From NCBI RefSeq assembly GCF_018889955.1, contig NZ_CP076545.1, positions 62,001 to 126,000 on the forward strand: 64,000 nt of DNA. The letters run 5' to 3'. The notes under the pieces are model-generated. The model was not told the origin of the DNA, made no database searches, and saw only the letters and a list, made by a program, of their open reading frames with translations. Each line of letters opens with the position of its first letter. The stretch's first letter is position 1. Positions 1 to 64,000 of this stretch are shown in pieces. A program made the position numbers and the translations under genes. Origin of the DNA: Collinsella sp. zg1085. Lineage in GTDB: Bacteria > Actinomycetota > Coriobacteriia > Coriobacteriales > Coriobacteriaceae.

Positions 1-760
1 GCGCCAGGTCTTCCCAGTCAATGAGGGTTGCATCAAAGTCGGGACCGTCTACGCACGCAAACTTAGTCTCGGCTCCCACCTCAACGCGGCAGCAACCGCA
101 CATGCCGGTGCCATCAACCATGATGGGGTTCAGGCTGGCGATGATAGGAATCTTGTGCTCGCGGCAGGTAAGTGTGGAGAACTTCATCATGGGAACTGGA
201 CCCACGCAGAAGGCAGAATCGATTTCTTCAGCCTCACACAGACGCTTGAGCGGAAGTGTGACCACGCCCTTTTCACCCATGGAGCCGTCGTCGGTGGTAA
301 CAAAGAGGTTTTTGAGCGGCAGTGCAGCAAACTGTTCAAACAAAATCATAAGGTCTTTGTTGCGGGCACCCATGATAACCGTTACCTCTTTGCCCTGCTC
401 GCAGGCAGTGCGGGCAACGGGGTATGCAATAGCCAAACCAACGCCGCCACCAATAACAGCCACGCGGTCGCCCTCAATCTCGGTGGGGCAGCCAAGCGGA
501 CCTGTGATGTCGCGAATGTAGTCACCCTCGTTAAGCTGGGAGAGACATTTGGTGGTTTTGCCGATTACCATAAAGATAAATTCGACCCAACCCTCCTCAG
601 CATCCCAGTTGGCGAAAGTGAACGGCACGCGTTCGCCGGTTTCATCGATGCGCACCATAAGGAACTGGCCGGCGTGTGCCGCGCGTGCCATTCGCGGTGC
701 ATGGACGCGGAACTCAAAGACTTTCTCTGAGAACTGCGTCTTTTTTAGGATCTGGAACAT
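1..760 (-). CDS. Partial NfnA/SudB-type ferredoxin:NADP+ reductase FAD/NAD-binding subunit
   Basis: This gene is translated from the reverse strand and its 3' end lies off the left edge. About 253 codons from the ATG at 760 are present. The protein starts as a ferredoxin-reductase beta-barrel (residues 1-95), continues with a nucleotide-binding half (VAVIGGGVGLAIAYPVA near 100, a conserved CVGPVPMMK near 190) and ends with a cysteine cluster, MCGCCRV then FACVDGPDFD, that binds a 2Fe-2S centre in this family. The order and the GTGMCG signature match the alpha subunit of NADH-dependent reduced ferredoxin:NADP+ oxidoreductase (also called sulfide dehydrogenase subunit). PyrK of dihydroorotate dehydrogenase is the nearest alternative, but the GTGMCG-CVDGP ending favours NfnA. 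The large partner subunit (NfnB/GltD-like) would be expected just beyond the edge. Confidence 0.85.
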   Translation of the reverse strand, partial: MFQILKKTQFSEKVFEFRVHAPRMARAAHAGQFLMVRIDETGERVPFTFANWDAEEGWVEFIFMVIGKTTKCLSQLNEGDYIRDITGPLGCPTEIEGDRVAVIGGGVGLAIAYPVARTACEQGKEVTVIMGARNKDLMILFEQFAALPLKNLFVTTDDGSMGEKGVVTLPLKRLCEAEEIDSAFCVGPVPMMKFSTLTCREHKIPIIASLNPIMVDGTGMCGCCRVEVGAETKFACVDGPDFDATLIDWEDLA

Positions 761-980
761 AGAACCCCTCTCTGGCGATGGGGCATGCAAGACGAGCTCA
801 GCACTTGTGCGAGCCTGCCCCCTCCGCAACGAATACGATATGCGCATGACGACGACACATATCATTTTGTATAGTATAGCGCAGTTTCTACGGAGGAAGC
901 AGACCCAATATATGGCGAAGTCTGCAGGTTAAAGTGGTAATTGAGACCTCATACCAGATGTATTATTTTCCCCGGTTTAC

Positions 981-2420
981 CTATTGATTATTGGATATTT
1001 TAGACGCGTCGCGTTTTCCAAGTACATAGGTCACTATGAAGCTGATAACGACAGCTGTAAGCATAACGCTCAGTGAGATAACAAGGTTGCTTAGTGTGCC
1101 GTCAGGAGCAATATAGGCAGCAAACGAAATAAATCCAGGAGCCGAAACAACATATTGTGTCATGCCTAAAAATCCTGCGAGCAAGCCGCCAATGCCGCCG
1201 CCAATCATGGCGCCAATGAGGGGAAACTGCTTGGTAAAGAGCACGCCGTACACGCCCGGTTCAGTAATGCCGCACAGCGCGGTGATACCTGCGCTGGTAG
1301 CAACAGAGCGGTCTTCAAGGGTGCGTGCGGCAAATGCAACTGCCAGGCAAGCACCACCTACAGCAACATTGGCAGGAGCCATGCCAGTGCAGATAAGGGG
1401 GTCAGAGCCAATTTCTGCCATGAGGGCAAAAAGAATAGGATAGGTTGCATTGTTCATGCCAAAAAAGACCAGCCACGGCGTGCCAAGACCTACAAGTGCA
1501 ACCGCGGCAGGCGGGGCAATGCGATACAGCGCGAGAAAGCCTTGAGCTACCCAGTTGCCGGCGATGTTGCCAATAGGGCCAAGCACCGGAAGAGTTACTG
1601 GCACGGTGATGAGCATGGTAATGAGTGGAACAAAGATTGTGCGCAGGTAAAGGGGCATGTGCTTTTGCAAAAAGCGATAGAGCACGCTCAAAAAGACCGA
1701 ACCCAAGATAACGGGGAATACCGTTGAGTTGTAGGCAACAATCTGGACAGGAATACCAATAAAGCTCAAGGCATCTTCACCGGCGTTTGTACTAAAGAAC
1801 AGAAGGGTTGCACCCAAAAATGCACCAAGATAGGCGTTGGATTTAAGACGTTGAGCAGCAGAGAAGCCAATAAAGATAGGCAGGAAGTAAAAAGTTGCCT
1901 GGTTGAGAAACCAAAAGACCTTATAGGTGCCGTCGTTAGGTGAAACACCAGCAAAGGTGGTTAGAAGGGTTAGCACTGCGCCCGTAAGACCACCTGCCAC
2001 CAGCACAGGGATAACAGGAGAGAAGGTTCCGCCAATAAAGGACAAAACAGAATTGAGCGCGTTTTTAGCGTTGGCGTTTGCCTTGCCCTTTGCCTCACTG
2101 CTTGCGGTCTGTAGCTTAGCGTCTTCGACTGCCGTTTTGGCATCTTCAACACTGCCGGTAGTATGGATTTCATGATGGCGTTCAAATTCTTCATAGAGCT
2201 GAGCTACGTCTTGACCAATAACAAACTGATATTCGCCTTGTTGCTCAATTAGTTTGAGCACGCCAGGAATTGTTTCGGCTTTTGCAGGGCTGAGAAGTTG
2301 TGGGTCTTTGAGGGTGAGGCGCAGACGAGTCATGCAATGTGAGGCGGTGGCAATGTTGTCTACACCGCCGCTCATCTTGATAATTGCTTGGGCAAGTGCT
2401 TGATAATCTTTAGCAGCCAT
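981..2420 (-). CDS. PTS beta-glucoside/sucrose-type transporter subunit EIIBC
   Basis: Membrane permease of the glucose-sucrose PTS family that imports and phosphorylates a beta-glucoside or related sugar. The N-terminal EIIB domain (residues 1-85) carries the phosphorylatable cysteine at position 29 in the motif SHCMTRLRL. A low-complexity alanine/lysine linker (about 95-120) leads to a multi-helix EIIC domain with the family segment GITEPGVYGV. At 479 residues it lacks the fused EIIA domain of BglF-type proteins, so phosphate must come from an EIIA encoded elsewhere. GGGAGGAG lies upstream of the ATG at 2420. The start overlaps the end of the upstream glucosidase gene by 11 bases, which implies one operon and translational coupling. 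The exact sugar cannot be read from the sequence. Confidence 0.93.
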   Translation of the reverse strand: MAAKDYQALAQAIIKMSGGVDNIATASHCMTRLRLTLKDPQLLSPAKAETIPGVLKLIEQQGEYQFVIGQDVAQLYEEFERHHEIHTTGSVEDAKTAVEDAKLQTASSEAKGKANANAKNALNSVLSFIGGTFSPVIPVLVAGGLTGAVLTLLTTFAGVSPNDGTYKVFWFLNQATFYFLPIFIGFSAAQRLKSNAYLGAFLGATLLFFSTNAGEDALSFIGIPVQIVAYNSTVFPVILGSVFLSVLYRFLQKHMPLYLRTIFVPLITMLITVPVTLPVLGPIGNIAGNWVAQGFLALYRIAPPAAVALVGLGTPWLVFFGMNNATYPILFALMAEIGSDPLICTGMAPANVAVGGACLAVAFAARTLEDRSVATSAGITALCGITEPGVYGVLFTKQFPLIGAMIGGGIGGLLAGFLGMTQYVVSAPGFISFAAYIAPDGTLSNLVISLSVMLTAVVISFIVTYVLGKRDASKISNNQ

Positions 2421-3891
2421 GAGAAATATCTCCTCCCCATTCGGTTCCGTTTGAGGTAATGAGCTTGGAATACCAGGTAAATGAATCTTTTTCTATACGC
2501 GTACACGGAGGTACTACGCCTGATAGCTGAGCTTGATTGAGCTCGTCGTCGGTAACATCGATATAGACAAGGCCGTAGCGTTTTTCTATGCCGTTGCCGG
2601 TTGAGAGTAAATCGGTGAAGGACCATGGGTTATATGAGATGACTTCACAGCCGTCCTCAATAGCCAGACCAAGCTGAAAAATGTTTTCGCGCAGGTAGTT
2701 AATACGTGCTTGGTCGTGAATTTCGCCGTTTTCGTCTTTGTGCTCGTGTGCGCCAAAACCGTTTTCGGTAACCATGAGTGGAAGCTGGTAGTGGTCCCAG
2801 AGATAGCGTAAAACGTATCTGAGTGAGACAGGGTCAATTTCCCAGTCCCAGTCGGTGTATTCAACATGAGGATTGCGTACAAGCTGGTAGGCACCGGGAA
2901 CAACTGGGAAGACAAGCTTTCCTTTTTCGCCGGTTTTGTTGAGCTGGTAGGCCTGCGGTTTTGCGCTGGCAGGAGCCCATTTGGCGGTGTTTGAGCGGTA
3001 GCAGTTGACAGCAATAAAATCGATATGCGCCGAAGCCATCAGCTCCTCATCACCTGGCTCTATGCCCGGGTCGATGTTGTTGTTGCGCCAATACGCTTGC
3101 AAGAAGTTGCTGTAGCGCCCAAAAACGTAGGTATCGTTCCAGATTTTCTCGGTAAATTCCTCGGCGTTCATAGCGGCAATTTGGTCCATGGGGTGTGAGC
3201 TTGCTGGGTAGATGGGCACCATGCCAGGAACAGGGCCAATTTTGCCGCCTTCAACCAGCTCATGGCAGAGGTTTACCGCTGTTGCGTGACAAAGATTGAT
3301 GATGTGGTTGACACGCCATTGATCGCGAAACCAGTCATTACAGCCCTTTGAAACACCCAGCCAGTCGCCATAGGCAATTTGCATATTCTGTTCATTGATG
3401 GAGAGCCAGTACTTTACACGGTCGCCAAAGGCTTCAAAACAGGTGCGTGCGTAGTGCTCAAAGGCAGCGATGGTTGCCCGGCTCTTCCAGCCGCCCAGCT
3501 CCTCTTCAACCCAAAGTGGCATGTCATAGTGATAGAGCGTAACAATAGGTTCAATGTTGTGCGCCTTGAGCTCGTCGATAAGATTGTTGTAGAAGCTAAT
3601 GCCTGCTTGGTTAACCTCGCCGTTTGAGGCAGGAATGATGCGCGGCCACGAGAGCGAGAAGCGATAGCTACTAAACCCACATTTTGCCATCAAGGCAACA
3701 TCTTCTTTAACGTGGTGATAGTGGTCGGCGGCGATACTGTTGTCGGCAAAGGGCGCCTTGGTTTTTGAATTGAGGTCGATGATGGCCGGGGTACGCCCAT
3801 CTTCGGCGACGGCGCCCTCAACTTGCCAAGCAGCACTTGACGCGCCCCACATGAAGTTTTGCGGGAATCTGGGGTGTTGATTGTAGTGCAT
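2410..3891 (-). CDS. 6-phospho-beta-glucosidase, glycoside hydrolase family 1
   Basis: Cytoplasmic GH1 enzyme expected to hydrolyse the 6-phospho-beta-glucoside delivered by the overlapping EIIBC. The N-terminal motif FPQNFMWGASSAAWQVEGA is diagnostic. The acid/base glutamate lies in INEQN (near residue 167) and the nucleophile in VTENGFG (near 376), both in the expected order for a protein of about 490 residues. The start at 3891 is preferred because TGGAG lies just upstream. An in-frame ATG at 3918 would add nine residues but has no ribosome-binding site. The gene is in an operon with the PTS permease and follows an RpiR regulator on the same strand. Specificity (cellobiose, arbutin or other) is not resolved. 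Confidence 0.93.
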   Translation of the reverse strand: MHYNQHPRFPQNFMWGASSAAWQVEGAVAEDGRTPAIIDLNSKTKAPFADNSIAADHYHHVKEDVALMAKCGFSSYRFSLSWPRIIPASNGEVNQAGISFYNNLIDELKAHNIEPIVTLYHYDMPLWVEEELGGWKSRATIAAFEHYARTCFEAFGDRVKYWLSINEQNMQIAYGDWLGVSKGCNDWFRDQWRVNHIINLCHATAVNLCHELVEGGKIGPVPGMVPIYPASSHPMDQIAAMNAEEFTEKIWNDTYVFGRYSNFLQAYWRNNNIDPGIEPGDEELMASAHIDFIAVNCYRSNTAKWAPASAKPQAYQLNKTGEKGKLVFPVVPGAYQLVRNPHVEYTDWDWEIDPVSLRYVLRYLWDHYQLPLMVTENGFGAHEHKDENGEIHDQARINYLRENIFQLGLAIEDGCEVISYNPWSFTDLLSTGNGIEKRYGLVYIDVTDDELNQAQLSGVVPPCTRIEKDSFTWYSKLITSNGTEWGGDISHGC

Positions 3892-3983
3892 AGTGCTCCA
3901 ATCCACGCTGGTATACATCGTGCTTGCGCGCTCAAGCTGGCTTTACGCTAGCAGGCAAGCGCGGCATCATGGGGTTCGGAGCT

Positions 3984-4005
3984 TGAACCCTAGTTTTTGG
4001 GTTCA
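3984..4005. repeat. Short inverted repeat in the RpiR-glucosidase gap
   Basis: TGAACCC and GGGTTCA face each other across an eight-base loop in the 228-base gap between the RpiR gene and the glucosidase gene. There is no T-run on the minus strand after the hairpin, so it does not look like a terminator for the RpiR gene. An operator for the RpiR protein ahead of the glucosidase/PTS pair is a plausible reading. Confidence 0.3.
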
Positions 4006-4119
4006 GATTTTGGTGCGGGTAAGCGGTGAGATTTTCGGTGAGCGGTAGGGAAGTGTGGTGATGGTGATTGGCGTGGGGACTGGCTGATGAGGGGTTTTAT
4101 GTTCTACTGCCGTAGCGTT

Positions 4120-4968
4120 TTAGGCTCTATCTTGTTCGTGTCTAATAAAATAGCGGTGATAGAGCAGGTCAAAGAAGTAATTGATGCCATAACGGGCAAA
4201 GACAGTTCGCTCACCTTGAAAACTTTGGGGTGAGAGATACTGCACGTCGTCGTAGGGTTCAGCGAGCTTGGGGTCATGGTTGAGCGTGATAAGTAGTCGT
4301 CGCGCAGAAACATCGGCAAGACTGGGAGCAGCAATGCGCGAATAGGTGCCCGAGGCAGAAATAACGATGACGAGGTCGTGTTCACATAAGGTGTTGAGCA
4401 TGCTCGCGTCACCAAACGAGTCAGATAAGATGCGAATAAGTTTGTGCATAAACAACATCGACTGCTGAAACTCAAGTGCCGCCGTGCTGGAAAAATCCGA
4501 GGCAATAAGAACAACTTCATGTGCGTGAGCAATTTGGTCGGCGATTTCATTAAGACGCTCGGTAGTTAGCTCGGCATTGATGGCGGTGCTCATATGGTCA
4601 AGTTGGTTTTTAAGGTGCTCGTGATAGGTGGAGTGGTTGGCGTATGTAACAAAAAAGTTGCGGTGCCTATTCCATTCATAAGCTGAGTTTTTAATAGCAG
4701 AGAAATTTTCAAAACCGATGGATTGGCAGAAGCGGCGAATGCCTGAGCGTGAGGTAAAGCAATCGTTGGCAACTTCATAGACGTTGAGTTCAGAGAGGTG
4801 TTCAAAATGGTCGAGAAAATATCGTGCCATCACGTGGTTGGGGTCGTTGACTTTGGATTGGTTAAGTACCGTCATTAGTGAGTTCATGAGGCTAAAACGT
4901 TTGATGCTGAACTGGCTATGCGGCGGTGATTTAATACTTTCTTGAGAGGGGTTGTTATGCTCAAGCAT
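4120..4968 (-). CDS. RpiR/MurR-family transcriptional regulator
   Basis: DNA-binding regulator with an N-terminal HTH_6 domain (about residues 25-100; VYEVANDCFTSRSGIRRFCQ is the helix-turn-helix core) and a C-terminal SIS sugar-phosphate-binding domain (about 125-255; VVLIASDFSSTAALEFQQ, then LVIVISASGTYSR). Proteins of this family sense phosphorylated sugars and control sugar uptake and catabolism. The position directly upstream of, and on the same strand as, the glucosidase/PTS pair suggests it controls them. The ATG at 4968 follows the pth stop by three bases and has GGAAAG upstream, so it may be translationally coupled to pth. At 282 residues the length is typical. Confidence 0.88.
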   Translation of the reverse strand: MLEHNNPSQESIKSPPHSQFSIKRFSLMNSLMTVLNQSKVNDPNHVMARYFLDHFEHLSELNVYEVANDCFTSRSGIRRFCQSIGFENFSAIKNSAYEWNRHRNFFVTYANHSTYHEHLKNQLDHMSTAINAELTTERLNEIADQIAHAHEVVLIASDFSSTAALEFQQSMLFMHKLIRILSDSFGDASMLNTLCEHDLVIVISASGTYSRIAAPSLADVSARRLLITLNHDPKLAEPYDDVQYLSPQSFQGERTVFARYGINYFFDLLYHRYFIRHEQDRA

Positions 4969-4971
4969 GGT

Positions 4972-5601
4972 CTAGTGCTTTCCGTTTTGTGCAGATGCGC
5001 CGTTGACGTGGTCGCGGGCAAAGATGGTACCGCGTGTAAGGGCAAGTGCGGCTGCTTCGGCGGCGTTTGCACAGGTGATGGCAAAGTCTGCGGCTTCTTG
5101 CGGGCTAAGGTTTTTGAGCACAAAATCGGCGACAGGCATGCGACCGGGGGGTTCGCCAATGCCCACGCGAATACGGCTAAAGTCACGGCTGCCGAGCCTG
5201 TCAATGATGGAGCGAAGCCCGTTATGCCCAGCGTGTCCGCCTCCAACTTTTACGCGGACATCTCCTGCTGGAATATCGAGTTCATCATGGATTACTAAAA
5301 GCTCCAGAGGACTAATTTTGTAGAGCTGGCAGAGCTTTGAAATGGGACCGCCGCTGGTATTCATATAGGACTGTGGTTTTACGAGGATAACCTCTCGTTT
5401 GCCAGTGTCGGCGTTCTCATCGCGAATTGATATGGTGGCCACCTCGGCTCCGAGCTGGGTTTTCCAGTATGAAACCCCAGCTTGCTGTGCAAGCGCATCA
5501 ATGCTCATGAAGCCAGCGTTGTGGCGCGTGTTGGCGTATTCTGCTCCGGGGTTGCCAAGGCCGGCGACTAGGCGAATGGGTGCAGGTTGGGCTGCTGCCA
5601 T
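4972..5601 (-). CDS. pth: Peptidyl-tRNA hydrolase
   Basis: Pth releases peptides from prematurely dissociated peptidyl-tRNA. The sequence begins VAGLGNPGAEYANTRHNAGF, which contains the conserved Asn and catalytic His of the family. It continues with KPQSYMNTSG, VIHDELDIPAG and GGHAGHNGLRSI, all hallmark Pth motifs with the catalytic Asp in HDELD. The start at 5601 is chosen because AGAAGGAG sits eight bases upstream. A longer frame beginning at 5631 places that site inside the coding sequence. The product is about 209 residues. The RpiR regulator follows after three bases, so the two are probably co-transcribed. Confidence 0.96.
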   Translation of the reverse strand: MAAAQPAPIRLVAGLGNPGAEYANTRHNAGFMSIDALAQQAGVSYWKTQLGAEVATISIRDENADTGKREVILVKPQSYMNTSGGPISKLCQLYKISPLELLVIHDELDIPAGDVRVKVGGGHAGHNGLRSIIDRLGSRDFSRIRVGIGEPPGRMPVADFVLKNLSPQEAADFAITCANAAEAAALALTRGTIFARDHVNGASAQNGKH

Positions 5602-5649
5602 GTGTGTGCTCCTTCTAACGTATGGAGACATTCTACAACAGAAGGAATA

Positions 5650-6042
5650 CGCGCTTGCTTGTTTCCGGGAGTCGGGGTGTGGGGTGAGCTGTTGTTGTAA
5701 CCCTAGTTTCGCTTACGCTCAATTGGCGGCAGAGGTTTTTCGCTTTTTGTTCAGTTGGTGGCATAAACTTTTCGCTTCGAGCCAATTTGACGAACGGTTC
5801 GCAACTGTATGGGGTGGCATAGTCTTTTCACGGGAACTGCGCTACGCGAAAGTTCCCTTAGAAAAGCTATGCCACCCTTATATTGCAGCTCCATCTCAAT
5901 TGAACGAATGATTGCGCTCTACGAATGTGCTGTGCAAAATTCTCCGAGCACAATCATTCGTTTTCTCCTCAGAGCAAAAACTCATTGTCTATATAACAGC
6001 CGGCTCACCCCACACCCCGCCATACACAAGCAGCGCGTATGG
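5650..6042. repeat. Foldback (MITE-like) element of about 390 bp with long imperfect terminal inverted repeats
   Basis: The left arm (about 5650-5690) contains CGGGGTGTGGGGTGAGC at 5673-5689. Its exact reverse complement is at 6003-6019, and the pairing extends outward through ACAAGC(A)AGCGCGTAT with small gaps, giving arms of about 40 bases. Inside are two more hairpins: 5811-5838 pairs with 5851-5877 (ends GGGTGGCATAG / CTATGCCACCC), and 5903-5919 pairs with 5946-5962 (16 of 17). Related 26-base copies around 5709 and 5736 share the core TGGYGGCA...TTTTCGCT with the first hairpin. No open frame in it resembles a protein. It could be a non-autonomous mobile element or a structured RNA. Confidence 0.6.
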
Positions 6043-6080
6043 GAGAAAAGGGTTGGGTCGGAGCGCTTACGCAACAAAAC

Positions 6081-6145
6081 CTACGTTTTACAAAGAGTAG
6101 ACTTTGTACCTCTTTTATCAGAAACGTGTTCGTCGTAAAACGTAG
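6081..6145. repeat. Nested hairpin just outside the foldback element
   Basis: CTACGTTTTAC (6081-6091) is matched perfectly by GTAAAACGTAG (6135-6145). Inside it TACAAAG/CTTTGTA forms a second, smaller hairpin. Neither side has a T-run typical of a terminator. The region between 5602 and 6444 otherwise contains no supported gene except the promoter and the short remnant listed next. Confidence 0.5.
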
Positions 6146-6243
6146 CAAAATTTTGCCCTTAGCTCGTAAAATACAAAAGCAGCATAGCTTCTGCCCTATA
6201 AAGCTCAAATATGAAGATACCTTCATTTCATTCATAATCTTGC

Positions 6244-6274
6244 TTGACTTAAACCCCTGTTTAAGTAGCACAAT
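6244..6274 (+). promoter_or_regulatory. MerR-type promoter with elongated spacer and internal dyad
   Basis: TTGACT (6244-6249) and CACAAT (6269-6274) are separated by 19 bases. The dyad CTTAAAC-CCCT-GTTTAAG occupies 6248-6265. A 19-20 base spacer with a dyad between the -35 and -10 boxes is the known layout of MerR-family controlled promoters (NmlR/AdhR type). It points toward the CMD/cupin gene. No MerR gene is present nearby, so the controlling protein would be encoded elsewhere or lost. Confidence 0.45.
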
Positions 6275-6366
6275 CCTTTTCAATAGGCGTGCGAGCGCCA
6301 ACAATTAACGGACGCACCGATGGAAAGGGGGAGCATAGCTCAGGCACCTGCGACGTGCCGCGCACT

Positions 6367-6435
6367 ATGGCTTTTGAGGACCTGCCCCATCATATTAAGC
6401 GCATTAAAGAAGCGTGTAGGATTAAGAGATACTAA
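6367..6435 (+). pseudogene. Possible C-terminal remnant of a lost protein (22 codons)
   Basis: An ATG-initiated reading of 22 codons (ending HHIKRIKEACRIKRY) stops nine bases before the CMD/cupin ATG. It has no ribosome-binding site of its own, and its stop is embedded in the next gene's AAGGAG. The basic, amphipathic ending resembles the tail of a transcriptional regulator such as a LysR protein, but it is too short to assign. Confidence 0.25.
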
Positions 6436-6444
6436 GGAGAAGCA

Positions 6445-7236
6445 ATGACAGAAAAGATTGTTCAAACAGCAGGCAAAGAATTGCTCGGACAGTTTGCCCC
6501 AGAGTTTGCTCACTTTAACGATGACGTGCTTTTTGGCGAAAACTGGAACAATGGTGACATCGACCTAAAGACACGCTGCATCATTACCGTAGTGACGCTC
6601 ATGGCATCAGGAATCACCGACAGTTCGCTGGTATACCACCTAAAAAATGCTCAGGCGCACGGCGTAACGCGTGCTGAGATTGCAGCAGTCATCACGCATG
6701 TTGCATTTTATGCCGGCTGGCCAAAGGCATGGGCTGCGTTTAACTTGGCAAAAGATGTGTGGAGCGAGGAAGAGAGCAATGCGGGCACAACTACAGATGC
6801 GCTTTCAGCTAAAGCAGCCCACAAAGCCTCTATTTTCTTTCCCATTGGCGAGCCAAACCCGTTTAGTGAGTACTTTAGCGGACAAAGCTACCTAGCACCG
6901 GTATCAACTGAGCAAGTAACGGTGTATAACGTGACGTTTGAGCCAGGGTGTCGCAATTTTTGGCATATTCATCACGCCGAACAAGGCGGTGGGCAGATGC
7001 TCATTTGCGTAGGTGGTCGCGGGTACTATCAGGAGCGCGGCGGCGAGCCTATAGAAATGACTCCAGGCACGGTAGTGAATATTCCCGCCAACGTTGAGCA
7101 TTGGCACGGAGCTGCACCTGATTCGTGGTTTTCGCACCTTGCTATTGAGGTTGCGGGCACGCAAACATCAAATGAGTGGCTTGAACCCGTGTCAGATGAG
7201 GAGTATGCAAAGCTCATCAGCTGCACGGGCAACTAA
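6445..7236 (+). CDS. Carboxymuconolactone decarboxylase-like / cupin fusion protein
   Basis: Two-domain cytoplasmic protein. Residues about 20-115 form an AhpD/CMD-like helical domain (DLKTRCIITVVTLMASG, HGVTRAEIAAVITHVAFYAG), and 140-235 a cupin barrel with metal-ligand histidines in FWHIHHAEQGGGQM and VEHWHGA. Such fusions are common beside aldo/keto reductases and are thought to act in redox or aldehyde stress; the substrate is unknown. The CMD part lacks a clear CxxC pair, which argues against a peroxidase role. The start has an AAGGAG site. A MerR-type promoter lies 170 bases upstream, and an aldo/keto reductase gene follows. Confidence 0.88.
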   Translation: MTEKIVQTAGKELLGQFAPEFAHFNDDVLFGENWNNGDIDLKTRCIITVVTLMASGITDSSLVYHLKNAQAHGVTRAEIAAVITHVAFYAGWPKAWAAFNLAKDVWSEEESNAGTTTDALSAKAAHKASIFFPIGEPNPFSEYFSGQSYLAPVSTEQVTVYNVTFEPGCRNFWHIHHAEQGGGQMLICVGGRGYYQERGGEPIEMTPGTVVNIPANVEHWHGAAPDSWFSHLAIEVAGTQTSNEWLEPVSDEEYAKLISCTGN

Positions 7237-7257
7237 GCCTAGATAGAGCAAGCGGTA

Positions 7258-7362
7258 AAGTGACTGGTGCACGATATAGCGGCAGACGTAATCAGTGCAT
7301 GCAAAGTGACCGGTACACGATATGGTGGCGCGCGTATGGTGCACGACGATATAGCGGCATGC
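7258..7362. repeat. Imperfect tandem repeats between the CMD/cupin and aldo/keto reductase genes
   Basis: Three diverged units of about 35-45 bases share the core GTGAC(T/C)GGT(G/A)CACGATAT and a following GCGGCA. They start near 7258, 7303 and 7338, the last with three extra bases in the core. They fill nearly all of the gap between the two genes and contain no ORF. They may be an expanded regulatory site or a decayed duplication. Confidence 0.5.
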
Positions 7363-7400
7363 ATACACTAGTGCAATGAAAAGAGATGGAAGGCTCTAAA

Positions 7401-8456
7401 ATGCAGTACACCAAACTTGGTTTATCAAATTTAGTGGTATCGCGTATTTGTTTGGGCTGCATGGGTTTTGGTGACCCTGCGGCTGGCCAACACACCTGGA
7501 CTATTGGCGAGGACGAGACGCGCACGATTGTGCAGCGAGCCCTTGATGCCGGCATTAACTTTTTTGATACGGCTATTGCCTACCAAAGCGGCACATCAGA
7601 AGCTTATCTGGGGCGTGCATTAAACGCTATCGCACAGCGCGATGACGTAGTGGTAGCTACAAAGTTTTTGCCGCGCACAGCATCTGAGATTGCAGAGGGT
7701 GTGAGCGGGCAGCAGCATATCATCAACAGCATTGACGCAAGCTTGTCGCATCTGGGCATGGACTATGTTGACCTGTATATCTATCACATGTGGGATTACA
7801 ATACGCCGCTCAAAGACGTGATGGAAGGTTTAGCTCAGGTGGTTGCGGCTGGTAAGGCTCGCTATATTGGCATTGCAAATGTGTATGCGTGGCAGCTTGA
7901 AAAAGCGAATGCGCTTGCGGAGCGAGAGGGATTTCCTAAGTTTGTAAGCGTGCAAAACCATATGAACCTGATATTTCGTGAAGATGAGCGCGAAACCTTG
8001 CCGTGCTGCACAGAGGAGCAGATAGCGTTGACTCCTTATAGTGCACTTGCAAGCGGTCGTTTATCACGCCGCCTTGGAGAGACGAGCAAGCGATTAAAAG
8101 AGGATAGCTATGCTCAGCTTAAATACGATGCTACTGCCGAGGCTGATGCGCGAGTAATTGCCCGTGTAGCTGAGGTGGCTGATGCCCGCGGTGTTTCAAT
8201 GACTGAGATTGCGCTTGCATGGCTGCTTGCAAAAGTTGCAGCGCCCATAGTTGGAGCTACTAAACTGCATCACGTTGACGGGGCTGTTTCTGCAGTTGAT
8301 ATAAACCTATCAAAGGAAGAAGTTTCTTATCTTGAAGAACTGTATGTTCCGCATGCTCTTGTAGGGGTCATGGCGCAAAATAAGCCTGCTGATTCTGGTA
8401 AAGAACACGTATGGTTCTCAAATGCAAAATATCTGCAAAACGAGGACAAAAACTAG
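7401..8456 (+). CDS. Aldo/keto reductase
   Basis: NADPH-dependent oxidoreductase with the TIM-barrel AKR fold. The catalytic tetrad is visible: Asp and Tyr in NFFDTAIAYQSG, Lys in VATKFLPR and His in LYIYHMWD. The C-terminal cofactor region includes WLLAKVAAPIVGATKLHHV, the usual nucleotide phosphate-binding loop. Length is about 351 residues. The ATG at 7401 is preferred because GGAAGG lies just before it, although an in-frame ATG occurs five codons earlier. Pairing with the CMD/cupin protein suggests a shared role against reactive carbonyls. The true substrate is not evident. Confidence 0.93.
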   Translation: MQYTKLGLSNLVVSRICLGCMGFGDPAAGQHTWTIGEDETRTIVQRALDAGINFFDTAIAYQSGTSEAYLGRALNAIAQRDDVVVATKFLPRTASEIAEGVSGQQHIINSIDASLSHLGMDYVDLYIYHMWDYNTPLKDVMEGLAQVVAAGKARYIGIANVYAWQLEKANALAEREGFPKFVSVQNHMNLIFREDERETLPCCTEEQIALTPYSALASGRLSRRLGETSKRLKEDSYAQLKYDATAEADARVIARVAEVADARGVSMTEIALAWLLAKVAAPIVGATKLHHVDGAVSAVDINLSKEEVSYLEELYVPHALVGVMAQNKPADSGKEHVWFSNAKYLQNEDKN

Positions 8457-8575
8457 TGGGAGCTTGAAGCAACTGTTAGGATTTATCCACAGGTTGCTAA
8501 TAGTTTTAGGCGCATATTGGTGTTTGGTGATTGATGTCTAGTGTTTTTAAGGGCTCACGGGGGTCTATTCTGGGG

Positions 8576-8727
8576 GCAAATCGGTCTAGTGTACGAATTT
8601 TTCGCTAAGGGTAAAGTATAGTGGGTTGGTATAAGAGGGGAAATTGACATTTCCGCAGGATTTTTGCTTTAGTTAAGCGAAGTGTACTCACACCCCAAGA
8701 GAAATTTCGTACACTAGACCGCTTTGC
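8576..8727. repeat. Inverted-repeat element of about 150 bp
   Basis: GCAAATCGGTCTAGTGTACGAA (8576-8597, given in two halves: GCAAAT and CGGTCTAGTGTACGAA) pairs with 8706-8727 at 21 of 22 positions. Further partial pairing follows inside (TTCGCTAAGGGTAAAG against TTCGCTTAACTAAAGC). The enclosed 110 bases hold no gene. This accounts for most of the 302-base gap between the aldo/keto reductase and the XRE regulator. It resembles a small non-autonomous mobile repeat rather than a terminator because the arms are far apart. Confidence 0.55.
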
Positions 8728-8758
8728 TTAATTCTCAATAGAACTATCGAGCAAGTCA

Positions 8759-9271
8759 TTAGGATTTTCGGCTGCGTGTCATAACGATACCCACAATTGA
8801 GCCGATGAGGGCAAAGGGTGCAATGCGTACAAAGAGCCACTCAAATCCGTGCAAAAATGTCCCAGCAACAGCAGTTTCTGCGTCACGATAGTCCCATGTG
8901 AGATAGGAGCTTTCAAGCAGTGCAAAGCATATTAACCCAATAAGGGTGAGCACACATATAGCTATAAAAAGGTATTGAGTGTTTCTTCTTCGGGTCTCCT
9001 GATTGCGAGCAAGCTGCAAATTGATTATCTCAAGCTTCTCAGATAAAGCTACCAAGCTAGATGCCTCTGTTTCGTCAATTGGTGCCCCCAACAACTCGCT
9101 TACTGATGTTTTAAGGGCATCGGCTAGAGCAATAAGCATTTCTGCGTCAGGGATTGATAGACCGCGTTCCCATTTAGAAACGGTTTGTCGTACAACGTGA
9201 ACCTTCATGGCAAGTTCGTCTTGAGACAGACCTTGAGCTTTTCTGCGTGCCTGTATGTTGGTGCTTAGCAT
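8759..9271 (-). CDS. XRE-family regulator with C-terminal membrane segments
   Basis: The N-terminus is a Cro/C1-type helix-turn-helix (residues 5-60; GLSQDELAMKVHVVRQTVSKWERG). It is followed by a short polar region and two hydrophobic stretches, FIAICVLTLIGLICFALL (about 105-122) and RIAPFALIGSIVGIVM near the C-terminus. It is therefore probably a membrane-anchored DNA-binding protein. The 170-residue size and layout match small membrane-tethered XRE proteins of Gram-positive bacteria, whose targets are usually adjacent transport genes. AGGAGG lies seven bases upstream of the start. Its neighbours are a repeat element and a decayed PTS gene, so its target is unclear. Confidence 0.85.
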   Translation of the reverse strand: MLSTNIQARRKAQGLSQDELAMKVHVVRQTVSKWERGLSIPDAEMLIALADALKTSVSELLGAPIDETEASSLVALSEKLEIINLQLARNQETRRRNTQYLFIAICVLTLIGLICFALLESSYLTWDYRDAETAVAGTFLHGFEWLFVRIAPFALIGSIVGIVMTRSRKS

Positions 9272-9402
9272 CGTATACCTCCTATGCAGCGTTTATCACT
9301 TTCGCTTCAACGTGTATGTACAACTCATAGTATCGAGGCACATGCTTCGTTGCTTCAAGCAACGTTTATTAACAAGCCTACATATCTTGCTCAGAAGCCC
9401 TG

Positions 9403-9866
9403 TTATTCAACCAATTCGCAAAGGGCTTCGATAAACGCCTTCCAATTGTGCGCACGTGCCAGAATGCCGACATTGCCCGGTTCAATCAGTACTTGCACCA
9501 AAGGGTCAAAGAGTTCGTTAAAAACTGCACGTTGCTGAACACTAAAAGCCAGCATGAGCACAAGGCTTACACGCTCATCACCCCAGTTAATTGCCCTCTC
9601 TGGAATAAATACAGCAATGTGGCTTTCTCGTGCATGCTGTAGAGCATCTGAGCAAGCTCAACAGCATGCACCAGTTGTTTTGAAAAAGCTAAACCAAGAA
9701 ACGTAGTTCTTGAGCGCTATTTTGAAAGGTGTTCAATCAGCCAGTCAATGGCGCCATTAGGGTCATTGGTTAAGTCGATATACTCTTTACCGCGTGTTGC
9801 GATAAAGTATGAGGTGCTGTATCTCAAGAGAAGCGGATTTGAGCTGCTAGATGGTTCTGACCACAG
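9403..9866 (-). pseudogene. Decayed PTS EIIA (fructose/mannitol-type) domain gene
   Basis: Reverse-strand reading shows three pieces of one protein. From 9866 an open frame runs through YFIATRGKEYIDLTNDP and DWLIEHLSK to a TAG at 9717. The same frame continues with RTTFLGLAFSKQLVHAVE. After a frameshift near 9625 it resumes as ESHIAVFIPERAINWGDERV then SLVLMLAFSVQQ and ends LCELVE at 9403. The INWGDERVSLVLMLAF block and the tail are typical of type-2 EIIA domains, often found at the end of PRD/BglG-family regulators. The stop codon and frameshift make it non-functional as one protein. The 5' part is cut where a rightward fragment begins. Confidence 0.55.
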
Positions 9867-10107
9867 TCAGGTTGTTCAGTTGCTACGTGATACGTGTGAA
9901 CGTATAGGTTCGGTTCGCGAAACCTATGAAGTGCGCCTTGAGGAGGGCGTTGATGCTCATCTAAGCGAACCGGCACCGCAGCCCGTGCTGATGGTATGTC
10001 GTTATATGTATGGCATTGAGGGTGATTTACGAGCGCTTTTGAAGCGGAACGTACTAGGAGCTCAGCAGGGCTATCAAAATTTTGTTTTTACGAGTTGGGA
10101 GTCATAA
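9748..10107 (+). pseudogene. 5'-truncated open frame ahead of the lactose-type EIIA gene, function unrecognised
   Basis: The frame ends three bases before the EIIA ATG. From about residue 25 it reads like a real protein (EVLYLKRSGFELLDGSDHSQ, then VRLEEGVDAHLSEPAPQPVL and NVLGAQQGYQNFVF). The first 20 codons are antisense to the decayed EIIA gene on the other strand and look like read-through, so the natural start seems to be lost. I do not recognise the family. The likely explanation is a deletion that joined two converging or diverging genes near 9810-9860. Confidence 0.35.
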
Positions 10108-10110
10108 ATC

Positions 10111-10449
10111 ATGGCATCAAAAGAAGATATTCTAAGCGTTGCGTTTGAGATAGTTGCCTATGCAGGTGAGGCGCAAAGTGATTTGATTGAGGCGCTGGAC
10201 AAGGCACGCTCAGGAGATTTTGAGCAGGCGCACAAGTTGCACAGCCAAGCCGAACAGGCGCTCATAGGTGCTCATCATGTACAAACAAAGCTCTTATCGC
10301 AGGAGGCGGACGGTGCCGATATGAACGTGAGCTTTTTGATGGTTCACGCGCAAGATACCTTGATGACTGCCATGATGTTGGAAAAGCAGACGGTCTTTAT
10401 GATTGATGCCTATGAGCGGCTCGCACGCCTTGAGGAGCAGCTGGGGTAG
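10111..10449 (+). CDS. PTS lactose/cellobiose-type EIIA protein
   Basis: A 112-residue all-helical EIIA of the LacF/ChbA family that carries phosphate from HPr to an EIIB. The family signature MVHAQDTLMTAMM is present, with the phosphorylatable His at residue 79 and the conserved Asp at 82. The usual HAQDHLM has Thr in place of the second His. The N-terminus (VAFEIVAYAGEAQSDLIEAL) is also typical. No matching EIIB or EIIC of the lactose family lies in the window, so it is an orphan here and next to broken PTS remnants. It may serve a permease elsewhere or be the survivor of a lost operon. Confidence 0.9.
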   Translation: MASKEDILSVAFEIVAYAGEAQSDLIEALDKARSGDFEQAHKLHSQAEQALIGAHHVQTKLLSQEADGADMNVSFLMVHAQDTLMTAMMLEKQTVFMIDAYERLARLEEQLG

Positions 10450-10518
10450 TGCGAAGTCTATAGACTGTGAGAGCGTTGTTGCTTTGGCAATAGCTATCAA
10501 CCAAGCAGTTTGGCACAC

Positions 10519-10560
10519 AGACTATAGGTGCTCCAGCAGATAGACTATACGTGCTCCACC
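10519..10560. repeat. Short tandem duplication at the 3' end of the rlmKL gene
   Basis: AGACTATAGGTGCTCCAGC (10519-10537) is repeated as AGACTATACGTGCTCCACC (10542-10560) with a period of 23 bases. The second copy contains the stop codon and last codons of the leftward rlmKL gene. The first copy lies just past the stop and still encodes a similar ending, so the gene tail was duplicated. Confidence 0.6.
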
Positions 10561-13013
10561 AAGTAGCAGTGGTGAATCTTTTGATTGCGAGCAAAGTCAG
10601 GCGGAATGGTTTGAGCGCTGATGTCGGTTAGCTTTAAGCCAAGTGCAGCAAGCTCGTCCCACGCCGGCTTAAAGTTGCGCAAATTGCAGGAAAACACTGC
10701 CACGCCACTAGGCATAAGAATCTGTTGAATAGCGCTCAGTAGCTCTACATGGTCGCGCTGGACATCCCAGCTTCGTTGTCCCATTTTGCTTGAGTTAGAA
10801 AAGGTCGGCGGGTCACAGAAAATCAAATCCCACTGATTGTTTCGCCGTATTTGACCTTGCAACCAGCCTAGTACGTCATCACGTACATAGTAGTGCTCGC
10901 TGCCGGTAAAACCGTTTGCAGCCATATTGCGCTCAGCCCAATCGAGGTAGGTATTTGATAAATCAACCGTTACCGTTTCTTGCACGCCACCATCAGCCGC
11001 GTAGCAACTTGCGGTGCCCGTATAGGCAAACAAGTTGAGGAAATAGCGTGACTTGCGCTCACGTGCAAGGCTGCGTACCAGATTGCGCGTCAAACGGTGG
11101 TCAAGAAAAATTCCAGTATCGAGGTAGTCATCAAAGTTAAGTTCAAAACTCAAACCACCCTCTTCAATAATAGGGTGAATACTTTGCTGCGCAGAATAGC
11201 CCTTTTGTCGGCCATATTGCGAGCCTCCACGTGAACGAGTACGTGCTCGCGCATAGACACAAGACGCATCAACTTCAAGAATTTGAGGTGCGAGGGTGAG
11301 CATATCGAGCAAACGTGCTTGCGCCTTGGCAGGGTCAACCGATTTAGGCGGAGCGTATTCTGCAAGCACCAACCAACGCCCAGGCGTTGTCGCACTCCCT
11401 TCGTACAAATCAATGGCAGCCGCATAATCGGGCAGGTCGGCGTCATACACGCGGTAGCAATTAACGTGCTCGCGACGAGCCCATTTGCGCAGATGACGCA
11501 GGTTTTTCTTAAGGCGGTTGGCAAACTGGATTGATTCTGGAATAAGCAAAGCCGGTTCAAACTCGTTGTCAGCGTGATGTGCCTTTTGCGCGATAGGCGT
11601 TTGGTTTGCTTTAACGTTATGTGCAGTAGCAGGCACGCGGTTAACAGGCGAGCCATCAGGCAGGTTCCCAAGCGTTTTAGATGTCAGCTCGTGATGATGG
11701 GCAGAAACGCGTTGAGCCGTTTTGGTGTAGCAATATAAGCTTATTGGCTCGTTTTGGAGCATCAGCTCAATATGCTGATGAGCATGGGAAAAGATACGCT
11801 CAGGCATTGTATCGCGCGATAGCAAAGCGAGATGAACTTCACGGGTGGATGTTTCAAACAACTGCTGTATAAGTTGCAAGCTTTGATGCGCCTGAGCAAA
11901 GGGGACATCGCGCATATCAGCAGCAAGATACAGGACTTGTTGGCTGTATGGCGCTTGATGGTTACGCTGTTCTAAATCTGCTTTACGCTCTGGAGCGTTT
12001 ATATGCTTTAAGATGGCATCAAACTGTGCGTTAACAATATGAATATCTTTCTGAACCCCTGCCGCTGCGCAAATTCTTTGCACTGTTTGGCGATGTGTAT
12101 CATCGACCGAGGCAAAAATGCGGAGAGGGTCCTGTTGGGGTTGAGGTGATTGCTTAGCCTCGGCGTTTGGCATATCAGCACTCAGTTTTGCCAAAGTGCC
12201 AGCCCCTGAGCTTGTTGCAAGGTTTGACGCCGCTTGCCAAGCGTCATAGCCCCATTTTGTACGTGAGGCATGCATGTTTGTTTGGGTAGCAGTACACGCC
12301 GCTTCAAGCGCAATACCTGCGCTCGGTGACAAATCAACCAAAGTGCCCAAGCAACTTGCATGGTCACGTTTATCTAACGCACTGTCCAGCCACCCCAGCT
12401 GCGCCAAAACAAAAGCTGCATAATCAGAGCGTAGCAGCGAGAGTTCACCAGCGGCAGATAAGCAATGCTTTGATAAACGCTTAAAGAGAGGTTGACCAGC
12501 AAGGTCAAGGCTGATGCTTACGCGGCCTACCTTAACAGCAACATGCACTCGCGCATCGGGATTTGCTAACTCAATATCAGGGCGCTGACCTGTGGTATCG
12601 ATGAGGCGGTCGCAAAGCGCATCTTTAACCTTCTGTGCAATAAACTGCGTATTGCGGAGCTCTCTTGTAACACCTTGCACAGAAATGGCAAGTGATGAGC
12701 CGGGCGTAAGAATATCTTCCCAAGTCAAGGCATAACTTCCGGCGTAGAGCTCATCTGCGGTAACTGCATCAAAGCGACCGAGCACTACATATACACGGCT
12801 GGCAAGGCGCGTGTTCTGGCAAGTGCGCATAGCATCTTCAACGGTGCCCGAAAACGTTACGCGGCCCTTGAGCGGGCGCACGCGATGCATATGAAGGAAC
12901 TTTAACTCTCGGGCAAGCGCAGCCTCAAAGCCTTGAGGACAGCTGGCATATAGCTCAAAAAAGTCTGTCGCGTGCTGTGTATGAGCGGGAGATGCGGGAA
13001 ACGTTGCGGACAT
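10545..13013 (-). CDS. rlmL: Bifunctional 23S rRNA methyltransferase RlmKL, with degenerate RlmL half
   Basis: Large fused methyltransferase for 23S rRNA. Residues about 15-170 carry the N-terminal and THUMP RNA-binding regions (FELYASCPQGFEAALARELK, TPGSSLAISVQGV). The C-terminal third is a well-preserved RlmK/RlmI-like m7G methyltransferase: FLDHRLTRNLV, the SAM loop NLFAYTGTAS near 660 and the catalytic CDPPTFSNSS near 733. The middle, which should be the RlmL m2G domain, lacks the DPxCGSGT SAM motif (here DLSPSAG near 227) and no NPPYG motif is found. The RlmL activity may therefore be lost. Length of 822 residues is somewhat over 100 more than E. coli RlmKL, because of low-complexity insertions around 250-300 and 440-480. 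Confidence 0.88.
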   Translation of the reverse strand: MSATFPASPAHTQHATDFFELYASCPQGFEAALARELKFLHMHRVRPLKGRVTFSGTVEDAMRTCQNTRLASRVYVVLGRFDAVTADELYAGSYALTWEDILTPGSSLAISVQGVTRELRNTQFIAQKVKDALCDRLIDTTGQRPDIELANPDARVHVAVKVGRVSISLDLAGQPLFKRLSKHCLSAAGELSLLRSDYAAFVLAQLGWLDSALDKRDHASCLGTLVDLSPSAGIALEAACTATQTNMHASRTKWGYDAWQAASNLATSSGAGTLAKLSADMPNAEAKQSPQPQQDPLRIFASVDDTHRQTVQRICAAAGVQKDIHIVNAQFDAILKHINAPERKADLEQRNHQAPYSQQVLYLAADMRDVPFAQAHQSLQLIQQLFETSTREVHLALLSRDTMPERIFSHAHQHIELMLQNEPISLYCYTKTAQRVSAHHHELTSKTLGNLPDGSPVNRVPATAHNVKANQTPIAQKAHHADNEFEPALLIPESIQFANRLKKNLRHLRKWARREHVNCYRVYDADLPDYAAAIDLYEGSATTPGRWLVLAEYAPPKSVDPAKAQARLLDMLTLAPQILEVDASCVYARARTRSRGGSQYGRQKGYSAQQSIHPIIEEGGLSFELNFDDYLDTGIFLDHRLTRNLVRSLARERKSRYFLNLFAYTGTASCYAADGGVQETVTVDLSNTYLDWAERNMAANGFTGSEHYYVRDDVLGWLQGQIRRNNQWDLIFCDPPTFSNSSKMGQRSWDVQRDHVELLSAIQQILMPSGVAVFSCNLRNFKPAWDELAALGLKLTDISAQTIPPDFARNQKIHHCYLVEHV

Positions 13014-13362
13014 AGGTACCTCGTTCGTGTCAGAGTGCCGCTATTATCCCATGGATTTCACGCTTTATGAGGCTCAAGTGCGTGCGAAAGTTCTAGTTGG
13101 CGCAGCAGGTTTTAACGGGGCCAAATTACCGGCAGCAAAAAAGTAAATCGGCGAACGGTCGATTTTTAGCCGTGAACGGTCAATTTAGAAAAATATCTAT
13201 TAGATTATTAGAATATACGTACATTATGATAATCTACACCACGTAAGGGATTGAAGAGCGTTTTGTTAGCAGCCTTAGAAGCACGTTTCAACATGACGCA
13301 TTGTTGCTATGTGTTGCCGCTAGCTCGTGAGGTGCTCCTCAAACCAAGGGCAAGGAGGATGT
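13014..13362. promoter_or_regulatory. Intergenic control region of the aldolase/PTS operon
   Basis: The 349-base gap between divergent rlmKL and the aldolase operon is AT-rich near its centre. It contains the repeated string GAACGGTC followed by A/G-ATTT (about 13154 and 13175) and a dyad TAGATTAT / ATAATCTA at 13201-13208 and 13229-13236, a reasonable candidate operator for the GntR regulator encoded at the end of the operon. AAGGAGG for the aldolase is at 13352. No gene is seen. Confidence 0.4.
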
Positions 13363-14211
13363 ATGTACGTAACACTTCGAGAGGTTTTAGCTGAGGCAAC
13401 AAAGCTCAACATGGCGGTTGGCGCGTTTAATACGCACAACCTTGAGATGCTGCCTGCCATCATAAAAGTTGCTGCTGAGCAAAAAACACCGGTCATCATT
13501 CAAACAAGCGAAGGCACGGCGAGCTACGTTGGACATCACAATCTGGTTGCAGTGTGCCGCTCAATGGCAGATGAATACGGTGTCAATGTGGTACTCCATC
13601 TTGACCATGCAAAGGATTTTGACGAGATTAGAAAAGCTGTTGATGCAGGATATAGCTCCATTATGTTTGATGGGTCGGCGCTGCCGTTCAAAGAAAATAT
13701 CCTCGGTACCAAGCGTGTTGTTGATTATGCTAAGCGCGGTGGAGCCTCGGTTGAAGGCGAGCTGGGTACGGTGGGTGGCACCGAGGATGGCGTTGCAGTA
13801 GCGCAGGAGGACGTGCGCTACACCGACCCTGACCAGGCGGTTGAGTTTATTCGTGAGACCGGCATTGATGCACTTGCAGTAGCCATCGGAACCAATCATG
13901 GTCAGTACAAGTCCAAAACTAATATTTCGTTTGAACAGCTTGAGAAAATTCGCGATGCAGTTAAGGGCTTTCCGCTTGTTATTCATGGTGGCACCGGCGT
14001 GTCAGATGAGGATGTAAAACGGGTTATTGACCTTGGTATTCGCAAGTTCAACGTAGGAACTGACTTGCTGGTTAACTGGAATTTAGCATCGAGGCATGCT
14101 TATGGCGAGCACAAAGAAAATACCTCTGCACGCAACAATGTGCTCCCTGCGCTTGATGCTGTTGCTGAGGTTGTTGAGCATCGCATTAAGCTTTTTAAGA
14201 ACTTGGGCTAG
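13363..14211 (+). CDS. Class II ketose-bisphosphate aldolase
   Basis: Zinc-dependent aldolase that splits a ketose 1,6-bisphosphate into two triose phosphates. Diagnostic motifs are NVVLHLDHAKDFDEI (catalytic Asp and zinc His), SIMFDGSALPFKENI, ASVEGELGTVGG, AVAIGTNHGQY, VIHGGTGVSDEDVK and the phosphate-binding KFNVGTDL. At 282 residues it is similar in size to the fructose/tagatose-bisphosphate aldolase (FbaA/GatY/KbaY) group. The start at 13363 follows AAGGAGG. A longer frame from 13327 would put that site inside the gene. It heads an operon with ascorbate-family PTS genes, so it likely acts on the catabolic product of the imported sugar. Confidence 0.94.
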   Translation: MYVTLREVLAEATKLNMAVGAFNTHNLEMLPAIIKVAAEQKTPVIIQTSEGTASYVGHHNLVAVCRSMADEYGVNVVLHLDHAKDFDEIRKAVDAGYSSIMFDGSALPFKENILGTKRVVDYAKRGGASVEGELGTVGGTEDGVAVAQEDVRYTDPDQAVEFIRETGIDALAVAIGTNHGQYKSKTNISFEQLEKIRDAVKGFPLVIHGGTGVSDEDVKRVIDLGIRKFNVGTDLLVNWNLASRHAYGEHKENTSARNNVLPALDAVAEVVEHRIKLFKNLG

Positions 14212-14220
14212 GAGAGCGCT

Positions 14221-14670
14221 ATGCACATCTTAGAGATGCTCAAGCCTGAAAATGTTCGTATTGAACCGGGGGTTTCTACCTGGGAAGATGCTGTTCGCTT
14301 GGCGGTTGCTCCACTTGAAGAGGGCAACTACGTTGAGCCGCGCTATGCCGATGAGATTATTCGTGCTACCCATGAGTTGGGGCCATATTACGTGCTCACT
14401 GAGGATATAGCGCTGATTCACGGTCGGCCTGAGGACGGCACGATTAAAGGTCAACTTGCTGTGACGCTGCTTAAGGAGCCTATCAAGTTTGAGCCAGACG
14501 GTTTTGACGTGCGGCTTTTGGTGGCACTTGCAGCCGAGGATGCCCATGCACATCTCGATGTTATGCGCGTGCTTGCGGGCATCTTTATGGACGAAGAAAA
14601 GATTGCCACTCTCGTTCAGATGAGCTCAACACGCGAGATTTTTCAGGCATTTACTGAAGGTGCTGAATAG
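14221..14670 (+). CDS. PTS EIIA, mannitol/ascorbate type
   Basis: Cytoplasmic phosphocarrier of the type-2 EIIA fold, 149 residues. The phosphorylatable His lies in EDIALIHGRPEDG (about residue 67), the position of the PH motif in UlaC/SgaA-like proteins. The C-terminal helices (RLLVALAAEDAHAHLDVMRV then VLAGIFMDEEKIATLV) match the family. It follows the aldolase by nine bases with GGAG upstream and precedes the cognate IIB and IIC. It should pass phosphate from HPr to the IIB cysteine. Confidence 0.93.
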   Translation: MHILEMLKPENVRIEPGVSTWEDAVRLAVAPLEEGNYVEPRYADEIIRATHELGPYYVLTEDIALIHGRPEDGTIKGQLAVTLLKEPIKFEPDGFDVRLLVALAAEDAHAHLDVMRVLAGIFMDEEKIATLVQMSSTREIFQAFTEGAE

Positions 14671-14698
14671 GGTTCACGCTATTGAATAGGGTTCACGC
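14664..14698. repeat. 19-bp tandem duplication spanning the IIA stop codon
   Basis: TGAATAGGGTTCACGC occurs at 14664-14679 and again at 14683-14698. The first copy includes the last codons and stop of the IIA gene. The duplication sits in the 97-base gap before the IIB gene. Confidence 0.7.
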
Positions 14699-14767
14699 CA
14701 GGGCGGCAGCGCTGCCATGGAAAACATCACGGGGTTATCCCGTGCTTGACCAGAGAAGGGGATTGAG

Positions 14768-15064
14768 ATGGTACGGGTTCTTTGTGTGTGCGGTAATGGT
14801 TTAGGGAGTAGCTTTGCCGCTCAAATGGCAATCGAGAGTGTTCTTAAAAAGCTCGGCGTTGCCTGTAAGTGCGATCATGATGGCGTTTCAAGTGTTGCTG
14901 GTACTGCTCGCAATTTTGACATGATTGTTGCTGCCGAAAACTTTCAAACACAAATTGAAAACGCCAAAACGGGATTGCCGTGCGTGTTTTTGCATCGCCT
15001 TGTTGATAAGAAAGAGATTGAAGAGAAGTTGACACCCGTTCTGAGGGAAATGGGTGTTTTGTAA
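14768..15064 (+). CDS. PTS EIIB, ascorbate (UlaB) type
   Basis: A 98-residue IIB protein. The P-loop-like active site VLCVCGNGLGSS places the phosphorylated cysteine at residue 8. The GNGLGSS loop is typical of ascorbate/galactitol-type IIB proteins. The rest forms a small Rossmann-like domain (FDMIVAAENFQTQIENA). GAAGGGGATTGAG lies directly upstream. It bridges the IIA at 14221 and the membrane IIC at 15122. Confidence 0.93.
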   Translation: MVRVLCVCGNGLGSSFAAQMAIESVLKKLGVACKCDHDGVSSVAGTARNFDMIVAAENFQTQIENAKTGLPCVFLHRLVDKKEIEEKLTPVLREMGVL

Positions 15065-15121
15065 GAGCAGGCGCAGCTCGAAAGGTATGAGGCAGCTATG
15101 CCTCGGGAAGGGAGAGCGTAC

Positions 15122-16432
15122 ATGGAAGTCTTAAATTTCATTATCACAAACATTTTGACACAAGCATCAATCATCATTGGTATTGTTGCTTTGCTAGGTT
15201 TGGCGTTGCAGCGCAAGTCGCTCAACGACATTATCTCGGGCACGCTTAAAACTATCTTGGGCTTTTTGGTGCTCAATGCCGGTTCAAGCGTTATGCAGGG
15301 CTCGCTGAGCTTCTTTGGCGATATGTTTAACAGCGCATTTGGCTTTAATGGCATGTCGGCGGTGGTGGCTTCAATTGAGGGCATCAACGGACAGGCAATG
15401 ACCGATTTAGGGCTAGGCTCAGAAATTGCTATCTGCCTTGCGGGTATTTTTGTAGTCAATATTATTCTTGCACGCTTAACACCCTTTAAGTATGTGTTTT
15501 TGACTGGTCAGGCGCTGCTTTGGGAGTCAACGCTTTGCGTGGTCTTTGCATACTTTACGGGGCTGCGCGGTTTACTGCTCATTCTAATTGCATCGCTGGT
15601 AGGTGGCGCTTTTGCAACGCTCATGCCGGCTTTTGCTCAGCCAATTGTACGCAAGATTACCGAAAGTGATGACATTGCGCTTGGTCACTTCTGCACCTTT
15701 GGCTATATGTTTACCGCACTCATTGCTGGTGTAACCAAGAAGCTATTTGGTAGTTCTGCCTCTGAGTCTGCCGAGGAGCTTGAGCTGCCCTCTGCGTTGT
15801 CGTTTATGCAGGACAGCTATCTTGCCGTTATGGTTGTCATGATTCCGTTTTATTTGATTGTAGCGGCCTTTGCTGGCGCGGAAGCTGCTGCGTCATATGC
15901 TGGTAAAACCAACTATTTGGTATTTGCATTTTTGCAGGCTATGCAGTTTGTTGTAGGTCTGTATGTCTTGTTAGCAGGTGTTCGTCTGTTGTTGGCTGAG
16001 CTCGTTCCGGCATTCCAAGGCATCTCTATGAAGCTGGTACCCGACGCAAAGCCAGCGCTTGATTGCCCGGTACTGTTTACTTATGCGCCTAACTCCGTCA
16101 TTTTGGGCTTCATTTTTACCACGATTGGCTCTTTGATAGGCATGGCTATCACCGGCTTTATGGGCACCCTAGTTATTCCAGGCGTTATGTCTAACTTCTT
16201 TGCAGGCGGCACGGCAGGTATCTTTGGCAATGCGGTTGACGGTCGTCGCGGTGTTATTATTGGCTGCATTTTCCACGGCATTTTTATCATGATTTTGCCT
16301 GCGCTGCTTTCACCCATGTTGGCACAAATTGGTTTTGTCAACATGACCTGCACCGATGTTGACACAGTGGTTACGGGCTTCTTCTTTATGGGAGTTCGTT
16401 CGGTTCTGTCTTTGTTTGGTGTGGCAATTTAG
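15122..16432 (+). CDS. PTS EIIC, ascorbate (UlaA) family permease
   Basis: Multi-spanning membrane permease of the UlaA/SgaT family. It begins MEVLNFIITNILTQASIIIG, the usual first helix, and contains the family segments LGFLVLNAGSSVMQGSL, PTS-type substrate loops (GFNGMSAVVASIEGINGQAM) and repeated glycine-rich helices to residue 436. The ATG at 15122 has AAGGGAG seven bases upstream. The longer frame from 15098 lacks a site. With the upstream IIA and IIB it forms a complete permease. No UlaG/UlaD/UlaE/UlaF ascorbate-catabolic genes are present, so the substrate is probably another sugar acid or polyol. Confidence 0.94.
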   Translation: MEVLNFIITNILTQASIIIGIVALLGLALQRKSLNDIISGTLKTILGFLVLNAGSSVMQGSLSFFGDMFNSAFGFNGMSAVVASIEGINGQAMTDLGLGSEIAICLAGIFVVNIILARLTPFKYVFLTGQALLWESTLCVVFAYFTGLRGLLLILIASLVGGAFATLMPAFAQPIVRKITESDDIALGHFCTFGYMFTALIAGVTKKLFGSSASESAEELELPSALSFMQDSYLAVMVVMIPFYLIVAAFAGAEAAASYAGKTNYLVFAFLQAMQFVVGLYVLLAGVRLLLAELVPAFQGISMKLVPDAKPALDCPVLFTYAPNSVILGFIFTTIGSLIGMAITGFMGTLVIPGVMSNFFAGGTAGIFGNAVDGRRGVIIGCIFHGIFIMILPALLSPMLAQIGFVNMTCTDVDTVVTGFFFMGVRSVLSLFGVAI

Positions 16433-16457
16433 CCCATACCCCACGGTTTAGTCAGTG

Positions 16458-16487
16458 CGCCCTCGCCAATATTGCGAGGGCGTTTTT
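16458..16487 (+). terminator. Rho-independent terminator after the PTS genes
   Basis: CGCCCTCGC (16458-16466) pairs perfectly with GCGAGGGCG (16474-16482) and is followed by TTTTT. It sits 25 bases after the IIC stop and 30 bases before the next gene, so transcription may be reduced rather than continue fully into the downstream kinase and regulator genes. Confidence 0.9.
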
Positions 16488-16516
16488 CTTAAAAGTTTAT
16501 AGGCAAGGTGATAACA

Positions 16517-16924
16517 ATGTCGTTATTTGGTTTTGGCAAAAAGCGCAATGTACAAACAAGTGATAATGCTGCACGTGAGGCAGACCAGAGTGCTGCTCAG
16601 AAATCCATCCAGCAGGAGATGCGCATAGCAGAGCTGCGTGCTGAGCTAAAAGAACTTGTAGGCAAAGCGCGCACCACAAAACTCAATGAGCTTGGCAAGC
16701 TTTTGGCTGAGTTGGGTGAGTTTGATGAGGCAATTATGGTATACGAAGAAAGCCTCGAGCTTGGTGGTGCAATGGGCAAGGCGTCGGCGGCCCTTATGAA
16801 GCTTTACAACAAAAAGCGTGCAGAGGCAGCCGCAAACAAAGATGATGCAGGTATAAAGCTCTATATGGACAAGGTTAATGGCCTACTTGCGCTCTCAAAA
16901 GACCAGTTGCGCGGTCGCGTTTAG
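16517..16924 (+). CDS. Small TPR-like protein, function unknown
   Basis: A 135-residue, helix-rich protein without signal peptide. It begins MSLFGFGKKRNV and has an acidic/alanine-rich coiled segment (about 15-55). A single tetratricopeptide-like helical pair follows (LNELGKLLAELGEFDEAIMV, then YEESLELGGAMGKA), and it ends with a second helix pair. AAGGTG lies seven bases before the ATG at 16517. It is placed between a PTS operon and a P-loop kinase. I do not recognise a specific family beyond the TPR-like helices, so no function is proposed. Confidence 0.75.
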   Translation: MSLFGFGKKRNVQTSDNAAREADQSAAQKSIQQEMRIAELRAELKELVGKARTTKLNELGKLLAELGEFDEAIMVYEESLELGGAMGKASAALMKLYNKKRAEAAANKDDAGIKLYMDKVNGLLALSKDQLRGRV

Positions 16925-16965
16925 ATTTGGCTCACCGCTTAAAACTCACGTGTAAAGGTAGATAT

Positions 16966-17580
16966 ATGAAACCTGTACTTATCTTGCTTGCGGGCTATCC
17001 TGCAACAGGTAAAACCTATCTGTTACAAAGGATTCAGGCACGCTTTGCGCATATTGATTTTGGGCTTGTGGGGCCAGATGACATTAAAGAAGAGGTGTGG
17101 GACGAGCTTGGCTTTTCTAATGAGAAAGAAAAGGCCGTGCTTGAGCTTGAAGTTTGGCGACGCTACTACGCGCGCATTCGCTTTTGCATGGAGCATAGAC
17201 AAGCAATTTTGTCCGACTATCCCTTCTCAGAAAAACAGCGTCCAACACTTAAGGAGCTGGTTGTTCACTATGGCTATCAGGCGCTTACGATTCGTTTAGT
17301 GGGAGACCCTGAGCGCATTTATGAACGCTCGCTACAGCGTGATTTATCGCCTACGCGCCATGCGGGGCATTTGCTACATAGCTATCGGCCAGGGCAGGTA
17401 TTAGAGAATCGGGCGCAAGCTGCGGGTTTGGTCTCGCGTGAGCTTTTCCTTGAGCGCTGTAGAACCAAGGGCTATGAGCGCTTTTGCTTGGGGCATTTGA
17501 TTGAAGTAGATGCAACTGATTTGGCAGCTATTGACTACGAGGAGTTGCTAAGACAACTTGGCGCGGCGCTCACGTTATAG
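16966..17580 (+). CDS. P-loop kinase (AAA_33-like)
   Basis: Cytoplasmic nucleotide-binding protein of about 204 residues. Walker A is GYPATGKT at residues 10-17, followed by a lid region rich in Arg/Tyr (VWRRYYARIRFCMEHRQAIL). The second half contains the conserved IRLVGDPERIYERSLQRDL. The layout fits AAA_33-type small-molecule or sugar kinases. AAAGGT precedes the ATG at 16966. An upstream TTG in frame at 16927 has no good site. Given the adjacent PTS/aldolase operon, phosphorylation of a sugar phosphate is possible but is an inference. Confidence 0.82.
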   Translation: MKPVLILLAGYPATGKTYLLQRIQARFAHIDFGLVGPDDIKEEVWDELGFSNEKEKAVLELEVWRRYYARIRFCMEHRQAILSDYPFSEKQRPTLKELVVHYGYQALTIRLVGDPERIYERSLQRDLSPTRHAGHLLHSYRPGQVLENRAQAAGLVSRELFLERCRTKGYERFCLGHLIEVDATDLAAIDYEELLRQLGAALTL

Positions 17581-17700
17581 CAGCATGAGATGTTTCGGGA
17601 TTAAGCAAATTATAGTTTTTAGAGGGTGCATGTTATTATCGAGAGGCGAGTTAGTTGGAAAATGCAGGTGTGGATGTTGAAAAAACAGGAGGTGGCTACC

Positions 17701-18432
17701 TTGTCAGGGCTTGACTTTAGTGGCAAAAAGCAGCTGTATTATCAGCTGTACGACATCCTGTTTCAAGATATTGTCAACGATGCCTATTCAGTGGGTGATT
17801 ACATCCCGTCTGAGACAGAACTTATGCGTCAGTATGGGGTTTCACGAGCTACCGCGCGCAAAGCTATGGAGCTGCTCGCCAATAATGGGCTTATAAAAAA
17901 ACGGCGTGGTCATGGTTCTGAGGTTATTGCAACACGCCCAAATACCTCGCCAAATCGTGTGGCAAGTTATATTAAAAAAGGACTTGCCGATCAAAAGACA
18001 CCCATCAAGCGTACCATCGAAAGCGGTATTGTTCCTGCAGACGCATTGGTGTCCGAGCGCTTACATATTCCAGCTGCGAGCGATATGTTTCAGCTTTGCC
18101 GTGTGCGCTATTCGGGCGAGGAGCCTTGCTACCTAGAGACTATTCAGGTTGAACGCGCGTATACGCCTCATGCCTTGGGGCACGATTTTTCAATGGAGTC
18201 ATGGCGTAGCTACCTCACGCATGAGTGTAAGGTGCGCTGGAGCCGTGCGGTGCAGTCAATTTATGCGGTGGTGGCAGATGAGGTGCGGGCATCTTTGCTA
18301 CAGGTAGAGCCGGGCGACCCTTTGGTCTATATTGAGCGTATTTCTATCGATACTGCTGGTATACCCCGTGAATTTGTACAGACTTATTATCGTGCTGATT
18401 TGTATCACTTAGAGATTGAGCTTGACGTATAA
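17701..18432 (+). CDS. GntR/HutC-family transcriptional regulator (UTRA domain)
   Basis: The N-terminal winged helix (about residues 8-75) contains PSETELMRQYGVSRATARKA and KRRGHGSEV, the GntR signature. The C-terminal UTRA ligand-binding domain (about 95-240) contains PCYLETIQVERAY and ends FVQTYYRADLYHLEIEL. Family members sense a sugar or sugar phosphate. The start is set at the TTG at 17701 because AGGAGG lies eight bases upstream. A frame open from a GTG at 17626 would bury that site. It probably controls the aldolase/PTS operon. Confidence 0.9.
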   Translation: MSGLDFSGKKQLYYQLYDILFQDIVNDAYSVGDYIPSETELMRQYGVSRATARKAMELLANNGLIKKRRGHGSEVIATRPNTSPNRVASYIKKGLADQKTPIKRTIESGIVPADALVSERLHIPAASDMFQLCRVRYSGEEPCYLETIQVERAYTPHALGHDFSMESWRSYLTHECKVRWSRAVQSIYAVVADEVRASLLQVEPGDPLVYIERISIDTAGIPREFVQTYYRADLYHLEIELDV

Positions 18433-18455
18433 GCGTAGTAGCTCACGTTCAAACG

Positions 18456-19163
18456 CTATTTTCGCGCGTCGTTCATCTGCTGAACAAGCTGAGAAAGTGA
18501 TTGTACCTGTGCTTCAAGTTCAGCAATGCGCCGCTCATTTGCCGCAATGTTTTCACGGTTAGCAGAGCTATCCTCAAAAACGGGGTCGGGCAGGTTTTCG
18601 CGGTGTTGTTCGGCATCAACGATAGCGGTAGAAACACGGCTGCCGTTTTGTCGCACCACACGTCCCGGAATACCAACCACCGTGCAATGCGCTGGCACGT
18701 CTTTTACGACAACCGAATTTCCGCCAATGCGCACATCATTGGCAATAGTGATATTGCCAAGCACCTTAGCTCCGGTGCCAACTACAACACGGTCTCCGAG
18801 GGTAGGATGGCGCTTGCCGCTTTCGTTGCCGGTGCCACCAAGGGTAACGCCCTGGTAGAGTATGCAGTCATCGCCAATTACAGTGGTTTCACCAATAACA
18901 ACGCCCATGGCATGGTCGATAAACAAACGCCGCCCTAATTGCGCCGCGGGGTGAATCTCTACACCGGTAAAAAATCGCGTAATCTGCGAGAGCACCCGTG
19001 CAAGTCCACGTAAACCATGATTCCACAGCCAGTGCTCTGGTGTGTGTGCCCATTTTGCGTGAAGGCCTGGGTACGAAAGAAAAATAATAAAGCTCGTTTG
19101 AGCAGCAGGGTCGTGACGCTTTACCGCATGTATATCCTCTTTAATGGTGGTAAGAAAACTCAC
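18456..19163 (-). CDS. cysE: Serine O-acetyltransferase
   Basis: Left-handed beta-helix acetyltransferase that converts L-serine and acetyl-CoA to O-acetylserine for cysteine synthesis. The hexapeptide-repeat region includes [42 protein letters not shown] and [20 protein letters not shown]. The start is probably GTG at 19163, with AAAGGG eight bases upstream. A TTG two codons earlier directly abuts that site. A polar tail of about 55 residues rich in Glu and Gln follows the catalytic domain ([16 protein letters not shown], likely a coiled coil). It is convergent with the gntR gene; no cysK is in view. Confidence 0.95.
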
Positions 19164-19388
19164 AGTCAACCCTTTATATCAAGACGCGCTACGTATGCAC
19201 GCCGCTTCAATCAATAGAAATCACATAGTAGAGCGTAAGCCCTGCTTAGTCTAGTAAAGGCAATCGAGAAAAGCATATGTATTTTGAGCATTCGTTTACA
19301 ATAACTCGAGATTTGTACCAAGAAATGCACATGCGATAAGCCAAGGCGTATCTGCACGCATACGGCTTACAAGATAAAGGATTGATTC

Positions 19389-20042
19389 ATGGGTATTGTT
19401 GAGTTTTTAACCGAGTTGCTAAAAGACCCGCGAGGAGCTATTGCCACGTGGATTGCCTTAGGCCCGCTTTATGCATACGGCTTTATATTTTTGATTATCT
19501 TTATTGAGACCGGCGTGGTGTTTATGCCGTTTTTGCCGGGCGATTCCCTACTTTTTGCAGCAGGTATTTTTGCTCACGAAACAGGCCCGCTTGACATAGT
19601 AACCCTGCTTATAGTGATTTGGATTGCAGCAATCCTTGGCGACCAGATGAATTTTATGATTGGTCACTTTTTTGGACAGCGCATTATTTCTTCGGGCAAG
19701 ATAAAGGTTATGACCCCCGAGCACATTGAGAAAAGTGAGGCGTTTCTTAGCAAATGGGGTCATCTCGCAATTTTTCTGGGGCGCTTTTTTCCTTTTATTC
19801 GTACGTTTGTGCCCTTTTTAGCAGGAATGGGCGGCATGAAGTGGCATTCTTTTGTGCTGTATAACATTTTGGGCGGCATTACGTGGTCAACTGTGTTTAT
19901 TTTGCTTGGCTACTTTTTTGGCGGTATTTCAGCAGTTCAAGATCACTTTGAGGTCATTGTTTTGGGCATTATTGCTGTTTCGCTCATCCCTGCTGTAGTG
20001 GGGCTTGTTCGGGCACGTATGGCATCAAAGCGAGACAAGTAA
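19389..20042 (+). CDS. DedA-family membrane protein
   Basis: Integral membrane protein of the DedA/SNARE-associated family, 217 residues, proposed in other bacteria to move undecaprenyl phosphate or other lipids across the membrane. Typical features are ETGVVFMPFLPGDSLLFAAG, the central GDQMNFMIGHFFGQR and the conserved arginine motif FLGRFFPFIRTFVPFLAGMG. Five or six hydrophobic segments are visible. It appears monocistronic, between cysE and ilvE. Confidence 0.94.
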   Translation: MGIVEFLTELLKDPRGAIATWIALGPLYAYGFIFLIIFIETGVVFMPFLPGDSLLFAAGIFAHETGPLDIVTLLIVIWIAAILGDQMNFMIGHFFGQRIISSGKIKVMTPEHIEKSEAFLSKWGHLAIFLGRFFPFIRTFVPFLAGMGGMKWHSFVLYNILGGITWSTVFILLGYFFGGISAVQDHFEVIVLGIIAVSLIPAVVGLVRARMASKRDK

Positions 20043-20183
20043 GAGCGCAAAGCACAGGTTAAAGTCGTATAGGGAATTGTTTCCAGTCTACAAAGAATCG
20101 CAGAGCGTGAGGCTTGTTTAGATGCGGCGCATGGTATAAGGCGTACAATCGGGCGAGTATTTGTAGAAGCGAGAGGAAACACC

Positions 20184-21224
20184 ATGACCGAAGCAAAACA
20201 AGACATTGACTGGAACAACTTAAGTTTTGCCTATATGCCTACCGACTACAGTTATGTGGCAGACTGGAAAGATGGGGCATGGGGAGCAGGTGAGCTTACG
20301 CGCAAACATGAAATTACCCTGTCTGAATGTGCCGGTATTTTTCATTATTGCCAAGAAGTCTTTGAAGGTCTTAAGGCTTATACCACAGCAGATGGGCGCA
20401 TTGTGACCTTTCGCCCTGATTTGAATGCGCAGCGTATGTTTGATTCGGCGGAGCGTCTTGAGATGCCGCCTTACCCGCTTGATAGTTTTGTTGAGGCGGT
20501 CGAGCAGGTCGTGGCAGCAAATGCAAGCTGGGTTCCACCGTTTGGCTCGGGAGCAAGCCTGTATGTGCGTCCCTTTATGATTGGGTCGGGCGATGTAATC
20601 GGAGTAGCTCCAGCGCCTGAGTATCATTTTCATATTTTAACAACACCGGTGGGTCCCTATTTTAAGGGTGGCTTAAAGCCCATTAAGCTGCGTATTGCTG
20701 AATATGACCGCGCGGCACCCCATGGTACCGGCAGCATCAAAGCGGGACTTAACTATGCCATGAGCCTTAAATCCACCATGGACGCTCATCGGGCAGGCTT
20801 TGCCGAAAATCTCTATCTCGATTCACAGTCGCGCCAGTATGTTGAAGAAACAGGTGGCGCAAATGTGCTTTTGGTAGCACAGGACGGAACGCTTGTGGTG
20901 CCCATGAGTCAAACTAATTCAATTTTGCCTTCAATTACGAGGCGCTCCCTTGTGCAAGTGGCAAAAGACTTGGGTATGGAGGTTGTTGAGCGTCCTGTGC
21001 TTTGGGAAGAGCTGAAGCGCGGTGACTTTGTTGAATGCGGTTTGTGCGGCACTGCTGCGGTCATTTCTCCGGTGGGCGAGATTCATGAAGGGGATACCGT
21101 GGTGAGTTTTGCTCAGGGTCATGATGAGATGGGACCGGTTATGACGCAGTTGCGCAAGACCCTGACTGGCATTCAGGACGGTGTGGTTGAAGACCTTCAT
21201 GGATGGGTGCACCAAATTGCCTAA
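20184..21224 (+). CDS. ilvE: Branched-chain amino acid aminotransferase
   Basis: PLP enzyme (fold type IV) for the last step of valine, leucine and isoleucine synthesis. Motifs include CQEVFEGLKAY, the substrate region YVRPFMIGSG, the catalytic-lysine segment GTGSIKAGLNYAMSL (Lys near 186) and YVEETGGANVLLV. The length of 346 residues matches the BCAT subgroup of actinobacteria and firmicutes. GAGAGGAAACACC precedes the ATG. A strong terminator follows, so it is transcribed alone. Confidence 0.96.
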   Translation: MTEAKQDIDWNNLSFAYMPTDYSYVADWKDGAWGAGELTRKHEITLSECAGIFHYCQEVFEGLKAYTTADGRIVTFRPDLNAQRMFDSAERLEMPPYPLDSFVEAVEQVVAANASWVPPFGSGASLYVRPFMIGSGDVIGVAPAPEYHFHILTTPVGPYFKGGLKPIKLRIAEYDRAAPHGTGSIKAGLNYAMSLKSTMDAHRAGFAENLYLDSQSRQYVEETGGANVLLVAQDGTLVVPMSQTNSILPSITRRSLVQVAKDLGMEVVERPVLWEELKRGDFVECGLCGTAAVISPVGEIHEGDTVVSFAQGHDEMGPVMTQLRKTLTGIQDGVVEDLHGWVHQIA

Positions 21225-21276
21225 ATCAACGGCGTGAAACACTGCGTGTTTAGTAAATTCCCTGCTAAATAGCCTT

Positions 21277-21317
21277 AACGGTCATGGACACCTTGCAGTC
21301 CATGACCGTTTTGTTTC
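21277..21317 (+). terminator. Terminator after ilvE
   Basis: AACGGTCATGGAC (21277-21289) and GTCCATGACCGTT (21298-21310) form a perfect 13-bp stem with an eight-base loop followed by TTGTTT. Confidence 0.9.
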
Positions 21318-21344
21318 AGCTTAGTTAATCAGTCTTGCATCAAA

Positions 21345-21359
21345 TACTTTAGTAAAGTA
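21345..21359. promoter_or_regulatory. Palindromic candidate operator upstream of the amino-acid ABC operon
   Basis: TACTTTAGTAAAGTA is a perfect 15-base palindrome about 67 bases before the binding-protein start, followed closely by another AAAGTA. Its place in the leader suggests a repressor site for the transporter operon. The protein that would bind is not known. Confidence 0.4.
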
Positions 21360-21425
21360 AAGTACCTCACGTGCACAAGACAGAGAGTGTCAAACACTCA
21401 GACGCTGAGACGAGAGGATAAAGAC

Positions 21426-22280
21426 ATGAAGAAGAACATGCTTCGCAATTTTGTTGCCGGTGTGGCAGCGCTTGCGCTATCGGTAGGTTTAGTTGCGTGC
21501 TCGGGTGGCAAAGCAGCAGAAAGCACAAATAGGTCAGGTGCTGATACTGCAAAAGATACATCAGCTGCAGCAACTGGTACCTTGGTTGTAGGTTTTGACC
21601 AGGCGTATCCACCTTATGGTTTTGTTAATGACCAGGGTGAGTTTACGGGCTTTGACCTTGACTTGGCAAAGGCAGTGGCCGATAAGCTGGGCTGGAAGCT
21701 TGAGTATTCGCCCATTGACTGGGACGCAAAGGATACGCTGCTCAATTCTGGTGCTATTAACGCTATTTGGAACGGCTTTACCATGGAAGGTCGTGAGGAC
21801 GGCTATAGCTTCTCTGAGCCGTACATGCTGAATCAGCAAGTTGTGGTTGTAAAAAAGAATGCAGGTATCGAAAAATTGGCAGATTTAGCAGGCAAGAACG
21901 TTATTACACAGGCTGACTCTGCGGCAGCAAGCGTGCTTGAGGGTGACCAGACTGAGCTTGCAAAGAGCTTTGCAGCCCTTGAGACACGTCCCGATTACAA
22001 CACTGCTTTTGCCGAGCTTACCTCAGGTGCAACCCAAGCTGTTGCCTGCGACCTTTCTATTGCTCAGTATCAGATGGCGGCAAACCCCGATGCTTACTTT
22101 ATGATTGCTGAGCCGCTTTCAAGCGAGCACTATGCCGTTGGCTTTAAGAAGGGTGATACCGCAAGCGCTGAGCAGGTGAGCAAAACCTTGAAGGGGCTCT
22201 ATACCGACGGTACGGTTAAGCAGCTTTGCGAAAAGTATGCAAGCTACGGCTTGAGTTTTGAGAACTGGGTGCTTAAATAA
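21426..22280 (+). CDS. Amino-acid ABC transporter substrate-binding lipoprotein
   Basis: Secreted, lipid-anchored solute-binding protein of family 3. A signal peptide (MKKNMLRNFVAGVAALAL) leads to the lipobox LVACSG, so the mature protein begins at Cys about residue 24. The SBP_bac_3 core shows LVVGFDQAYPPYGFVNDQGE, GFDLDLAKAVADKLGW and a hinge region with DYNTAFAELTSGATQAVACD. The ATG at 21426 is preferred over a GTG at 21387 because it puts the signal peptide at the N-terminus. The permease and ATPase genes follow. Ligand is a polar amino acid (cystine, glutamine or similar), not determined. Confidence 0.95.
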   Translation: MKKNMLRNFVAGVAALALSVGLVACSGGKAAESTNRSGADTAKDTSAAATGTLVVGFDQAYPPYGFVNDQGEFTGFDLDLAKAVADKLGWKLEYSPIDWDAKDTLLNSGAINAIWNGFTMEGREDGYSFSEPYMLNQQVVVVKKNAGIEKLADLAGKNVITQADSAAASVLEGDQTELAKSFAALETRPDYNTAFAELTSGATQAVACDLSIAQYQMAANPDAYFMIAEPLSSEHYAVGFKKGDTASAEQVSKTLKGLYTDGTVKQLCEKYASYGLSFENWVLK

Positions 22281-22303
22281 ACATCACGGCTAATGAATAC
22301 TGA

Positions 22304-22331
22304 AAGGGTCTGGCTGCGTGCACAGACCCTT
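22304..22331 (+). terminator. Intercistronic hairpin between the binding-protein and permease genes
   Basis: AAGGGTCTG (22304-22312) pairs with CAGACCCTT (22323-22331). The following T-run is weak (TGTTTG), so it probably gives partial termination or protects the upstream message, allowing more binding protein than permease. Confidence 0.6.
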
Positions 22332-22349
22332 GTTTGTGAAAGGATTTCC

Positions 22350-23003
22350 ATGACACTCCCTACTATGATTGGCATGTTGAGCGAGGGCTTTTTAGTCAGT
22401 CTTAGCATTTTTGCACTCACCTTGTTAGGAGCGCTTCCTCTGGGAATCCCGGTTGCCTTTATGCGCATGAGCCGTATTCTTCCTTTGCGCTTGCTCGCGC
22501 GTCTCTATATTTCGCTTATGCGCGGAACGCCGCTCATGTTGCAAATGTTTGCCATTTACTTCGCACCATACTATGTCTTTGGTATTCAGTTGAGCCCCGA
22601 ATCTAAATGGCAGGCCTGTATTGTGGCATTTATTGTGAACTACGCTGCATATTTTGCAGAAATCTATCGGTCAGGTTTGCAATCAATTCCTGCAGGGCAG
22701 CTTGAGGCGGCTGAGGTTTTGGGCTATTCGCGCACTCAGACCTTTGTGCGTATCGTTATGCCACAGGTGCTTAAGCGCATTTTGCCAACATTAGGTAATG
22801 AGGTTATTACGCTGGTGAAGGACACCTCCCTTGCATTTTCAATTGGCGTAGCCGAGATGTTTTCTATGGCAAAGGCCCTAGTTGCTTCTCAGCGCACCAT
22901 GTTTCCGTTTGCAATTGCAGGCGGTTTGTATTGGGTCTTTAATGTACTCATTGAGATTGTTATGGGTCGCATCGAGAAAAAGATGGATTACTATCACGAT
23001 TAA
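22350..23003 (+). CDS. Amino-acid ABC transporter permease
   Basis: Inner-membrane permease of the HisMQ family, about 217 residues from the ATG at 22350, which has AAAGGA upstream. A longer frame from 22293 would run through the intercistronic hairpin. Five hydrophobic segments are visible. The motif YISLMRGTPLMLQMF is conserved in the family, and the ATPase-coupling EAA loop reads LEAAEVLGYSRTQTFVRIVMP. Partners are the lipoprotein at 21426 and the ATPase at 23072. Confidence 0.95.
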   Translation: MTLPTMIGMLSEGFLVSLSIFALTLLGALPLGIPVAFMRMSRILPLRLLARLYISLMRGTPLMLQMFAIYFAPYYVFGIQLSPESKWQACIVAFIVNYAAYFAEIYRSGLQSIPAGQLEAAEVLGYSRTQTFVRIVMPQVLKRILPTLGNEVITLVKDTSLAFSIGVAEMFSMAKALVASQRTMFPFAIAGGLYWVFNVLIEIVMGRIEKKMDYYHD

Positions 23004-23071
23004 GAACGCATTATTGCGCTATAGGTAGTTGTAAGGCAGTAGGTATACAAACGTTGATAAGGGAATGTGTT

Positions 23072-23842
23072 ATGGCTGCACCCGCTCCTGTTTCATTACA
23101 GCACGCACAAAAGGCCTTTGGTACAACAGTGGTACTGCGTGATATTTCACTTGAGGTTGTTACCGGTGAAGTTGTGGCTATCATCGGTCCTTCGGGTGGT
23201 GGCAAGTCAACCTTGCTGCGCTGTCTTACCTTGCTTGAGACGCTTGATGGCGGTAGCCTTTCGTATGGAGACATTGATGTTGCAACTGCCGCACCTGATG
23301 GTCGCTCAGTCTATGGCACTAAGCAGGTACTTGCTGCAGCGCGTCAGCGTTTTGGTCTTGTGTTTCAGGATTTTAACCTGTTTCCGCATATGAGTGTTTT
23401 ACAAAACATTATGGACGCGCCTCTGGTGGTGCAAAAGCGACAACGTGTTGAGGTAGAAGAGCAGGCACGTGCACTCATTGCAAAGATGGGTTTGCTTGGC
23501 TGTGAAAATAAAGTTCCTTATCAGCTGTCGGGCGGTCAGCAACAACGAGCAAGTATCGCCCGCGCCCTTTGTATGAACCCTGAACTGCTGTATTTTGACG
23601 AGCCTACGAGCGCTTTGGACCCTGAGCTTACAGGCGAAGTTCTCAAGACCCTCAAGTTGCTCGCTGAAGAAAAGCGCACCATGATTATTGTGACGCATGA
23701 AATGGACTTTGCTCGTGATGTTGCTAACCGCGTGGTCTTTATGGATGGTGGGCGCATCATTGAGTCAGGCTCGGTAGAGCAGGTGTTTGACCATCCTCAA
23801 CAAGAGCGCACGCGCGCCTTTTTGTCAGGTTACCTGCGATAA
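23072..23842 (+). CDS. Amino-acid ABC transporter ATP-binding protein
   Basis: Cytoplasmic ATPase of the polar-amino-acid uptake family. Walker A GPSGGGKST, Q-loop FQDFNLFPH, signature LSGGQQQRASIARAL, Walker B LLYFDEPTSALDPE and the H-loop VTHEMDFARDVANRV are all intact. The start at ATG 23072 fits the family's usual N-terminus (AAPAPVSLQHAQKAF). A TTG at 23054 is in frame but less likely. It completes the operon 21426-23842. Confidence 0.96.
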   Translation: MAAPAPVSLQHAQKAFGTTVVLRDISLEVVTGEVVAIIGPSGGGKSTLLRCLTLLETLDGGSLSYGDIDVATAAPDGRSVYGTKQVLAAARQRFGLVFQDFNLFPHMSVLQNIMDAPLVVQKRQRVEVEEQARALIAKMGLLGCENKVPYQLSGGQQQRASIARALCMNPELLYFDEPTSALDPELTGEVLKTLKLLAEEKRTMIIVTHEMDFARDVANRVVFMDGGRIIESGSVEQVFDHPQQERTRAFLSGYLR

Positions 23843-23928
23843 ATATTGATGTCGCTGCACAATTAAATCTCTTACAGCAACTGTTTTATGTTAGGCTAGC
23901 GCTCACCAGAGACTTGAAAGGAGCTCTT

Positions 23929-24618
23929 GTGGAAGCGTATAAGCAGGATTTTATTGAGTTTATGGTTGAGGCTAACGTTCTCAAATTTGGCGAGTTTACG
24001 CTCAAAAGTGGGCGCACTTCGCCATTTTTTATGAATGCCGGTGCCTACGTAACAGGTGAGCAGCTTAAGCGCCTCGGCGTGTATTATGCACAAGCTATTC
24101 ACGATGCGTTTGGGCTTGATTTTGACCTTGTATTTGGACCGGCATATAAGGGCATTCCCCTTGCGGTGGTTACATCTATTGCTCTTTATGAGCTGTACGG
24201 CAAAGAGGTACGGTATTGCTGCAATCGCAAAGAGGTGAAAGACCACGGTGCAGATGCAGGCAATTTGTTGGGCTCTGAGCTTTGCGATGGTGACCGGGTG
24301 GTTATGGTAGAAGACGTAACTACCTCAGGAAAGTCCATCGATGAGACCTATCCCCTTTTGAAAGCTGCCGCCGATGTTGAGGTTGTGGGATTAGTTGTTT
24401 CGCTCAACCGCATGGAGGTAGGAAAGGGTGGCAAGTATACTGCGCAGCAAGAAATTACCGAGCGCTATGGGTTTCCGGTGACATCAATTGTTACGATGGC
24501 TGAGGTAACTGAGCACTTATGGAATCAAGAGCTCAACGGTCGAGTGGTAATTGATGATGCACTTAAAGTGCAACTTGATGCATATTATGCACATTACGGT
24601 GTAGTAGATTCTTTATAA
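23929..24618 (+). CDS. pyrE: Orotate phosphoribosyltransferase
   Basis: Pyrimidine-biosynthesis enzyme converting orotate and PRPP to orotidine 5'-phosphate. Key motifs are FTLKSGRTSPFFMNAG, LVFGPAYKGIPLAV, RKEVKDHG (catalytic loop) and the PRPP-binding VMVEDVTTSGKSI. The start is GTG at 23929, preceded by AAAGGAG. The longer frame from TTG 23914 would overlap this site. Length is 229 residues. A lipoprotein gene follows after 16 bases. Confidence 0.95.
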   Translation: MEAYKQDFIEFMVEANVLKFGEFTLKSGRTSPFFMNAGAYVTGEQLKRLGVYYAQAIHDAFGLDFDLVFGPAYKGIPLAVVTSIALYELYGKEVRYCCNRKEVKDHGADAGNLLGSELCDGDRVVMVEDVTTSGKSIDETYPLLKAAADVEVVGLVVSLNRMEVGKGGKYTAQQEITERYGFPVTSIVTMAEVTEHLWNQELNGRVVIDDALKVQLDAYYAHYGVVDSL

Positions 24619-24634
24619 ATAGCGAGGTAGTTAT

Positions 24635-25198
24635 ATGAAAAAGATTGTCTTAACAAGTCTTATGGCACTGGTATTTGCTGTATGCAGTTTTGGTTTAGCT
24701 GGGTGTTCACAAAAGACTATTGATGAGCAAATTTTTGAAGAATTAGACACGGGCTTAAAAGATGTTCAGTCGGGTGCGCTGAATAGCGAATTAGCAAAGA
24801 GCTATACCGAAGCTTCGGGTTTTAACGCTCAAGAATATGGCATGGATGGGACTGAGCTTATTCAGGCTCTTTTGCGCGATTTTACGTATGAGATTGGCGA
24901 GATTAAAGTTGATGAGGGTGCAGGCAAGGCATCAGTTACCGTTAATGCAACTTCTCGTAATCTCCAGAGTGCTATGAAGACCTTTGCAGAAAAGCTGCAA
25001 CACTACATTGCCGAACATGTAGGAAAAGAGCCACTAGAAGACATGATGAAGCAAACGGGTCCTATTTTGATTGAATCAATTGAAGAGACTCCAACTACGA
25101 AACATGAGGTCATTGTGCCTGTTACGCGTTCAAAGACAGGTGAATGGGAGATTGATGAGAGTGCTATAGCGGAGTTGTTGCTTCAGACAAAGTCTTAA
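24635..25198 (+). CDS. Putative lipoprotein, DUF5105-like
   Basis: A secreted protein with a clear signal peptide (MKKIVLTSLMALVFAVCSFG) and lipobox LAGCSQ, so it should be attached to the outer face of the membrane by Cys about residue 24. The mature part of about 165 residues is charged and helical, with beta strands near the middle (GKASVTVNATSRNLQSAMK). It resembles the DUF5105/DUF4878-type lipoproteins of Gram-positive bacteria. Function is unknown. It follows pyrE on the same strand and ends before a terminator. Confidence 0.85.
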   Translation: MKKIVLTSLMALVFAVCSFGLAGCSQKTIDEQIFEELDTGLKDVQSGALNSELAKSYTEASGFNAQEYGMDGTELIQALLRDFTYEIGEIKVDEGAGKASVTVNATSRNLQSAMKTFAEKLQHYIAEHVGKEPLEDMMKQTGPILIESIEETPTTKHEVIVPVTRSKTGEWEIDESAIAELLLQTKS

Positions 25199-25224
25199 CA
25201 CAGCGCATGTTTGATTGAATGTTC

Positions 25225-25261
25225 ACCGGCGTAGGGCAAATAAAGCGCTACGCCGGTTTTT
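25225..25261 (+). terminator. Terminator after the pyrE/lipoprotein genes
   Basis: ACCGGCGTAG (25225-25234) pairs with CTACGCCGGT (25248-25257) and is followed by a T-run. Confidence 0.9.
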
Positions 25262-25295
25262 GTATAGAGAGGCACGCTATATGTAATGAAATTGC

Positions 25296-25976
25296 CTATA
25301 CGCTCTGGTTCAAAACAAGAGCGCTCAGTTCTTCTGGATTATCAACAATATAGTCTGCGCCTGCCGCTCTAAGTTCGTCTGTGCCGCGAAAGCCCCATGC
25401 TACGCCCGCTGTTCGGAGCCCGGCGTTATGTCCGCACATAACATCAACGTCGCTGTCGCCAACATAGAGCGTACGTGCTGGGTTAGCGCCAAGTTGTGCA
25501 AGTACATGCATAGTTATAGGAGCAGCTGGTTTTGGAGGAAAGGCATCGATGCGCCCCTGGATATATGTAAAGCGCTCGTTGCCAAAGTATCTCTCAATAA
25601 GCGGAACTGCTGCTTGATGGTCTTTATTGGTAAGAACGGCAAGTTTTACTCCAGCGGCAAGGAGCGTATCAAGCATGGTAAGAATGCCCGGATAGGGCGC
25701 GGTTGTATCTTCTTTGTGCTTAGCATAGTCTGCTCGAAATGCTGCAAGTGTTTTTTCAAGCATGGCAGCATCTCCTGCATATTCTGCTGGCATAAAGCGT
25801 TCTACCAGCTTAACCATGCCATTTCCAACTTTATAACGATACGCATCAACCGGAAAGCTTGGCCAGCCTTGTGCCTCGCATACCCGATTAGCTGATTGTG
25901 CAAGGTCGTTGAGCGTATCAAGAATAGTGCCGTCTAGGTCAAATATGACATGCGAAAACGCAGGAGTTATAGCCAT
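25296..25976 (-). CDS. HAD-superfamily phosphatase, phosphoglycolate phosphatase-like
   Basis: Haloacid dehalogenase fold phosphatase. Motif I is VIFDLDGTILDTL (nucleophile and acid Asp), motif II VLTNKDH, and motif IV TLYVGDSDVDVMCGHNAG, with the Lys of motif III in FPPKPA. The helical cap lies between residues 20 and 90. Size (226 residues) and sequence fit the Gph/PGMB subgroup, but similar proteins act on several small phosphate esters. AAAGGAAC precedes the ATG. Confidence 0.9.
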   Translation of the reverse strand: MAITPAFSHVIFDLDGTILDTLNDLAQSANRVCEAQGWPSFPVDAYRYKVGNGMVKLVERFMPAEYAGDAAMLEKTLAAFRADYAKHKEDTTAPYPGILTMLDTLLAAGVKLAVLTNKDHQAAVPLIERYFGNERFTYIQGRIDAFPPKPAAPITMHVLAQLGANPARTLYVGDSDVDVMCGHNAGLRTAGVAWGFRGTDELRAAGADYIVDNPEELSALVLNQSV

Positions 25977-26223
25977 GAAGTTCCTTTCGTGCCAGGTTGT
26001 TTTCGCAAGCGTAGCACATTAGGAAGAGTTGCATAAAACCGTGCAGCGCTTTGCAGTTTTCGCGGGTTTCGTGTTGTTGTCTTATTGCTGAGACAGAAAA
26101 GCTGCATCAAAGAGGGGCAACGGGGTATAGTAGGCAGGCATCAACGTGTATTTGTGTATACGGCGTTTGTGCATTGCGCACCCAAAACGCTTGTGGGAGA
26201 ATGCCGGATACAAGGGGTCTGAC

Positions 26224-26718
26224 ATGGATATTTCTCGAAAAACAGATTATGCCCTGCGCATTTTAGCCATGCTTGCCAAGCAAGACAGCGGCTTGCTTTC
26301 TGTGCGCACCGCCGCCACAGCATCTGGCATTCCTTATTCATTTGCGCGGGCAATTCAGCATAGCTTATCTGAGGCTGACCTGATTGAAAGCGTGCGCGGC
26401 GTGAACGGCGGCATGCGCCTGCGCCACCCGGCTCATGAGGTAACGCTTCGCGCTATTGTTGAGGCAATGCAAGGCCCGCTTGGTGTTAATGTTTGTACGC
26501 TTGGCGAAAACCCGTGTTGGCGTGAGAGTGAATGCTGCTTTCATCCTGTATGGCTCGGCATTCAGGCGCTACTTGAAAGCTATCTTGACTCGGTAACGCT
26601 TGATGATGTGGTACACAACCGCAATCACCCGGCGGTCGATGCAAAGTTTTCTGACCCCAACCGATTTAAGGAATATGCAAGAGGCGAGGGCATTGCAACG
26701 TGCAAAGTTCCTTGGTAG
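26224..26718 (+). CDS. Rrf2-family regulator with candidate Fe-S ligands
   Basis: Winged-helix regulator (MDISRKTDYALRILAMLAKQ is a textbook Rrf2 beginning; RTAATASGIPYSFARAI is the recognition-helix region). Residues 91-110 contain VCTLGENPCWRESECC, whose cysteines resemble the Fe-S ligands of NsrR/IscR/RsrR-type members. It may therefore sense redox or nitrosative stress. The start at 26224 follows AAGGGG. The gene end overlaps mutY by 19 bases, suggesting co-expression of the regulator with a base-excision repair enzyme. Confidence 0.9.
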   Translation: MDISRKTDYALRILAMLAKQDSGLLSVRTAATASGIPYSFARAIQHSLSEADLIESVRGVNGGMRLRHPAHEVTLRAIVEAMQGPLGVNVCTLGENPCWRESECCFHPVWLGIQALLESYLDSVTLDDVVHNRNHPAVDAKFSDPNRFKEYARGEGIATCKVPW

Positions 26719-27593
26719 CCAACGAGTTTAGAAGCTTTATTCGTCAAGAAGGTCAACGACTGTACCGCGATTTGGCGTGGCGCAATACGCAAGACCCTTA
26801 CTACGTATGGCTCTCTGAGGTCATGCTTCAACAGACACAGGTATCACGAGTAGTGACGCGCTGGGCTGAATGGATAGATGCCTTTCCCAGTGTTTTTGCA
26901 CTAGCGGAGGCATCAACAGCGCGCGTGCTAGCTGCGTGGCAGGGCATGGGCTATAACCGCCGGGCGCTCAGCTTAAAAGCGGCAGCTGAGCGTATTGTTG
27001 CTGAATACGATGGTATTTTTCCGCAGAGTGCGCGTGAGTTGGTATCACTGCCAGGCATAGGACCTGCTACTGCCCAAGGTATTCGGTCGTTTGCATACAA
27101 TCTGCCTGGGGTTTATCTTGAGACAAACGTGCGCACCGTTTTTATTCATCATTTCTTTCAAGATGTGCCCGATGTTCCCGATAAAGAATTGATTCCGCTT
27201 ATCGAGGCAACATGTCCGGGGGAGCAGCAGCCGTTTGCACTACCGCAGGACGCAGAGGATACCAGCCGTGCCTGGTATTATGCGCTGCTCGATTATGGTG
27301 CCGAGCTTAAGCGGCAAGTACCCAATCCGTCGCGGCGGTCAAAAAGCTATAGCAGGCAGTCAAAGTTTGAGGGTTCGCGCCGCCAAAAACGTGCAGAGCT
27401 TGTACGACTTCTTTTAGCGGCAGGAGAACAAGGTCGAGGGCTTGAGTTGTCTGAGCTTATACATAGTTTATCTGCTTTTGAGCTAGCGTCCGGTCGTCCG
27501 CCAGTTGCGGGTGATTTGGTGCAGAGCATTCTAGGTGACCTTGTTCGTGAGGGTTTTTGTCGCGAGAACCAAGGCAGCTGGCGGATTATCTAG
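26700..27593 (+). CDS. mutY: A/G-specific adenine glycosylase lacking the Fe-S motif
   Basis: HhH-GPD DNA glycosylase that removes adenine mispaired with 8-oxoguanine. Motifs include YYVWLSEVMLQQTQVSRV (catalytic Glu), QGMGYNRRALSLK and the helix-hairpin-helix LPGIGPATAQGIRSFA with the conserved Asp replaced by the family-typical LETNVRTVF region downstream. The expected C-terminal CxxxxxxCxxCxxxxxC iron-sulfur loop after residue 200 is absent. The chain reads NPSRRSKSYSRQSKFEGSRR instead. The start is GTG at 26700, inside the Rrf2 gene. At 297 residues it also lacks the NUDIX-like MutT-related domain of longer MutY proteins. Confidence 0.88.
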   Translation: MQSSLVANEFRSFIRQEGQRLYRDLAWRNTQDPYYVWLSEVMLQQTQVSRVVTRWAEWIDAFPSVFALAEASTARVLAAWQGMGYNRRALSLKAAAERIVAEYDGIFPQSARELVSLPGIGPATAQGIRSFAYNLPGVYLETNVRTVFIHHFFQDVPDVPDKELIPLIEATCPGEQQPFALPQDAEDTSRAWYYALLDYGAELKRQVPNPSRRSKSYSRQSKFEGSRRQKRAELVRLLLAAGEQGRGLELSELIHSLSAFELASGRPPVAGDLVQSILGDLVREGFCRENQGSWRII

Positions 27594-27773
27594 CTTGAGC
27601 GCCTTGGGGTGCGTACGGCTGCTTCGGTTGCATTTGATGCCATGTTTTTGACGCGTACTACGTGGTGGCTTTGTGCATATTTGCGCTGCTCAAGTATATT
27701 AAAAAGTAGGGTATAGCTAACTCGGCAGGTCAAGCCCGTGCACAAATAGAGCAATCAAAAAACCGGCCGCACA

Positions 27774-27804
27774 TTCAGTTTCCTTAATAGGAATGGTTTA
27801 CAAT
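27774..27804 (+). promoter_or_regulatory. Candidate promoter and small dyad upstream of rubrerythrin
   Basis: TACAAT at 27799-27804 is a good -10 box. The -35 (TTCAGT at 27774-27779) is weak and 19 bases away. The dyad TTCCT-TAAT-AGGAA at 27780-27793 lies between them, where a stress repressor could sit. The rest of the 282-base gap shows nothing clear. Confidence 0.35.
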
Positions 27805-27875
27805 AAGCATGTATTGGGCGCATAGAGGGAGCGTCTGCGATACTGCGTACACCGTATCGATAGAAGGGATGAAGT

Positions 27876-28415
27876 ATGGATTTTGAGAATTCAGAGACAA
27901 AAAAGAACCTTGAGACTGCGTTTGCGGGCGAGTCAATGGCTCACACTAAGTACCGTTACTATGCATCAAAGGCAAAGAAGGACGGATACGTTCAAATCTC
28001 CAATATCTTTATGGAGACCGCAGTAAACGAGTCAGAGCATGCAAAGCTTTGGTTTAAGTATCTTCATGGTGGCGAGGTTCCACCTACGCTCGATAACCTC
28101 AAAGATGCTGCCGCTGGTGAGAACTATGAGTGGACCACCATGTACAAGGACTTTGCCGAGAAGGCCGAAGAAGAGGGCTTCAAAGACATTGCGGCAAAGT
28201 TCCGTGGTGTGGGTGCAGTAGAGAAGGCTCACGAGGAGCGTTATCTCAAGCTTGCTGAGCGTGTTGAAAAGGGCGAGGTCTTTACCCGCGAGGGTGTTAA
28301 GGTTTGGAAGTGCTTAAACTGTGGTCACCTGCATGTTGGGGCTGCTGCTCCTAAAATGTGCCCGGTTTGTGCACATCCTCAGTCCTATTTTGAGGAGCAC
28401 TCAATCAATTACTAG
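27876..28415 (+). CDS. Rubrerythrin
   Basis: Non-haem iron peroxidase of anaerobes. The N-terminal ferritin-like domain (1-135) carries diiron ligands in [30 protein letters not shown] and [13 protein letters not shown]. The C-terminal rubredoxin-like domain has the CxxC pairs in [12 protein letters not shown] and [12 protein letters not shown]. It is 179 residues, slightly shorter than classical rubrerythrins. It is monocistronic with a strong terminator and reduces hydrogen peroxide with electrons from a rubredoxin or NAD(P)H reductase. Confidence 0.96.
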
Positions 28416-28449
28416 GCTTGGCTAACAGGTTGAAGTTGCTTAGCTTTGG

Positions 28450-28477
28450 TGCGCCGGTGATATGCCGGCGCATTTTT
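28450..28477 (+). terminator. Terminator after rubrerythrin
   Basis: TGCGCCGG (28450-28457) pairs with CCGGCGCA (28465-28472), followed by TTTTT. Confidence 0.92.
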
Positions 28478-28653
28478 AATGGCAAAACGTGTAGTTTTAT
28501 GAGCAGATTTGAATATCCCATGGTGAGAGGCTGCAGATTATTTGAATCGCGTGGCGCCGTGCATGGTTTTACAAAAGTTGCGGAAGATATAACACCAAGT
28601 GAGACGAATGCCTGCAGCTCGTCACATATTCGTATTGCTGGTGATCAATGCGA
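28478..28653 (+). other. Gene-free stretch between two terminators, possible small RNA
   Basis: About 175 bases lie between the rubrerythrin terminator and another strong terminator at 28654. The only ORF (52 codons from the ATG at 28501) lacks a ribosome-binding site and runs into the terminator stem. Short internal inverted repeats are present (GACGA...TCGTC around 28610, CTGCAG palindromes near 28532 and 28614). A non-coding transcript is possible but no promoter is obvious. Confidence 0.25.
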
Positions 28654-28696
28654 ATAAAGCCCGAATGTCTCGGAAGCATTCGGGCTTATTTTTTAG
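28654..28696 (+). terminator. Second strong terminator
   Basis: AGCCCGAATG and CATTCGGGCT (28677-28686) form a 10-bp stem, extended by AATA(A)/TTATT, with a run of six T after it. No confirmed gene ends just before it, which is unusual. Confidence 0.85.
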
Positions 28697-28749
28697 ATAT
28701 GCGCATGTATAGCAAATCACTGGCGATGGGGTGAGCTTTAGTGTATATC

Positions 28750-28778
28750 TTGACAAGTGTGGCAATTTGCATGATGCT
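28750..28778 (+). promoter_or_regulatory. Candidate promoter for the membrane protein gene
   Basis: TTGACA at 28750-28755 is a perfect -35 box. GATGCT at 28773-28778 is a mediocre -10 after a 17-base spacer. It lies about 45 bases before the ATG at 28821. Confidence 0.4.
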
Positions 28779-28820
28779 CAGACAACCCCTTTCGCGCACA
28801 CCTCACAGAGAGGTCGTGCC

Positions 28821-29282
28821 ATGAATTTGTTTATTGAGTTTCCTGGTCAGCAGCGTACTAAGCGTCCGGGCAGTTCGCTTTGGAAAGAGCCTGCCTACAC
28901 TCCACCTGTTTATAATGCGACAGAAAAAGATACCGGCGTATCTGAGCTAACTGCTACTCTATCACGCCGGGATGTGCACCGTGCATCTGCACAGGAGCGT
29001 GAAATCCCTCGTTTTGTTCCAAAAACAAATCCCATTTCAGTGGAGGCCGCGTATGCTCCTGAGTTTGATTATGCTCAGGTCTTGCAACGGTGCAGCAAGC
29101 GCATGGCGGTATTGCGCGCTGTTATGCTGGTGATACTGGTGCCTGTGGCGCTGGGGCTTTTGTTTGTTGCATCGTTTTGTTTATCAAGCATCGCGCATGG
29201 AGCCAGACCTGAACAAGTTGGTGAGCAGCTAACACATCTGGTGCAACAAATATCAGGGCTTTTACATGGCATATTTTCTTGA
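28821..29282 (+). CDS. Single-pass membrane protein of unknown function
   Basis: A 153-residue protein with a long polar, proline-rich N-terminal region (about 100 residues, no recognised domain) and one hydrophobic segment, AVMLVILVPVALGLLFVASF. A short amphipathic tail (QLTHLVQQISGLLHGIF) follows. GAGAGG precedes the ATG at 28821. The open frame extends 30 codons further upstream but through the promoter region. It is 70 bases upstream of rmuC on the same strand. I do not recognise a family. Confidence 0.65.
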   Translation: MNLFIEFPGQQRTKRPGSSLWKEPAYTPPVYNATEKDTGVSELTATLSRRDVHRASAQEREIPRFVPKTNPISVEAAYAPEFDYAQVLQRCSKRMAVLRAVMLVILVPVALGLLFVASFCLSSIAHGARPEQVGEQLTHLVQQISGLLHGIFS

Positions 29283-29351
29283 AGTAAGTCCTTATGTCCA
29301 GATGGCTCTCTATAATGAGGAACAATACTTGAGATATGAGGAAGTGAACTC

Positions 29352-30899
29352 ATGGATTACATAATCATTGTGTTGCTAGTTGGCTGTTTAGGCGCTGTGG
29401 CTGCAGGTGTGGCAGCGGTATGCGCAATACGCGCAAAGCATTTGGCAGACCAGCAAATAGACGCTGCTCGTCAAGCTTTAACCCAGCTAGAGCAAGCAAA
29501 CCATGCGCTTGATGAAATGCTCCATGAGATGCCTCAAACCCGCTCTGGTCTTAATCAGTTAGTTAGCCAGCAAACGCTTGAGGCGGGGCAAGCCCAGCAA
29601 CGTCATGAGGCAAGTTTGCACGCTGCGGGTCAAGCTGGTGAGCGGGTTGATACCTTGCGCCGCGAGCTAACCGAGCAGCTTGACCGTAGTATCGCATCAA
29701 CTGATCAGCGCTTGGGCGAGGTTCGTCAGGTGGTTGATACTAAACTGTCTGAGACACTTGCGCGACATTCGCAAGACCTGCGCGACCAGCTGGGCAAATT
29801 TGACGAGCGCTTCCAAGGGTTTCAGACGCAGATTCAGGGCTTTCAGGAGCAGATAACCACAGGAATTAAAGCGAGTTCTGATGTTGCAAACACGCAGCTC
29901 CATGAGGTTAAACAGACTGTGGAGAGACAGCTTACCAGCATTAGAGAAGATAACACCACGCAGCTTGAGCGCATGCGCGAGACAGTTGATGAAAAGCTCT
30001 CAAAAACACTTAACGACCGATTGAGCTCGTCTTTTAGACAGGTAAGCGAATCGCTTGACGTGGTAAGCAAAGGACTTGGCGAAATGAGAAATGTTGCCTC
30101 GGGTGTGGGTGACCTCAAGCGCGTTCTATCTAATGTAAAAACGCGCGGCATTTTGGGCGAAGTGCAGCTCGGAGCTATTCTGCGAGAGATTCTATCAGTT
30201 GACCAGTATCTTGAAGATGTGGCAACGGTACCAGAGAGCACTGAGCGTGTTGAGTTTGCAGTCAAGCTGCCGGTTGAAGGTGGCGACCCTATTTTGCTCC
30301 CCATTGACTCAAAGTTTCCTGGAGATGCTTATGAACATCTTCGCGATGCGCTTGATGAGGGTGATATTGAGCAGGTGCATACCGCGCGCAAGCAGCTTGA
30401 ACGTCAAATTAAGAGTGAAGCAAAAGATATTGCAGAAAAGTATGTAAGTGTTCCTGCAACAACAAACTTTGGCATCATGTTTTTGCCCTTTGAGGGTCTG
30501 TATGCTGAGGTTGTTAATATGCCAGGTCTGGTAGAGCTCTTGCAGCGCGATTATCGGGTGAATGTTGCTGGTCCAAGCACCATGGCAGCAATTCTTAATA
30601 GCTTGCAAATGAGCTATCAGACCTTTGCTTTTCAAAAGCGTGCCGATGAAATTCAAAAAGTGCTTTCGGCGCTCAAGGCAGAATTCCCCAATTATCAGCG
30701 CGAATTGGCAAAGGCTCTCAAACAAATCAAGACAGCCGAGCGAACGGTTGACGGCATTATTAACACACGAACTAATGTGATTGAGCGCAAACTGCGAGGA
30801 GTTACAGCGCTTGAAGATGCAACAGAAGCTGCTAGTCTCTTAGGGCTAGATGAGGGTACTCTTGAGGTTGAGCTTGATGAAGATGATAGAGATGAGTAA
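29352..30899 (+). CDS. rmuC: DNA recombination protein RmuC
   Basis: RmuC-family protein, 515 residues, proposed to limit DNA rearrangements at inverted repeats. An N-terminal hydrophobic anchor (IIIVLLVGCLGAVAAGVAAV) is followed by a very long coiled coil (about 35-250). The nuclease-like RmuC core then contains TRGILGEVQLGAILREIL, PIDSKFPGDAYEHL, FGIMFLPFEGLYAEVV and GPSTMAAILNSLQM, all signature segments. The acidic tail is typical. Confidence 0.95.
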   Translation: MDYIIIVLLVGCLGAVAAGVAAVCAIRAKHLADQQIDAARQALTQLEQANHALDEMLHEMPQTRSGLNQLVSQQTLEAGQAQQRHEASLHAAGQAGERVDTLRRELTEQLDRSIASTDQRLGEVRQVVDTKLSETLARHSQDLRDQLGKFDERFQGFQTQIQGFQEQITTGIKASSDVANTQLHEVKQTVERQLTSIREDNTTQLERMRETVDEKLSKTLNDRLSSSFRQVSESLDVVSKGLGEMRNVASGVGDLKRVLSNVKTRGILGEVQLGAILREILSVDQYLEDVATVPESTERVEFAVKLPVEGGDPILLPIDSKFPGDAYEHLRDALDEGDIEQVHTARKQLERQIKSEAKDIAEKYVSVPATTNFGIMFLPFEGLYAEVVNMPGLVELLQRDYRVNVAGPSTMAAILNSLQMSYQTFAFQKRADEIQKVLSALKAEFPNYQRELAKALKQIKTAERTVDGIINTRTNVIERKLRGVTALEDATEAASLLGLDEGTLEVELDEDDRDE

Positions 30900-31052
30900 G
30901 TAAGCTACTGGAGAAGTGCAGAGAACGGCTAGGGGCCTATTCAATTGAGTTGGGCTTATTCAAGGTCAAAAAGTTGTTTTTAGCCTACACCGTAAGCCTA
31001 AACCGTAAGATATGAGGCAACATCAAGGTAGGGCAGGCAAAGGGGGTATAGC

Positions 31053-31715
31053 ATGCCACGGGAGACAAATGCTGCAAAACGTGAGCGGGCAATTGAGTTT
31101 TGCCATCGCATGAATGAGCGCTATGGCCCAGTTGAGTGCTTCTTAGATTATACAACACCGTTTAGGCTGGTTATTTCGGTGCTTCTGTCGGCGCAGACAA
31201 CTGATGCACAGGTTAATAAAGTAACTCCTGAGCTCTTTCGCCGCTGGCCTGAACCAGAGATGTTGGCTTCGGCATCGGTTTCAGAGGTAGCTGAGGTTAT
31301 AAACTCGTTAGGCTTTTATAAAACAAAGGCCAAGCATGCTGTTCAGACAGCGCAGATGATTATGGCCGATTTTGGCGGCAAGGTTCCACAGACAATGGCG
31401 GAGCTTACGCGCTTACCTGGTGTGGGGCGCAAGACCGCAAATATCGTGCTCAACGTAAGCTTTGGTATTGTTGAGGGCATAGCGGTTGATACACATGTGC
31501 ATCGCATTGCTCACCGACTTAAGCTCTCTCCCAAAACGCATGAAAACGAGCCGCTTAAAACCGAGCAGGACTTGCTTAAGGTTTTGCCTCATGAGTATTG
31601 GGAGAGCGTCAACCACCAATGGATTAGTTTTGGGCGCGAAATCTGCCAGGCGCGCACGCCACATTGTGACAAATGTCCGGCTACTGATATATGCCCAAGT
31701 GTTCGCATGAGCTAG
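31053..31715 (+). CDS. nth: Endonuclease III
   Basis: Bifunctional DNA glycosylase/AP lyase for oxidised pyrimidines. The helix-hairpin-helix LTRLPGVGRKTANIVLN contains the catalytic Lys, and GIAVDTHVHRIAHRL the catalytic Asp. The C-terminal 4Fe-4S loop is intact (CQARTPHCDKCPATDIC, spacing 6-2-5), in contrast to MutY upstream. Length is 220 residues, as usual. It stands alone between rmuC and a PucR regulator. Confidence 0.97.
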   Translation: MPRETNAAKRERAIEFCHRMNERYGPVECFLDYTTPFRLVISVLLSAQTTDAQVNKVTPELFRRWPEPEMLASASVSEVAEVINSLGFYKTKAKHAVQTAQMIMADFGGKVPQTMAELTRLPGVGRKTANIVLNVSFGIVEGIAVDTHVHRIAHRLKLSPKTHENEPLKTEQDLLKVLPHEYWESVNHQWISFGREICQARTPHCDKCPATDICPSVRMS

Positions 31716-31979
31716 CAATTACAGCGATGCTTCGAGCCGTCGCAACATATCGAGATGCGAGAAACAGTAAGGGTGCTGCGGCGACTCTGGGTAAAGACGA
31801 GCAGCCCTCTCGTGCGTGTGGCTATGTGAAGAGACGTGCAAGCCCTGTGCGATTGTCTAATGCCTAAACAAGATACGGGCTCCTACCAGTCGTTTGACCT
31901 TATCCGTGCTTATTGACAGCAGAACAGGATATATCACGCTAAAATATCCTCAGTGCATACCAGTAAAGGAGCCACGCAT

Positions 31980-33560
31980 ATGAAACTTCGTACTGTTGTC
32001 AACGAGCTTATGTGCAAGAGTACAAGTGTAGGACGGGAACATCTTTTAGACGTAGACATTCTTCTTACGCCTGAAAGCCGTGCGTCAATGCCAAGCAATA
32101 CCTATCTACTGCGTCCCTGTACGTATAACGACTATATTTCTGGAAAAGTTACCGCTGCTCGTGATGAAATTGTTCTTGCTCATAGCGCTGAGGAAATACC
32201 AACCGATACATGTCCGGTAGGAAATGTTGTTGCGGTTACGTATGAGGGTTCGTTTCATGATTTTTGCCGTGCGTTTTTAGAGTTACCACCTAAGCTCGCG
32301 GTTTGTGAGTTAATGCGCGAGCGAATCTTTGAGACGTTTCTGGCATCTTATGATTTGGCTCACTTTGTAAAAGGTCTCAACAGTGTTTTGCAAAACCCCA
32401 TTATTGTGGCAAATACTGAGCTTCGTGTTCTTGCAAGTGCTGGGGAGTTTCCTACCGGGGAGTCTATAGATGCGGCAGAAATTCGGGGGGTGCTCAAAAG
32501 CGGCTATATCAGCGAGGCGGTTAGTCGCGCTTTTGAACTTGATAATGTAAATCATAATATACGTTTGGCTAAACATTCGCTGCTCAGCACGTCGAGCATA
32601 CATCACAATGTTTGGGCGTCAGCCATCATATATAGCCATAACTTAGAGCTTGGGCGCCTTGACGTGCTCGCATATAAACACCCTATTTCGGGTTTTGAAC
32701 TTGAGCTTATTGATTTTGCAAGCAGCTTATTGGGCATCATGTTAGACCGGCTGGGTGCAGGCGGTGAGCGGGCGCAGGCTGGTTCAAGTTTATTAGCCGA
32801 CCTTTTAGCGGGCACGTTTACCGATGAGACAAGTTTGTACCAGCAGACCTCGCTCTTAGGGATTAAGCGCGATATGTGTTATTGCCTGATTTGCGTAAAG
32901 GGCTCTATTGATGCTGACCGTCCGCACTATAACAAGCTGGGAAAAATTGCAGCTCGCACGGTTAAAGGACTTTTGTGGAGCGCACAAGATGATATGTTGG
33001 CCATTTTGTATCCTACGGGTGTAAATACCGCAACAGGCTTTGACGCTTATCACAGAACAAAACGTGTATTGTCTGCGCATAAGCATTTTAAGTCGTTTAT
33101 TGAGCATAACCAAGTGAGAGCATTTGTAAGCGAGCCCATTGAGAATCTGCTTAGTGTGTCGGCTCGGCTGGCACAGTGCCGTGCGCTGATTGCGTCAGCG
33201 CGTGATTCTTGGCCACCAATGGTGTACTTTTGGGAAAAACGCTACGCAGCACTTGCTGGAGCAATTGGTGATATTGACCATCGAGATATGCTCGTTGACC
33301 AGCGCGTACTCGCTATGAATCGCTACGACCAGGAGCACGGAACCAACTATTTTGAGACCATGATGGCAAGCATTCGCTACCCCGGTTCGCCGCAGGAGGC
33401 TGCTGAGAGTCTATCTATTCATCGCAATACGTATTTTTATCGGGTTAATAAGGTTCGCGAACTGTTTTATCTCGACTATAAAAATGGCGATGACCGGCTT
33501 GCTCTTTCGTTTAGTGCACAGGTGCTTGAAGGCATGAAACTCTATAGAGAAAGACTGTAG
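31980..33560 (+). CDS. PucR-family transcriptional regulator
   Basis: A 526-residue regulator. Its N-terminal sensor part (about 1-280) has no clear catalytic motif. The C-terminal HTH_30 domain of the PucR/CdaR type reads SPQEAAESLSIHRNTYFYRV, then NKVRELFYLDY. Such regulators often activate catabolic genes for purines, sugar acids or aromatic compounds. The start at 31980 has AAAGGAG 12 bases upstream, and an in-frame start at 31953 is possible. It may control the redox cluster beginning at 35343, but the DUF4143 gene lies between, so this is inference. Confidence 0.88.
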   Translation: MKLRTVVNELMCKSTSVGREHLLDVDILLTPESRASMPSNTYLLRPCTYNDYISGKVTAARDEIVLAHSAEEIPTDTCPVGNVVAVTYEGSFHDFCRAFLELPPKLAVCELMRERIFETFLASYDLAHFVKGLNSVLQNPIIVANTELRVLASAGEFPTGESIDAAEIRGVLKSGYISEAVSRAFELDNVNHNIRLAKHSLLSTSSIHHNVWASAIIYSHNLELGRLDVLAYKHPISGFELELIDFASSLLGIMLDRLGAGGERAQAGSSLLADLLAGTFTDETSLYQQTSLLGIKRDMCYCLICVKGSIDADRPHYNKLGKIAARTVKGLLWSAQDDMLAILYPTGVNTATGFDAYHRTKRVLSAHKHFKSFIEHNQVRAFVSEPIENLLSVSARLAQCRALIASARDSWPPMVYFWEKRYAALAGAIGDIDHRDMLVDQRVLAMNRYDQEHGTNYFETMMASIRYPGSPQEAAESLSIHRNTYFYRVNKVRELFYLDYKNGDDRLALSFSAQVLEGMKLYRERL

Positions 33561-33594
33561 GCACCAGTAGGTTTTCCGGCAGTTTTATTGTTCT

Positions 33595-34896
33595 CTAGCT
33601 CCATAGCCCCATGTTTGTCATTGCATATAGTGGGATGTTTTTCATCCAGTCTTGTTCGCGGTAGCCTGACAGGCTGAATCGCACAGCTTCTACCTCCAGA
33701 TGAGCATTCTTAAAAGCCCGGAGGCTTTTTGACCGCAGGTTCTCTTCTGCTTTTACCTCAATGGCGAATATGCTGTTTGTTTTTTGAACAAGAAAGTCTA
33801 TTTCGCCTATAGAGTTTTCTGCAGACCAGTAGTAGGGAGTGAGACCACAATCAGATACAAGCTGCTGGCAGACGAACTGCTCGGTGAGGGAACCCTTGAA
33901 CTCTTTGAAGATACTATTACCTCCGATGACTGTTTCTTTATCAAGCTGTGCCATTGCTCCAAGTAGACCGACATCAACTAGAAAAAGTTTGAATGATGCA
34001 TCGTCGGTATAGGGGGCGAGTGGAATGGAGGGCTTAGAAATTTTGTGCACGAGCGTCGCAATTCCTGCTTGGGTGAGCCACGTGATGCCAGACCGGTAGT
34101 TTCTCGCACGTGCTCCTTTCGCAATATGGCTAAACACAAACTTCTTATTCTCTCGACCCAGATGTGCCGGAATTGATTTTAATGTTGCAAGCGCGTATTC
34201 AGTTTCAGTTCTACCTAGATGTTTTGAAATATCGCGTTCGTAACCTCTGAGTATTTCTAATTGAACCTCGCGCGTTTCCTCTAAAAGACCTCGGGTCAAG
34301 AAAGCGTTTACTGCCTCAGGCATACCTCCTACGTAGTAGTACTGGCGAAGGAGCGGAACAAGCTTGCTGGAGAAACTATTTATGAGGTCGGTTTCATCCG
34401 ACTCAATGAGGTCGCAGAGCGCCCGATTGCCTGTTGCGACGAGAAACTCGCGGAAGTGGAGAGGGTAGAGGTCAAGTGTGTCAACCTTTCCAACGGGGTA
34501 TCCACTTCCTTCATGGATTGTAATTCCTAGTAAAGAACCTGCGGCGGCAACTGCGTATTTAGGTGCGTTCTCGTAGAAGTATTTGAGACTGGTGAGTGCC
34601 TTTGGGTGTGCTTGAATTTCATCAAGGATGATGAGGGTGCTATCCTCTGAGATGACCTGCCCCGTTTCAAACTGTATGGCAGAAATGATACGAGGGATGT
34701 CGTAGCCCAGCTCGAACTGTTCGCCTATCCTAGGATTATTGTCTAGGTTTACATACGCGACGTTTTCAAACTGCTCTTTACCAAATTCCTTGAGCAACCA
34801 TGTCTTGCCAACTTGGCGAGCTCCGTTGAGGATGAGTGGTTTTCGGTTGGGTTTGTTCTTCCAAGCAATAAGTTTGTTCATGAGGAATCGTTCCAT
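33595..34896 (-). CDS. AAA ATPase with C-terminal DUF4143
   Basis: A 433-residue protein. The N-terminal AAA_14 ATPase has Walker A LNGARQVGKTWLL and Walker B STLIILDEIQAHPKAL. The C-terminal DUF4143 region resembles a PD-(D/E)XK fold, with YYWSAENSIGEIDFLV and FAIEVKAEENLRSKSL carrying the acidic and lysine residues. These widespread accessory ATPases lack a settled function; a role in toxin-antitoxin or defence has been suggested. AGGAGG precedes the ATG. Its leader contains an 18-bp perfect dyad, and the gene is oriented against its neighbours, consistent with an acquired stand-alone unit. Confidence 0.92.
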   Translation of the reverse strand: MERFLMNKLIAWKNKPNRKPLILNGARQVGKTWLLKEFGKEQFENVAYVNLDNNPRIGEQFELGYDIPRIISAIQFETGQVISEDSTLIILDEIQAHPKALTSLKYFYENAPKYAVAAAGSLLGITIHEGSGYPVGKVDTLDLYPLHFREFLVATGNRALCDLIESDETDLINSFSSKLVPLLRQYYYVGGMPEAVNAFLTRGLLEETREVQLEILRGYERDISKHLGRTETEYALATLKSIPAHLGRENKKFVFSHIAKGARARNYRSGITWLTQAGIATLVHKISKPSIPLAPYTDDASFKLFLVDVGLLGAMAQLDKETVIGGNSIFKEFKGSLTEQFVCQQLVSDCGLTPYYWSAENSIGEIDFLVQKTNSIFAIEVKAEENLRSKSLRAFKNAHLEVEAVRFSLSGYREQDWMKNIPLYAMTNMGLWS

Positions 34897-34914
34897 AGTT
34901 TCCTCCTAAATAGA

Positions 34915-34984
34915 TTACGTCCTTATTTTCGCATAAAATGGCGAAAATAAGGACGTAAAAAAGCCAAAAATGGCGAAAATCAGG
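34915..34984 (-). promoter_or_regulatory. Perfect 18-bp dyad and direct repeat in the DUF4143 leader
   Basis: TTACGTCCTTATTTTCGC (34915-34932) is mirrored exactly by 34941-34958 with an eight-base loop. Part of the right arm, AAAATGGCGAAAATAAGGA, is repeated as a near-copy at 34966-34984. The dyad lies just before AGGAGG in the transcribed leader, where it could be an operator or fold into an RNA hairpin controlling translation. Confidence 0.7.
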
Positions 34985-35342
34985 AGATAGTTATTCTTAT
35001 ATGAGGCTTTATAGCTTGAATCTGGCAAGACGTACAGGCCTAATACGTGCTCAAATCATTCGTAAGCTCTCAGACTTGCATACCTATCCTTGAACTAAGA
35101 TACAAGGCATATCGCAAATGCGCGTTAAACAATCAAGGCAATAAAGCATATCTACCTTGGTGTTAGCTTAACCAAACTCAAACAGTACTAATAATCTTAT
35201 CCATAACAAGTATCTGACTGTGCAATTGCACAATACAATCGGCTCCAGTATCAAGTGAATTAAACGCTAGCCATATGCAACAAAACATATCCTTATACCC
35301 AAGGGAGTTGTGTTTAGCACAACATATATGTCAGGAGGGGAC
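34985..35342. promoter_or_regulatory. Upstream region of the redox cluster
   Basis: This AT-rich 358-base gap holds no gene. It contains the perfect 14-base palindrome TGTGCAATTGCACA at 35219-35232 and, just before the ribosome-binding site, a small hairpin GTTGTG-TTTAG-CACAAC. The palindrome is a plausible operator for the downstream reductase genes. Confidence 0.4.
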
Positions 35343-36302
35343 ATGACAAAGATTGTAGGCGTAAGTTTTGGCACAAAAAACGGCAATAACGATGCATTTT
35401 GTAAAGAGGCATTGATTGCTGCCCAGGAGGCTGGCTGCGAGGTTGAGTTTATTCGTGCGCAAGACCTTACCATTAAGCACTGCACCGGCTGCATTACCTG
35501 CGTCAAAATGCTCATGAGCGGACGCGGAAACATGTGCATTCATAAGGATGATTTTGACTGGCTGGCAATGGAGATGTTCCGCGCAGACGGTGTGTTGATG
35601 GTTGACCCCATTTTTGAGAAGGGTGCAAGCGGTTTGTTCCACACCATTATGGACCGCTTTGGGCCTCGTATGGACACCGGAAACAACTACATCTGCGCTG
35701 ATATTGCCCAGAAAAATATTGCTGAGGGCAAGCCGGGTAAGATGCCTGACCCAGCAATTATGAGCCCTAAGGTTGTAAGCTACATTGCAATTGGCGGCAG
35801 CGATTGGGGCACACACGTTGAGTCTGACCACCAAATTCAGGCTATGACTCCGAGCTGGAAAGTTATTGATAACGAGTGGTTCTCTTGGGCAAAGACTGCT
35901 CTCATGGAAGACGAGATGGTGGCACGCGCTCATCAAATTGGCGTTAACCTTGCTGAGGCCGCTAAAGACATTGAGCACGCAGAATATAAGGGTGATGAGG
36001 GAATTTGCCCGCATTGCCATGCTAAGGATTTCTATATTAAGCCGGGTACTGCCCGCGCCATTTGTACGGTCTGCGGTCTTGAGGGTGAGCTGTCTATTGT
36101 CGATGGCGCTGCTAAGGTGACGTATTCTGATGATGAGTGGCATAAAGCTCATGACATTGCTTCAGGCAAGCAGATTCACGGTATGGACATCGCTCAGAAC
36201 GAAGGTCGTCTGGCCGAGCTTAAAAAGACCGATGCCTATAAAGAGCGCATTAAATATTACAAAGAGGCAATTCAGCCTACGCAGCCTGAGCAGGTTGCAT
36301 AA
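35343..36302 (+). CDS. NADPH-dependent FMN reductase-like protein with zinc-ribbon
   Basis: Flavodoxin-fold protein of 319 residues. It starts MTKIVGVSFGTKNGNNDAF, the FMN-phosphate loop of the FMN_red group, and carries CTGCITCVKM with an Fe-S- or thiol-type cysteine cluster near residue 45. A rubredoxin-like or zinc-ribbon segment follows at about 218-245 (CPHCHAKDFYIKPG, then CTVCGLEGEL). AGGAGGGG precedes the ATG. It is followed 76 bases later by the flavoprotein reductase, so it may act as an FMN-based electron or hydride donor in the same pathway. Substrate is unknown. Confidence 0.85.
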   Translation: MTKIVGVSFGTKNGNNDAFCKEALIAAQEAGCEVEFIRAQDLTIKHCTGCITCVKMLMSGRGNMCIHKDDFDWLAMEMFRADGVLMVDPIFEKGASGLFHTIMDRFGPRMDTGNNYICADIAQKNIAEGKPGKMPDPAIMSPKVVSYIAIGGSDWGTHVESDHQIQAMTPSWKVIDNEWFSWAKTALMEDEMVARAHQIGVNLAEAAKDIEHAEYKGDEGICPHCHAKDFYIKPGTARAICTVCGLEGELSIVDGAAKVTYSDDEWHKAHDIASGKQIHGMDIAQNEGRLAELKKTDAYKERIKYYKEAIQPTQPEQVA

Positions 36303-36378
36303 CAAATAGGTCTGTAAAGGTGAACTGGCGGTTTGCACGTGCGTGAGCCGCCCGTTCTGGTAAAAAGGCAGGTGGATT

Positions 36379-37863
36379 ATGGAAGAAATGCAAGCTGATG
36401 TTGTGGTAGTGGCAGCAGGTCTGTCAGGTCTTGCCGCAGCGGTAGCCGCCGCAGAGGGTGGCGCTCAGGTGATTTGTTTGGAGAAAAGCTCCAACACCGG
36501 TGGTGCTGCAAATATGGGTATGGGTCCTGCAGCAGCTGGAAGCCCCGTGCAAAAGGCTGCCATGATTGAGGTTACGCCAGGCGAGCTGTTCCGTCGTCAC
36601 ATGTTCTATACGCACTATCAGGTTGACCCTCGCTTGGTGCGCGCATATTATTTCAAGAGTGGCGACACCATTGCTTGGCTGCAGGACATGGGCGTTGAGT
36701 TTCATAGCGTACGTCCGGCGTTTCGCGCTCGCGAGCGCACACGTGCCTATGCAGATGGCGAGTATACATGGCATGTTGTTCAGCCTGAGGATGGCTCTGA
36801 GCCGGGTCCCCGCGCTGCTACAACCATGACCAAGCGCTTAACCGAGCGTGCGCAGGAGTTGGGTGTTGAGTTTATCTTTGAGTGCCCAGCTACTGGTCTT
36901 GAGACTGACGACAACGGTGCAGTTGTAGGCGTTTTTGCTCAGCGTACCTCGGGCGAAGAGGTTCACATTGCTGCTGGTTCAGTTATTGTGGCAACAGGCG
37001 GCTTTGGCAATAATGCGAAGATGATTAAAGAGCGCATTGGCTTTGAGTGGGGTAAAGACCTCTTTAGCTTTGCTATTCCTGGCATGGACGGCGACGGTAT
37101 CAATATGTGCCACAAGGTGGGTGCAGGTCATACCCCCGTTACCATGGAGGCTATGTATCAGCTCCCTGATAACATGAATCACTTCTATATCGAGGGTGCG
37201 TTCCGTCAGCCCTGCTATTGGTGTGACCAAACAGGCGAGCGCTTTATGCCTGAGGACGAGATTTATAACACGACCTTTGTTGGCAACGCTATTAACAACC
37301 TGCCAGGCAAGGTAGCCTATGCCATTTTTGACGCCAAGATGCTCAAGCGTTGGAAGAAATATGGTCCAGACATTGTGAGCCATATTCACCCACATGACCT
37401 CTATGAGGGCTTTGAGGACCAGTGGAACCAAGATTTGGCTGATGGTTATGAGCCTATTGCACAGGCTGATACCTTGGAAGAGCTTGCTGAAAAGATTGGC
37501 ATTGACCCTGAGGGCTTGGTTGCTAACGTCGCTGAGTACAACGATATGTGCGCTGCTGGCCATGACGAGCTCTTTGAGAAAGAGCGCGAGTTTATGATGC
37601 CGCTGGAAAAGGGCCCGTTCTATGTTTGCAAGCAGTACATTGGAGCCTACGGTACCTTGGGTGGTGTACTCATCAACCACAAGATGGAGGTATTGACCGA
37701 CGATCACAAGAAGATTGATAACCTCTATTGCGTTGGTACCGATGCCTGCACTATTTACGGTGACTCGTATAACTACTGCATCCCGGGTAACACCATGGGC
37801 TTCTGCTTAAACTCTGGCCGCATTGCAGGCGAGAATGCAGCAGCTCAGCTGTTTGATTACTAA
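36379..37863 (+). CDS. Cytoplasmic FAD-dependent reductase (FAD_binding_2, fumarate-reductase type)
   Basis: A 494-residue flavoprotein with an N-terminal FAD-binding fold (VVVAAGLSGLAAAVAAAEGG; the first glycine of GxGxxG is Ala), an ADP-contact ICLEKSSNTGGAANMG and a C-terminal GTDACTIYGDSYNY region. The family reduces enoates such as fumarate, urocanate or ketosteroids. There is no Tat signal and no haem or FMN-transfer domain, unlike many secreted coriobacterial paralogues, so it must take electrons from cytoplasmic partners, most likely the Fe-S proteins encoded next. The substrate cannot be inferred. Confidence 0.9.
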   Translation: MEEMQADVVVVAAGLSGLAAAVAAAEGGAQVICLEKSSNTGGAANMGMGPAAAGSPVQKAAMIEVTPGELFRRHMFYTHYQVDPRLVRAYYFKSGDTIAWLQDMGVEFHSVRPAFRARERTRAYADGEYTWHVVQPEDGSEPGPRAATTMTKRLTERAQELGVEFIFECPATGLETDDNGAVVGVFAQRTSGEEVHIAAGSVIVATGGFGNNAKMIKERIGFEWGKDLFSFAIPGMDGDGINMCHKVGAGHTPVTMEAMYQLPDNMNHFYIEGAFRQPCYWCDQTGERFMPEDEIYNTTFVGNAINNLPGKVAYAIFDAKMLKRWKKYGPDIVSHIHPHDLYEGFEDQWNQDLADGYEPIAQADTLEELAEKIGIDPEGLVANVAEYNDMCAAGHDELFEKEREFMMPLEKGPFYVCKQYIGAYGTLGGVLINHKMEVLTDDHKKIDNLYCVGTDACTIYGDSYNYCIPGNTMGFCLNSGRIAGENAAAQLFDY

Positions 37864-37877
37864 GGATTAAAACCAAA

Positions 37878-37919
37878 CAAGACCAAGCCGATTCGCCGTC
37901 GCGCTTGGTCTTGTTTTTG
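37878..37919 (+). terminator. Terminator after the flavoprotein reductase gene
   Basis: CAAGACCAAGC (37878-37888) pairs with GCTTGGTCTTG (37903-37913), followed by TTTTT. The next gene has its own ribosome-binding site 60 bases on, so read-through or a new promoter would be needed. Confidence 0.9.
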
Positions 37920-37989
37920 TTTGTAAGCCTCGTCGAGTGCGCGGCGCCCGCGCCTCGTACAGGTGTTTTTGTTATTGGAGGGGTATATT

Positions 37990-40119
37990 TTGAAGCTCAC
38001 CATTGACGGACATGAAATTGAGGCCGAGGTCGGTCAGTCGGTGTTAGACGCTGCGCTTGCCGCCGGTATTTTTATTCCACACCTCTGTAAGCACCCCGAT
38101 TTAGGTGCTGTTGGTGGATGCCGTCTGTGCATGATTGAGATTGCAGGACAAGAAGGTGCGGTATGCGCCTGTAAAACTGCGGTCGCCGATGGCATGGTAG
38201 TAGATAGCCACGGCGAAGAGGCCGAGCGCGTGCGCAGAATGGCTATGGAGCTCATTTTGGCAACGCATCCTACTGACTGCACGGGTTGTCCTAAGTACGG
38301 TAAATGTGAGCTTCAAAGTATGTATCAGTTCATGGGCGTTGCTCCCACGCGCTGGCGTGTAAAGAGCCGTCCCTGTGCTACCAATGACTCCAACCCGCTC
38401 ATTACGCATATGATGACACGCTGTATTCGCTGCGGTCGCTGCATTCGAGCATGCCGTGATATGCGTGGCGTTTCTATTCTTGATTATCGCCGTGGCACCG
38501 ATGGTGTTCGCGTGGGCACCAAAGACGGTTTGCCGCTGGCAGAATCGGGTTGTCGCTTCTGCGGGGCTTGTGTTGAGGTGTGCCCAACGGGTTCCATTGT
38601 CGATAGCCTTGGTCTTATTAAGCAAGATAAGCCTTATGCTGATGGCGTAGTTCCGTGTCGTGCTAACTGTCCGGCTCATATTGATATTCCGCGCTATATT
38701 CGTCATGTCAAGCATGAAGATTGGACTGCAGCTACTGCGGTTGTACGCGAAAAAGTGCCCCTGCCTAATTCGTTGGGTCATATCTGCACACACTTCTGTG
38801 AGGGTGCATGCAAGCGTACCGATTTAGGTGGACCAGTATCTATTTGCAGACTCAAGCGAGCTGCTGCAGAGCAGGATAGCGGCGCTTGGAAAGAGCGCGT
38901 TCGCCTAGAGAGCCGAAGCGGAAAGCGCGTTGCCGTTATAGGGTCAGGTCCGGCTGGCTTGACCGCTGCTCAGTATCTGGCTAAAAAGGGACATGCGGTT
39001 ACCATTTTTGAGGCCAATGCACAATCAGGCGGCCAGATGCGCTATGGCATTCCGGCGTATCGCTTGCCTGATAGCGTGGTAGATACCGAGGTAGAAACCA
39101 TCCTTTCCACAACCTCTGACGAGCAGGGCGCACGTATAGAAATTATCTATAACCAGCAGGTTGAAGATGTTAAAGGTCTTTTGAATGACTTTGATAGCGT
39201 CCTTGTTGCGGTGGGAACGCATGCAGGCGTGCGTCTGCGCATGCCAGGCTCTGACCTCAAGGGTGTATATCTTAATACCGAGTTCTTAAAGGCAGCCCGC
39301 TCTGAGCAGCCCTTGCCGGTAGATGGCAAGGTTGTGGTGCTAGGCGGCGGTAATGTTGCATATGACTGCGCTCGCACTGCGGTACGCCTGGGCGCTCAAG
39401 AGGTGCATGTTGCCTGTCTTGAGGCGCGTGCTGCAATGACCTCAACTCCCGAAGAGCGCATTGAGGCGGCTGCAGAAGGTGTTGAGCTGCACGATTCGTG
39501 TGCATTCTATTCAATCAATCCTTCTAAGAAGCAGTGGAGCCATGTTGGCTCGGTAACCCTCAACAAGATTAGCCGCTTCTACTTTGACGAGAATCACAAG
39601 GCGGTTACTGAGTTTGTTGAGAACGGCGAGATTACACTCGATGCCGACTACGTTATTTTTGCCGTAGGACAGCGTCCTGCACAAACCGAGAACTTTGGTC
39701 TTGAGCTGTTCCACGGTGCCTTTATTGTGGCCGATGCCGAGGGCAAAACGCCTACCGAGGGCATTTGGTCGGCAGGAGACTGTGTAACGGGAACCAAGAG
39801 CGTTATTGAGGCTATTGCAGCTGGTAGACGCGCTGCAGAAAGCATGGACGTCTATCTGGGCGGCGACGGCGATATTTCAGAGGTCTTAACAGACGCTGAT
39901 GTTTATCAGGCAAAACTGGGACCAGTGGATGAGGTCTTTGTAGCTGAGCGCAACGAGCCTGAGCTTATGGAGGCCAACAAACGCGCACATACCATGGAGC
40001 CGTTTGAGTGCAGCTTTACGAGTGAGGGCGCCGTTAAAGAGGCATCTCGTTGTCTCCAGTGCGACCTGCGTTTGCACATTGATACGCCCAAGCTTTGGAA
40101 TGAGTACGCCGTCCACTAA
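37990..40119 (+). CDS. Fe-S / FAD / NAD(P)-binding hybrid oxidoreductase (NuoG-like N-terminus, GltD-like C-terminus)
   Basis: A 709-residue multi-cofactor protein. Residues 1-75 form a 2Fe-2S ferredoxin (CKHPDLGAVGGCRLC...CAC). A NuoG-type His-Cys3 segment follows (HPTDCTGCPKYGKC), then two 4Fe-4S sites (CIRCGRCIRACRD, CRFCGACVEVCPTGS). After 210 the GltD-like half begins (CRANCPAHIDIPRYIR), with FAD loop VIGSGPAGLTAAQYLAKKG near 315 and NAD(P) loop VVVLGGGNVAYDCAR near 450. The start is TTG at 37990 with GGAGGGG upstream. It likely carries electrons from NAD(P)H through Fe-S centres and is co-transcribed with the NuoF-like protein nine bases later. Confidence 0.9.
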   Translation: MKLTIDGHEIEAEVGQSVLDAALAAGIFIPHLCKHPDLGAVGGCRLCMIEIAGQEGAVCACKTAVADGMVVDSHGEEAERVRRMAMELILATHPTDCTGCPKYGKCELQSMYQFMGVAPTRWRVKSRPCATNDSNPLITHMMTRCIRCGRCIRACRDMRGVSILDYRRGTDGVRVGTKDGLPLAESGCRFCGACVEVCPTGSIVDSLGLIKQDKPYADGVVPCRANCPAHIDIPRYIRHVKHEDWTAATAVVREKVPLPNSLGHICTHFCEGACKRTDLGGPVSICRLKRAAAEQDSGAWKERVRLESRSGKRVAVIGSGPAGLTAAQYLAKKGHAVTIFEANAQSGGQMRYGIPAYRLPDSVVDTEVETILSTTSDEQGARIEIIYNQQVEDVKGLLNDFDSVLVAVGTHAGVRLRMPGSDLKGVYLNTEFLKAARSEQPLPVDGKVVVLGGGNVAYDCARTAVRLGAQEVHVACLEARAAMTSTPEERIEAAAEGVELHDSCAFYSINPSKKQWSHVGSVTLNKISRFYFDENHKAVTEFVENGEITLDADYVIFAVGQRPAQTENFGLELFHGAFIVADAEGKTPTEGIWSAGDCVTGTKSVIEAIAAGRRAAESMDVYLGGDGDISEVLTDADVYQAKLGPVDEVFVAERNEPELMEANKRAHTMEPFECSFTSEGAVKEASRCLQCDLRLHIDTPKLWNEYAVH

Positions 40120-40128
40120 GGAAGACCT

Positions 40129-41208
40129 ATGAATATTATTTCGTTTATGTCGGTTCGTCCTGAAAAAAATATTGGACGCTACCTTATAAGTACTGATGCT
40201 CAAGCCTTAGGTCAAAAGCTTGCTACCGTTGAAAATCCAACGGTGGTGATACCGGCAGGTGATACCGAGCTTAAAGCAAGGCTTCAGGAGCTGCTAGGAG
40301 CTGCGGCAAGCTTTGTTGAGGCTGATGCGAGTTTTGGCTATGTATATGGCAACGAAACTGCACTTTTAGCGCTCACGCGTGGTCAGATGCCTGTTCCTAT
40401 GGCACGCCGCGGTCAGTCTTCGGCAGTCACTTTGCACACGCCTGCTCATCTTTGGGCTGACGAGCATAAGCGTTGGCTGTGGATAGATAATCTTGATGCA
40501 CCTTGCCTTGTGAGTGATACAGCAACAGTGGGAGACATTCTTGCTCAAGCTGGGGTGTCAGAACCCAAGGCAGTCTATTTTGAGCATCCCGATGGACGTA
40601 TGCTTGATGTTGCGCAAACCGATGAGATTATTCCGGTTGATTGCGAATGGGTGCGCGTATTTACGCAAAAAGACTGTATGGCACATGCACTTGCTGATAT
40701 GAGTGCGCGCCACTTTAGCGAGTGCTGCGGACGCTGTGTGTTTGGCTATGAAGGTGCCCATCAGTCGCGTGTTATTACCAACGATATTATTAACAAACGT
40801 GGTAAATCAGCAGACCTTGCACTTTTGCGTGACCTTGCGCCTGTTATGAGCACTCAGAGCTTGTGCGAGCTCGGCACCTCACTTGCAACAACTATTGTTA
40901 CCTCACTTGAGCATTTTGGCACCGAAATAGAAGCACATATGGGCAAAAAGCAGTGCCCGTCCGGCGCATGCTCGGCATATATGACCTTCCACATCATGCC
41001 ATCTTTGTGTACAGGCTGCTGTGATTGTGTTGATGCATGTGAAGAAGATGCCATCATGAGCAAGAAGGGCTTTGTGCATGTTATCGACCAAAAGGCATGT
41101 ACTGCCTGCGGCGCATGCGTTGATGCCTGTGATGAAGACGCAATTATAACGGCTGGAGCCGAGAAGCCGCGTACACCACCACGTCCTATTCCATGCAAGC
41201 GTCGCTAA
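40129..41208 (+). CDS. NuoF-like Fe-S protein with C-terminal double ferredoxin, shortened N-terminus
   Basis: A 359-residue protein. The middle carries a NuoF-like SLBB/4Fe-4S pattern (RHFSECCGRCVFGYEGAHQS and, 80 residues on, CPSGACSAYM). The C-terminus is a two-cluster ferredoxin (CTGCCDCVDACEEDAI, CTACGACVDACDEDAI). The N-terminal 190 residues are too short and lack the glycine-rich NADH/FMN motif of NuoF/HydB, so it may pass electrons without binding NADH itself, relying on the GltD-like partner upstream. Pairing with the 37990 protein resembles bifurcating or NADH:ferredoxin-type complexes. Confidence 0.82.
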   Translation: MNIISFMSVRPEKNIGRYLISTDAQALGQKLATVENPTVVIPAGDTELKARLQELLGAAASFVEADASFGYVYGNETALLALTRGQMPVPMARRGQSSAVTLHTPAHLWADEHKRWLWIDNLDAPCLVSDTATVGDILAQAGVSEPKAVYFEHPDGRMLDVAQTDEIIPVDCEWVRVFTQKDCMAHALADMSARHFSECCGRCVFGYEGAHQSRVITNDIINKRGKSADLALLRDLAPVMSTQSLCELGTSLATTIVTSLEHFGTEIEAHMGKKQCPSGACSAYMTFHIMPSLCTGCCDCVDACEEDAIMSKKGFVHVIDQKACTACGACVDACDEDAIITAGAEKPRTPPRPIPCKRR

Positions 41209-41434
41209 GGGTCGTCTGTTACATGGCGAGCGTTTGAGGGGTTTTGCGTTTATAGGCATGGCTATTAAATTGATGCGCGTCTACCCTGTGGTGGTTTCCA
41301 CGCTGTACGTGCTCTAAGACCTAGGGCAGCGCATATTATCGTATCAGCAGCGCGATAACGGAGTGCGTTCTCTGTTGTCGCGCTGTTGGTATACTTACGC
41401 CGCCCATGTACTTGCACATAAGGAGCTACTGTTC

Positions 41435-44400
41435 ATGCTTATCCACCGCATTGCCGCCCAGTTATATACCGCCGAGGCACCACAGGTGATAGAACAGGCT
41501 CTTGCTGAGGGTTCAGATGCAACGCTTGCCGTTTCGCAATCAGCTCGCACGCTTATAGTAGCTGCGCAGTTTGCGCGCAATCCTCGTCCAACCTTGTATG
41601 TGGTATCAGGTGAGGATACAGCAGCGCGTGCCCTGCGCTCACTGGGTGCTTATGTGGGCTTTGATTATGTGGTCGCGTTTCCTGAGCGTACAGATTATCC
41701 CTGGTCAGACAAGGCACCTGATGATAGTCAGATTGCTATGCGCTCCTCAGCACTTGGACGCTTAGCACAAGGAGAGCCGTGTATTATGGTGGCCTCGGCG
41801 CGGGCGTTGTTGCGCTGTGTTCCGCCGCAAGAGAGTAGATATTGGCAGTCGGTGAGCTTTGTACTTGGTACCGAAACTCCGTTTGAGAACGTTGCACGTC
41901 AGCTGGTGCATATGGGTTATGTCAATACCGGCGACGTAGAGGCTCCTGGCACCTTTCGTGTACAGGGCGACACAGTAGATGTGTGGCCAGCTCAAAGTAG
42001 TGCACCAGTGCGGCTTGAGTTTTTTGGCGATGAGATTGATCGCATACGTCGTATGCTGCCCTCAACTGGACAAACTATTGGAGATATATCGTCTATAGAG
42101 CTGTATCCTTGCCGTGAGTTGGCACTAACTGATAAGGCGGTTGCTTCGTTGAGGCGAGCACTGTATCAAGCGGCGCAAACCGATACGGAGTTGGCAGCCT
42201 TGTTGGAAATTGCTGAACAAGGCATTGCAGCGCCTGAACTAGACCGCTTTTTACCGCTCATGTATGAGCATGTTGCCACGCCACTTGAGCATTTGAGCAA
42301 AGATACGCTCATTGTTTTGTCAGAGCCACGCTCACTGTTTGATGACTGTCTGCGTGCGTATGAGGAACTTGAGCGCCGTGCGGCTGAGGCTCATGTCCAT
42401 AATTTGCACGGTCTGTACGTGCGTCCACAGGAGCTTGACTTTGGCGCTCAGCAGCGGCTTAACCTTGTGAGTATTATTCGCGCAGGCGGTACAGTTACCG
42501 CTGAGTTAAAGGTTGAACAGGTTGCAATTGCGGGTTCAAGCAGTCGATTTATATCCCGTGTGCAGGAGTTTGTATCAAAACGATATGCCTGCTTGTTCGC
42601 TATTCCTGACCGTGGTGCGCGTGAATCGATGGAGCTGAGTTTTACTGACGAGTTGATTCCGTTTGAAGAATCACTTGAAGCAGACCCTGCTAATCAAGAT
42701 GCGGTTACCGAGCTGGTACAAGTAGCGCTCCGCGCTCGAAAGAAAGACCGCCTCAACACGCGTGGGCTGGAAGAAGGCGCCAAGCATCAAGTTCCAACCA
42801 TTACGCGCGGACGGGTAACCTTTGTTGATATGGTGCTTCCAGGCGGCACAGTTATTCCTGAGGCTAATCTTGCGGTTATGAGCGTAACCGACTTGAACGC
42901 GCGCATGGACGCTAAGCGCGCGCGTGGGCGTGCGCGCCGCCGACTCGATGCAACCGAGCTTACGTTTCCTTTTAAGCCGGGCGACTATGTAGTACATGCA
43001 ACGCATGGCATAGCGCATTTTAGCGAGATTGTCCGTCAAGAAGTGGGAGGTCGTGAGCGCGATTATTTCTTGCTTGAATATGCCGATGGCGACAAGCTGT
43101 ATGTTCCCTTAGAGCAAGTTGACCGTATCTCGCGTTATGTGGGACCCGATGGCTCAAATCCGCGGCTCACGCGTCTGAATACTGCTGACTGGTCACGCGC
43201 GATGGCAAAGGCACGTAAGTCGGCCAAAAAACTCGCGTTTGACTTGGTTGATTTGTATACACGCCGCGCTTCGGTTACTGGTTTGTCGTGCCCGCCGGAT
43301 ACGCCTGAGCAACTTGAGATGGAAGAAAGCTTCCCTTATGAGCCTACGCACGATCAGCTTGATGCAATTGCAGACATAAAGGGCGATATGGAAAGCACGC
43401 GCCCCATGGATCGCCTTTTGTGCGGAGACGTAGGTTTTGGAAAAACCGAGGTGGCTCTGCGTGCAGCGTTTAAGTGCGTTGATAGTGGTCGGCAGGTTAT
43501 GGTGCTCTGCCCTACAACTATTCTGGCGCAGCAGCACTATCAAACCTTTGCTAACCGGTTTGCACCCTTTGGTGTTGAAGTTGAGGTTATGTCGCGCTTT
43601 AGAACACCTGCTCAGCAGCGCCGGTCATTGGCGGCGTTTGCTGAGGGGAGCGTTGATGTGTTGGTGGGTACGCACCGACTGCTTTCGTCTGATGTAAACC
43701 CAAACAAGCTGGGGCTTGTAATTATTGATGAAGAGCAGCGCTTTGGCGTGCAGCATAAAGAGCAACTTAAAAATTTGCGTGAACAAATTGACGTGCTGAC
43801 GCTCTCAGCAACGCCTATTCCACGTACCATGCAAATGGCAATTTCGGGCGTGCGTGATATGAGTCTTATTACCACGCCGCCCACAGGTCGTCGTCCGGTT
43901 GCTGTGCATGTTGGAGAGTATGACCCCGATACTGTTTCTGCTGCTATTAGGCTTGAGATGGAACGCGGCGGGCAGGTTTATTATGTGAGTAACCGCGTAA
44001 AAACAATTGAAGACGCTGTTGAGCGTGTGCATGAGGTGACTCCTGAGGCGCGCGTGGGTGTGGCGCACGGCAAAATGAGTGCGCGTGAAGTTGAAGATGT
44101 GATGGTTAGATTTGCTGCTCATGAGATTGATGTGCTTGTGGCAACAACCATCATTGAGAGCGGTATCGATAATCCTCATACCAATACGCTTATTATTGAG
44201 GATTCGCAGCGTTTGGGATTGGCGCAACTCTACCAGCTTAAGGGACGTGTTGGACGCTCGGCTACGCAGGCATACGCATACTTTATGTTCCCAGGCGAGC
44301 TACCGCTTACTCAAGAAGCTACTGAGCGCCTGATGGCACTTTCTGAGTTCCAAGATTTGGGCAGTGGTATGCGCATTGCCATGCGCGACCTTGAAATTCG

Positions 44401-45013
44401 AGGTGCAGGCTCGCTTATGGGGGCAGAGCAGCACGGTAATTTGTCGAGCGTTGGCTTTGATTTATTTACCAATATGCTCGGGCAAGCAGTGGCAGAGGCA
44501 CGCGGTGATGCGCATGATGCCTTGGAGCTGGGGGACTTTGCCATCAATCTGGTAGCCGATTATTACCTCTCGGAAGAGTATGTTCCTGCAGTTGATAGAC
44601 GTGTATTGCTCTATCGTCAGCTTGCAGGAGCAACGGAGCTAGAGATGGTTGATGAACTGCAGGAAAGCTGCCAGCAGGATTATGGTGAGTTGCCCGATGC
44701 AGCACGCAATCTGTTTGATCGGGCTCGCTTGCGCATTCGTGGCGGTCGTTTGGGCATGGAGTCCGTGTCGCTTTCCGGTGGTAGGCTGGTTTTTCAGGGT
44801 ATTGATGTGCCGTCTCAGCTTGCCACTACGTTGCGCCAAGAGCTGGGGGCTATGAATTATCCAAAGTCTCATAAGTTTACGGTGCCGTATCGTGCGGGAC
44901 TGGGAAAGGGCTCGGGGCTTGGTCGTGGAATCGACGCTGAGGCAGAGGGTGCAGGTGTGGTGCAGGTGGCGTTGGAGCTGATTGCTGGCTTTGGATCATC
45001 TGATGATGAATAG
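41435..45013 (+). CDS. mfd: Transcription-repair coupling factor
   Basis: A large SF2 translocase (about 1192 residues) that removes stalled RNA polymerase and recruits UvrA. UvrB-like N-terminal domains are followed by the RNA-polymerase-interacting Tudor domain (YVVHATHGIAHFSEIVRQ). The RecG-like motor has Walker A GDVGFGKTEVALRAAF near 664, VGTHRLLSSDV, the DEEQ box IIDEEQRFGVQHKEQL and LSATPIPRTMQMA. A C-terminal TRCF domain completes it. The start at ATG 41435 has AAGGAG nine bases upstream. The open frame extends a further 24 codons from 41363 without a site. Confidence 0.97.
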   Translation: MLIHRIAAQLYTAEAPQVIEQALAEGSDATLAVSQSARTLIVAAQFARNPRPTLYVVSGEDTAARALRSLGAYVGFDYVVAFPERTDYPWSDKAPDDSQIAMRSSALGRLAQGEPCIMVASARALLRCVPPQESRYWQSVSFVLGTETPFENVARQLVHMGYVNTGDVEAPGTFRVQGDTVDVWPAQSSAPVRLEFFGDEIDRIRRMLPSTGQTIGDISSIELYPCRELALTDKAVASLRRALYQAAQTDTELAALLEIAEQGIAAPELDRFLPLMYEHVATPLEHLSKDTLIVLSEPRSLFDDCLRAYEELERRAAEAHVHNLHGLYVRPQELDFGAQQRLNLVSIIRAGGTVTAELKVEQVAIAGSSSRFISRVQEFVSKRYACLFAIPDRGARESMELSFTDELIPFEESLEADPANQDAVTELVQVALRARKKDRLNTRGLEEGAKHQVPTITRGRVTFVDMVLPGGTVIPEANLAVMSVTDLNARMDAKRARGRARRRLDATELTFPFKPGDYVVHATHGIAHFSEIVRQEVGGRERDYFLLEYADGDKLYVPLEQVDRISRYVGPDGSNPRLTRLNTADWSRAMAKARKSAKKLAFDLVDLYTRRASVTGLSCPPDTPEQLEMEESFPYEPTHDQLDAIADIKGDMESTRPMDRLLCGDVGFGKTEVALRAAFKCVDSGRQVMVLCPTTILAQQHYQTFANRFAPFGVEVEVMSRFRTPAQQRRSLAAFAEGSVDVLVGTHRLLSSDVNPNKLGLVIIDEEQRFGVQHKEQLKNLREQIDVLTLSATPIPRTMQMAISGVRDMSLITTPPTGRRPVAVHVGEYDPDTVSAAIRLEMERGGQVYYVSNRVKTIEDAVERVHEVTPEARVGVAHGKMSAREVEDVMVRFAAHEIDVLVATTIIESGIDNPHTNTLIIEDSQRLGLAQLYQLKGRVGRSATQAYAYFMFPGELPLTQEATERLMALSEFQDLGSGMRIAMRDLEIRGAGSLMGAEQHGNLSSVGFDLFTNMLGQAVAEARGDAHDALELGDFAINLVADYYLSEEYVPAVDRRVLLYRQLAGATELEMVDELQESCQQDYGELPDAARNLFDRARLRIRGGRLGMESVSLSGGRLVFQGIDVPSQLATTLRQELGAMNYPKSHKFTVPYRAGLGKGSGLGRGIDAEAEGAGVVQVALELIAGFGSSDDE

Positions 45014-45212
45014 GGCAATGACCTGTTTTTACGCTTCGAGCCTCTGCAAAAACCAAGGTTAGCGCCGTAAAGCCCTCGCTTTAAGGTGCGCCTTGAAGAC
45101 TTCGTTAAATTTATGCTGTCGATGATTGCAGACCTATGGTCGCTATACTTAGATGCGCTCAGGTGGTATGAGAAAAGGTACGCCACCCGTCAAACAGGGG
45201 AGCCCAACAGCT

Positions 45213-46193
45213 ATGCATGAGGCAAGTGACGAGCCACAACAGCGTATGGCTGGGCGCACAGATGATGCGCTTGAGCCACTTTCAAGCTGTCATACCGCTG
45301 AGGAGGCAGAAGCGAGCCGCCGTCTTGCAGAAAAGCGTAGCGCTCGCCCGGTAACCTGGCAGTTCTTTGGAATCTTGAATATTGGAATTATTCTTACTGC
45401 TATTGCTATTGTGTTGTTTAAGTCACCTAATGGCTTTGCATTTGGTGGCACTTCGGGCTTTTCTATTGTCCTGTCTAAACTGTTGCCGGGTTTGCCCGTT
45501 GGTGCCTTCATGTGGATTATCAACATTGGCTTGGTTATTTTAGGGCTTATCTTTTTGGACCGTCGTACCGTGGGATGGAGCGTCTTTGCGTCGTTTGCAT
45601 TGTCGGGTTATGTGAGTTTATTTGAGTTCATCTTTCCTCATAATGTGTCACTTACCGGCGACATGTGGCTTGATTTGTGCTTTGCGGTTATTTTGCCGGC
45701 ATTAGGCAGCGCGATTGTGTTTGATATTGGGGCATCTACTGGCGGCACCGATATTTTGGCTATGATTTTGAACCGCCGCTCAAGCCTTGAAATTGGTAAG
45801 GCGCTTATGGCGGTTGATGTAGCCATTGTTTTGGTTGCTGCGGTGTTGTATGGTCCGCGCGTTGGCCTGTATTGCATTTTGGGTTTGTTTGCAAAAACTA
45901 TGCTGGTAGATGGTGCTATTGAGAGCTTGCATCTTCGTAAAATGTGTACGGTTATTTGCAAGGACCCACGCGCCGTTGAGCAGTTTATTGTAAAGGACTT
46001 AAGCCGCAGCGCCACTATCACACCAGGTTATGGTGCCTATTCTGGCAAGCGCGTGATGCAGGTTATGAGCGTGCTTTCACGCCGCGAGGCCATGAAGCTC
46101 AAGCGTTATGTGCGTGAGCTTGACCCAGGCGCGTTCATTACCATCGTCAATAGCTCAGAGATTATCGGCCGTGGTTTTCGCGGATTGAATTAG
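45213..46193 (+). CDS. YitT-family membrane protein (DUF161/DUF2179)
   Basis: About 326 residues. A polar N-terminal tail of 40-45 residues precedes five hydrophobic segments (NIGIILTAIAIVLFKSPNGF, SGFSIVLSKLLPGLPVGAFM, and so on). The motif GASTGGTDILAMIL is diagnostic of YitT/YvjA proteins. The C-terminal DUF2179 cytoplasmic domain (MCTVICKDPRAVEQFIV ... TPGYGAYSGKRVMQVM) completes the family layout. Function is unknown in general; links to transport of small solutes have been suggested. The start is uncertain: ATG 45213 follows AGGGGAG at a long spacing, and ATGs at 45153 and 45168 are alternatives. Confidence 0.88.
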   Translation: MHEASDEPQQRMAGRTDDALEPLSSCHTAEEAEASRRLAEKRSARPVTWQFFGILNIGIILTAIAIVLFKSPNGFAFGGTSGFSIVLSKLLPGLPVGAFMWIINIGLVILGLIFLDRRTVGWSVFASFALSGYVSLFEFIFPHNVSLTGDMWLDLCFAVILPALGSAIVFDIGASTGGTDILAMILNRRSSLEIGKALMAVDVAIVLVAAVLYGPRVGLYCILGLFAKTMLVDGAIESLHLRKMCTVICKDPRAVEQFIVKDLSRSATITPGYGAYSGKRVMQVMSVLSRREAMKLKRYVRELDPGAFITIVNSSEIIGRGFRGLN

Positions 46194-46283
46194 GGAACAC
46201 CGCAAAAAAATTTATTTGAAAGCAGCTTAATCATGAAGGATAAGCTGGCAATATAATAATTTTGAAATATTTAGAAAATATTC

Positions 46284-46312
46284 TTGACAGCATATATTTA
46301 TCGTTTAACAAT
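46284..46312 (+). promoter_or_regulatory. Promoter of the ABC/Cys-rich peptide island
   Basis: TTGACA at 46284-46289, a 17-base AT-rich spacer and AACAAT at 46307-46312 form a good sigma-70-type promoter about 95 bases before the ATPase ATG. The surrounding 46200-46360 stretch is markedly more AT-rich than the flanking housekeeping genes. Confidence 0.6.
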
Positions 46313-46406
46313 ATATTTGTGTTAAGTGCAAGAAGGGTAGTTTATTAGTCCGCTTGCCGGAGACATGGGAGTATTGGGATACCTTGAGTATATGGGGTTG
46401 AGGACA

Positions 46407-47342
46407 ATGTCAGAAAACGAGGTTATCGAAGCTACTCATATTTCTAAGCGCTATATGCGTCGACAGGTGCTCAGCGATGTAACACTTACGGTGCCTGAAG
46501 GTGAAGTGCGGGCACTCATTGGAGAAAACGGAGCCGGTAAGAGTACCTTTATTCGTATAGTTTGTGGCATTGCTACAGCAACTTCAGGAACACTTAGCTT
46601 ATTCGGGCAAACAGGCTCCCGCAAACTGCGCCTTGCTCGTCGGTATTTGGGCTTTGTGCCCGATACAAGTGGTGCCTACCAAGATATGAGTGCCTTGCAA
46701 AACTTAAAAGTGCGCTGCACTGAGTGGGGTATTCCAACGACCGAAGCGATGCCTGCTCTCAAATTGGTTGGACTCGGAGATACTGGTAAAACACATGTAG
46801 GTAAGTTTTCTATGGGTATGAAACGTCGGTTAGATATAGCAACAGCACTTCTTGGCGATACCAAACTTATTGTTATGGACGAGCCTATCAACGGTTTGGA
46901 TCCTTTGGGAATTATTGAGATGCGCGATATTATTCATACACTTCATCACAAAGAGGGAAAGACAATTTTGCTTTCGTCGCATAATCTCAATGAGCTTGAA
47001 AAGTCTGCAACGTCGTTTTCGTTTATGAAAAAAGGCAGCATTATTGGTTATGCTGAAAGTAAAGAGATTGCTCAAATGCCAGCCCAGACACTTGTAATAA
47101 AGAGTTTTCGTATTGGCGCTGTGACAGATTTGCTTCACGCGCACTATAAAGACATACGATGCTTTTCGGTTGAAGAAAACACACTTTATATTGAGGGAAT
47201 GCTGCCAAATTCGGGTGAAATAGCAGAACTATTGTCGCAGCAGCAAATACCTTTCCATGAGATTTATTGTAAGAAGCCAAGCCTTGAAGATTATTACAAG
47301 GTAATGGTGCAATCGGCAGAACAAGCGTGCTTGTCCGCCTAG
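46407..47342 (+). CDS. ABC transporter ATP-binding protein of the peptide island
   Basis: A 311-residue ATPase of the CcmA/BcrA-type drug, peptide and lantibiotic transporter family. Walker A is GENGAGKST, the signature FSMGMKRRLDIA, Walker B LIVMDEPINGLDP and the H-loop LLSSHNLNELE. A C-terminal extension of about 95 residues (after 215) is typical of BcrA-like immunity or export ATPases. The ATG at 46407 (with GAGG) is preferred among several in-frame starts from 46365. Next come a Cys-rich peptide gene and two permease genes, which together would make a complete export or self-protection system. Confidence 0.92.
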   Translation: MSENEVIEATHISKRYMRRQVLSDVTLTVPEGEVRALIGENGAGKSTFIRIVCGIATATSGTLSLFGQTGSRKLRLARRYLGFVPDTSGAYQDMSALQNLKVRCTEWGIPTTEAMPALKLVGLGDTGKTHVGKFSMGMKRRLDIATALLGDTKLIVMDEPINGLDPLGIIEMRDIIHTLHHKEGKTILLSSHNLNELEKSATSFSFMKKGSIIGYAESKEIAQMPAQTLVIKSFRIGAVTDLLHAHYKDIRCFSVEENTLYIEGMLPNSGEIAELLSQQQIPFHEIYCKKPSLEDYYKVMVQSAEQACLSA

Positions 47343-47405
47343 TTTTTCTTGGACTTAACCAACTGGTTAAGAAAAGTAGGTTCATACAAGAGAAAGGAAA
47401 AGGTT

Positions 47406-47555
47406 ATGAACTTTTACGTACCAACATACACAGATCCATATGGAGGAATATGCGACAGACTTTGCAAAAGCAAGGGTAAGTGCAATACCAAAGCAAAATG
47501 CTCAAGTTTTAATACATGCGTTGCTTATAGGTCTTGCATAATTTATTTTAAGTAA
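47406..47555 (+). CDS. 49-residue cysteine-rich peptide, candidate RiPP/bacteriocin precursor
   Basis: A small gene with an AAAGGAAAAGG site directly upstream. Six cysteines lie at 16, 20, 26, 32, 38 and 44, so the last five are spaced exactly six residues apart. They sit within a basic, Lys-rich core that ends IIYFK. A Gly-Gly pair at 13-14 (DPYGG) separates a 14-residue N-terminal part from the cysteine-rich part, as in leader/core boundaries. The regular CxxxxxC ladder resembles radical-SAM-modified thioether peptides (ranthipeptide/SCIFF group). The gene lies between an ABC ATPase and its permeases, and a maturase-like remnant lies downstream. Whether it is modified or active is unknown. 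Confidence 0.7.
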   Translation: MNFYVPTYTDPYGGICDRLCKSKGKCNTKAKCSSFNTCVAYRSCIIYFK

Positions 47556-47578
47556 ATTTATAGCTATTGTATAGGATT

Positions 47579-47637
47579 AAACACTGCAGTCGTTTTAATA
47601 CTGACAGTAAGTGGTGCTAAGACGCGCTGCAGTGTTT
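47579..47637 (+). terminator. Inverted repeat after the peptide gene
   Basis: AAACACTGCAG (47579-47589) pairs exactly with CTGCAGTGTTT (47627-47637) across a 37-base loop and is followed by TTCA. It may attenuate transcription between the highly expressed peptide and the permease genes. Confidence 0.45.
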
Positions 47638-47704
47638 TCAAGCTTCAACGGCTAACTGTCCCTAATCAATTATCCGAAAAGAATTTATAGAAGGAGGGGT
47701 TATT

Positions 47705-48574
47705 ATGATAAAAACGCTACGCGCTCATTTAAGGCGTGAGTTTTATATTGCCCCAATTCGGGCTTGCATGATATGTTCATTCGTCCTTGGGGTACTGCTC
47801 ACCTTGAATCCTTTTCAAATAATTGCATTAGATGAATGGCGAAGTCCTGAATTAACAGCACAAGTAGGAAAAGCTCTTGTACTTGCTACAAATGTTGCAA
47901 ACGCTACACCACTTGGGCTTGAGGCAGTAAGGACAGGCATGTTTAGCCTTATAGGCGCAATACCACTCTGCGTGATTATAGCGGCTTTTACAGCAGGGCA
48001 TGATGGTAAGCTTGCAAGGAGCTACATAGGACTTTCCCGTTCGGGTTCCATAATTTCAGAATACGTTTCTAAGCTTTTCACAGCATTTATAGTAAGTTAT
48101 GTAATGAGCTTCTGTATGACCTTTTTTCCTTTTATAGGGGCTTTGTGTCGTTACAAGCTCGGTTTTGATGCGGTAAGTTTTGGAATCTATGGTTTTTGCA
48201 TTCTCCTATGGGCATGTTTGTTACTCTGTATCATTGCAATGACGCAGCTCGCATGCTATATAACGGACAGCATCTTGATTTCTAGCAGCATAATGATTGC
48301 ACTTATTGTTTTATCAGGATTAGATTATATGTATATTACTGGAAATTGGGCGCGAGCAGATTTAGATATTTATAGCTGGATGTTTAATTTTCCCGGCCCG
48401 TATGTGGCACATCTCATAAGTCTTGTGTTTGAGATTTTGCTGCGTACTACTACAAATGCCATTGCTATTTCTCGTATAACAACAGATTTAATACTGTTGT
48501 ACTGTGTTAAAGCGTTTTCATTATGCTCAACTATATCTATAGCAGTATGTTATTTAAAAAGGAGTCTATCATGA
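47705..48574 (+). CDS. ABC-2-type permease 1 of the peptide island
   Basis: A 289-residue membrane protein with six predicted hydrophobic segments (MICSFVLGVLLTLNPF, SLIGAIPLCVIIAAFTAG, a central pair at about 140-190, LISSSIMIALIVLSG and a C-terminal pair). The short extracytoplasmic region after the first segment and the layout match BcrB/ABC-2-type permeases. AGAAGGAGGGG precedes the ATG. The stop overlaps the next gene's ATG (ATGA). It is expected to pair with the ATPase at 46407. The sequence is divergent and no closer family is recognised. Confidence 0.75.
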   Translation: MIKTLRAHLRREFYIAPIRACMICSFVLGVLLTLNPFQIIALDEWRSPELTAQVGKALVLATNVANATPLGLEAVRTGMFSLIGAIPLCVIIAAFTAGHDGKLARSYIGLSRSGSIISEYVSKLFTAFIVSYVMSFCMTFFPFIGALCRYKLGFDAVSFGIYGFCILLWACLLLCIIAMTQLACYITDSILISSSIMIALIVLSGLDYMYITGNWARADLDIYSWMFNFPGPYVAHLISLVFEILLRTTTNAIAISRITTDLILLYCVKAFSLCSTISIAVCYLKRSLS

Positions 48575-49404
48575 CTTTGCGGCATTTACTTAGTTCTGAA
48601 TCTAAAATTGCAAGATATAAAAAGGTATTAGGTATTGTAGCTGCATCTTACTTACTCATTTGCGTACTACTAGTTCTTGCTCATGATCAATCGCATATTG
48701 CACCTCTTCATAGAACCAATGGGTATATTTTATACATGCAAACATCCCTTGAAGGCTATCTGATGGGTTTTTTCCCAACACCAACCATGCATGGAATTGG
48801 CGGGTCGTGGTATGAACATACAGTTGTTACTGCACCATTGGCGCATGCATATTTTTTACCCTTTATTGCTATTGCTCTTGGAGCCTGGGTATGCGAGCGT
48901 TCCTTTTTTAATAATATCTCAGGCATGAGTGTATCGCGCGGCATAGGCTTGGTAAAGACAGTAATTGCTCAAGGTCTTGTTCATGCAGCAGTTTTGATGG
49001 CAGCATTTGCTATATACAGCATTTTATATGCACTTACAATGCCTTATATCTTTCATGTTGGGATGACTGTAGATGAATGGCCAGACTTTTGGTTTCGCCT
49101 ACTTTTATGCTTAGAAGTTGTTGCATCGTTAGGTTTTAGCATATCAGCTGTGATGGGCATGTTTGGTCGTGGAAAACTAATCATGATGGTATTAGTAGGA
49201 ATTTTTTTGTTCCAGTACATCATTACCGATTTCTTCCCTCATGTTGAAGTCAACTTATTTATGGGCATTCTCATGAAGATATGCAGTCCAGAAATTCTTG
49301 AACCTGTTCATCCATTCATACATTTGTACGGTATTTTATCGGGATTTGTTTTAGTTACGCCGTTTGCTGGTGTGGCATGGGTGCTTCAAAAAATGAAAGG
49401 ATAG
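48571..49404 (+). CDS. ABC-2-type permease 2 of the peptide island
   Basis: A 277-residue membrane protein with six or seven hydrophobic stretches (VLGIVAASYLLICVLLVLAH at the N-terminus, HAYFLPFIAIALGAWVCERS, GLVHAAVLMAAFAIYSILYA, and so on). The ATG at 48571 is overlapped by the previous stop and has AAAGGAG. Two distinct permeases next to one ATPase is the pattern of lantibiotic-immunity (LanFEG) and BcrABC-like systems, which supports export or self-protection. Thirteen bases after its stop begins the short maturase-like frame. Confidence 0.75.
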   Translation: MTLRHLLSSESKIARYKKVLGIVAASYLLICVLLVLAHDQSHIAPLHRTNGYILYMQTSLEGYLMGFFPTPTMHGIGGSWYEHTVVTAPLAHAYFLPFIAIALGAWVCERSFFNNISGMSVSRGIGLVKTVIAQGLVHAAVLMAAFAIYSILYALTMPYIFHVGMTVDEWPDFWFRLLLCLEVVASLGFSISAVMGMFGRGKLIMMVLVGIFLFQYIITDFFPHVEVNLFMGILMKICSPEILEPVHPFIHLYGILSGFVLVTPFAGVAWVLQKMKG

Positions 49405-49416
49405 GGAGAGGATATT

Positions 49417-49515
49417 ATGAAAGCATCACGCTTTAATATTGAATATTTTGATAACGATGAATACATTATTATGAATGCACGAAGTGGCCAGGTTGTTGGA
49501 TTAAACAGTGAATAA
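49417..49515 (+). pseudogene. 32-codon remnant resembling a radical-SAM/SPASM peptide maturase N-terminus
   Basis: GGGAGAGGA precedes an ATG whose 32 codons (beginning MKASRFNIEYFDNDEY and ending NARSGQVVGLNSE) match the typical opening of SPASM-type peptide maturases: a FNIE-type start, acidic middle, then N-A/T-x-(S/T)-G and a hydrophobic-N/D-E ending. A TAA then stops it, where such proteins would continue for 350-450 residues. The start and ribosome-binding site look intact. Confidence 0.5.
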
Positions 49516-49590
49516 CGACTGGTGCTCGTGGTTACGCATGATGACGCTTTGCTTGCTGCATGTGATGAGGTACTGGAACTTAGAACATAG
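49516..49590 (+). pseudogene. C-terminal remnant of an ABC-transporter ATPase
   Basis: In frame immediately after the TAA comes RLVLVVTHDDALLAACDEVL, then ELRT and a stop. The VTHD H-loop followed by ...A..CD.VL.L is the usual last 25 residues of small exporter ATPases of the LolD/MacB type. It has no start or ATP-binding part. The join to the maturase-like remnant suggests one deletion removed the rest of the maturase and most of a second ABC ATPase. Confidence 0.5.
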
Positions 49591-49674
49591 CTTATGTGTG
49601 AAAGTACGTGAAGATAGAAACCGGTATTATTGGGGAGGTGTAAGGGATAGAAGATGCGTCCAGGAGTAGAGGAC

Positions 49675-50229
49675 ATGAATAATCTTGAGAAAGTCGAAGC
49701 ATCTACACGACTTATGAAGCGTCTCGGTATAGGGATAGCAGTTTTTGCAGTCGGTATGTTCGGGTTGTTTCTTTTTATTGGTGCAGCTGTATTGTATGCG
49801 CTTGTGACAAATACTCTTGAAGGCAGTGCTTCAGCTGCGATTCATGCCGGTAACCTCGAGCTGCACGTTCTGTATGCTTGCATTTTCTTTATCGGTTTAT
49901 TAGGAGCTGCAAGTATTCTCGTGAGCATTGGTTTCAGTATGTACAAGGGAAGCTCACCATTTACTGTTGGTCATGCCCGAGGGATAGCAATCCTTGGTTG
50001 TTTATTCTTATGTAATGCCTTAATCAGCCTATTTAACAGCGGCCGTATAGAGTTTTCGTTTTTTGGTGGAAGTATTTTCTTTTTCCCACACTCGCTTTAC
50101 TTTGAATTTTCATCAGGCGATATGGCTTTTGACTTTGGTTCTGTGCTCGCAGCAATGTTTCTTTTTGTTCTCGCGCTAGTTTGGTGGTATGGAACGATTA
50201 TTCAAGAGCAGACGCAGGACTTGGTATAG
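49675..50229 (+). CDS. DUF2975-type membrane protein
   Basis: A 184-residue protein with four hydrophobic segments (GIAVFAVGMFGLFLFIGAAV, LYACIFFIGLLGAASILVS, AILGCLFLCNALISLF and a C-terminal pair member FLFVLALVWWYG), plus a conserved SPFTVGHARGIAILG turn typical of DUF2975. AGGAGTAGAGG precedes ATG 49675; an in-frame ATG at 49654 contains that site. It is followed after three bases by a small XRE regulator, the normal partner of this family. Function is unknown. Confidence 0.82.
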   Translation: MNNLEKVEASTRLMKRLGIGIAVFAVGMFGLFLFIGAAVLYALVTNTLEGSASAAIHAGNLELHVLYACIFFIGLLGAASILVSIGFSMYKGSSPFTVGHARGIAILGCLFLCNALISLFNSGRIEFSFFGGSIFFFPHSLYFEFSSGDMAFDFGSVLAAMFLFVLALVWWYGTIIQEQTQDLV

Positions 50230-50232
50230 GTT

Positions 50233-50565
50233 ATGGCTAATCACTATCTCATTATGGAATTGGAAACGATGCTTCTTGAAGCAGGAAAGTCAAGCTCAGA
50301 TATCATTCGTGCAACAGGGCATACCGCTGCAAATATCTCAAAGTTAAAGAATGGTAAGGTGCGGGCTATTCGTTTTAAGACGCTTTTGGATATTTGTGAA
50401 GAGCTTAATTGTCAGCCAGGCGACATTATTAAATGCGTTACTGAGGAAGAGCTTGAGGCACTTGCAGTTGAGCGGGCGCGCAATGCTGTTGAGCGCATGA
50501 AAGGTGATAGTTCTAAATTAAATTTACCTACAAATGTATATGCTGTTGATTTAAGTGACGAATAG
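50233..50565 (+). CDS. XRE/YozG-type HTH regulator
   Basis: A 110-residue HTH protein. The HTH_26-like core is SSSDIIRATGHTAANISKLK and it continues LLDICEELNCQPGDIIKCV, the signature ending of YozG-like regulators. The C-terminal 40 residues are charged and helical. It overlaps nothing but follows the DUF2975 gene after three bases, so the pair is one unit. Such pairs are widespread in Gram-positive bacteria and usually autoregulate. Confidence 0.88.
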   Translation: MANHYLIMELETMLLEAGKSSSDIIRATGHTAANISKLKNGKVRAIRFKTLLDICEELNCQPGDIIKCVTEEELEALAVERARNAVERMKGDSSKLNLPTNVYAVDLSDE

Positions 50566-50679
50566 ACTAGGTAGTTCATACGTGCATGTATGAGTAGCGA
50601 AAAATAATAATCCTTGAAGCGGATGCGGCAGATTAGAAGTACGTAGCTGCAGAAATTAGACCTTAGAGCACGCAGATTA

Positions 50680-50709
50680 AGACGTGAGCAGCCGCTACAC
50701 GTCTTTTCT
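50680..50709 (+). terminator. Terminator upstream of metA
   Basis: AGACGTG (50680-50686) pairs with CACGTCT (50698-50704), followed by TTTCTT. It lies 115 bases after the XRE gene and about 105 before metA, and could end the island's transcription. No SAM riboswitch was recognised in this gap. Confidence 0.55.
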
Positions 50710-50814
50710 TGCAGGCTCAGATTTCGGGTAGATAACAGAAGCGACGCTTCACATAATAGTGCCTTGCGCTGACGTAGGATATGATTATTCAAACGAGTTT
50801 GTAAGAGGAGAACT

Positions 50815-51765
50815 ATGCCAATAAGAATTCCTGATGCCCTGCCTGCCACGAGCGAGCTTGAGCACGAGAACATTTTTGTAATGACAGAGTACCGTGCGCT
50901 GCATCAGGACATTCGTACGCTACGCGTGCTTATTTTGAACCTTATGCCTACAAAGCTTGCCACCGAAACACAGATTATGCGCAAGCTTTCAAATACCCCC
51001 TTGCAAATTGAAGTTGAGCTTTTGCGAACAAAAACCCATGAAGCAAAAAATGTTTCTGAACATCATTTAGAGGCGTTTTATCGAACCTTTCGCGATGTTG
51101 AGTTTGACCACTACGACGGCCTGATTATTACGGGCGCACCGGTTGAACAGCTTGAGTTTGAAGATGTTGATTATTGGGATGAACTCGTTCAGATTATGGA
51201 TTGGTCAAAGACACACGTACATTCAACCTTGCATATCTGCTGGGGAGCACAGGCAGGTTTATATCATCACTACGGTATTCAGAAATATCCTTTGCCACAA
51301 AAAGCCTCCGGTGTATTTGAACACACCTTGGTAAAGCCTCATTCTCCCTTGGTACGCGGTATTGACGACTCATTTAGGGCTGTTCACTCACGCAATACTG
51401 AGGTTCGGCGTGAAGATGTTGAGGCTTGTGACGAGCTAGAGATTATTGCTGAGTCTGATGAAGCGGGCCTCTATATTGTAAAGAGCGTTGATAGTCAAAA
51501 CTTTTTTGTCTTTGGTCACCCGGAGTACGATGCCGAGACCTTACGTTTAGAGTATGAGCGTGACTGTGCTCATAATGTTCCGGTTGAGGTTCCCAAACAT
51601 TATTTTCCCGGTGATAATCCGCAGGCTACACCGCGCAATACATGGCGAAGTGCAGCACAGCTGCTCTATACCAATTGGCTGAACTACTACGTATATCAAA
51701 CAACACCCTATGATTTGCGTGAGATTGGTCGCGATGCGCGAAATCGTTCAGGGCTTTGTTTGTAG
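50815..51765 (+). CDS. metA: Homoserine O-acetyltransferase (MetA family)
   Basis: Enzyme for the first committed step of methionine synthesis, 316 residues. The glutamine-amidotransferase-like fold carries the catalytic cysteine at 142 in [16 protein letters not shown], a His/Glu pair in [11 protein letters not shown], and [18 protein letters not shown]. Residue 111 is Glu, which in this family is known to specify acetyl-CoA rather than succinyl-CoA, so acetyl transfer is predicted. AGGAGAACT precedes the ATG. It stands alone; other methionine genes are not in the window. Confidence 0.95.
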
Positions 51766-51834
51766 GCTGCTTCCTGCTTTAAGCGTTCAGGCAATTAAGC
51801 GTGCTGCGTTTAAGTCAATAACAAAGGTAGCGCA

Positions 51835-52734
51835 TTAGAGAAAACTACGCGGCTCCGTTTGGCTGGCAACGTGAATATACAAGGGCGCGATACCTGATTC
51901 ACGCTCGAGCAGCGCCTCGGTTCCTACGGCATTAAGCAGCTGTGCGCCCAAAGCTTGACTCAGGTTTTTAACCACCTTCGACGGCGAGTTATTCTCTTGT
52001 GAAACATGCATACCAATAACATGTTCGGTACGTTTTGTAACAAGAGATTGCACGGCTTCTGCCGCTTGGTCGTTGGATAAGTGCCCAGTATCGGCAAGGA
52101 TACGCTGTTGGAGATATAAAGGATAGGAGCCTTGCTTGAGCATGGAAACATCATGGTTTGACTCAAGCGCCAAGATGCGTGCGTCAAATAGACAGCCCTG
52201 TGCAGTGTCGCTTAGCCATCCGGTATCGGTTGCAAAGCCTATAGCGTCGTCTTTTGTTGAGAAGCGAAAGCCTACAGGATTTACCACATCGTGTGAGGTC
52301 GCAAAACTCTGAACGCGTATTCCGGCAACTTCAAAGGTGTCGCCTGCTGCAAAACTCGTGAAGGGGAGAGCGTCTAAATAGGGGCGGGTAGCAGTCGTTC
52401 TATCGCTGGCAAATAATGCTCCATCAAATTTTTTGCACCAAACTGAGACGCCGCCCACATGGTCGGAATGTTCATGCGTGAGTATGAGTGCCTGAACGCG
52501 CGTGGCATCGAGCCCCAGTTTATCCATGCGACGCAGAACTTCGCGTCGTGAAAAGCCGTTGTCAATCATGATGAAACCTTGAGGCCCCTCAATGAGAGCG
52601 CAGTTTCCTTTTGACCCACTTCCTAACACATGGAGATGCAGCGGGTATGTAGGAGCGTGCGATGAGCCTATAGACGAGGATAAATCTGAGTGCATATCTT
52701 CAAATCTCATATCAAATTGTTCTGGCATGCTCAT
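51835..52734 (-). CDS. MBL-fold metallohydrolase, YycJ/WalJ-like
   Basis: About 299 residues. The metallo-beta-lactamase core (VLGSGSKGNCALIEGPQGF, LILTHEHSDHVGGVSVW with the HxHxDH zinc motif, FATSHDVVNPVGF, FATDTGWLS, LALESNHDVSML) matches the YycJ/WalJ family, proposed to be exonucleases. A polar N-terminal extension of about 35 residues precedes the fold. The ATG at 52734 has GGAG about ten bases upstream. A further upstream start at 52785 would overlap the divergent tilS start region. Confidence 0.92.
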   Translation of the reverse strand: MSMPEQFDMRFEDMHSDLSSSIGSSHAPTYPLHLHVLGSGSKGNCALIEGPQGFIMIDNGFSRREVLRRMDKLGLDATRVQALILTHEHSDHVGGVSVWCKKFDGALFASDRTTATRPYLDALPFTSFAAGDTFEVAGIRVQSFATSHDVVNPVGFRFSTKDDAIGFATDTGWLSDTAQGCLFDARILALESNHDVSMLKQGSYPLYLQQRILADTGHLSNDQAAEAVQSLVTKRTEHVIGMHVSQENNSPSKVVKNLSQALGAQLLNAVGTEALLERESGIAPLYIHVASQTEPRSFL

Positions 52735-52783
52735 AGCTTGGGTCTCCGATGGATACAATACGAACAGATAGAAGGAGGGCAGC

Positions 52784-54310
52784 ATGCCAACAGTTGCACA
52801 GCAATATATTCGCGCACGTCGCCGGACGGCAGCCGTGGTATCTGCTTCAACCGAGGCAATGTCTGCACCAGTGGTGCTTATGGTATCAGGTGGTGCGGAC
52901 TCAACAGCGCTTCTTTTGATGGCGTGTAACGACGAGCTTGACCTGATGGACGGGCGCGGCTCTGCGCGTATTGCACGCGAGCGCCTTCATGTGTTGCACG
53001 TTAACCATCATCTTCGAGGCGCTCAGTCTGATGCCGATGAAGCCTTTGTTCGTGCGCTCTGTGAGCGCGCAGGCCTGTCTATGTGTGTCGAACATGCTAC
53101 GTTTATGCAAAATGGCGGGGAAAACCTCGAAGCAGCTGCACGTGAAGTGCGCTATCGAGCGGCGCGTCGTTATGTGGCTGAGCTTTCTAAACGCTTTGGC
53201 ACCCCTCGTTCTGCTGCGCGTATCGTAACGGCGCATACGGCGAGTGACCGTACCGAGACCTTTTTTATGAACGCTATTAGAGGTTCAGGGCTTTCGGGTT
53301 TGTCGAGTATTCCGCAGCGCCGCAACATCATTGTGCGCCCGCTCATGAAATACACCCATGCTGAGCTGATTGCCTATCTCAATATAAACAACCAACTCTG
53401 GCGGGAGGATGAATCCAACCAAGACACGGGCTATCTCAGAAACTTTGTGCGCCACAAATTGGTGCCCGTGGCAAAGGCAAGAAATCCGCAGCTTGAACAT
53501 ACAGTGAGCGCGGCATGCGATGTACTTACGAGTGAAGATGCTTTTATGGAACATCTGGCGGCGCAGGCGCTCCGGCAGATTATTCGCCAGCAGCAATCGG
53601 GGCTTGTTGTGGTTGATGGTAGCCGTTTGCGCCAGAGTGAAGTTGCACTTGCGCGGCGCATGGTGCGACAGATGGTGGCTATGCTTGATGAGAATGCTCG
53701 CCTTGAGCTTATGCATGTTGAGGCGGTGCTTGAATGTGTTGCGGCAGCTCAAGGGTCGTGTACTTTGCCGGGTGGCATTGACGCGCGCATGGAGTTTGGG
53801 GCTTTGAGTCTGCGAAGTGCAACGGCGCGTGAAGAACTTGCATCTGGGTGGCTGAGCTGCCCGGGCGTGATGCCTTTAGCCAATGGCTTGGTGCTCGAAG
53901 CGCAGATACGACGGCTTAAACCGTCTGAAACGGCGCTCGACCTTGCTCAAAGGCTTGCTCGCAGCGACCATAGTCTTGCCTGTTTTGATGCAGAATCGCT
54001 TGGTTATAGTGCTGTGCAACTTTCACTTGATACAGCAGCGGTACAGTTATGGGTAAGCCCGCCAGCTCCTGGCGATATTATGTGCCCATTAGGTATGCAG
54101 GGGCGGTCAAAAAAGCTTTCAGACATATTGGGTGCTCGCCGGATTCCGGTGGCAGACCGTCCGCAAGTTCCCGTGCTTCGTACTGCACCTGCAGCAAGTA
54201 TTGTGTGGGCAGCGGGCGTTTGTCTTGATGACCGCTTTAAGGTTAGCCCATCAACACGGTATATGCTGATACTTGGCATGCGCAAACCTGGCGACGAGCT
54301 ACTCGGATAG
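52784..54310 (+). CDS. tilS: tRNA(Ile)-lysidine synthase
   Basis: Modifies C34 of tRNA-Ile(CAU) to lysidine. The PP-loop ATP-binding motif LMVSGGADSTALL lies near residue 36. It is followed by HVLHVNHHLRGAQSDADEAF, TAHTASDRTETFFMNAIRGSG and REDESNQDTGYLRNFVRHKL, all characteristic. The 508-residue length includes a C-terminal domain with PPAPGDIMCPLGMQGRSKKL, the usual TilS C. AGAAGGAGGG precedes the ATG. The hpt and ftsH genes follow, a gene order conserved across many Gram-positive bacteria. Confidence 0.96.
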   Translation: MPTVAQQYIRARRRTAAVVSASTEAMSAPVVLMVSGGADSTALLLMACNDELDLMDGRGSARIARERLHVLHVNHHLRGAQSDADEAFVRALCERAGLSMCVEHATFMQNGGENLEAAAREVRYRAARRYVAELSKRFGTPRSAARIVTAHTASDRTETFFMNAIRGSGLSGLSSIPQRRNIIVRPLMKYTHAELIAYLNINNQLWREDESNQDTGYLRNFVRHKLVPVAKARNPQLEHTVSAACDVLTSEDAFMEHLAAQALRQIIRQQQSGLVVVDGSRLRQSEVALARRMVRQMVAMLDENARLELMHVEAVLECVAAAQGSCTLPGGIDARMEFGALSLRSATAREELASGWLSCPGVMPLANGLVLEAQIRRLKPSETALDLAQRLARSDHSLACFDAESLGYSAVQLSLDTAAVQLWVSPPAPGDIMCPLGMQGRSKKLSDILGARRIPVADRPQVPVLRTAPAASIVWAAGVCLDDRFKVSPSTRYMLILGMRKPGDELLG

Positions 54311-54564
54311 TGAGATATTTTTACCACATCTGTGCACAAAGAAGCCCGTTTTGTGAGGGAATCAAAGCAAGTAGCAAGTGAGCTGCGTATTTGAGGTCAA
54401 TGCGGGGTAAAATCGCCTGCACGGGCTGTGTCGAACAGACGCAGACCGTATTGCATTGTGTCTAGGTACGTCAACAGCAAAGTGCAGAAAAACGTATCAT
54501 ACGGCGCAGAAAGATGTGCTATAAGGCACGTGATTTAGGCAGGTTGCTTACAGGAAGGGTTTGC
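54311..54564. other. tilS-hpt gap, nothing recognised
   Basis: A 254-base stretch without a supported gene. No terminator with a T-run and no clear promoter were seen. Confidence 0.4.
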
Positions 54565-55113
54565 ATGGAAACGCAGCATCCAGATGTTGAGAAGATTCTC
54601 TTTTCAGAGACAGAGATACAGTCAATGGTAAAGCGTATTGGTAAGCAAATTAGTGAAGACTATGCCGACAAAGATTTGGTGCTCATTGCAGTGCTGCGCG
54701 GAGCCGTGGTCTTTATGGGAGACCTCATGCGCTCCATAGAGTGTCCGCTTGCTATCGACTTTATGGCCGTGTCGAGCTACGGTGATGGCACTAAGTCATC
54801 GGGCGTAGTACGCATTGTAAAAGACCTAGATATGGATATTAAAGACCGTGATGTTCTTATTGTTGAGGATATTCTTGATACCGGTCTTACGCTCAAGTAT
54901 CTCATGAAAAATCTGCTGCATCGTCACCCAGCTTCACTTGAGGTTGCAACTTTTCTTTGGAAAGACGTAGAGGGTCGTGAGACTGCAATTGAGCCCAAGT
55001 ATGTGTGCACACATTGCCCCGATGAGTTTGTCATTGGTTACGGTCTTGACTATGCTGAGCGCTATCGCAACTTGCCCTATGTTGGCATCTTAAAGCCGGA
55101 GGTTTATTCGTAG
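54565..55113 (+). CDS. hpt: Hypoxanthine phosphoribosyltransferase
   Basis: Purine-salvage enzyme. [17 protein letters not shown] is the PRTase loop, [12 protein letters not shown] the flexible loop and [17 protein letters not shown] the PRPP-binding motif. Length is 182 residues from ATG 54565, chosen because AGGAAGGG lies just upstream; an in-frame ATG at 54514 adds 17 residues without a site. FtsH begins one base after the stop, so the two are translated in tandem, as in many firmicutes and actinobacteria. Confidence 0.95.
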
Positions 55114-55114
55114 T

Positions 55115-57397
55115 ATGTCGCGTTTTAAGATTTCGCGCCCCAATCAGATAAAAGAGCGGGTGTCTTCTGTTTACTTTGCCAGTAACAGCGAGGGTCCGCA
55201 GCCACCGCAGCCGCCAAATTCCCCCGAGCCACAAAGTCCGTTTGGTTCGCGCAGAAATAATTCGCAATCGCCGGAGCCGCGTCGCATCAATGTCATGTAT
55301 CTCATATTGGCATGTGCGCTGCTGGCGTATCTCGTCTTTAATCTCGGCGGCAATTTTATGGGCGGTCGAGCGCAGGAAATTTCTACCAGCGAGTTTGTTA
55401 GCGCGGTAAAAGACGAGCGCGTGCAAAACGTAACGTTTACCGTTGCAAATGGTTCGTTGCAAGGTAGCTACTGGCCGCGCGGCGCAAATACTTCTCGTAA
55501 GGCCGATGCTAAGCAGTTCAAGTCAAGCTATGTTGGGTCAGATAGCCTTGCTGAGCTTATGGCTGAGCACCCCAACATTACATATAAGGTTGACACAAGC
55601 AATCCCAATCTCTTCGTTGATGTGTTCTTAAATGCCTTCTTGCCGGCGCTATTGGTAGGCTTGGTTGCCATGTATTTCATGCGCCAAGCGCTGGGTTCAC
55701 AAAACAAAGCGATGCAATTTGGCAAAACCAATGCAAAAACTAATGAGGCTACGCGTCCCAAGGTTAAGTTTCACGATGTAGCAGGTATTGATGAGGCTGT
55801 CGAGGAGCTTGAAGAGATTCGTGACTTCTTATCTGACCCCGAGCGCTATCGTAAGCTTGGTGCGCGTATTCCGCGCGGCGTGTTGTTAGTGGGACCTCCG
55901 GGTACTGGTAAAACCTTGCTGGCTAAGGCCGTTGCTGGTGAGGCGGGCGTGCCGTTCTTTAGTATTTCCGGCTCAGATTTTGTTGAGATGTTTGTCGGCG
56001 TAGGAGCTTCGCGCGTGCGTGACCTCTTCAAGGAGGCAAAGGCGCAAAACCCTTCCATCATTTTTATCGATGAGATTGATGCGGTGGGTCGTCAGCGCGG
56101 CGCAGGTCTTGGCGGCGGACATGACGAGCGCGAGCAAACGCTCAATCAGCTATTGGTTGAAATGGATGGCTTTGATGAGACGTCGTCCGTTATTTTGATT
56201 GCAGCAACAAACCGTCCTGACATTTTGGACCCAGCCTTGCTGCGTCCGGGTCGTTTTGACCGTCAGATTACGGTGGGTCGTCCTGATGTAAAGGGTCGCG
56301 AACAGATTTTGCGCGTGCATGCGGCAAATAAACCGCTTAACCCTAGTGTTGCCTTTGACAAGCTGGCAAAGTTGACGGTGGGCTTTACGGGTGCCGACCT
56401 TGCTAATCTCTTAAATGAAGCAGCCTTGCTTGCTGCGCGTCGTGGGCGCCAGACAATCTCTATGTCTGAGGTTGAGGAGTCAATGGAGCGCGTTATTGCA
56501 GGTCCTGAGCGCAAAAGCCGCGTGATGACCGAGAAAGAGCGTCAAATTATTGCATTCCACGAGAGTGGTCACGCCTTGGTGGGTCATGTGCTGGATAACG
56601 CAGACCCAGTTCACAAGATTAGTATTGTGAGTCGTGGTCAGGCACTGGGCTATACGCTTCAGCTTCCCGCAGAGGACCACTACCTTAAAACACGTGGCGA
56701 AATGCTTGATGAGCTGGCAGTTTTCTTGGGAGGTCGTGTTGCTGAGGAGTTATTCTGTGACGATATTACCTCAGGTGCATCAAACGATCTTGAGCGTGCT
56801 ACTAAGTTAGCTCGCGAGATGGTAACACGCCTTGGCATGAGTAAAGACCTAGGCACGCAGGTTTTTGGTGAGGCACAGCATCAGGTGTTCTTGGGTCGCG
56901 ATTATGCAAACCATCAAGACTATTCAGAAGAGACAGCGCGTCGCATTGATACCGAGGTGCAGCGCATTATGCGCGAGGCGCATGATAGAGCAGAACAGAT
57001 TTTGAACGAGCGCCGCGAGCAACTTGGGCTTATGGCTGAGGTTTTGCTTGAGCACGAGACGGTTGAAGGAGAGGCGGTTGAGGCGCTACTCAACAACACT
57101 TGGGCTGAATACTTAGCTCAAGAAGCAAAGCATACCTCGTCGCGCCCTGGTAGTCGTCGCGTTCTTACGGCTGAGGAAGAAGCTCGTCTTGCTGAAGATG
57201 CACAGGCATATGCTGCTGCAGCTCTTGCCGCCGAGAACAAAGGGGCAGAGTTAGGCGCTACATCATCAGATGCAAGCACAGAACAGCCCGGTGGTCATGC
57301 TGATGATTGTATAGACGAGCCAGTTACAGCTGAGCCGTTATCTGGAGACGCCTCGCTACATTCTCGGGCAGATGAAGCAAATACTTCATCTGAGTAA
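55115..57397 (+). CDS. ftsH: ATP-dependent zinc metalloprotease FtsH
   Basis: Membrane AAA+ protease of 760 residues that degrades misfolded and regulatory membrane proteins. A polar N-terminus of about 60 residues is followed by a first membrane segment ([19 protein letters not shown]). A second segment lies near 175-190, then Walker [20 protein letters not shown] near 260, SRH region [19 protein letters not shown] and the zinc site [11 protein letters not shown] near 482. A 90-residue Ala/Glu-rich tail is unlike the short E. coli tail but common in actinobacteria. A small perfect hairpin (GATGAAG/CTTCATC) lies in the last codons. Confidence 0.97.
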
Positions 57398-57400
57398 GGG

Positions 57401-57450
57401 GTTTGTGCAGCGAGTTTGCTTAGCGAGTTTGTGCAGCGAGTTTGTGCATA
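57401..57450. repeat. 13-bp tandem repeats just after ftsH
   Basis: The unit GTTTGTGCAGCGA begins at 57401, 57414 (two changes), 57427 and 57440 (partial). The array begins four bases after the ftsH stop and has no coding content. Confidence 0.75.
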
Positions 57451-57514
57451 TAACTCCGGACGTATCGTATGTAACCATTGTAAGCGGGTCGTATGACCCA
57501 GAAAGCTGATTGCC

Positions 57515-58702
57515 ATGCTCAACGAGCGTATGTATCACTATGGGGCAGAGCGCTCTGTTATCCGTGAGATTTTTGCGTATGCTTGCGAGCGCAAAGCGGC
57601 GCTGGGCGCTGAGAGGGTTTTTGATTTTAGTCTTGGAAACCCTCACGTTCCAGCACCGCCGGCAGTGCGTGCAAGTATTGAGCGCTCGTTGGCAACGCTG
57701 AGTCCGGCGGCGCTCCATGGTTATTCGCCGGCGGGAGGCTTGCCTGAGGTTCGCGCAGCGGTGGCAGCGTCGCTCAACAAGCGGTATCACATGGCATATC
57801 AGCCAGACGATGTTTTTATGACCGTCGGGGCGGCAGCATCGCTTTCTTGTGCGCTTAATGCGGTTGTTACACCAGCTGAGGAAGTTATCGTTGTTGCTCC
57901 GTTTTTCCCCGAGTATCGCGTGTGGATTGAGCAAGCGGGAGTGCGGATGGTTGTGGTGCCAGCGCAAGCGGAAGATTTCACACTTAATCTTGATGCGCTT
58001 GCCTCGGCTATTTCCCCACGTACCGCTGCAGTGATTATCAATTCACCTAATAACCCTACCGGCGTTGTGTATACGCGAGAGCAACTCAGTCAGCTGGCAG
58101 ATATATTGAGAGCAGCAAACAATCAGCGTCAGGAGCCTATCTATTTTATTTCTGACGAGCCGTATCGTGATTTGGTATCGCCGGGCGTTGAGGTGCCGTG
58201 GCTGCCTGAGCTTTATGAGCATACTATGGTGTGCTACTCCTATTCAAAGGTTTTATCACTTGCTGGTGAGCGGGTAGGTTGGGTGCTTGTACCAGGTACC
58301 ATGCCGCGCTCGGCAGAAATTCAGGCAGCGGTTGCAGGAGCTGCGCGCGCGCTTGGCTTTGTATGTGCGCCGGTGCTCTTTCAACGGGTAGTCATGGACT
58401 GTGTAGACGAGGCGGCGGATATGACGGCCTATGAGCGCAACCGCGCTACGCTTGCAGAAGCGCTTCGCAGCCATGGGTACCACTTTGTCGAGCCTGAGGG
58501 CGCATTTTATCTCTGGGTACAGGCGCTCGAATCAGATGCTACGGCATTTTGTAACCGGGCACGGAACTTTGAGTTGCTGCCGGTACCATCCGATAGCTTT
58601 GGCATTTCAGGCTGGGTGCGCATTAGCTACTGCGTGAGCTTGGACTGCATTCAGGCATCTTTACCGGCGTGGAAAGCGTTAGCAGAGAGTTATCGCAGCT
58701 AG
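57515..58702 (+). CDS. PLP-dependent aminotransferase class I/II
   Basis: A 395-residue aspartate-aminotransferase-fold enzyme. Motifs are FDFSLGNPHVPAPPAVRA, YSPAGGLPEVRAAVAA, INSPNNPTGVVYTREQL, ISDEPYRDLV and the PLP-lysine segment YSYSKVLSLAGERVGW, with the final arginine in GWVRISYCVSL. It belongs to the large group with broad amino-acid specificity; the substrate cannot be predicted. It follows ftsH and the 13-bp repeats and appears to be a separate unit. Confidence 0.93.
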   Translation: MLNERMYHYGAERSVIREIFAYACERKAALGAERVFDFSLGNPHVPAPPAVRASIERSLATLSPAALHGYSPAGGLPEVRAAVAASLNKRYHMAYQPDDVFMTVGAAASLSCALNAVVTPAEEVIVVAPFFPEYRVWIEQAGVRMVVVPAQAEDFTLNLDALASAISPRTAAVIINSPNNPTGVVYTREQLSQLADILRAANNQRQEPIYFISDEPYRDLVSPGVEVPWLPELYEHTMVCYSYSKVLSLAGERVGWVLVPGTMPRSAEIQAAVAGAARALGFVCAPVLFQRVVMDCVDEAADMTAYERNRATLAEALRSHGYHFVEPEGAFYLWVQALESDATAFCNRARNFELLPVPSDSFGISGWVRISYCVSLDCIQASLPAWKALAESYRS

Positions 58703-58822
58703 GCTTTTGTATTTGTGTTGTGTGGGCGTATAAGAGCGCTGCATGCTAATACGTTAACGAGGGTGTGGTGCTGTGCGTGAGCGCCGTATTGTCAACAAGA
58801 TTGCTGAACAGAAGGGGAAAGC

Positions 58823-59623
58823 ATGTATACCATTCGCGGAGATATTCATACGCATACACTCTTTTCGCGCCATGCATATTCAACCATTCAAGAAAACGTT
58901 GCAGCGGCGGCCCAAGCGGGTTTAGAAATTTTTGGTTCAGCCGATCATTTTAGTAGCATGCTTTTTTGCGAGCAGGATATTAAAAACTTTCAGTACTTTG
59001 TTAATACGGGTATTTGGCCGCGTGAATGGATGGGCGTTCATGTGTTGCGCGGGTGCGAGGTGGATATTGTTAGTCTTGATGGCGGTCTGTTTGGCCAAGA
59101 TATTCCGGTGCCAGAAACAATAGTGGGAAGCTTGTATCAGCAGGATAAAAGCTTGTTTGAGCGGGTAACGGCAAATCTCGATTACCTTATTGCAAGTGTG
59201 CATAACGCAGAGTTTACTTTTGGTGCGAGTATTGCACAAACAACTGCAATGTATGTAAAAGCGCTTGAACATCCTCGGGTTTTTGTGCTGGGTCATACGG
59301 GTCGCTCAGGCGTTTCCTATGACCTGCAAGAGGTGCTGAGCTGTGCTAGGGAGCATCATAAGCTTATAGAAATTAATGAGCATAGCCTTGATGGTATGCC
59401 GTTTGCACATGCGTATAGTCGGTGCAAGGAGATTGCAATTGCTTGTGCTGAGATGGGTGTAGGCATTTGCGTTAACACTGATGCCCATATAGCTCCGCAT
59501 ATTGGCGTGTTTTCTGAGGCTATTAAGCTGCTTGAAGCAATACATTTTCCAGAGCATCTGATTATGAACCGCTCAAAAGAGGTGCTGCTTGCAGAGCTTG
59601 AAGCATCGGGTGTGAGAGCTTAG
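58823..59623 (+). CDS. PHP-domain phosphoesterase (YcdX-like)
   Basis: A 266-residue metal-dependent phosphoesterase. The PHP motifs are RGDIHTHTLFSRHAYS (metal His/Asp), GSADHFSS, LIASVHN, VLGHTGRSG and VNTDAHIAPHIG. Such proteins hydrolyse small phosphate esters using a trinuclear metal site. AAGGGGAAAG precedes the ATG. No operon partner; the substrate is unknown. Confidence 0.92.
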   Translation: MYTIRGDIHTHTLFSRHAYSTIQENVAAAAQAGLEIFGSADHFSSMLFCEQDIKNFQYFVNTGIWPREWMGVHVLRGCEVDIVSLDGGLFGQDIPVPETIVGSLYQQDKSLFERVTANLDYLIASVHNAEFTFGASIAQTTAMYVKALEHPRVFVLGHTGRSGVSYDLQEVLSCAREHHKLIEINEHSLDGMPFAHAYSRCKEIAIACAEMGVGICVNTDAHIAPHIGVFSEAIKLLEAIHFPEHLIMNRSKEVLLAELEASGVRA

Positions 59624-59742
59624 GTGCACATGTTGTAAATTTGTCGATGCAGAATTGGTCTATGAAGCATAAAGTATTTAGTGTTTAATACACTGATTTC
59701 TTCGTGCAAATGTAGTACAATGCATATAAAAGGAGGTGCATT

Positions 59743-60024
59743 ATGGCTACAACTAATATTAGTATTCGTATGGAAGAGAGCTTGAAAAAGGAAGCTGATC
59801 AATTGTTCAATGAAATGGGAATGAATATTTCTACAGCATTTAATATCTTTGTACGTCGAGCGATTCGTGAACGTGCGATTCCTTTTCATATTAGCCTAGG
59901 CGAGCTCAACCATGAGACTATTGCTGCTATGCTAGAAGCAGAGCGCATTGCAAAAGATCCAAACATTCCAAGCTACGTTACAGCTAAAGAAGCATTGGCA
60001 GCGGCACTTTGTGAAGACAACTAA
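59743..60024 (+). CDS. dinJ: RelB/DinJ-family antitoxin
   Basis: A 93-residue ribbon-helix-helix antitoxin. The N-terminus TTNISIRMEESLKKEADQLF and STAFNIFVRRAIRERAIPF are the DinJ/RelB signature. The C-terminal 25 residues form the toxin-binding tail. AAAAGGAGG precedes the ATG, with TACAAT (59716-59721) as the likely -10 box. Its stop overlaps the toxin ATG, the usual layout of the type II module, and the pair should repress its own promoter. Confidence 0.93.
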   Translation: MATTNISIRMEESLKKEADQLFNEMGMNISTAFNIFVRRAIRERAIPFHISLGELNHETIAAMLEAERIAKDPNIPSYVTAKEALAAALCEDN

Positions 60025-60302
60025 TGGCACATTACGAAATAAAGTTCTCCGCCCTGTTTCGCAAACAGCTTAAAGCTGCAAAAAAGCGCGGCAAGGTTCT
60101 CACTAAGCTGCAAAAAATTATTGACCTGCTTGCTGATGATACAATGCTGCCTGCCAAATATAGAGACCACGCGCTCGAAGGTAGATGGGTTAATCATAGA
60201 GAATGCCATATTGAACCAGATTGGCTGCTCATCTATTACAAACAAGAGGATGTTCTCGTCCTTACCTTAGTGGCGACAGGAAGTCATTCTGACCTCTTTT
60301 AG
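60024..60302 (+). CDS. yafQ: YafQ/RelE-family mRNA interferase toxin
   Basis: A 92-residue RelE-fold toxin that cleaves ribosome-bound mRNA. Family residues are visible: LPAKYRDHALEGRW, RECHIEPDWLLIYY (the catalytic His/Asp region) and the terminal TGSHSDLF with the catalytic His. The ATG overlaps the antitoxin stop. The toxin's own stop overlaps the end of the AbiEii remnant on the opposite strand, so this module abuts the breakpoint of the AbiE system. Confidence 0.94.
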   Translation: MAHYEIKFSALFRKQLKAAKKRGKVLTKLQKIIDLLADDTMLPAKYRDHALEGRWVNHRECHIEPDWLLIYYKQEDVLVLTLVATGSHSDLF

Positions 60303-60400
60303 AGCTGCGGCATTAAGGCTATCGTCTCAAGATGTGCAGAAACATGTTTCTCTTTGGCAATGTTTTTAATAAGCGCTTTCAGCGGCATCGCATTTTTCAT
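60299..60400 (-). pseudogene. Truncated AbiEii nucleotidyltransferase toxin (33 codons)
   Basis: The ATG at 60400 overlaps the AbiEi stop (ATGA), the normal abiEi-abiEii arrangement. The first 21 codons (MKNAMPLKALIKNIAKEKHV, then S) match the typical AbiEii start closely. The match breaks after HVSA and reads HLETIALMPQL to a stop at 60299, just inside the yafQ end. The remaining 250 or so residues, including the nucleotidyltransferase active site, are absent. This is a deletion, not a frameshift. Confidence 0.75.
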
Positions 60401-60990
60401 AACAGCACCTCAAGATAGGGTCTCAGAGACAGCGCAGCTGAAAACATTTGTGCATATTCAGAGAGCAGTGGAATGTTTTTATCTTTTCTTGCTACATAGC
60501 GTTTAAAAGCTTGTGTCAGTATCGCTTTGTCTGCTCCACCGCGTTTGCGTAAAAGATCGCACAGCGTCCGCTCCATACTGTAAACATCAACGCTGTGGCC
60601 AGCAGGAGACAATATGCTCGTTTTACCAATGGCATACCATTGATTTTTTACGATACGAGCATCTACTCTTTCTTTTTTAGCGTTAGTAAGGTTATAGCCT
60701 TGAGGAAATGTCATGCTGTAGCGATGAGGAGTGAGGTCAGTGAGATCCCAGAGAAATAAGGCCGTTTCATGTGAGAAAATACCTTTGCGAAAACGAGCTT
60801 GCAAATTGATAAACTCATCTTCCCAAACCTCAGGCAAAATATAAACACCACGAGCTGTTTGTTCAAGTTTTCCAGCATTGAGCAAAGTCTTAAGATTTCC
60901 CCGATGAATCCCTTGCGCGGTAAGACAAGCTGTTGTCACTACGCCATTATTTTGTGCTGCGAGTTGCAGGATTTGCTCAGATACACCCAT
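60397..60990 (-). CDS. abiEi: AbiEi antitoxin of a type IV toxin-antitoxin system (orphan)
   Basis: A 197-residue protein with an N-terminal winged helix (GVVTTACLTAQGIHRGNLKT, LEQTARGVYILPE) and a C-terminal antitoxin domain (FRKGIFSHETALFLWDLTDL, PAGHSVDVYSMERTLCDLLR). In AbiE systems it represses its own promoter and counteracts the AbiEii nucleotidyltransferase; it was first found as a phage-resistance system. The ATG at 60990 has a G-rich site upstream. Its toxin partner is truncated here, so it is probably a surviving antitoxin. Confidence 0.9.
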   Translation of the reverse strand: MGVSEQILQLAAQNNGVVTTACLTAQGIHRGNLKTLLNAGKLEQTARGVYILPEVWEDEFINLQARFRKGIFSHETALFLWDLTDLTPHRYSMTFPQGYNLTNAKKERVDARIVKNQWYAIGKTSILSPAGHSVDVYSMERTLCDLLRKRGGADKAILTQAFKRYVARKDKNIPLLSEYAQMFSAALSLRPYLEVLL

Positions 60991-61008
60991 CAAACACCCC
61001 CCCTATTT

Positions 61009-61049
61009 ACTTTAATGCTTTATATAGTAGGTAAATATAGCATTAAAGT
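61009..61049 (-). promoter_or_regulatory. Dyad in the abiEi promoter
   Basis: ACTTTAATGCT (61009-61019) pairs perfectly with AGCATTAAAGT (61039-61049), with TATTTAC/GTAAATA as a second, overlapping dyad. AbiEi proteins are known to bind inverted repeats in their own promoter, so this is the likely operator; it also covers a TATATAGTA -10-like region. Confidence 0.6.
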
Positions 61050-61128
61050 CAATTTAGGTTTAGAGTTCAATTGTAAAAAGACAATTAGATTACACCACAC
61101 AGGCTTTTGTAACCTATAAATCCTTATC

Positions 61129-61167
61129 TCACCTCGGCTGTCCTCATCAGAAAGCTGAGGTGATTTT
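61129..61167 (+). terminator. Terminator-like hairpin between abiEi and the recombinase element
   Basis: TCACCTCGGCT (61129-61139) pairs with AGCTGAGGTGA (61153-61163) with one G-T pair and is followed by TTTT. It may end a rightward transcript or mark the edge of the integrated element. Confidence 0.6.
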
Positions 61168-61275
61168 ATGGCGGTGACGGTACGGGCAAAACTTTTTCAA
61201 AAATTTTCGTCCAAAGCCACTCCTTTTCTTCAGGTGCTCAGTAGAGACATCCATTTTGAGCCTAGGAGACAAAAC

Positions 61276-61485
61276 ATGACGACCTACTACACCGAGCAAA
61301 AAATCATTGACGAAATCCACTCACACATCGCAAAAAACGTGTCAGATGCTCTACTGAGCCACCAGCTCATTAGCCATGATGAGTACCTTGCTTTGACATA
61401 CATCAATCAGATTCATTTCCCTTCGCTGTTTGCAGAAATAGCTCCAGAACCACTTGATATATCAGGCAGACAGAGTGATGTATAG
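61276..61485 (+). CDS. SHOCT-like small protein ahead of the serine recombinases
   Basis: A 69-residue protein starting MTTYYTEQKIIDEIHSHIA, with a SHOCT-like second half (LLSHQLISHDEYLALTYINQ). AGGAGACAAAAC precedes the ATG at 61276. The open frame begins 36 codons earlier without a site. Small SHOCT-like proteins commonly precede tandem large serine recombinases in integrative elements of Firmicutes and Coriobacteria. Function is not known. Confidence 0.72.
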   Translation: MTTYYTEQKIIDEIHSHIAKNVSDALLSHQLISHDEYLALTYINQIHFPSLFAEIAPEPLDISGRQSDV

Positions 61486-61510
61486 AAAGCGACTAGGAGG
61501 GAGTACGCAT

Positions 61511-63067
61511 ATGAAAAAAATCATAACCATCAATGCGAATACCACTGATAATACTGAGGTTTTAGGACTTCGTGTTGCTGCGTACTGTAGAGTTTCAACA
61601 GATAGTGCGGATCAAGAAAATAGCCTTGAAGCACAAAAGAAACACTACGAAATGCTTATCTCGAGTCACATGGGCTGGTCGCTGGTTGATGTCTTTTTTG
61701 ATTTTGGTATCAGTGGCACGAAGAAACACTCCCGTCCTGCCTTAAACCGTATGCTCAAACAATGCCGTCAAGGTCTTATTGACCGCGTCTTAACCAAATC
61801 CATCTCAAGGTTTTCTCGCAATACCACAGATTGTCTTGAAATGGTTCGCGAACTCACTGCGCTAGGCGTATCTATCTACTTTGAAAAAGAACAGATAGAC
61901 ACCTTGAAGATGGAAGATGAGCTATTTTTAACCTTACTATCAAGCTTTGCTCAAGACGATTCGTATTCCATCGCACAAAACCTCAGATGGTCTATTGCCA
62001 AACGCTTTCAGGCAGGAACATTCAAACTCTCCAGCCCACCCTATGGCTATATATGGAATGGTGAAAACCTCGTCATCGATCAGCACAAAGCACCCATTGT
62101 TCAAGATATTTTCACGTGCGCTCTATCTGGGATGGGAAGCAGTGCCATTGCTAAAAAGCTCAATGATGAGAACGTTTCACCTTGCAGAGCTACTCTGTGG
62201 AGAGACACTGCTATTCGCTCGATTTTGACCAACGAGAAATATACCGGTGATGTTATTTTCCAAAAAACCTATACCGATGATGCGTACAAACGCCACATAA
62301 ACAGGGGAGAAAAACAACACTTCCGCATAGCCAATCATCACGAGGCAATCATCACCCATGAAACATTCGATAAAGTGCAGCAACTTCTAAGCATGAGAGC
62401 GAGTCGAAAGAATAATCCTCAGGGTAGTACAAAGTGTCTTGTGCGCTACGCGTTCTCGGGAAAAATCTCGTGCGCAGTCTGCCATTCATCATTTAAGCGC
62501 ATCACCTACGGCAAGCAAAATACTGCCGTGAAATGGGGATGCACAGGTCACATACGCAACAAAGATGCCTGCCCAATAAAAGCGATTCCCGATGAGTTAA
62601 TCAAGGTTGCTTTTGTCACCATGTTCAACAAACTCATCTATGCACGCCAAAGAATCCTTACGCCCTATTTGGCTGATTTACACTCGAGTGCTCAGGACAA
62701 CTCAGCGCAAAGAATCCATGTGCTTACCAGCTCAGTAACCAACCTAGAGCAAAGCCTTAGTGACTATCAAAACTTGCTAAACGAAGGTCTTATCGACCAA
62801 GCCTTATACCTCAATGAATCAAGCATCGTAAAAAACAAAATACAAACCACCAAAATAGAAATCGAACACATCAAGCGAAGCATCGAAAACTCAGTCGACT
62901 TTGTCAAAGCCACCCAAGAACTCCTCGATAAAACCAGTCGAGCAAACATGCAACAAAGCTTTGATGAGCAGCTGTTTTTAGACATCGTCAGGCGCGTGCT
63001 TATACAAAGCCAGCGCGAACTGGTCTTTGAGCTTAAATGCGGACTGTATTTACCAGAAAGGATATAA
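61511..63067 (+). CDS. Large serine recombinase 1
   Basis: A 518-residue site-specific recombinase. The resolvase domain has the catalytic serine in [20 protein letters not shown] and the loop DFGISGTKKHSRPALNRML. The recombinase domain (about 170-270) contains PYGYIW and LTNEKYTGDVIFQKTY. A zinc-ribbon follows (FSGKISCAVCHSSFKR, then WGCTGHIRNKDACP), and a coiled coil lies near the C-terminus (about 390-480). AGGAGGGAG precedes the ATG at 61511. It should integrate or excise a mobile element together with the next two proteins. Confidence 0.94.
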   Translation: MKKIITINANTTDNTEVLGLRVAAYCRVSTDSADQENSLEAQKKHYEMLISSHMGWSLVDVFFDFGISGTKKHSRPALNRMLKQCRQGLIDRVLTKSISRFSRNTTDCLEMVRELTALGVSIYFEKEQIDTLKMEDELFLTLLSSFAQDDSYSIAQNLRWSIAKRFQAGTFKLSSPPYGYIWNGENLVIDQHKAPIVQDIFTCALSGMGSSAIAKKLNDENVSPCRATLWRDTAIRSILTNEKYTGDVIFQKTYTDDAYKRHINRGEKQHFRIANHHEAIITHETFDKVQQLLSMRASRKNNPQGSTKCLVRYAFSGKISCAVCHSSFKRITYGKQNTAVKWGCTGHIRNKDACPIKAIPDELIKVAFVTMFNKLIYARQRILTPYLADLHSSAQDNSAQRIHVLTSSVTNLEQSLSDYQNLLNEGLIDQALYLNESSIVKNKIQTTKIEIEHIKRSIENSVDFVKATQELLDKTSRANMQQSFDEQLFLDIVRRVLIQSQRELVFELKCGLYLPERI

Positions 63068-63071
63068 GAAC

Positions 63072-63500
63072 ATGACACACATACCCTTTGGCTACATCAT
63101 AGAAAACGGCCACATTAAAATCAACCCAGTACAGGCTAGGCAACTTAAAGTCTTGTTTGAAAGCTACCGCGACCACCAAGGTCTAAGCCGTGCCGGAAAA
63201 GATGCAGGCACCACCTTGACGCACTCGCGAATTGCACACATCCTAGCCGACCAACGCTACCTCGGTGATGACATCTATCCTGCCATCATTGACCAACAGC
63301 TCTTTGACGCAGTCCAAGACAAACGTCGTACCTTAAAAGAAAAACACCATATGACAGGATGGCGAAAAGAAAAGCACACACCCAATATTCCTACTGTGTT
63401 TCACATCCGTCCTGAGCAAGAACACTTTGAAAACATTCGAGAGCACGTCCAATACATCTACACGCTCATTGAAAGCGAGGACGAATCATGCCACAAGTAA
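63072..63500 (+). CDS. Recombinase-domain protein without a catalytic domain
   Basis: A 142-residue protein that resembles only the central recombinase domain of large serine recombinases ([59 protein letters not shown]) and lacks the catalytic serine domain and the zinc-ribbon. AGAAAGGA precedes the ATG at 63072, four bases after the first recombinase stop. It overlaps the next recombinase by 13 bases, so the three are translated together. It may be an accessory DNA-binding or directionality factor. Confidence 0.85.
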
Positions 63501-64000
63501 CCATCATCCCAGCAAAACCACAGCTGGGCAACCGCTCCAGCACAGAAGAAATCAAAAAGCTTCGCGTTGCCGCATACTGCCGTGTATCCACCGATACTGA
63601 AGAACAAGAAACAAGCTACGAAGCACAAGTCGAACACTACAAGTACTATATAAAAGCTCATCCAGAATGGACGTTTGCTGGCATCTATGCAGATGACGGA
63701 ATATCCGGCACAAACACCAAAAAGCGAGAAGAATTCAACCGCATGATTGAGGCGTGTATGGCAGGGGATATCGATATGATTATCACCAAATCCATCTCAC
63801 GCTTTGCCAGAAACACGCTGGACTGCCTCACATACATCCGTCAGCTCAAAGAACAAAACATTGCAGTCCTTTTTGAAAAAGAATCCATCAACACACTGGA
63901 CGCAAAAGGGGAGGTGCTCCTCACCATCATGGCAAGTCTTGCCCAGCAAGAAAGCCAATCGCTATCACAAAACGTCAAACTAGGTATTCAGTACCGCTAT
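63488..64000 (+). CDS. Large serine recombinase 2 (partial, runs off the right edge)
   Basis: 171 codons are visible. The N-terminal tail is followed by the resolvase domain with the catalytic serine in [40 protein letters not shown] and the helix [19 protein letters not shown]. It is related to, but distinct from, the recombinase at 61511. The gene overlaps the upstream accessory gene. The rest of the element (cargo, second end) lies beyond 64000. Confidence 0.94.

Follow-up and report, generated by a model that had tools for sequence, protein, structure and literature searches.

A probable remnant of a cysteine-rich radical SAM/SPASM RiPP cassette with a retained ABC transporter in Collinsella

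When a small cysteine-rich peptide gene lies among the genes of an ABC transporter, does it mark a working pathway for a ribosomally made, post-translationally modified peptide (RiPP), or what is left of one? This question is raised by an AT-rich island in the 64-kb stretch of Collinsella DNA analyzed here (the window). GC content is 0.384–0.427 in the four 1-kb bins that span 47001–51000, and just one of the 60 remaining bins of the window falls below 0.43 (bin 61001, 0.410), in keeping with the AT-rich island described in an earlier, sequence-only reading. That reading had proposed a modified peptide or bacteriocin together with its export/immunity system. We consider it probable that the island is the remnant of a radical SAM/SPASM-type cassette for a Cys-rich RiPP, in which a regulated immunity module outlives the bacteriocin and the precursor is left stranded.

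The peptide gene and its relatives

The peptide gene (47406..47555, + strand) encodes the 49 residues MNFYVPTYTDPYGGICDRLCKSKGKCNTKAKCSSFNTCVAYRSCIIYFK, which we assign as a Cys-rich precursor from the reading frame, the ribosome-binding site, a homologue and profile ranking. It is flanked by an ABC ATPase (46365..47342, +; the start may be 46410) and two ABC membrane subunits, permease 1 (47705..48574, +) and permease 2 (48571..49404, +), and is followed by a strong hairpin, possibly a leaky terminator (47579..47638, +). The sequence-only reading had placed the peptide correctly between ATPase and permeases, and its description of six cysteines at positions 16, 20, 26, 32, 38 and 44, five of them spaced six apart, and of a Gly-Gly preceding the first one was accurate, as was that of a ribosome-binding site of the gene's own, which is of the AAGGA type. 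At least five equally spaced cysteines (spacing 2–9) occurred in 136 of 200,000 shuffles of the peptide, and among 567 ORFs of 30–90 residues in the 64-kb window it alone contains a run of five.

The frame is conserved, a point on which the sequence-only reading had made its peptide depend. In a search of 148 genomes, the sole match below E 1e-3 besides the window itself was a homologue in genome G001 (49% identity, E 2.3e-6), which retains frame, start region and all six cysteines at 48–49% identity. A two-row profile of window and G001 peptides, run over 396 genomes of the class, scored below 1e-3 in G000 (the window's genome), G001, G009 and G002; it did not pick up the G038 peptide. With a profile of the G001, G002 and G009 precursors that excluded the window, the window peptide ranked first of 1456 frames (27.2 bits, E 2.1e-7; runner-up 13.4 bits), and it remained first, with 15.1 versus 9.4 bits, when four more distant precursors were added. 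A profile from these four alone (two of G011, one each of G038 and G043) ranked it 56th (E 3.5), and its kinship to the G011, G038 and G043 precursors thus rests on locus context. The window peptide is akin to the precursors of G001, G002 and G009, the G002 one lying in a cassette with an open maturase gene. Further precursors were located by position in G026, G038, G043, G006 and G011. Remaining weak peptide matches (E > 1e-3) in the 148-genome and class-wide searches were taken as chance, and 84 pattern matches of the window peptide alone against genome contigs yielded no confirmed one. The match at locus L003 (G039, E 0.008) was rejected; it lies in another frame within a gene that by eye resembles argininosuccinate lyase.

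Common to the close group of precursors are the start M-[NS]-x(3,4)-P-x-Y-x-D-P-x-G-G and six cysteines. The cysteine spacing is x3-x5-x5-x5-x5 in the window, x3-x4-x4-x5-x5 in G001 and C-x3-C-x3-C-x4-C-x3-C-x4-C in G002. Since spacings differ among relatives, the six-residue ladder is no family mark and is particular to the window copy. The sequence-only reading had been unable to match the ladder to a named precursor family. Precursor models, which it had named as a way to place the peptide, gave no match in NCBIfam or Pfam, with the SCIFF peptide model or, up to E 10, with the Clo7bot peptide model TIGR04333; kinship emerged from the relatives' profile.

The scar and the cassette in relatives

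Two cassette parts are absent from the sequence-only reading, namely a scar at 49417–49590 and the assignment of a regulator pair at 49654–50565. Positions 49417..49515 (+) read MKASRFNIEYFDNDEYIIMNARSGQVVGLNSE-stop and align with the N-termini of radical SAM maturases, of which the first 32 codons and the ribosome-binding site are kept. The summed score against four maturase N-termini is 228 (shuffle mean 76), which none of 2000 shuffles reaches. In frame with this remnant, 49516..49590 (+) read RLVLVVTHDDALLAACDEVLELRT-stop, corresponding to the last 24 codons and stop of an ABC exporter (summed score against four exporter C-termini 283, shuffle mean 79, again with none of 2000 shuffles reaching it). 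The window lacks the maturase from about codon 33 onward, and of the exporter only the last 24 codons survive. The simplest account, as far as the alignments tell, would be one deletion that removed most of both genes while precursor, ABC trio and regulator pair stayed open.

The host genome is a single contig of 1.72 Mb and 99.93% complete. A SPASM protein sought there up to E 10 gave no match, nor was a maturase relative found at E 1e-10; the same SPASM search matched in 14 of 14 control genomes, in 10 of them above cut-off. As maturase and exporter are deleted and no SPASM protein was found, a RiPP with its export and immunity is likely the ancestral rather than the present state. The proposal of the sequence-only reading hence stands in part: a RiPP-precursor-type gene does occur with an ABC system, and relatives have maturase and exporter, but the window has lost both. 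Its precursor, if made at all, would be neither cross-linked nor exported by a system of its own.

The ancestral state can be read from relatives. In G002, G038, G006 and G011 the order is membrane protein, HTH regulator, peptide, ATPase, permease 1, permease 2, a radical SAM/SPASM maturase of about 430 residues and an ABC exporter of 539–563 residues; maturase and exporter are present in the cassettes L053, L044, L057 and L058. At L059, in Ca. Coprousia avicola, the genes run maturase, exporter, membrane protein, HTH regulator on a contig that begins just before the maturase, which is probably the order the window once had at its scar. The peptide precedes the ATPase at eight other loci (G001, G002, G006, G009, G011, G026, G038, G043) and follows it in the window. 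As G011 has a second peptide and part of a second ATPase, the window's arrangement may have arisen by tandem duplication and subsequent loss. Judged from its gene content, the cassette is a Cys-rich RiPP type of Collinsella, unnamed and of the radical SAM/SPASM kind.

Several named systems come close. Best models for the G002 maturase are TIGR04463 (291.9 bits) and the Clo7bot maturase TIGR04334 (264.6 bits), and the G038 maturase reaches 283.5 and 261 bits, all below the respective cut-offs of 525 and 600. As in those systems, the relatives' short Cys-rich precursors adjoin the maturase, and the start M-x-W-I-x-K/E-P is shared by the G002 precursor and by those accompanying related maturases in Dorea and in another Lachnospiraceae. 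TIGR04333 (cut-off 31 bits) matches two of 12 relatives' precursors, with 0.036 the best E; the Collinsella cassette precursors thus fit none of the NCBIfam models tested well. Unlike TIGR04463/Clo7bot systems, the window has no maturase beyond the 32-codon remnant. Literature searches returned no match for Clo7bot, and the TIGR numbers were absent among the matches listed. The CefB or 'Cys-every-fifth' model (NF038107, cut-off 600) gives 212.9 bits with the G002 maturase and also matches that of G038 below cut-off; its target, judged from the family name only, would have regularly spaced cysteines, whereas the window spacing is six and is lost in relatives. Ranthipeptides and SCIFFs, as defined in PMC8326336, resemble the cassette in that the window peptide has six cysteines in fewer than 50 residues and relatives have a SPASM maturase. 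The SCIFF maturase model, however, gives G002 76.5 of 425 bits, and the Collinsella cassette has a patchy distribution, occurring in 15 of 43 genomes, whereas that paper reports SCIFFs as widespread among Clostridia.

Loss and retention across Collinsella

The sequence-only reading had raised whether homologous islands exist and keep a radical SAM gene. They do exist: a regulator profile detected 16 strong loci, distributed over 15 of 43 Collinsella genomes, a weaker match in G021 (9e-16) being left out of this count. The maturase is open at four of these loci (G002, G006, G011 and contig 62 of G038), split at one, and missing or a remnant at 11. The split copy, in G009, is spread over two contig ends with inverted ends and the 4-base repeat ACGA, suggestive of a transposon-like insertion. 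One junction is common to nine of the 11 losses, which probably go back to one event; the window genome and G001 have scars of their own, and G043, outside the genus, keeps 81 maturase codons. Including that of G009, this makes five different maturase losses. The peptide is present at eight of the 16 loci (G000, G001, G002, G006, G009, G011, G026 and contig 62 of G038) and absent from the other eight, every one of which also lacks the maturase. In G026 the peptide is kept and the maturase gone, and G038 has, next to its cassette with maturase, another one without peptide and maturase.

The ABC trio, by comparison, is unbroken at 13 of the 16 loci. It is not kept everywhere, as damage in three genomes shows: the G001 cassette looks dead, with permease 1 running into an insertion element at the contig end and permease 2 shifting frame; in G042, two contig ends each carry part of the ATPase; and the G035 ATPase match ends at residue 215 of 241. 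At seven relatives' loci without peptide and maturase (21 non-independent pairs, G035 with its shorter ATPase included), dN/dS was 0.04 for the HTH regulator, 0.12 for the ATPase, 0.28 and 0.27 for the permeases and 0.28 for the membrane protein, and the stretches compared contained no internal stops. In these relatives the ABC transporter is hence under selection in the absence of bacteriocin genes (dN/dS 0.12–0.28). If the shared junction was inherited, the divergence measured followed the loss. The production half has thus been lost by several distinct routes, while what is likely the protection half is mostly retained.

The regulator pair of the window consists of a small membrane protein of an unnamed family (49654..50229, +) and an HTH_26 regulator (50233..50565, +; PF13443, E 5.4e-18). 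The regulator is 59–79% identical to those of six other loci, and the membrane protein, aligned across six loci, is 25–31% identical to its counterparts and had no Pfam match up to E 10. The label DUF2975, considered for this protein, was rejected, as none of six members matches it in Pfam. Upstream of the ATPase lies a promoter-like site found by motif search, TTGACA-17-AACAAT (46284..46313, +), whose second hexamer is overlain by the palindrome TATYG-N5-CRATA (46299–46313). TATYGN5CRATA has a single exact match in the 64 kb. The same palindrome, a motif defined after several of its sites had been seen, occurs upstream of the peptide gene at L053, L044, L054 and L009 and of the ATPase gene at L048, and L053, L048 and L054 carry it once more, close to where the membrane-protein gene begins; an exact match is absent from L043, L042, L057, L059, L061, L129 and L131. 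Considered as a class, promoter-like sites show no enrichment in the region (8 versus a shuffle mean of 13.2). We infer that the HTH regulator may pair with the palindrome before the ATPase, its candidate operator, and act there.

Protection by the ABC trio and other readings

The best model for the window ATPase, which also matches PF00005, is TIGR03740 for lantibiotic protection (E 1.8e-55, 188.1 bits, under the cut-off of 309.75). The remaining ATPase is thus, by model comparison, nearest to the protection type and not the exporter. Like TIGR03740 transporters, which we take to be those named LanFEG, the window has, next to a peptide gene, one ATPase together with two separate permeases; it differs in its ATPase score and in its unnamed permeases. 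Permease 1 had no Pfam family above cut-off, and neither permease matches a named family; homologues of both occur in the cassettes, those of permease 1 at the same position. Permease 2 was matched in 14 of 148 genomes searched, its own counted, and its matches pointed to the same G002 and G009 loci as the peptide search. In PMC10598978, the enterococcal ABC transporter mr10EFGH is described as an immunity gene for several bacteriocins that also occurs in some bacteriocin-less strains; that case concerns a different bacteriocin class and genus, and in the Collinsella cassette the immunity function is putative. The trio would protect the cell from the mature peptide of related producers, which would make the strain an immune non-producer. 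The intact precursor frame sits less easily with a pure relic, for which it would not be required, and the TIGR03740 match below cut-off, with permeases of no family, speaks against immunity. PADLOC also flagged ATPase, exporter and maturase, apparently through generic ATPase and radical SAM similarity, and these matches were not taken as defence.

The same below-cut-off match and unnamed permeases would also suit a pump for envelope stress or peptide efflux in general, placed next to the RiPP genes without serving them. We consider this unlikely, as four open-maturase cassettes have the trio placed between the precursor and maturase genes, and it follows the same candidate operator.

It also seems rather improbable that the unmodified peptide was kept and reshaped after maturase loss and now serves as ligand or inducer for the pair of ABC transporter and regulator, or as a disulfide or metal-binding peptide. 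The frame is intact despite the loss of maturase and exporter, precursors outlive an intact maturase also in G001, G026, G009 and G043, and the regular cysteine spacing is unlike that of relatives. However, the losses may be recent, and the ABC transporter does not need the precursor, since eight of the 16 loci have ABC genes without it. Quite doubtful is a more specific form, in which, after maturase loss, the pair of ABC transporter and regulator came to read the unmodified precursor as a signal or decoy and the ladder arose in this new role; if true, a RiPP precursor would have turned into a sensor ligand.

Very unlikely is a working RiPP or bacteriocin locus whose peptide is modified and exported by enzymes encoded elsewhere. 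In its favour are an intact precursor, ribosome-binding site and hairpin, together with 13 radical SAM matches in the host genome, apparently of other kinds; against this stand the scar of both genes, the absence of SPASM and maturase matches at the thresholds given above, and a best exporter relative of 24% identity, compared with 38–47% between cassettes. The probable remnant state of the island is a warning that a precursor next to an ABC system does not by itself equal a working RiPP pathway, and loci of this kind make the ecology of producer, immune and sensitive strains testable in gut bacteria.

It is scarcely credible that the 49 codons form an untranslated leader ahead of the permease genes, since, even with a strong hairpin separating peptide and permease 1, the G001 homologue conserves the coding features and the window-free profile ranks the peptide first. 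The fold z of this hairpin is −4.30 for 47570–47645 and −2.42 for the longer stretch 47553–47650. Rfam gave no window match at gathering score, and terminator-like sites in the region number 7 (shuffle mean 4.5, sd 2.1). The L053 peptide likewise has a hairpin after it, with z −5.15.

Further maturase-associated peptides

Two of the searched genomes, G019 and G035, carry a further radical SAM cassette (L132 8250-8593 and L133 8400-8743, minus strand in both), which is distinct from the orphan cassette and lies roughly 20-25 kb from it. It comprises two larger Cys-rich peptides, an exporter and a maturase that is 39% identical to that of C. aerofaciens G002. On an uncultured Eubacteriales contig, eight small Cys-rich peptides surround the matched maturase (L072 9443-16145, plus strand), and several of them start with MKYxVxP.

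Altered cassettes in Collinsella

In C. aerofaciens MCC370 (G009), the maturase is split by a transposon-like insertion with the inverted ends TGTTAGCGCCGG (L054 1-80 and the end of L135). Collinsella sp. 4_8_47FAA has a second, incomplete ATPase (L057 6689-7210, plus strand), located between its peptides and the complete copy.

Far end of the window

By eye, two small genes at window 59743-60302 (plus strand) resemble a RelB/DinJ-RelE/YafQ toxin-antitoxin pair. Large serine recombinase-like genes, also recognized by eye, follow at 61454-64000 (plus strand). The GC skew becomes negative from about 60 kb onward, suggesting an integrated element in this region.
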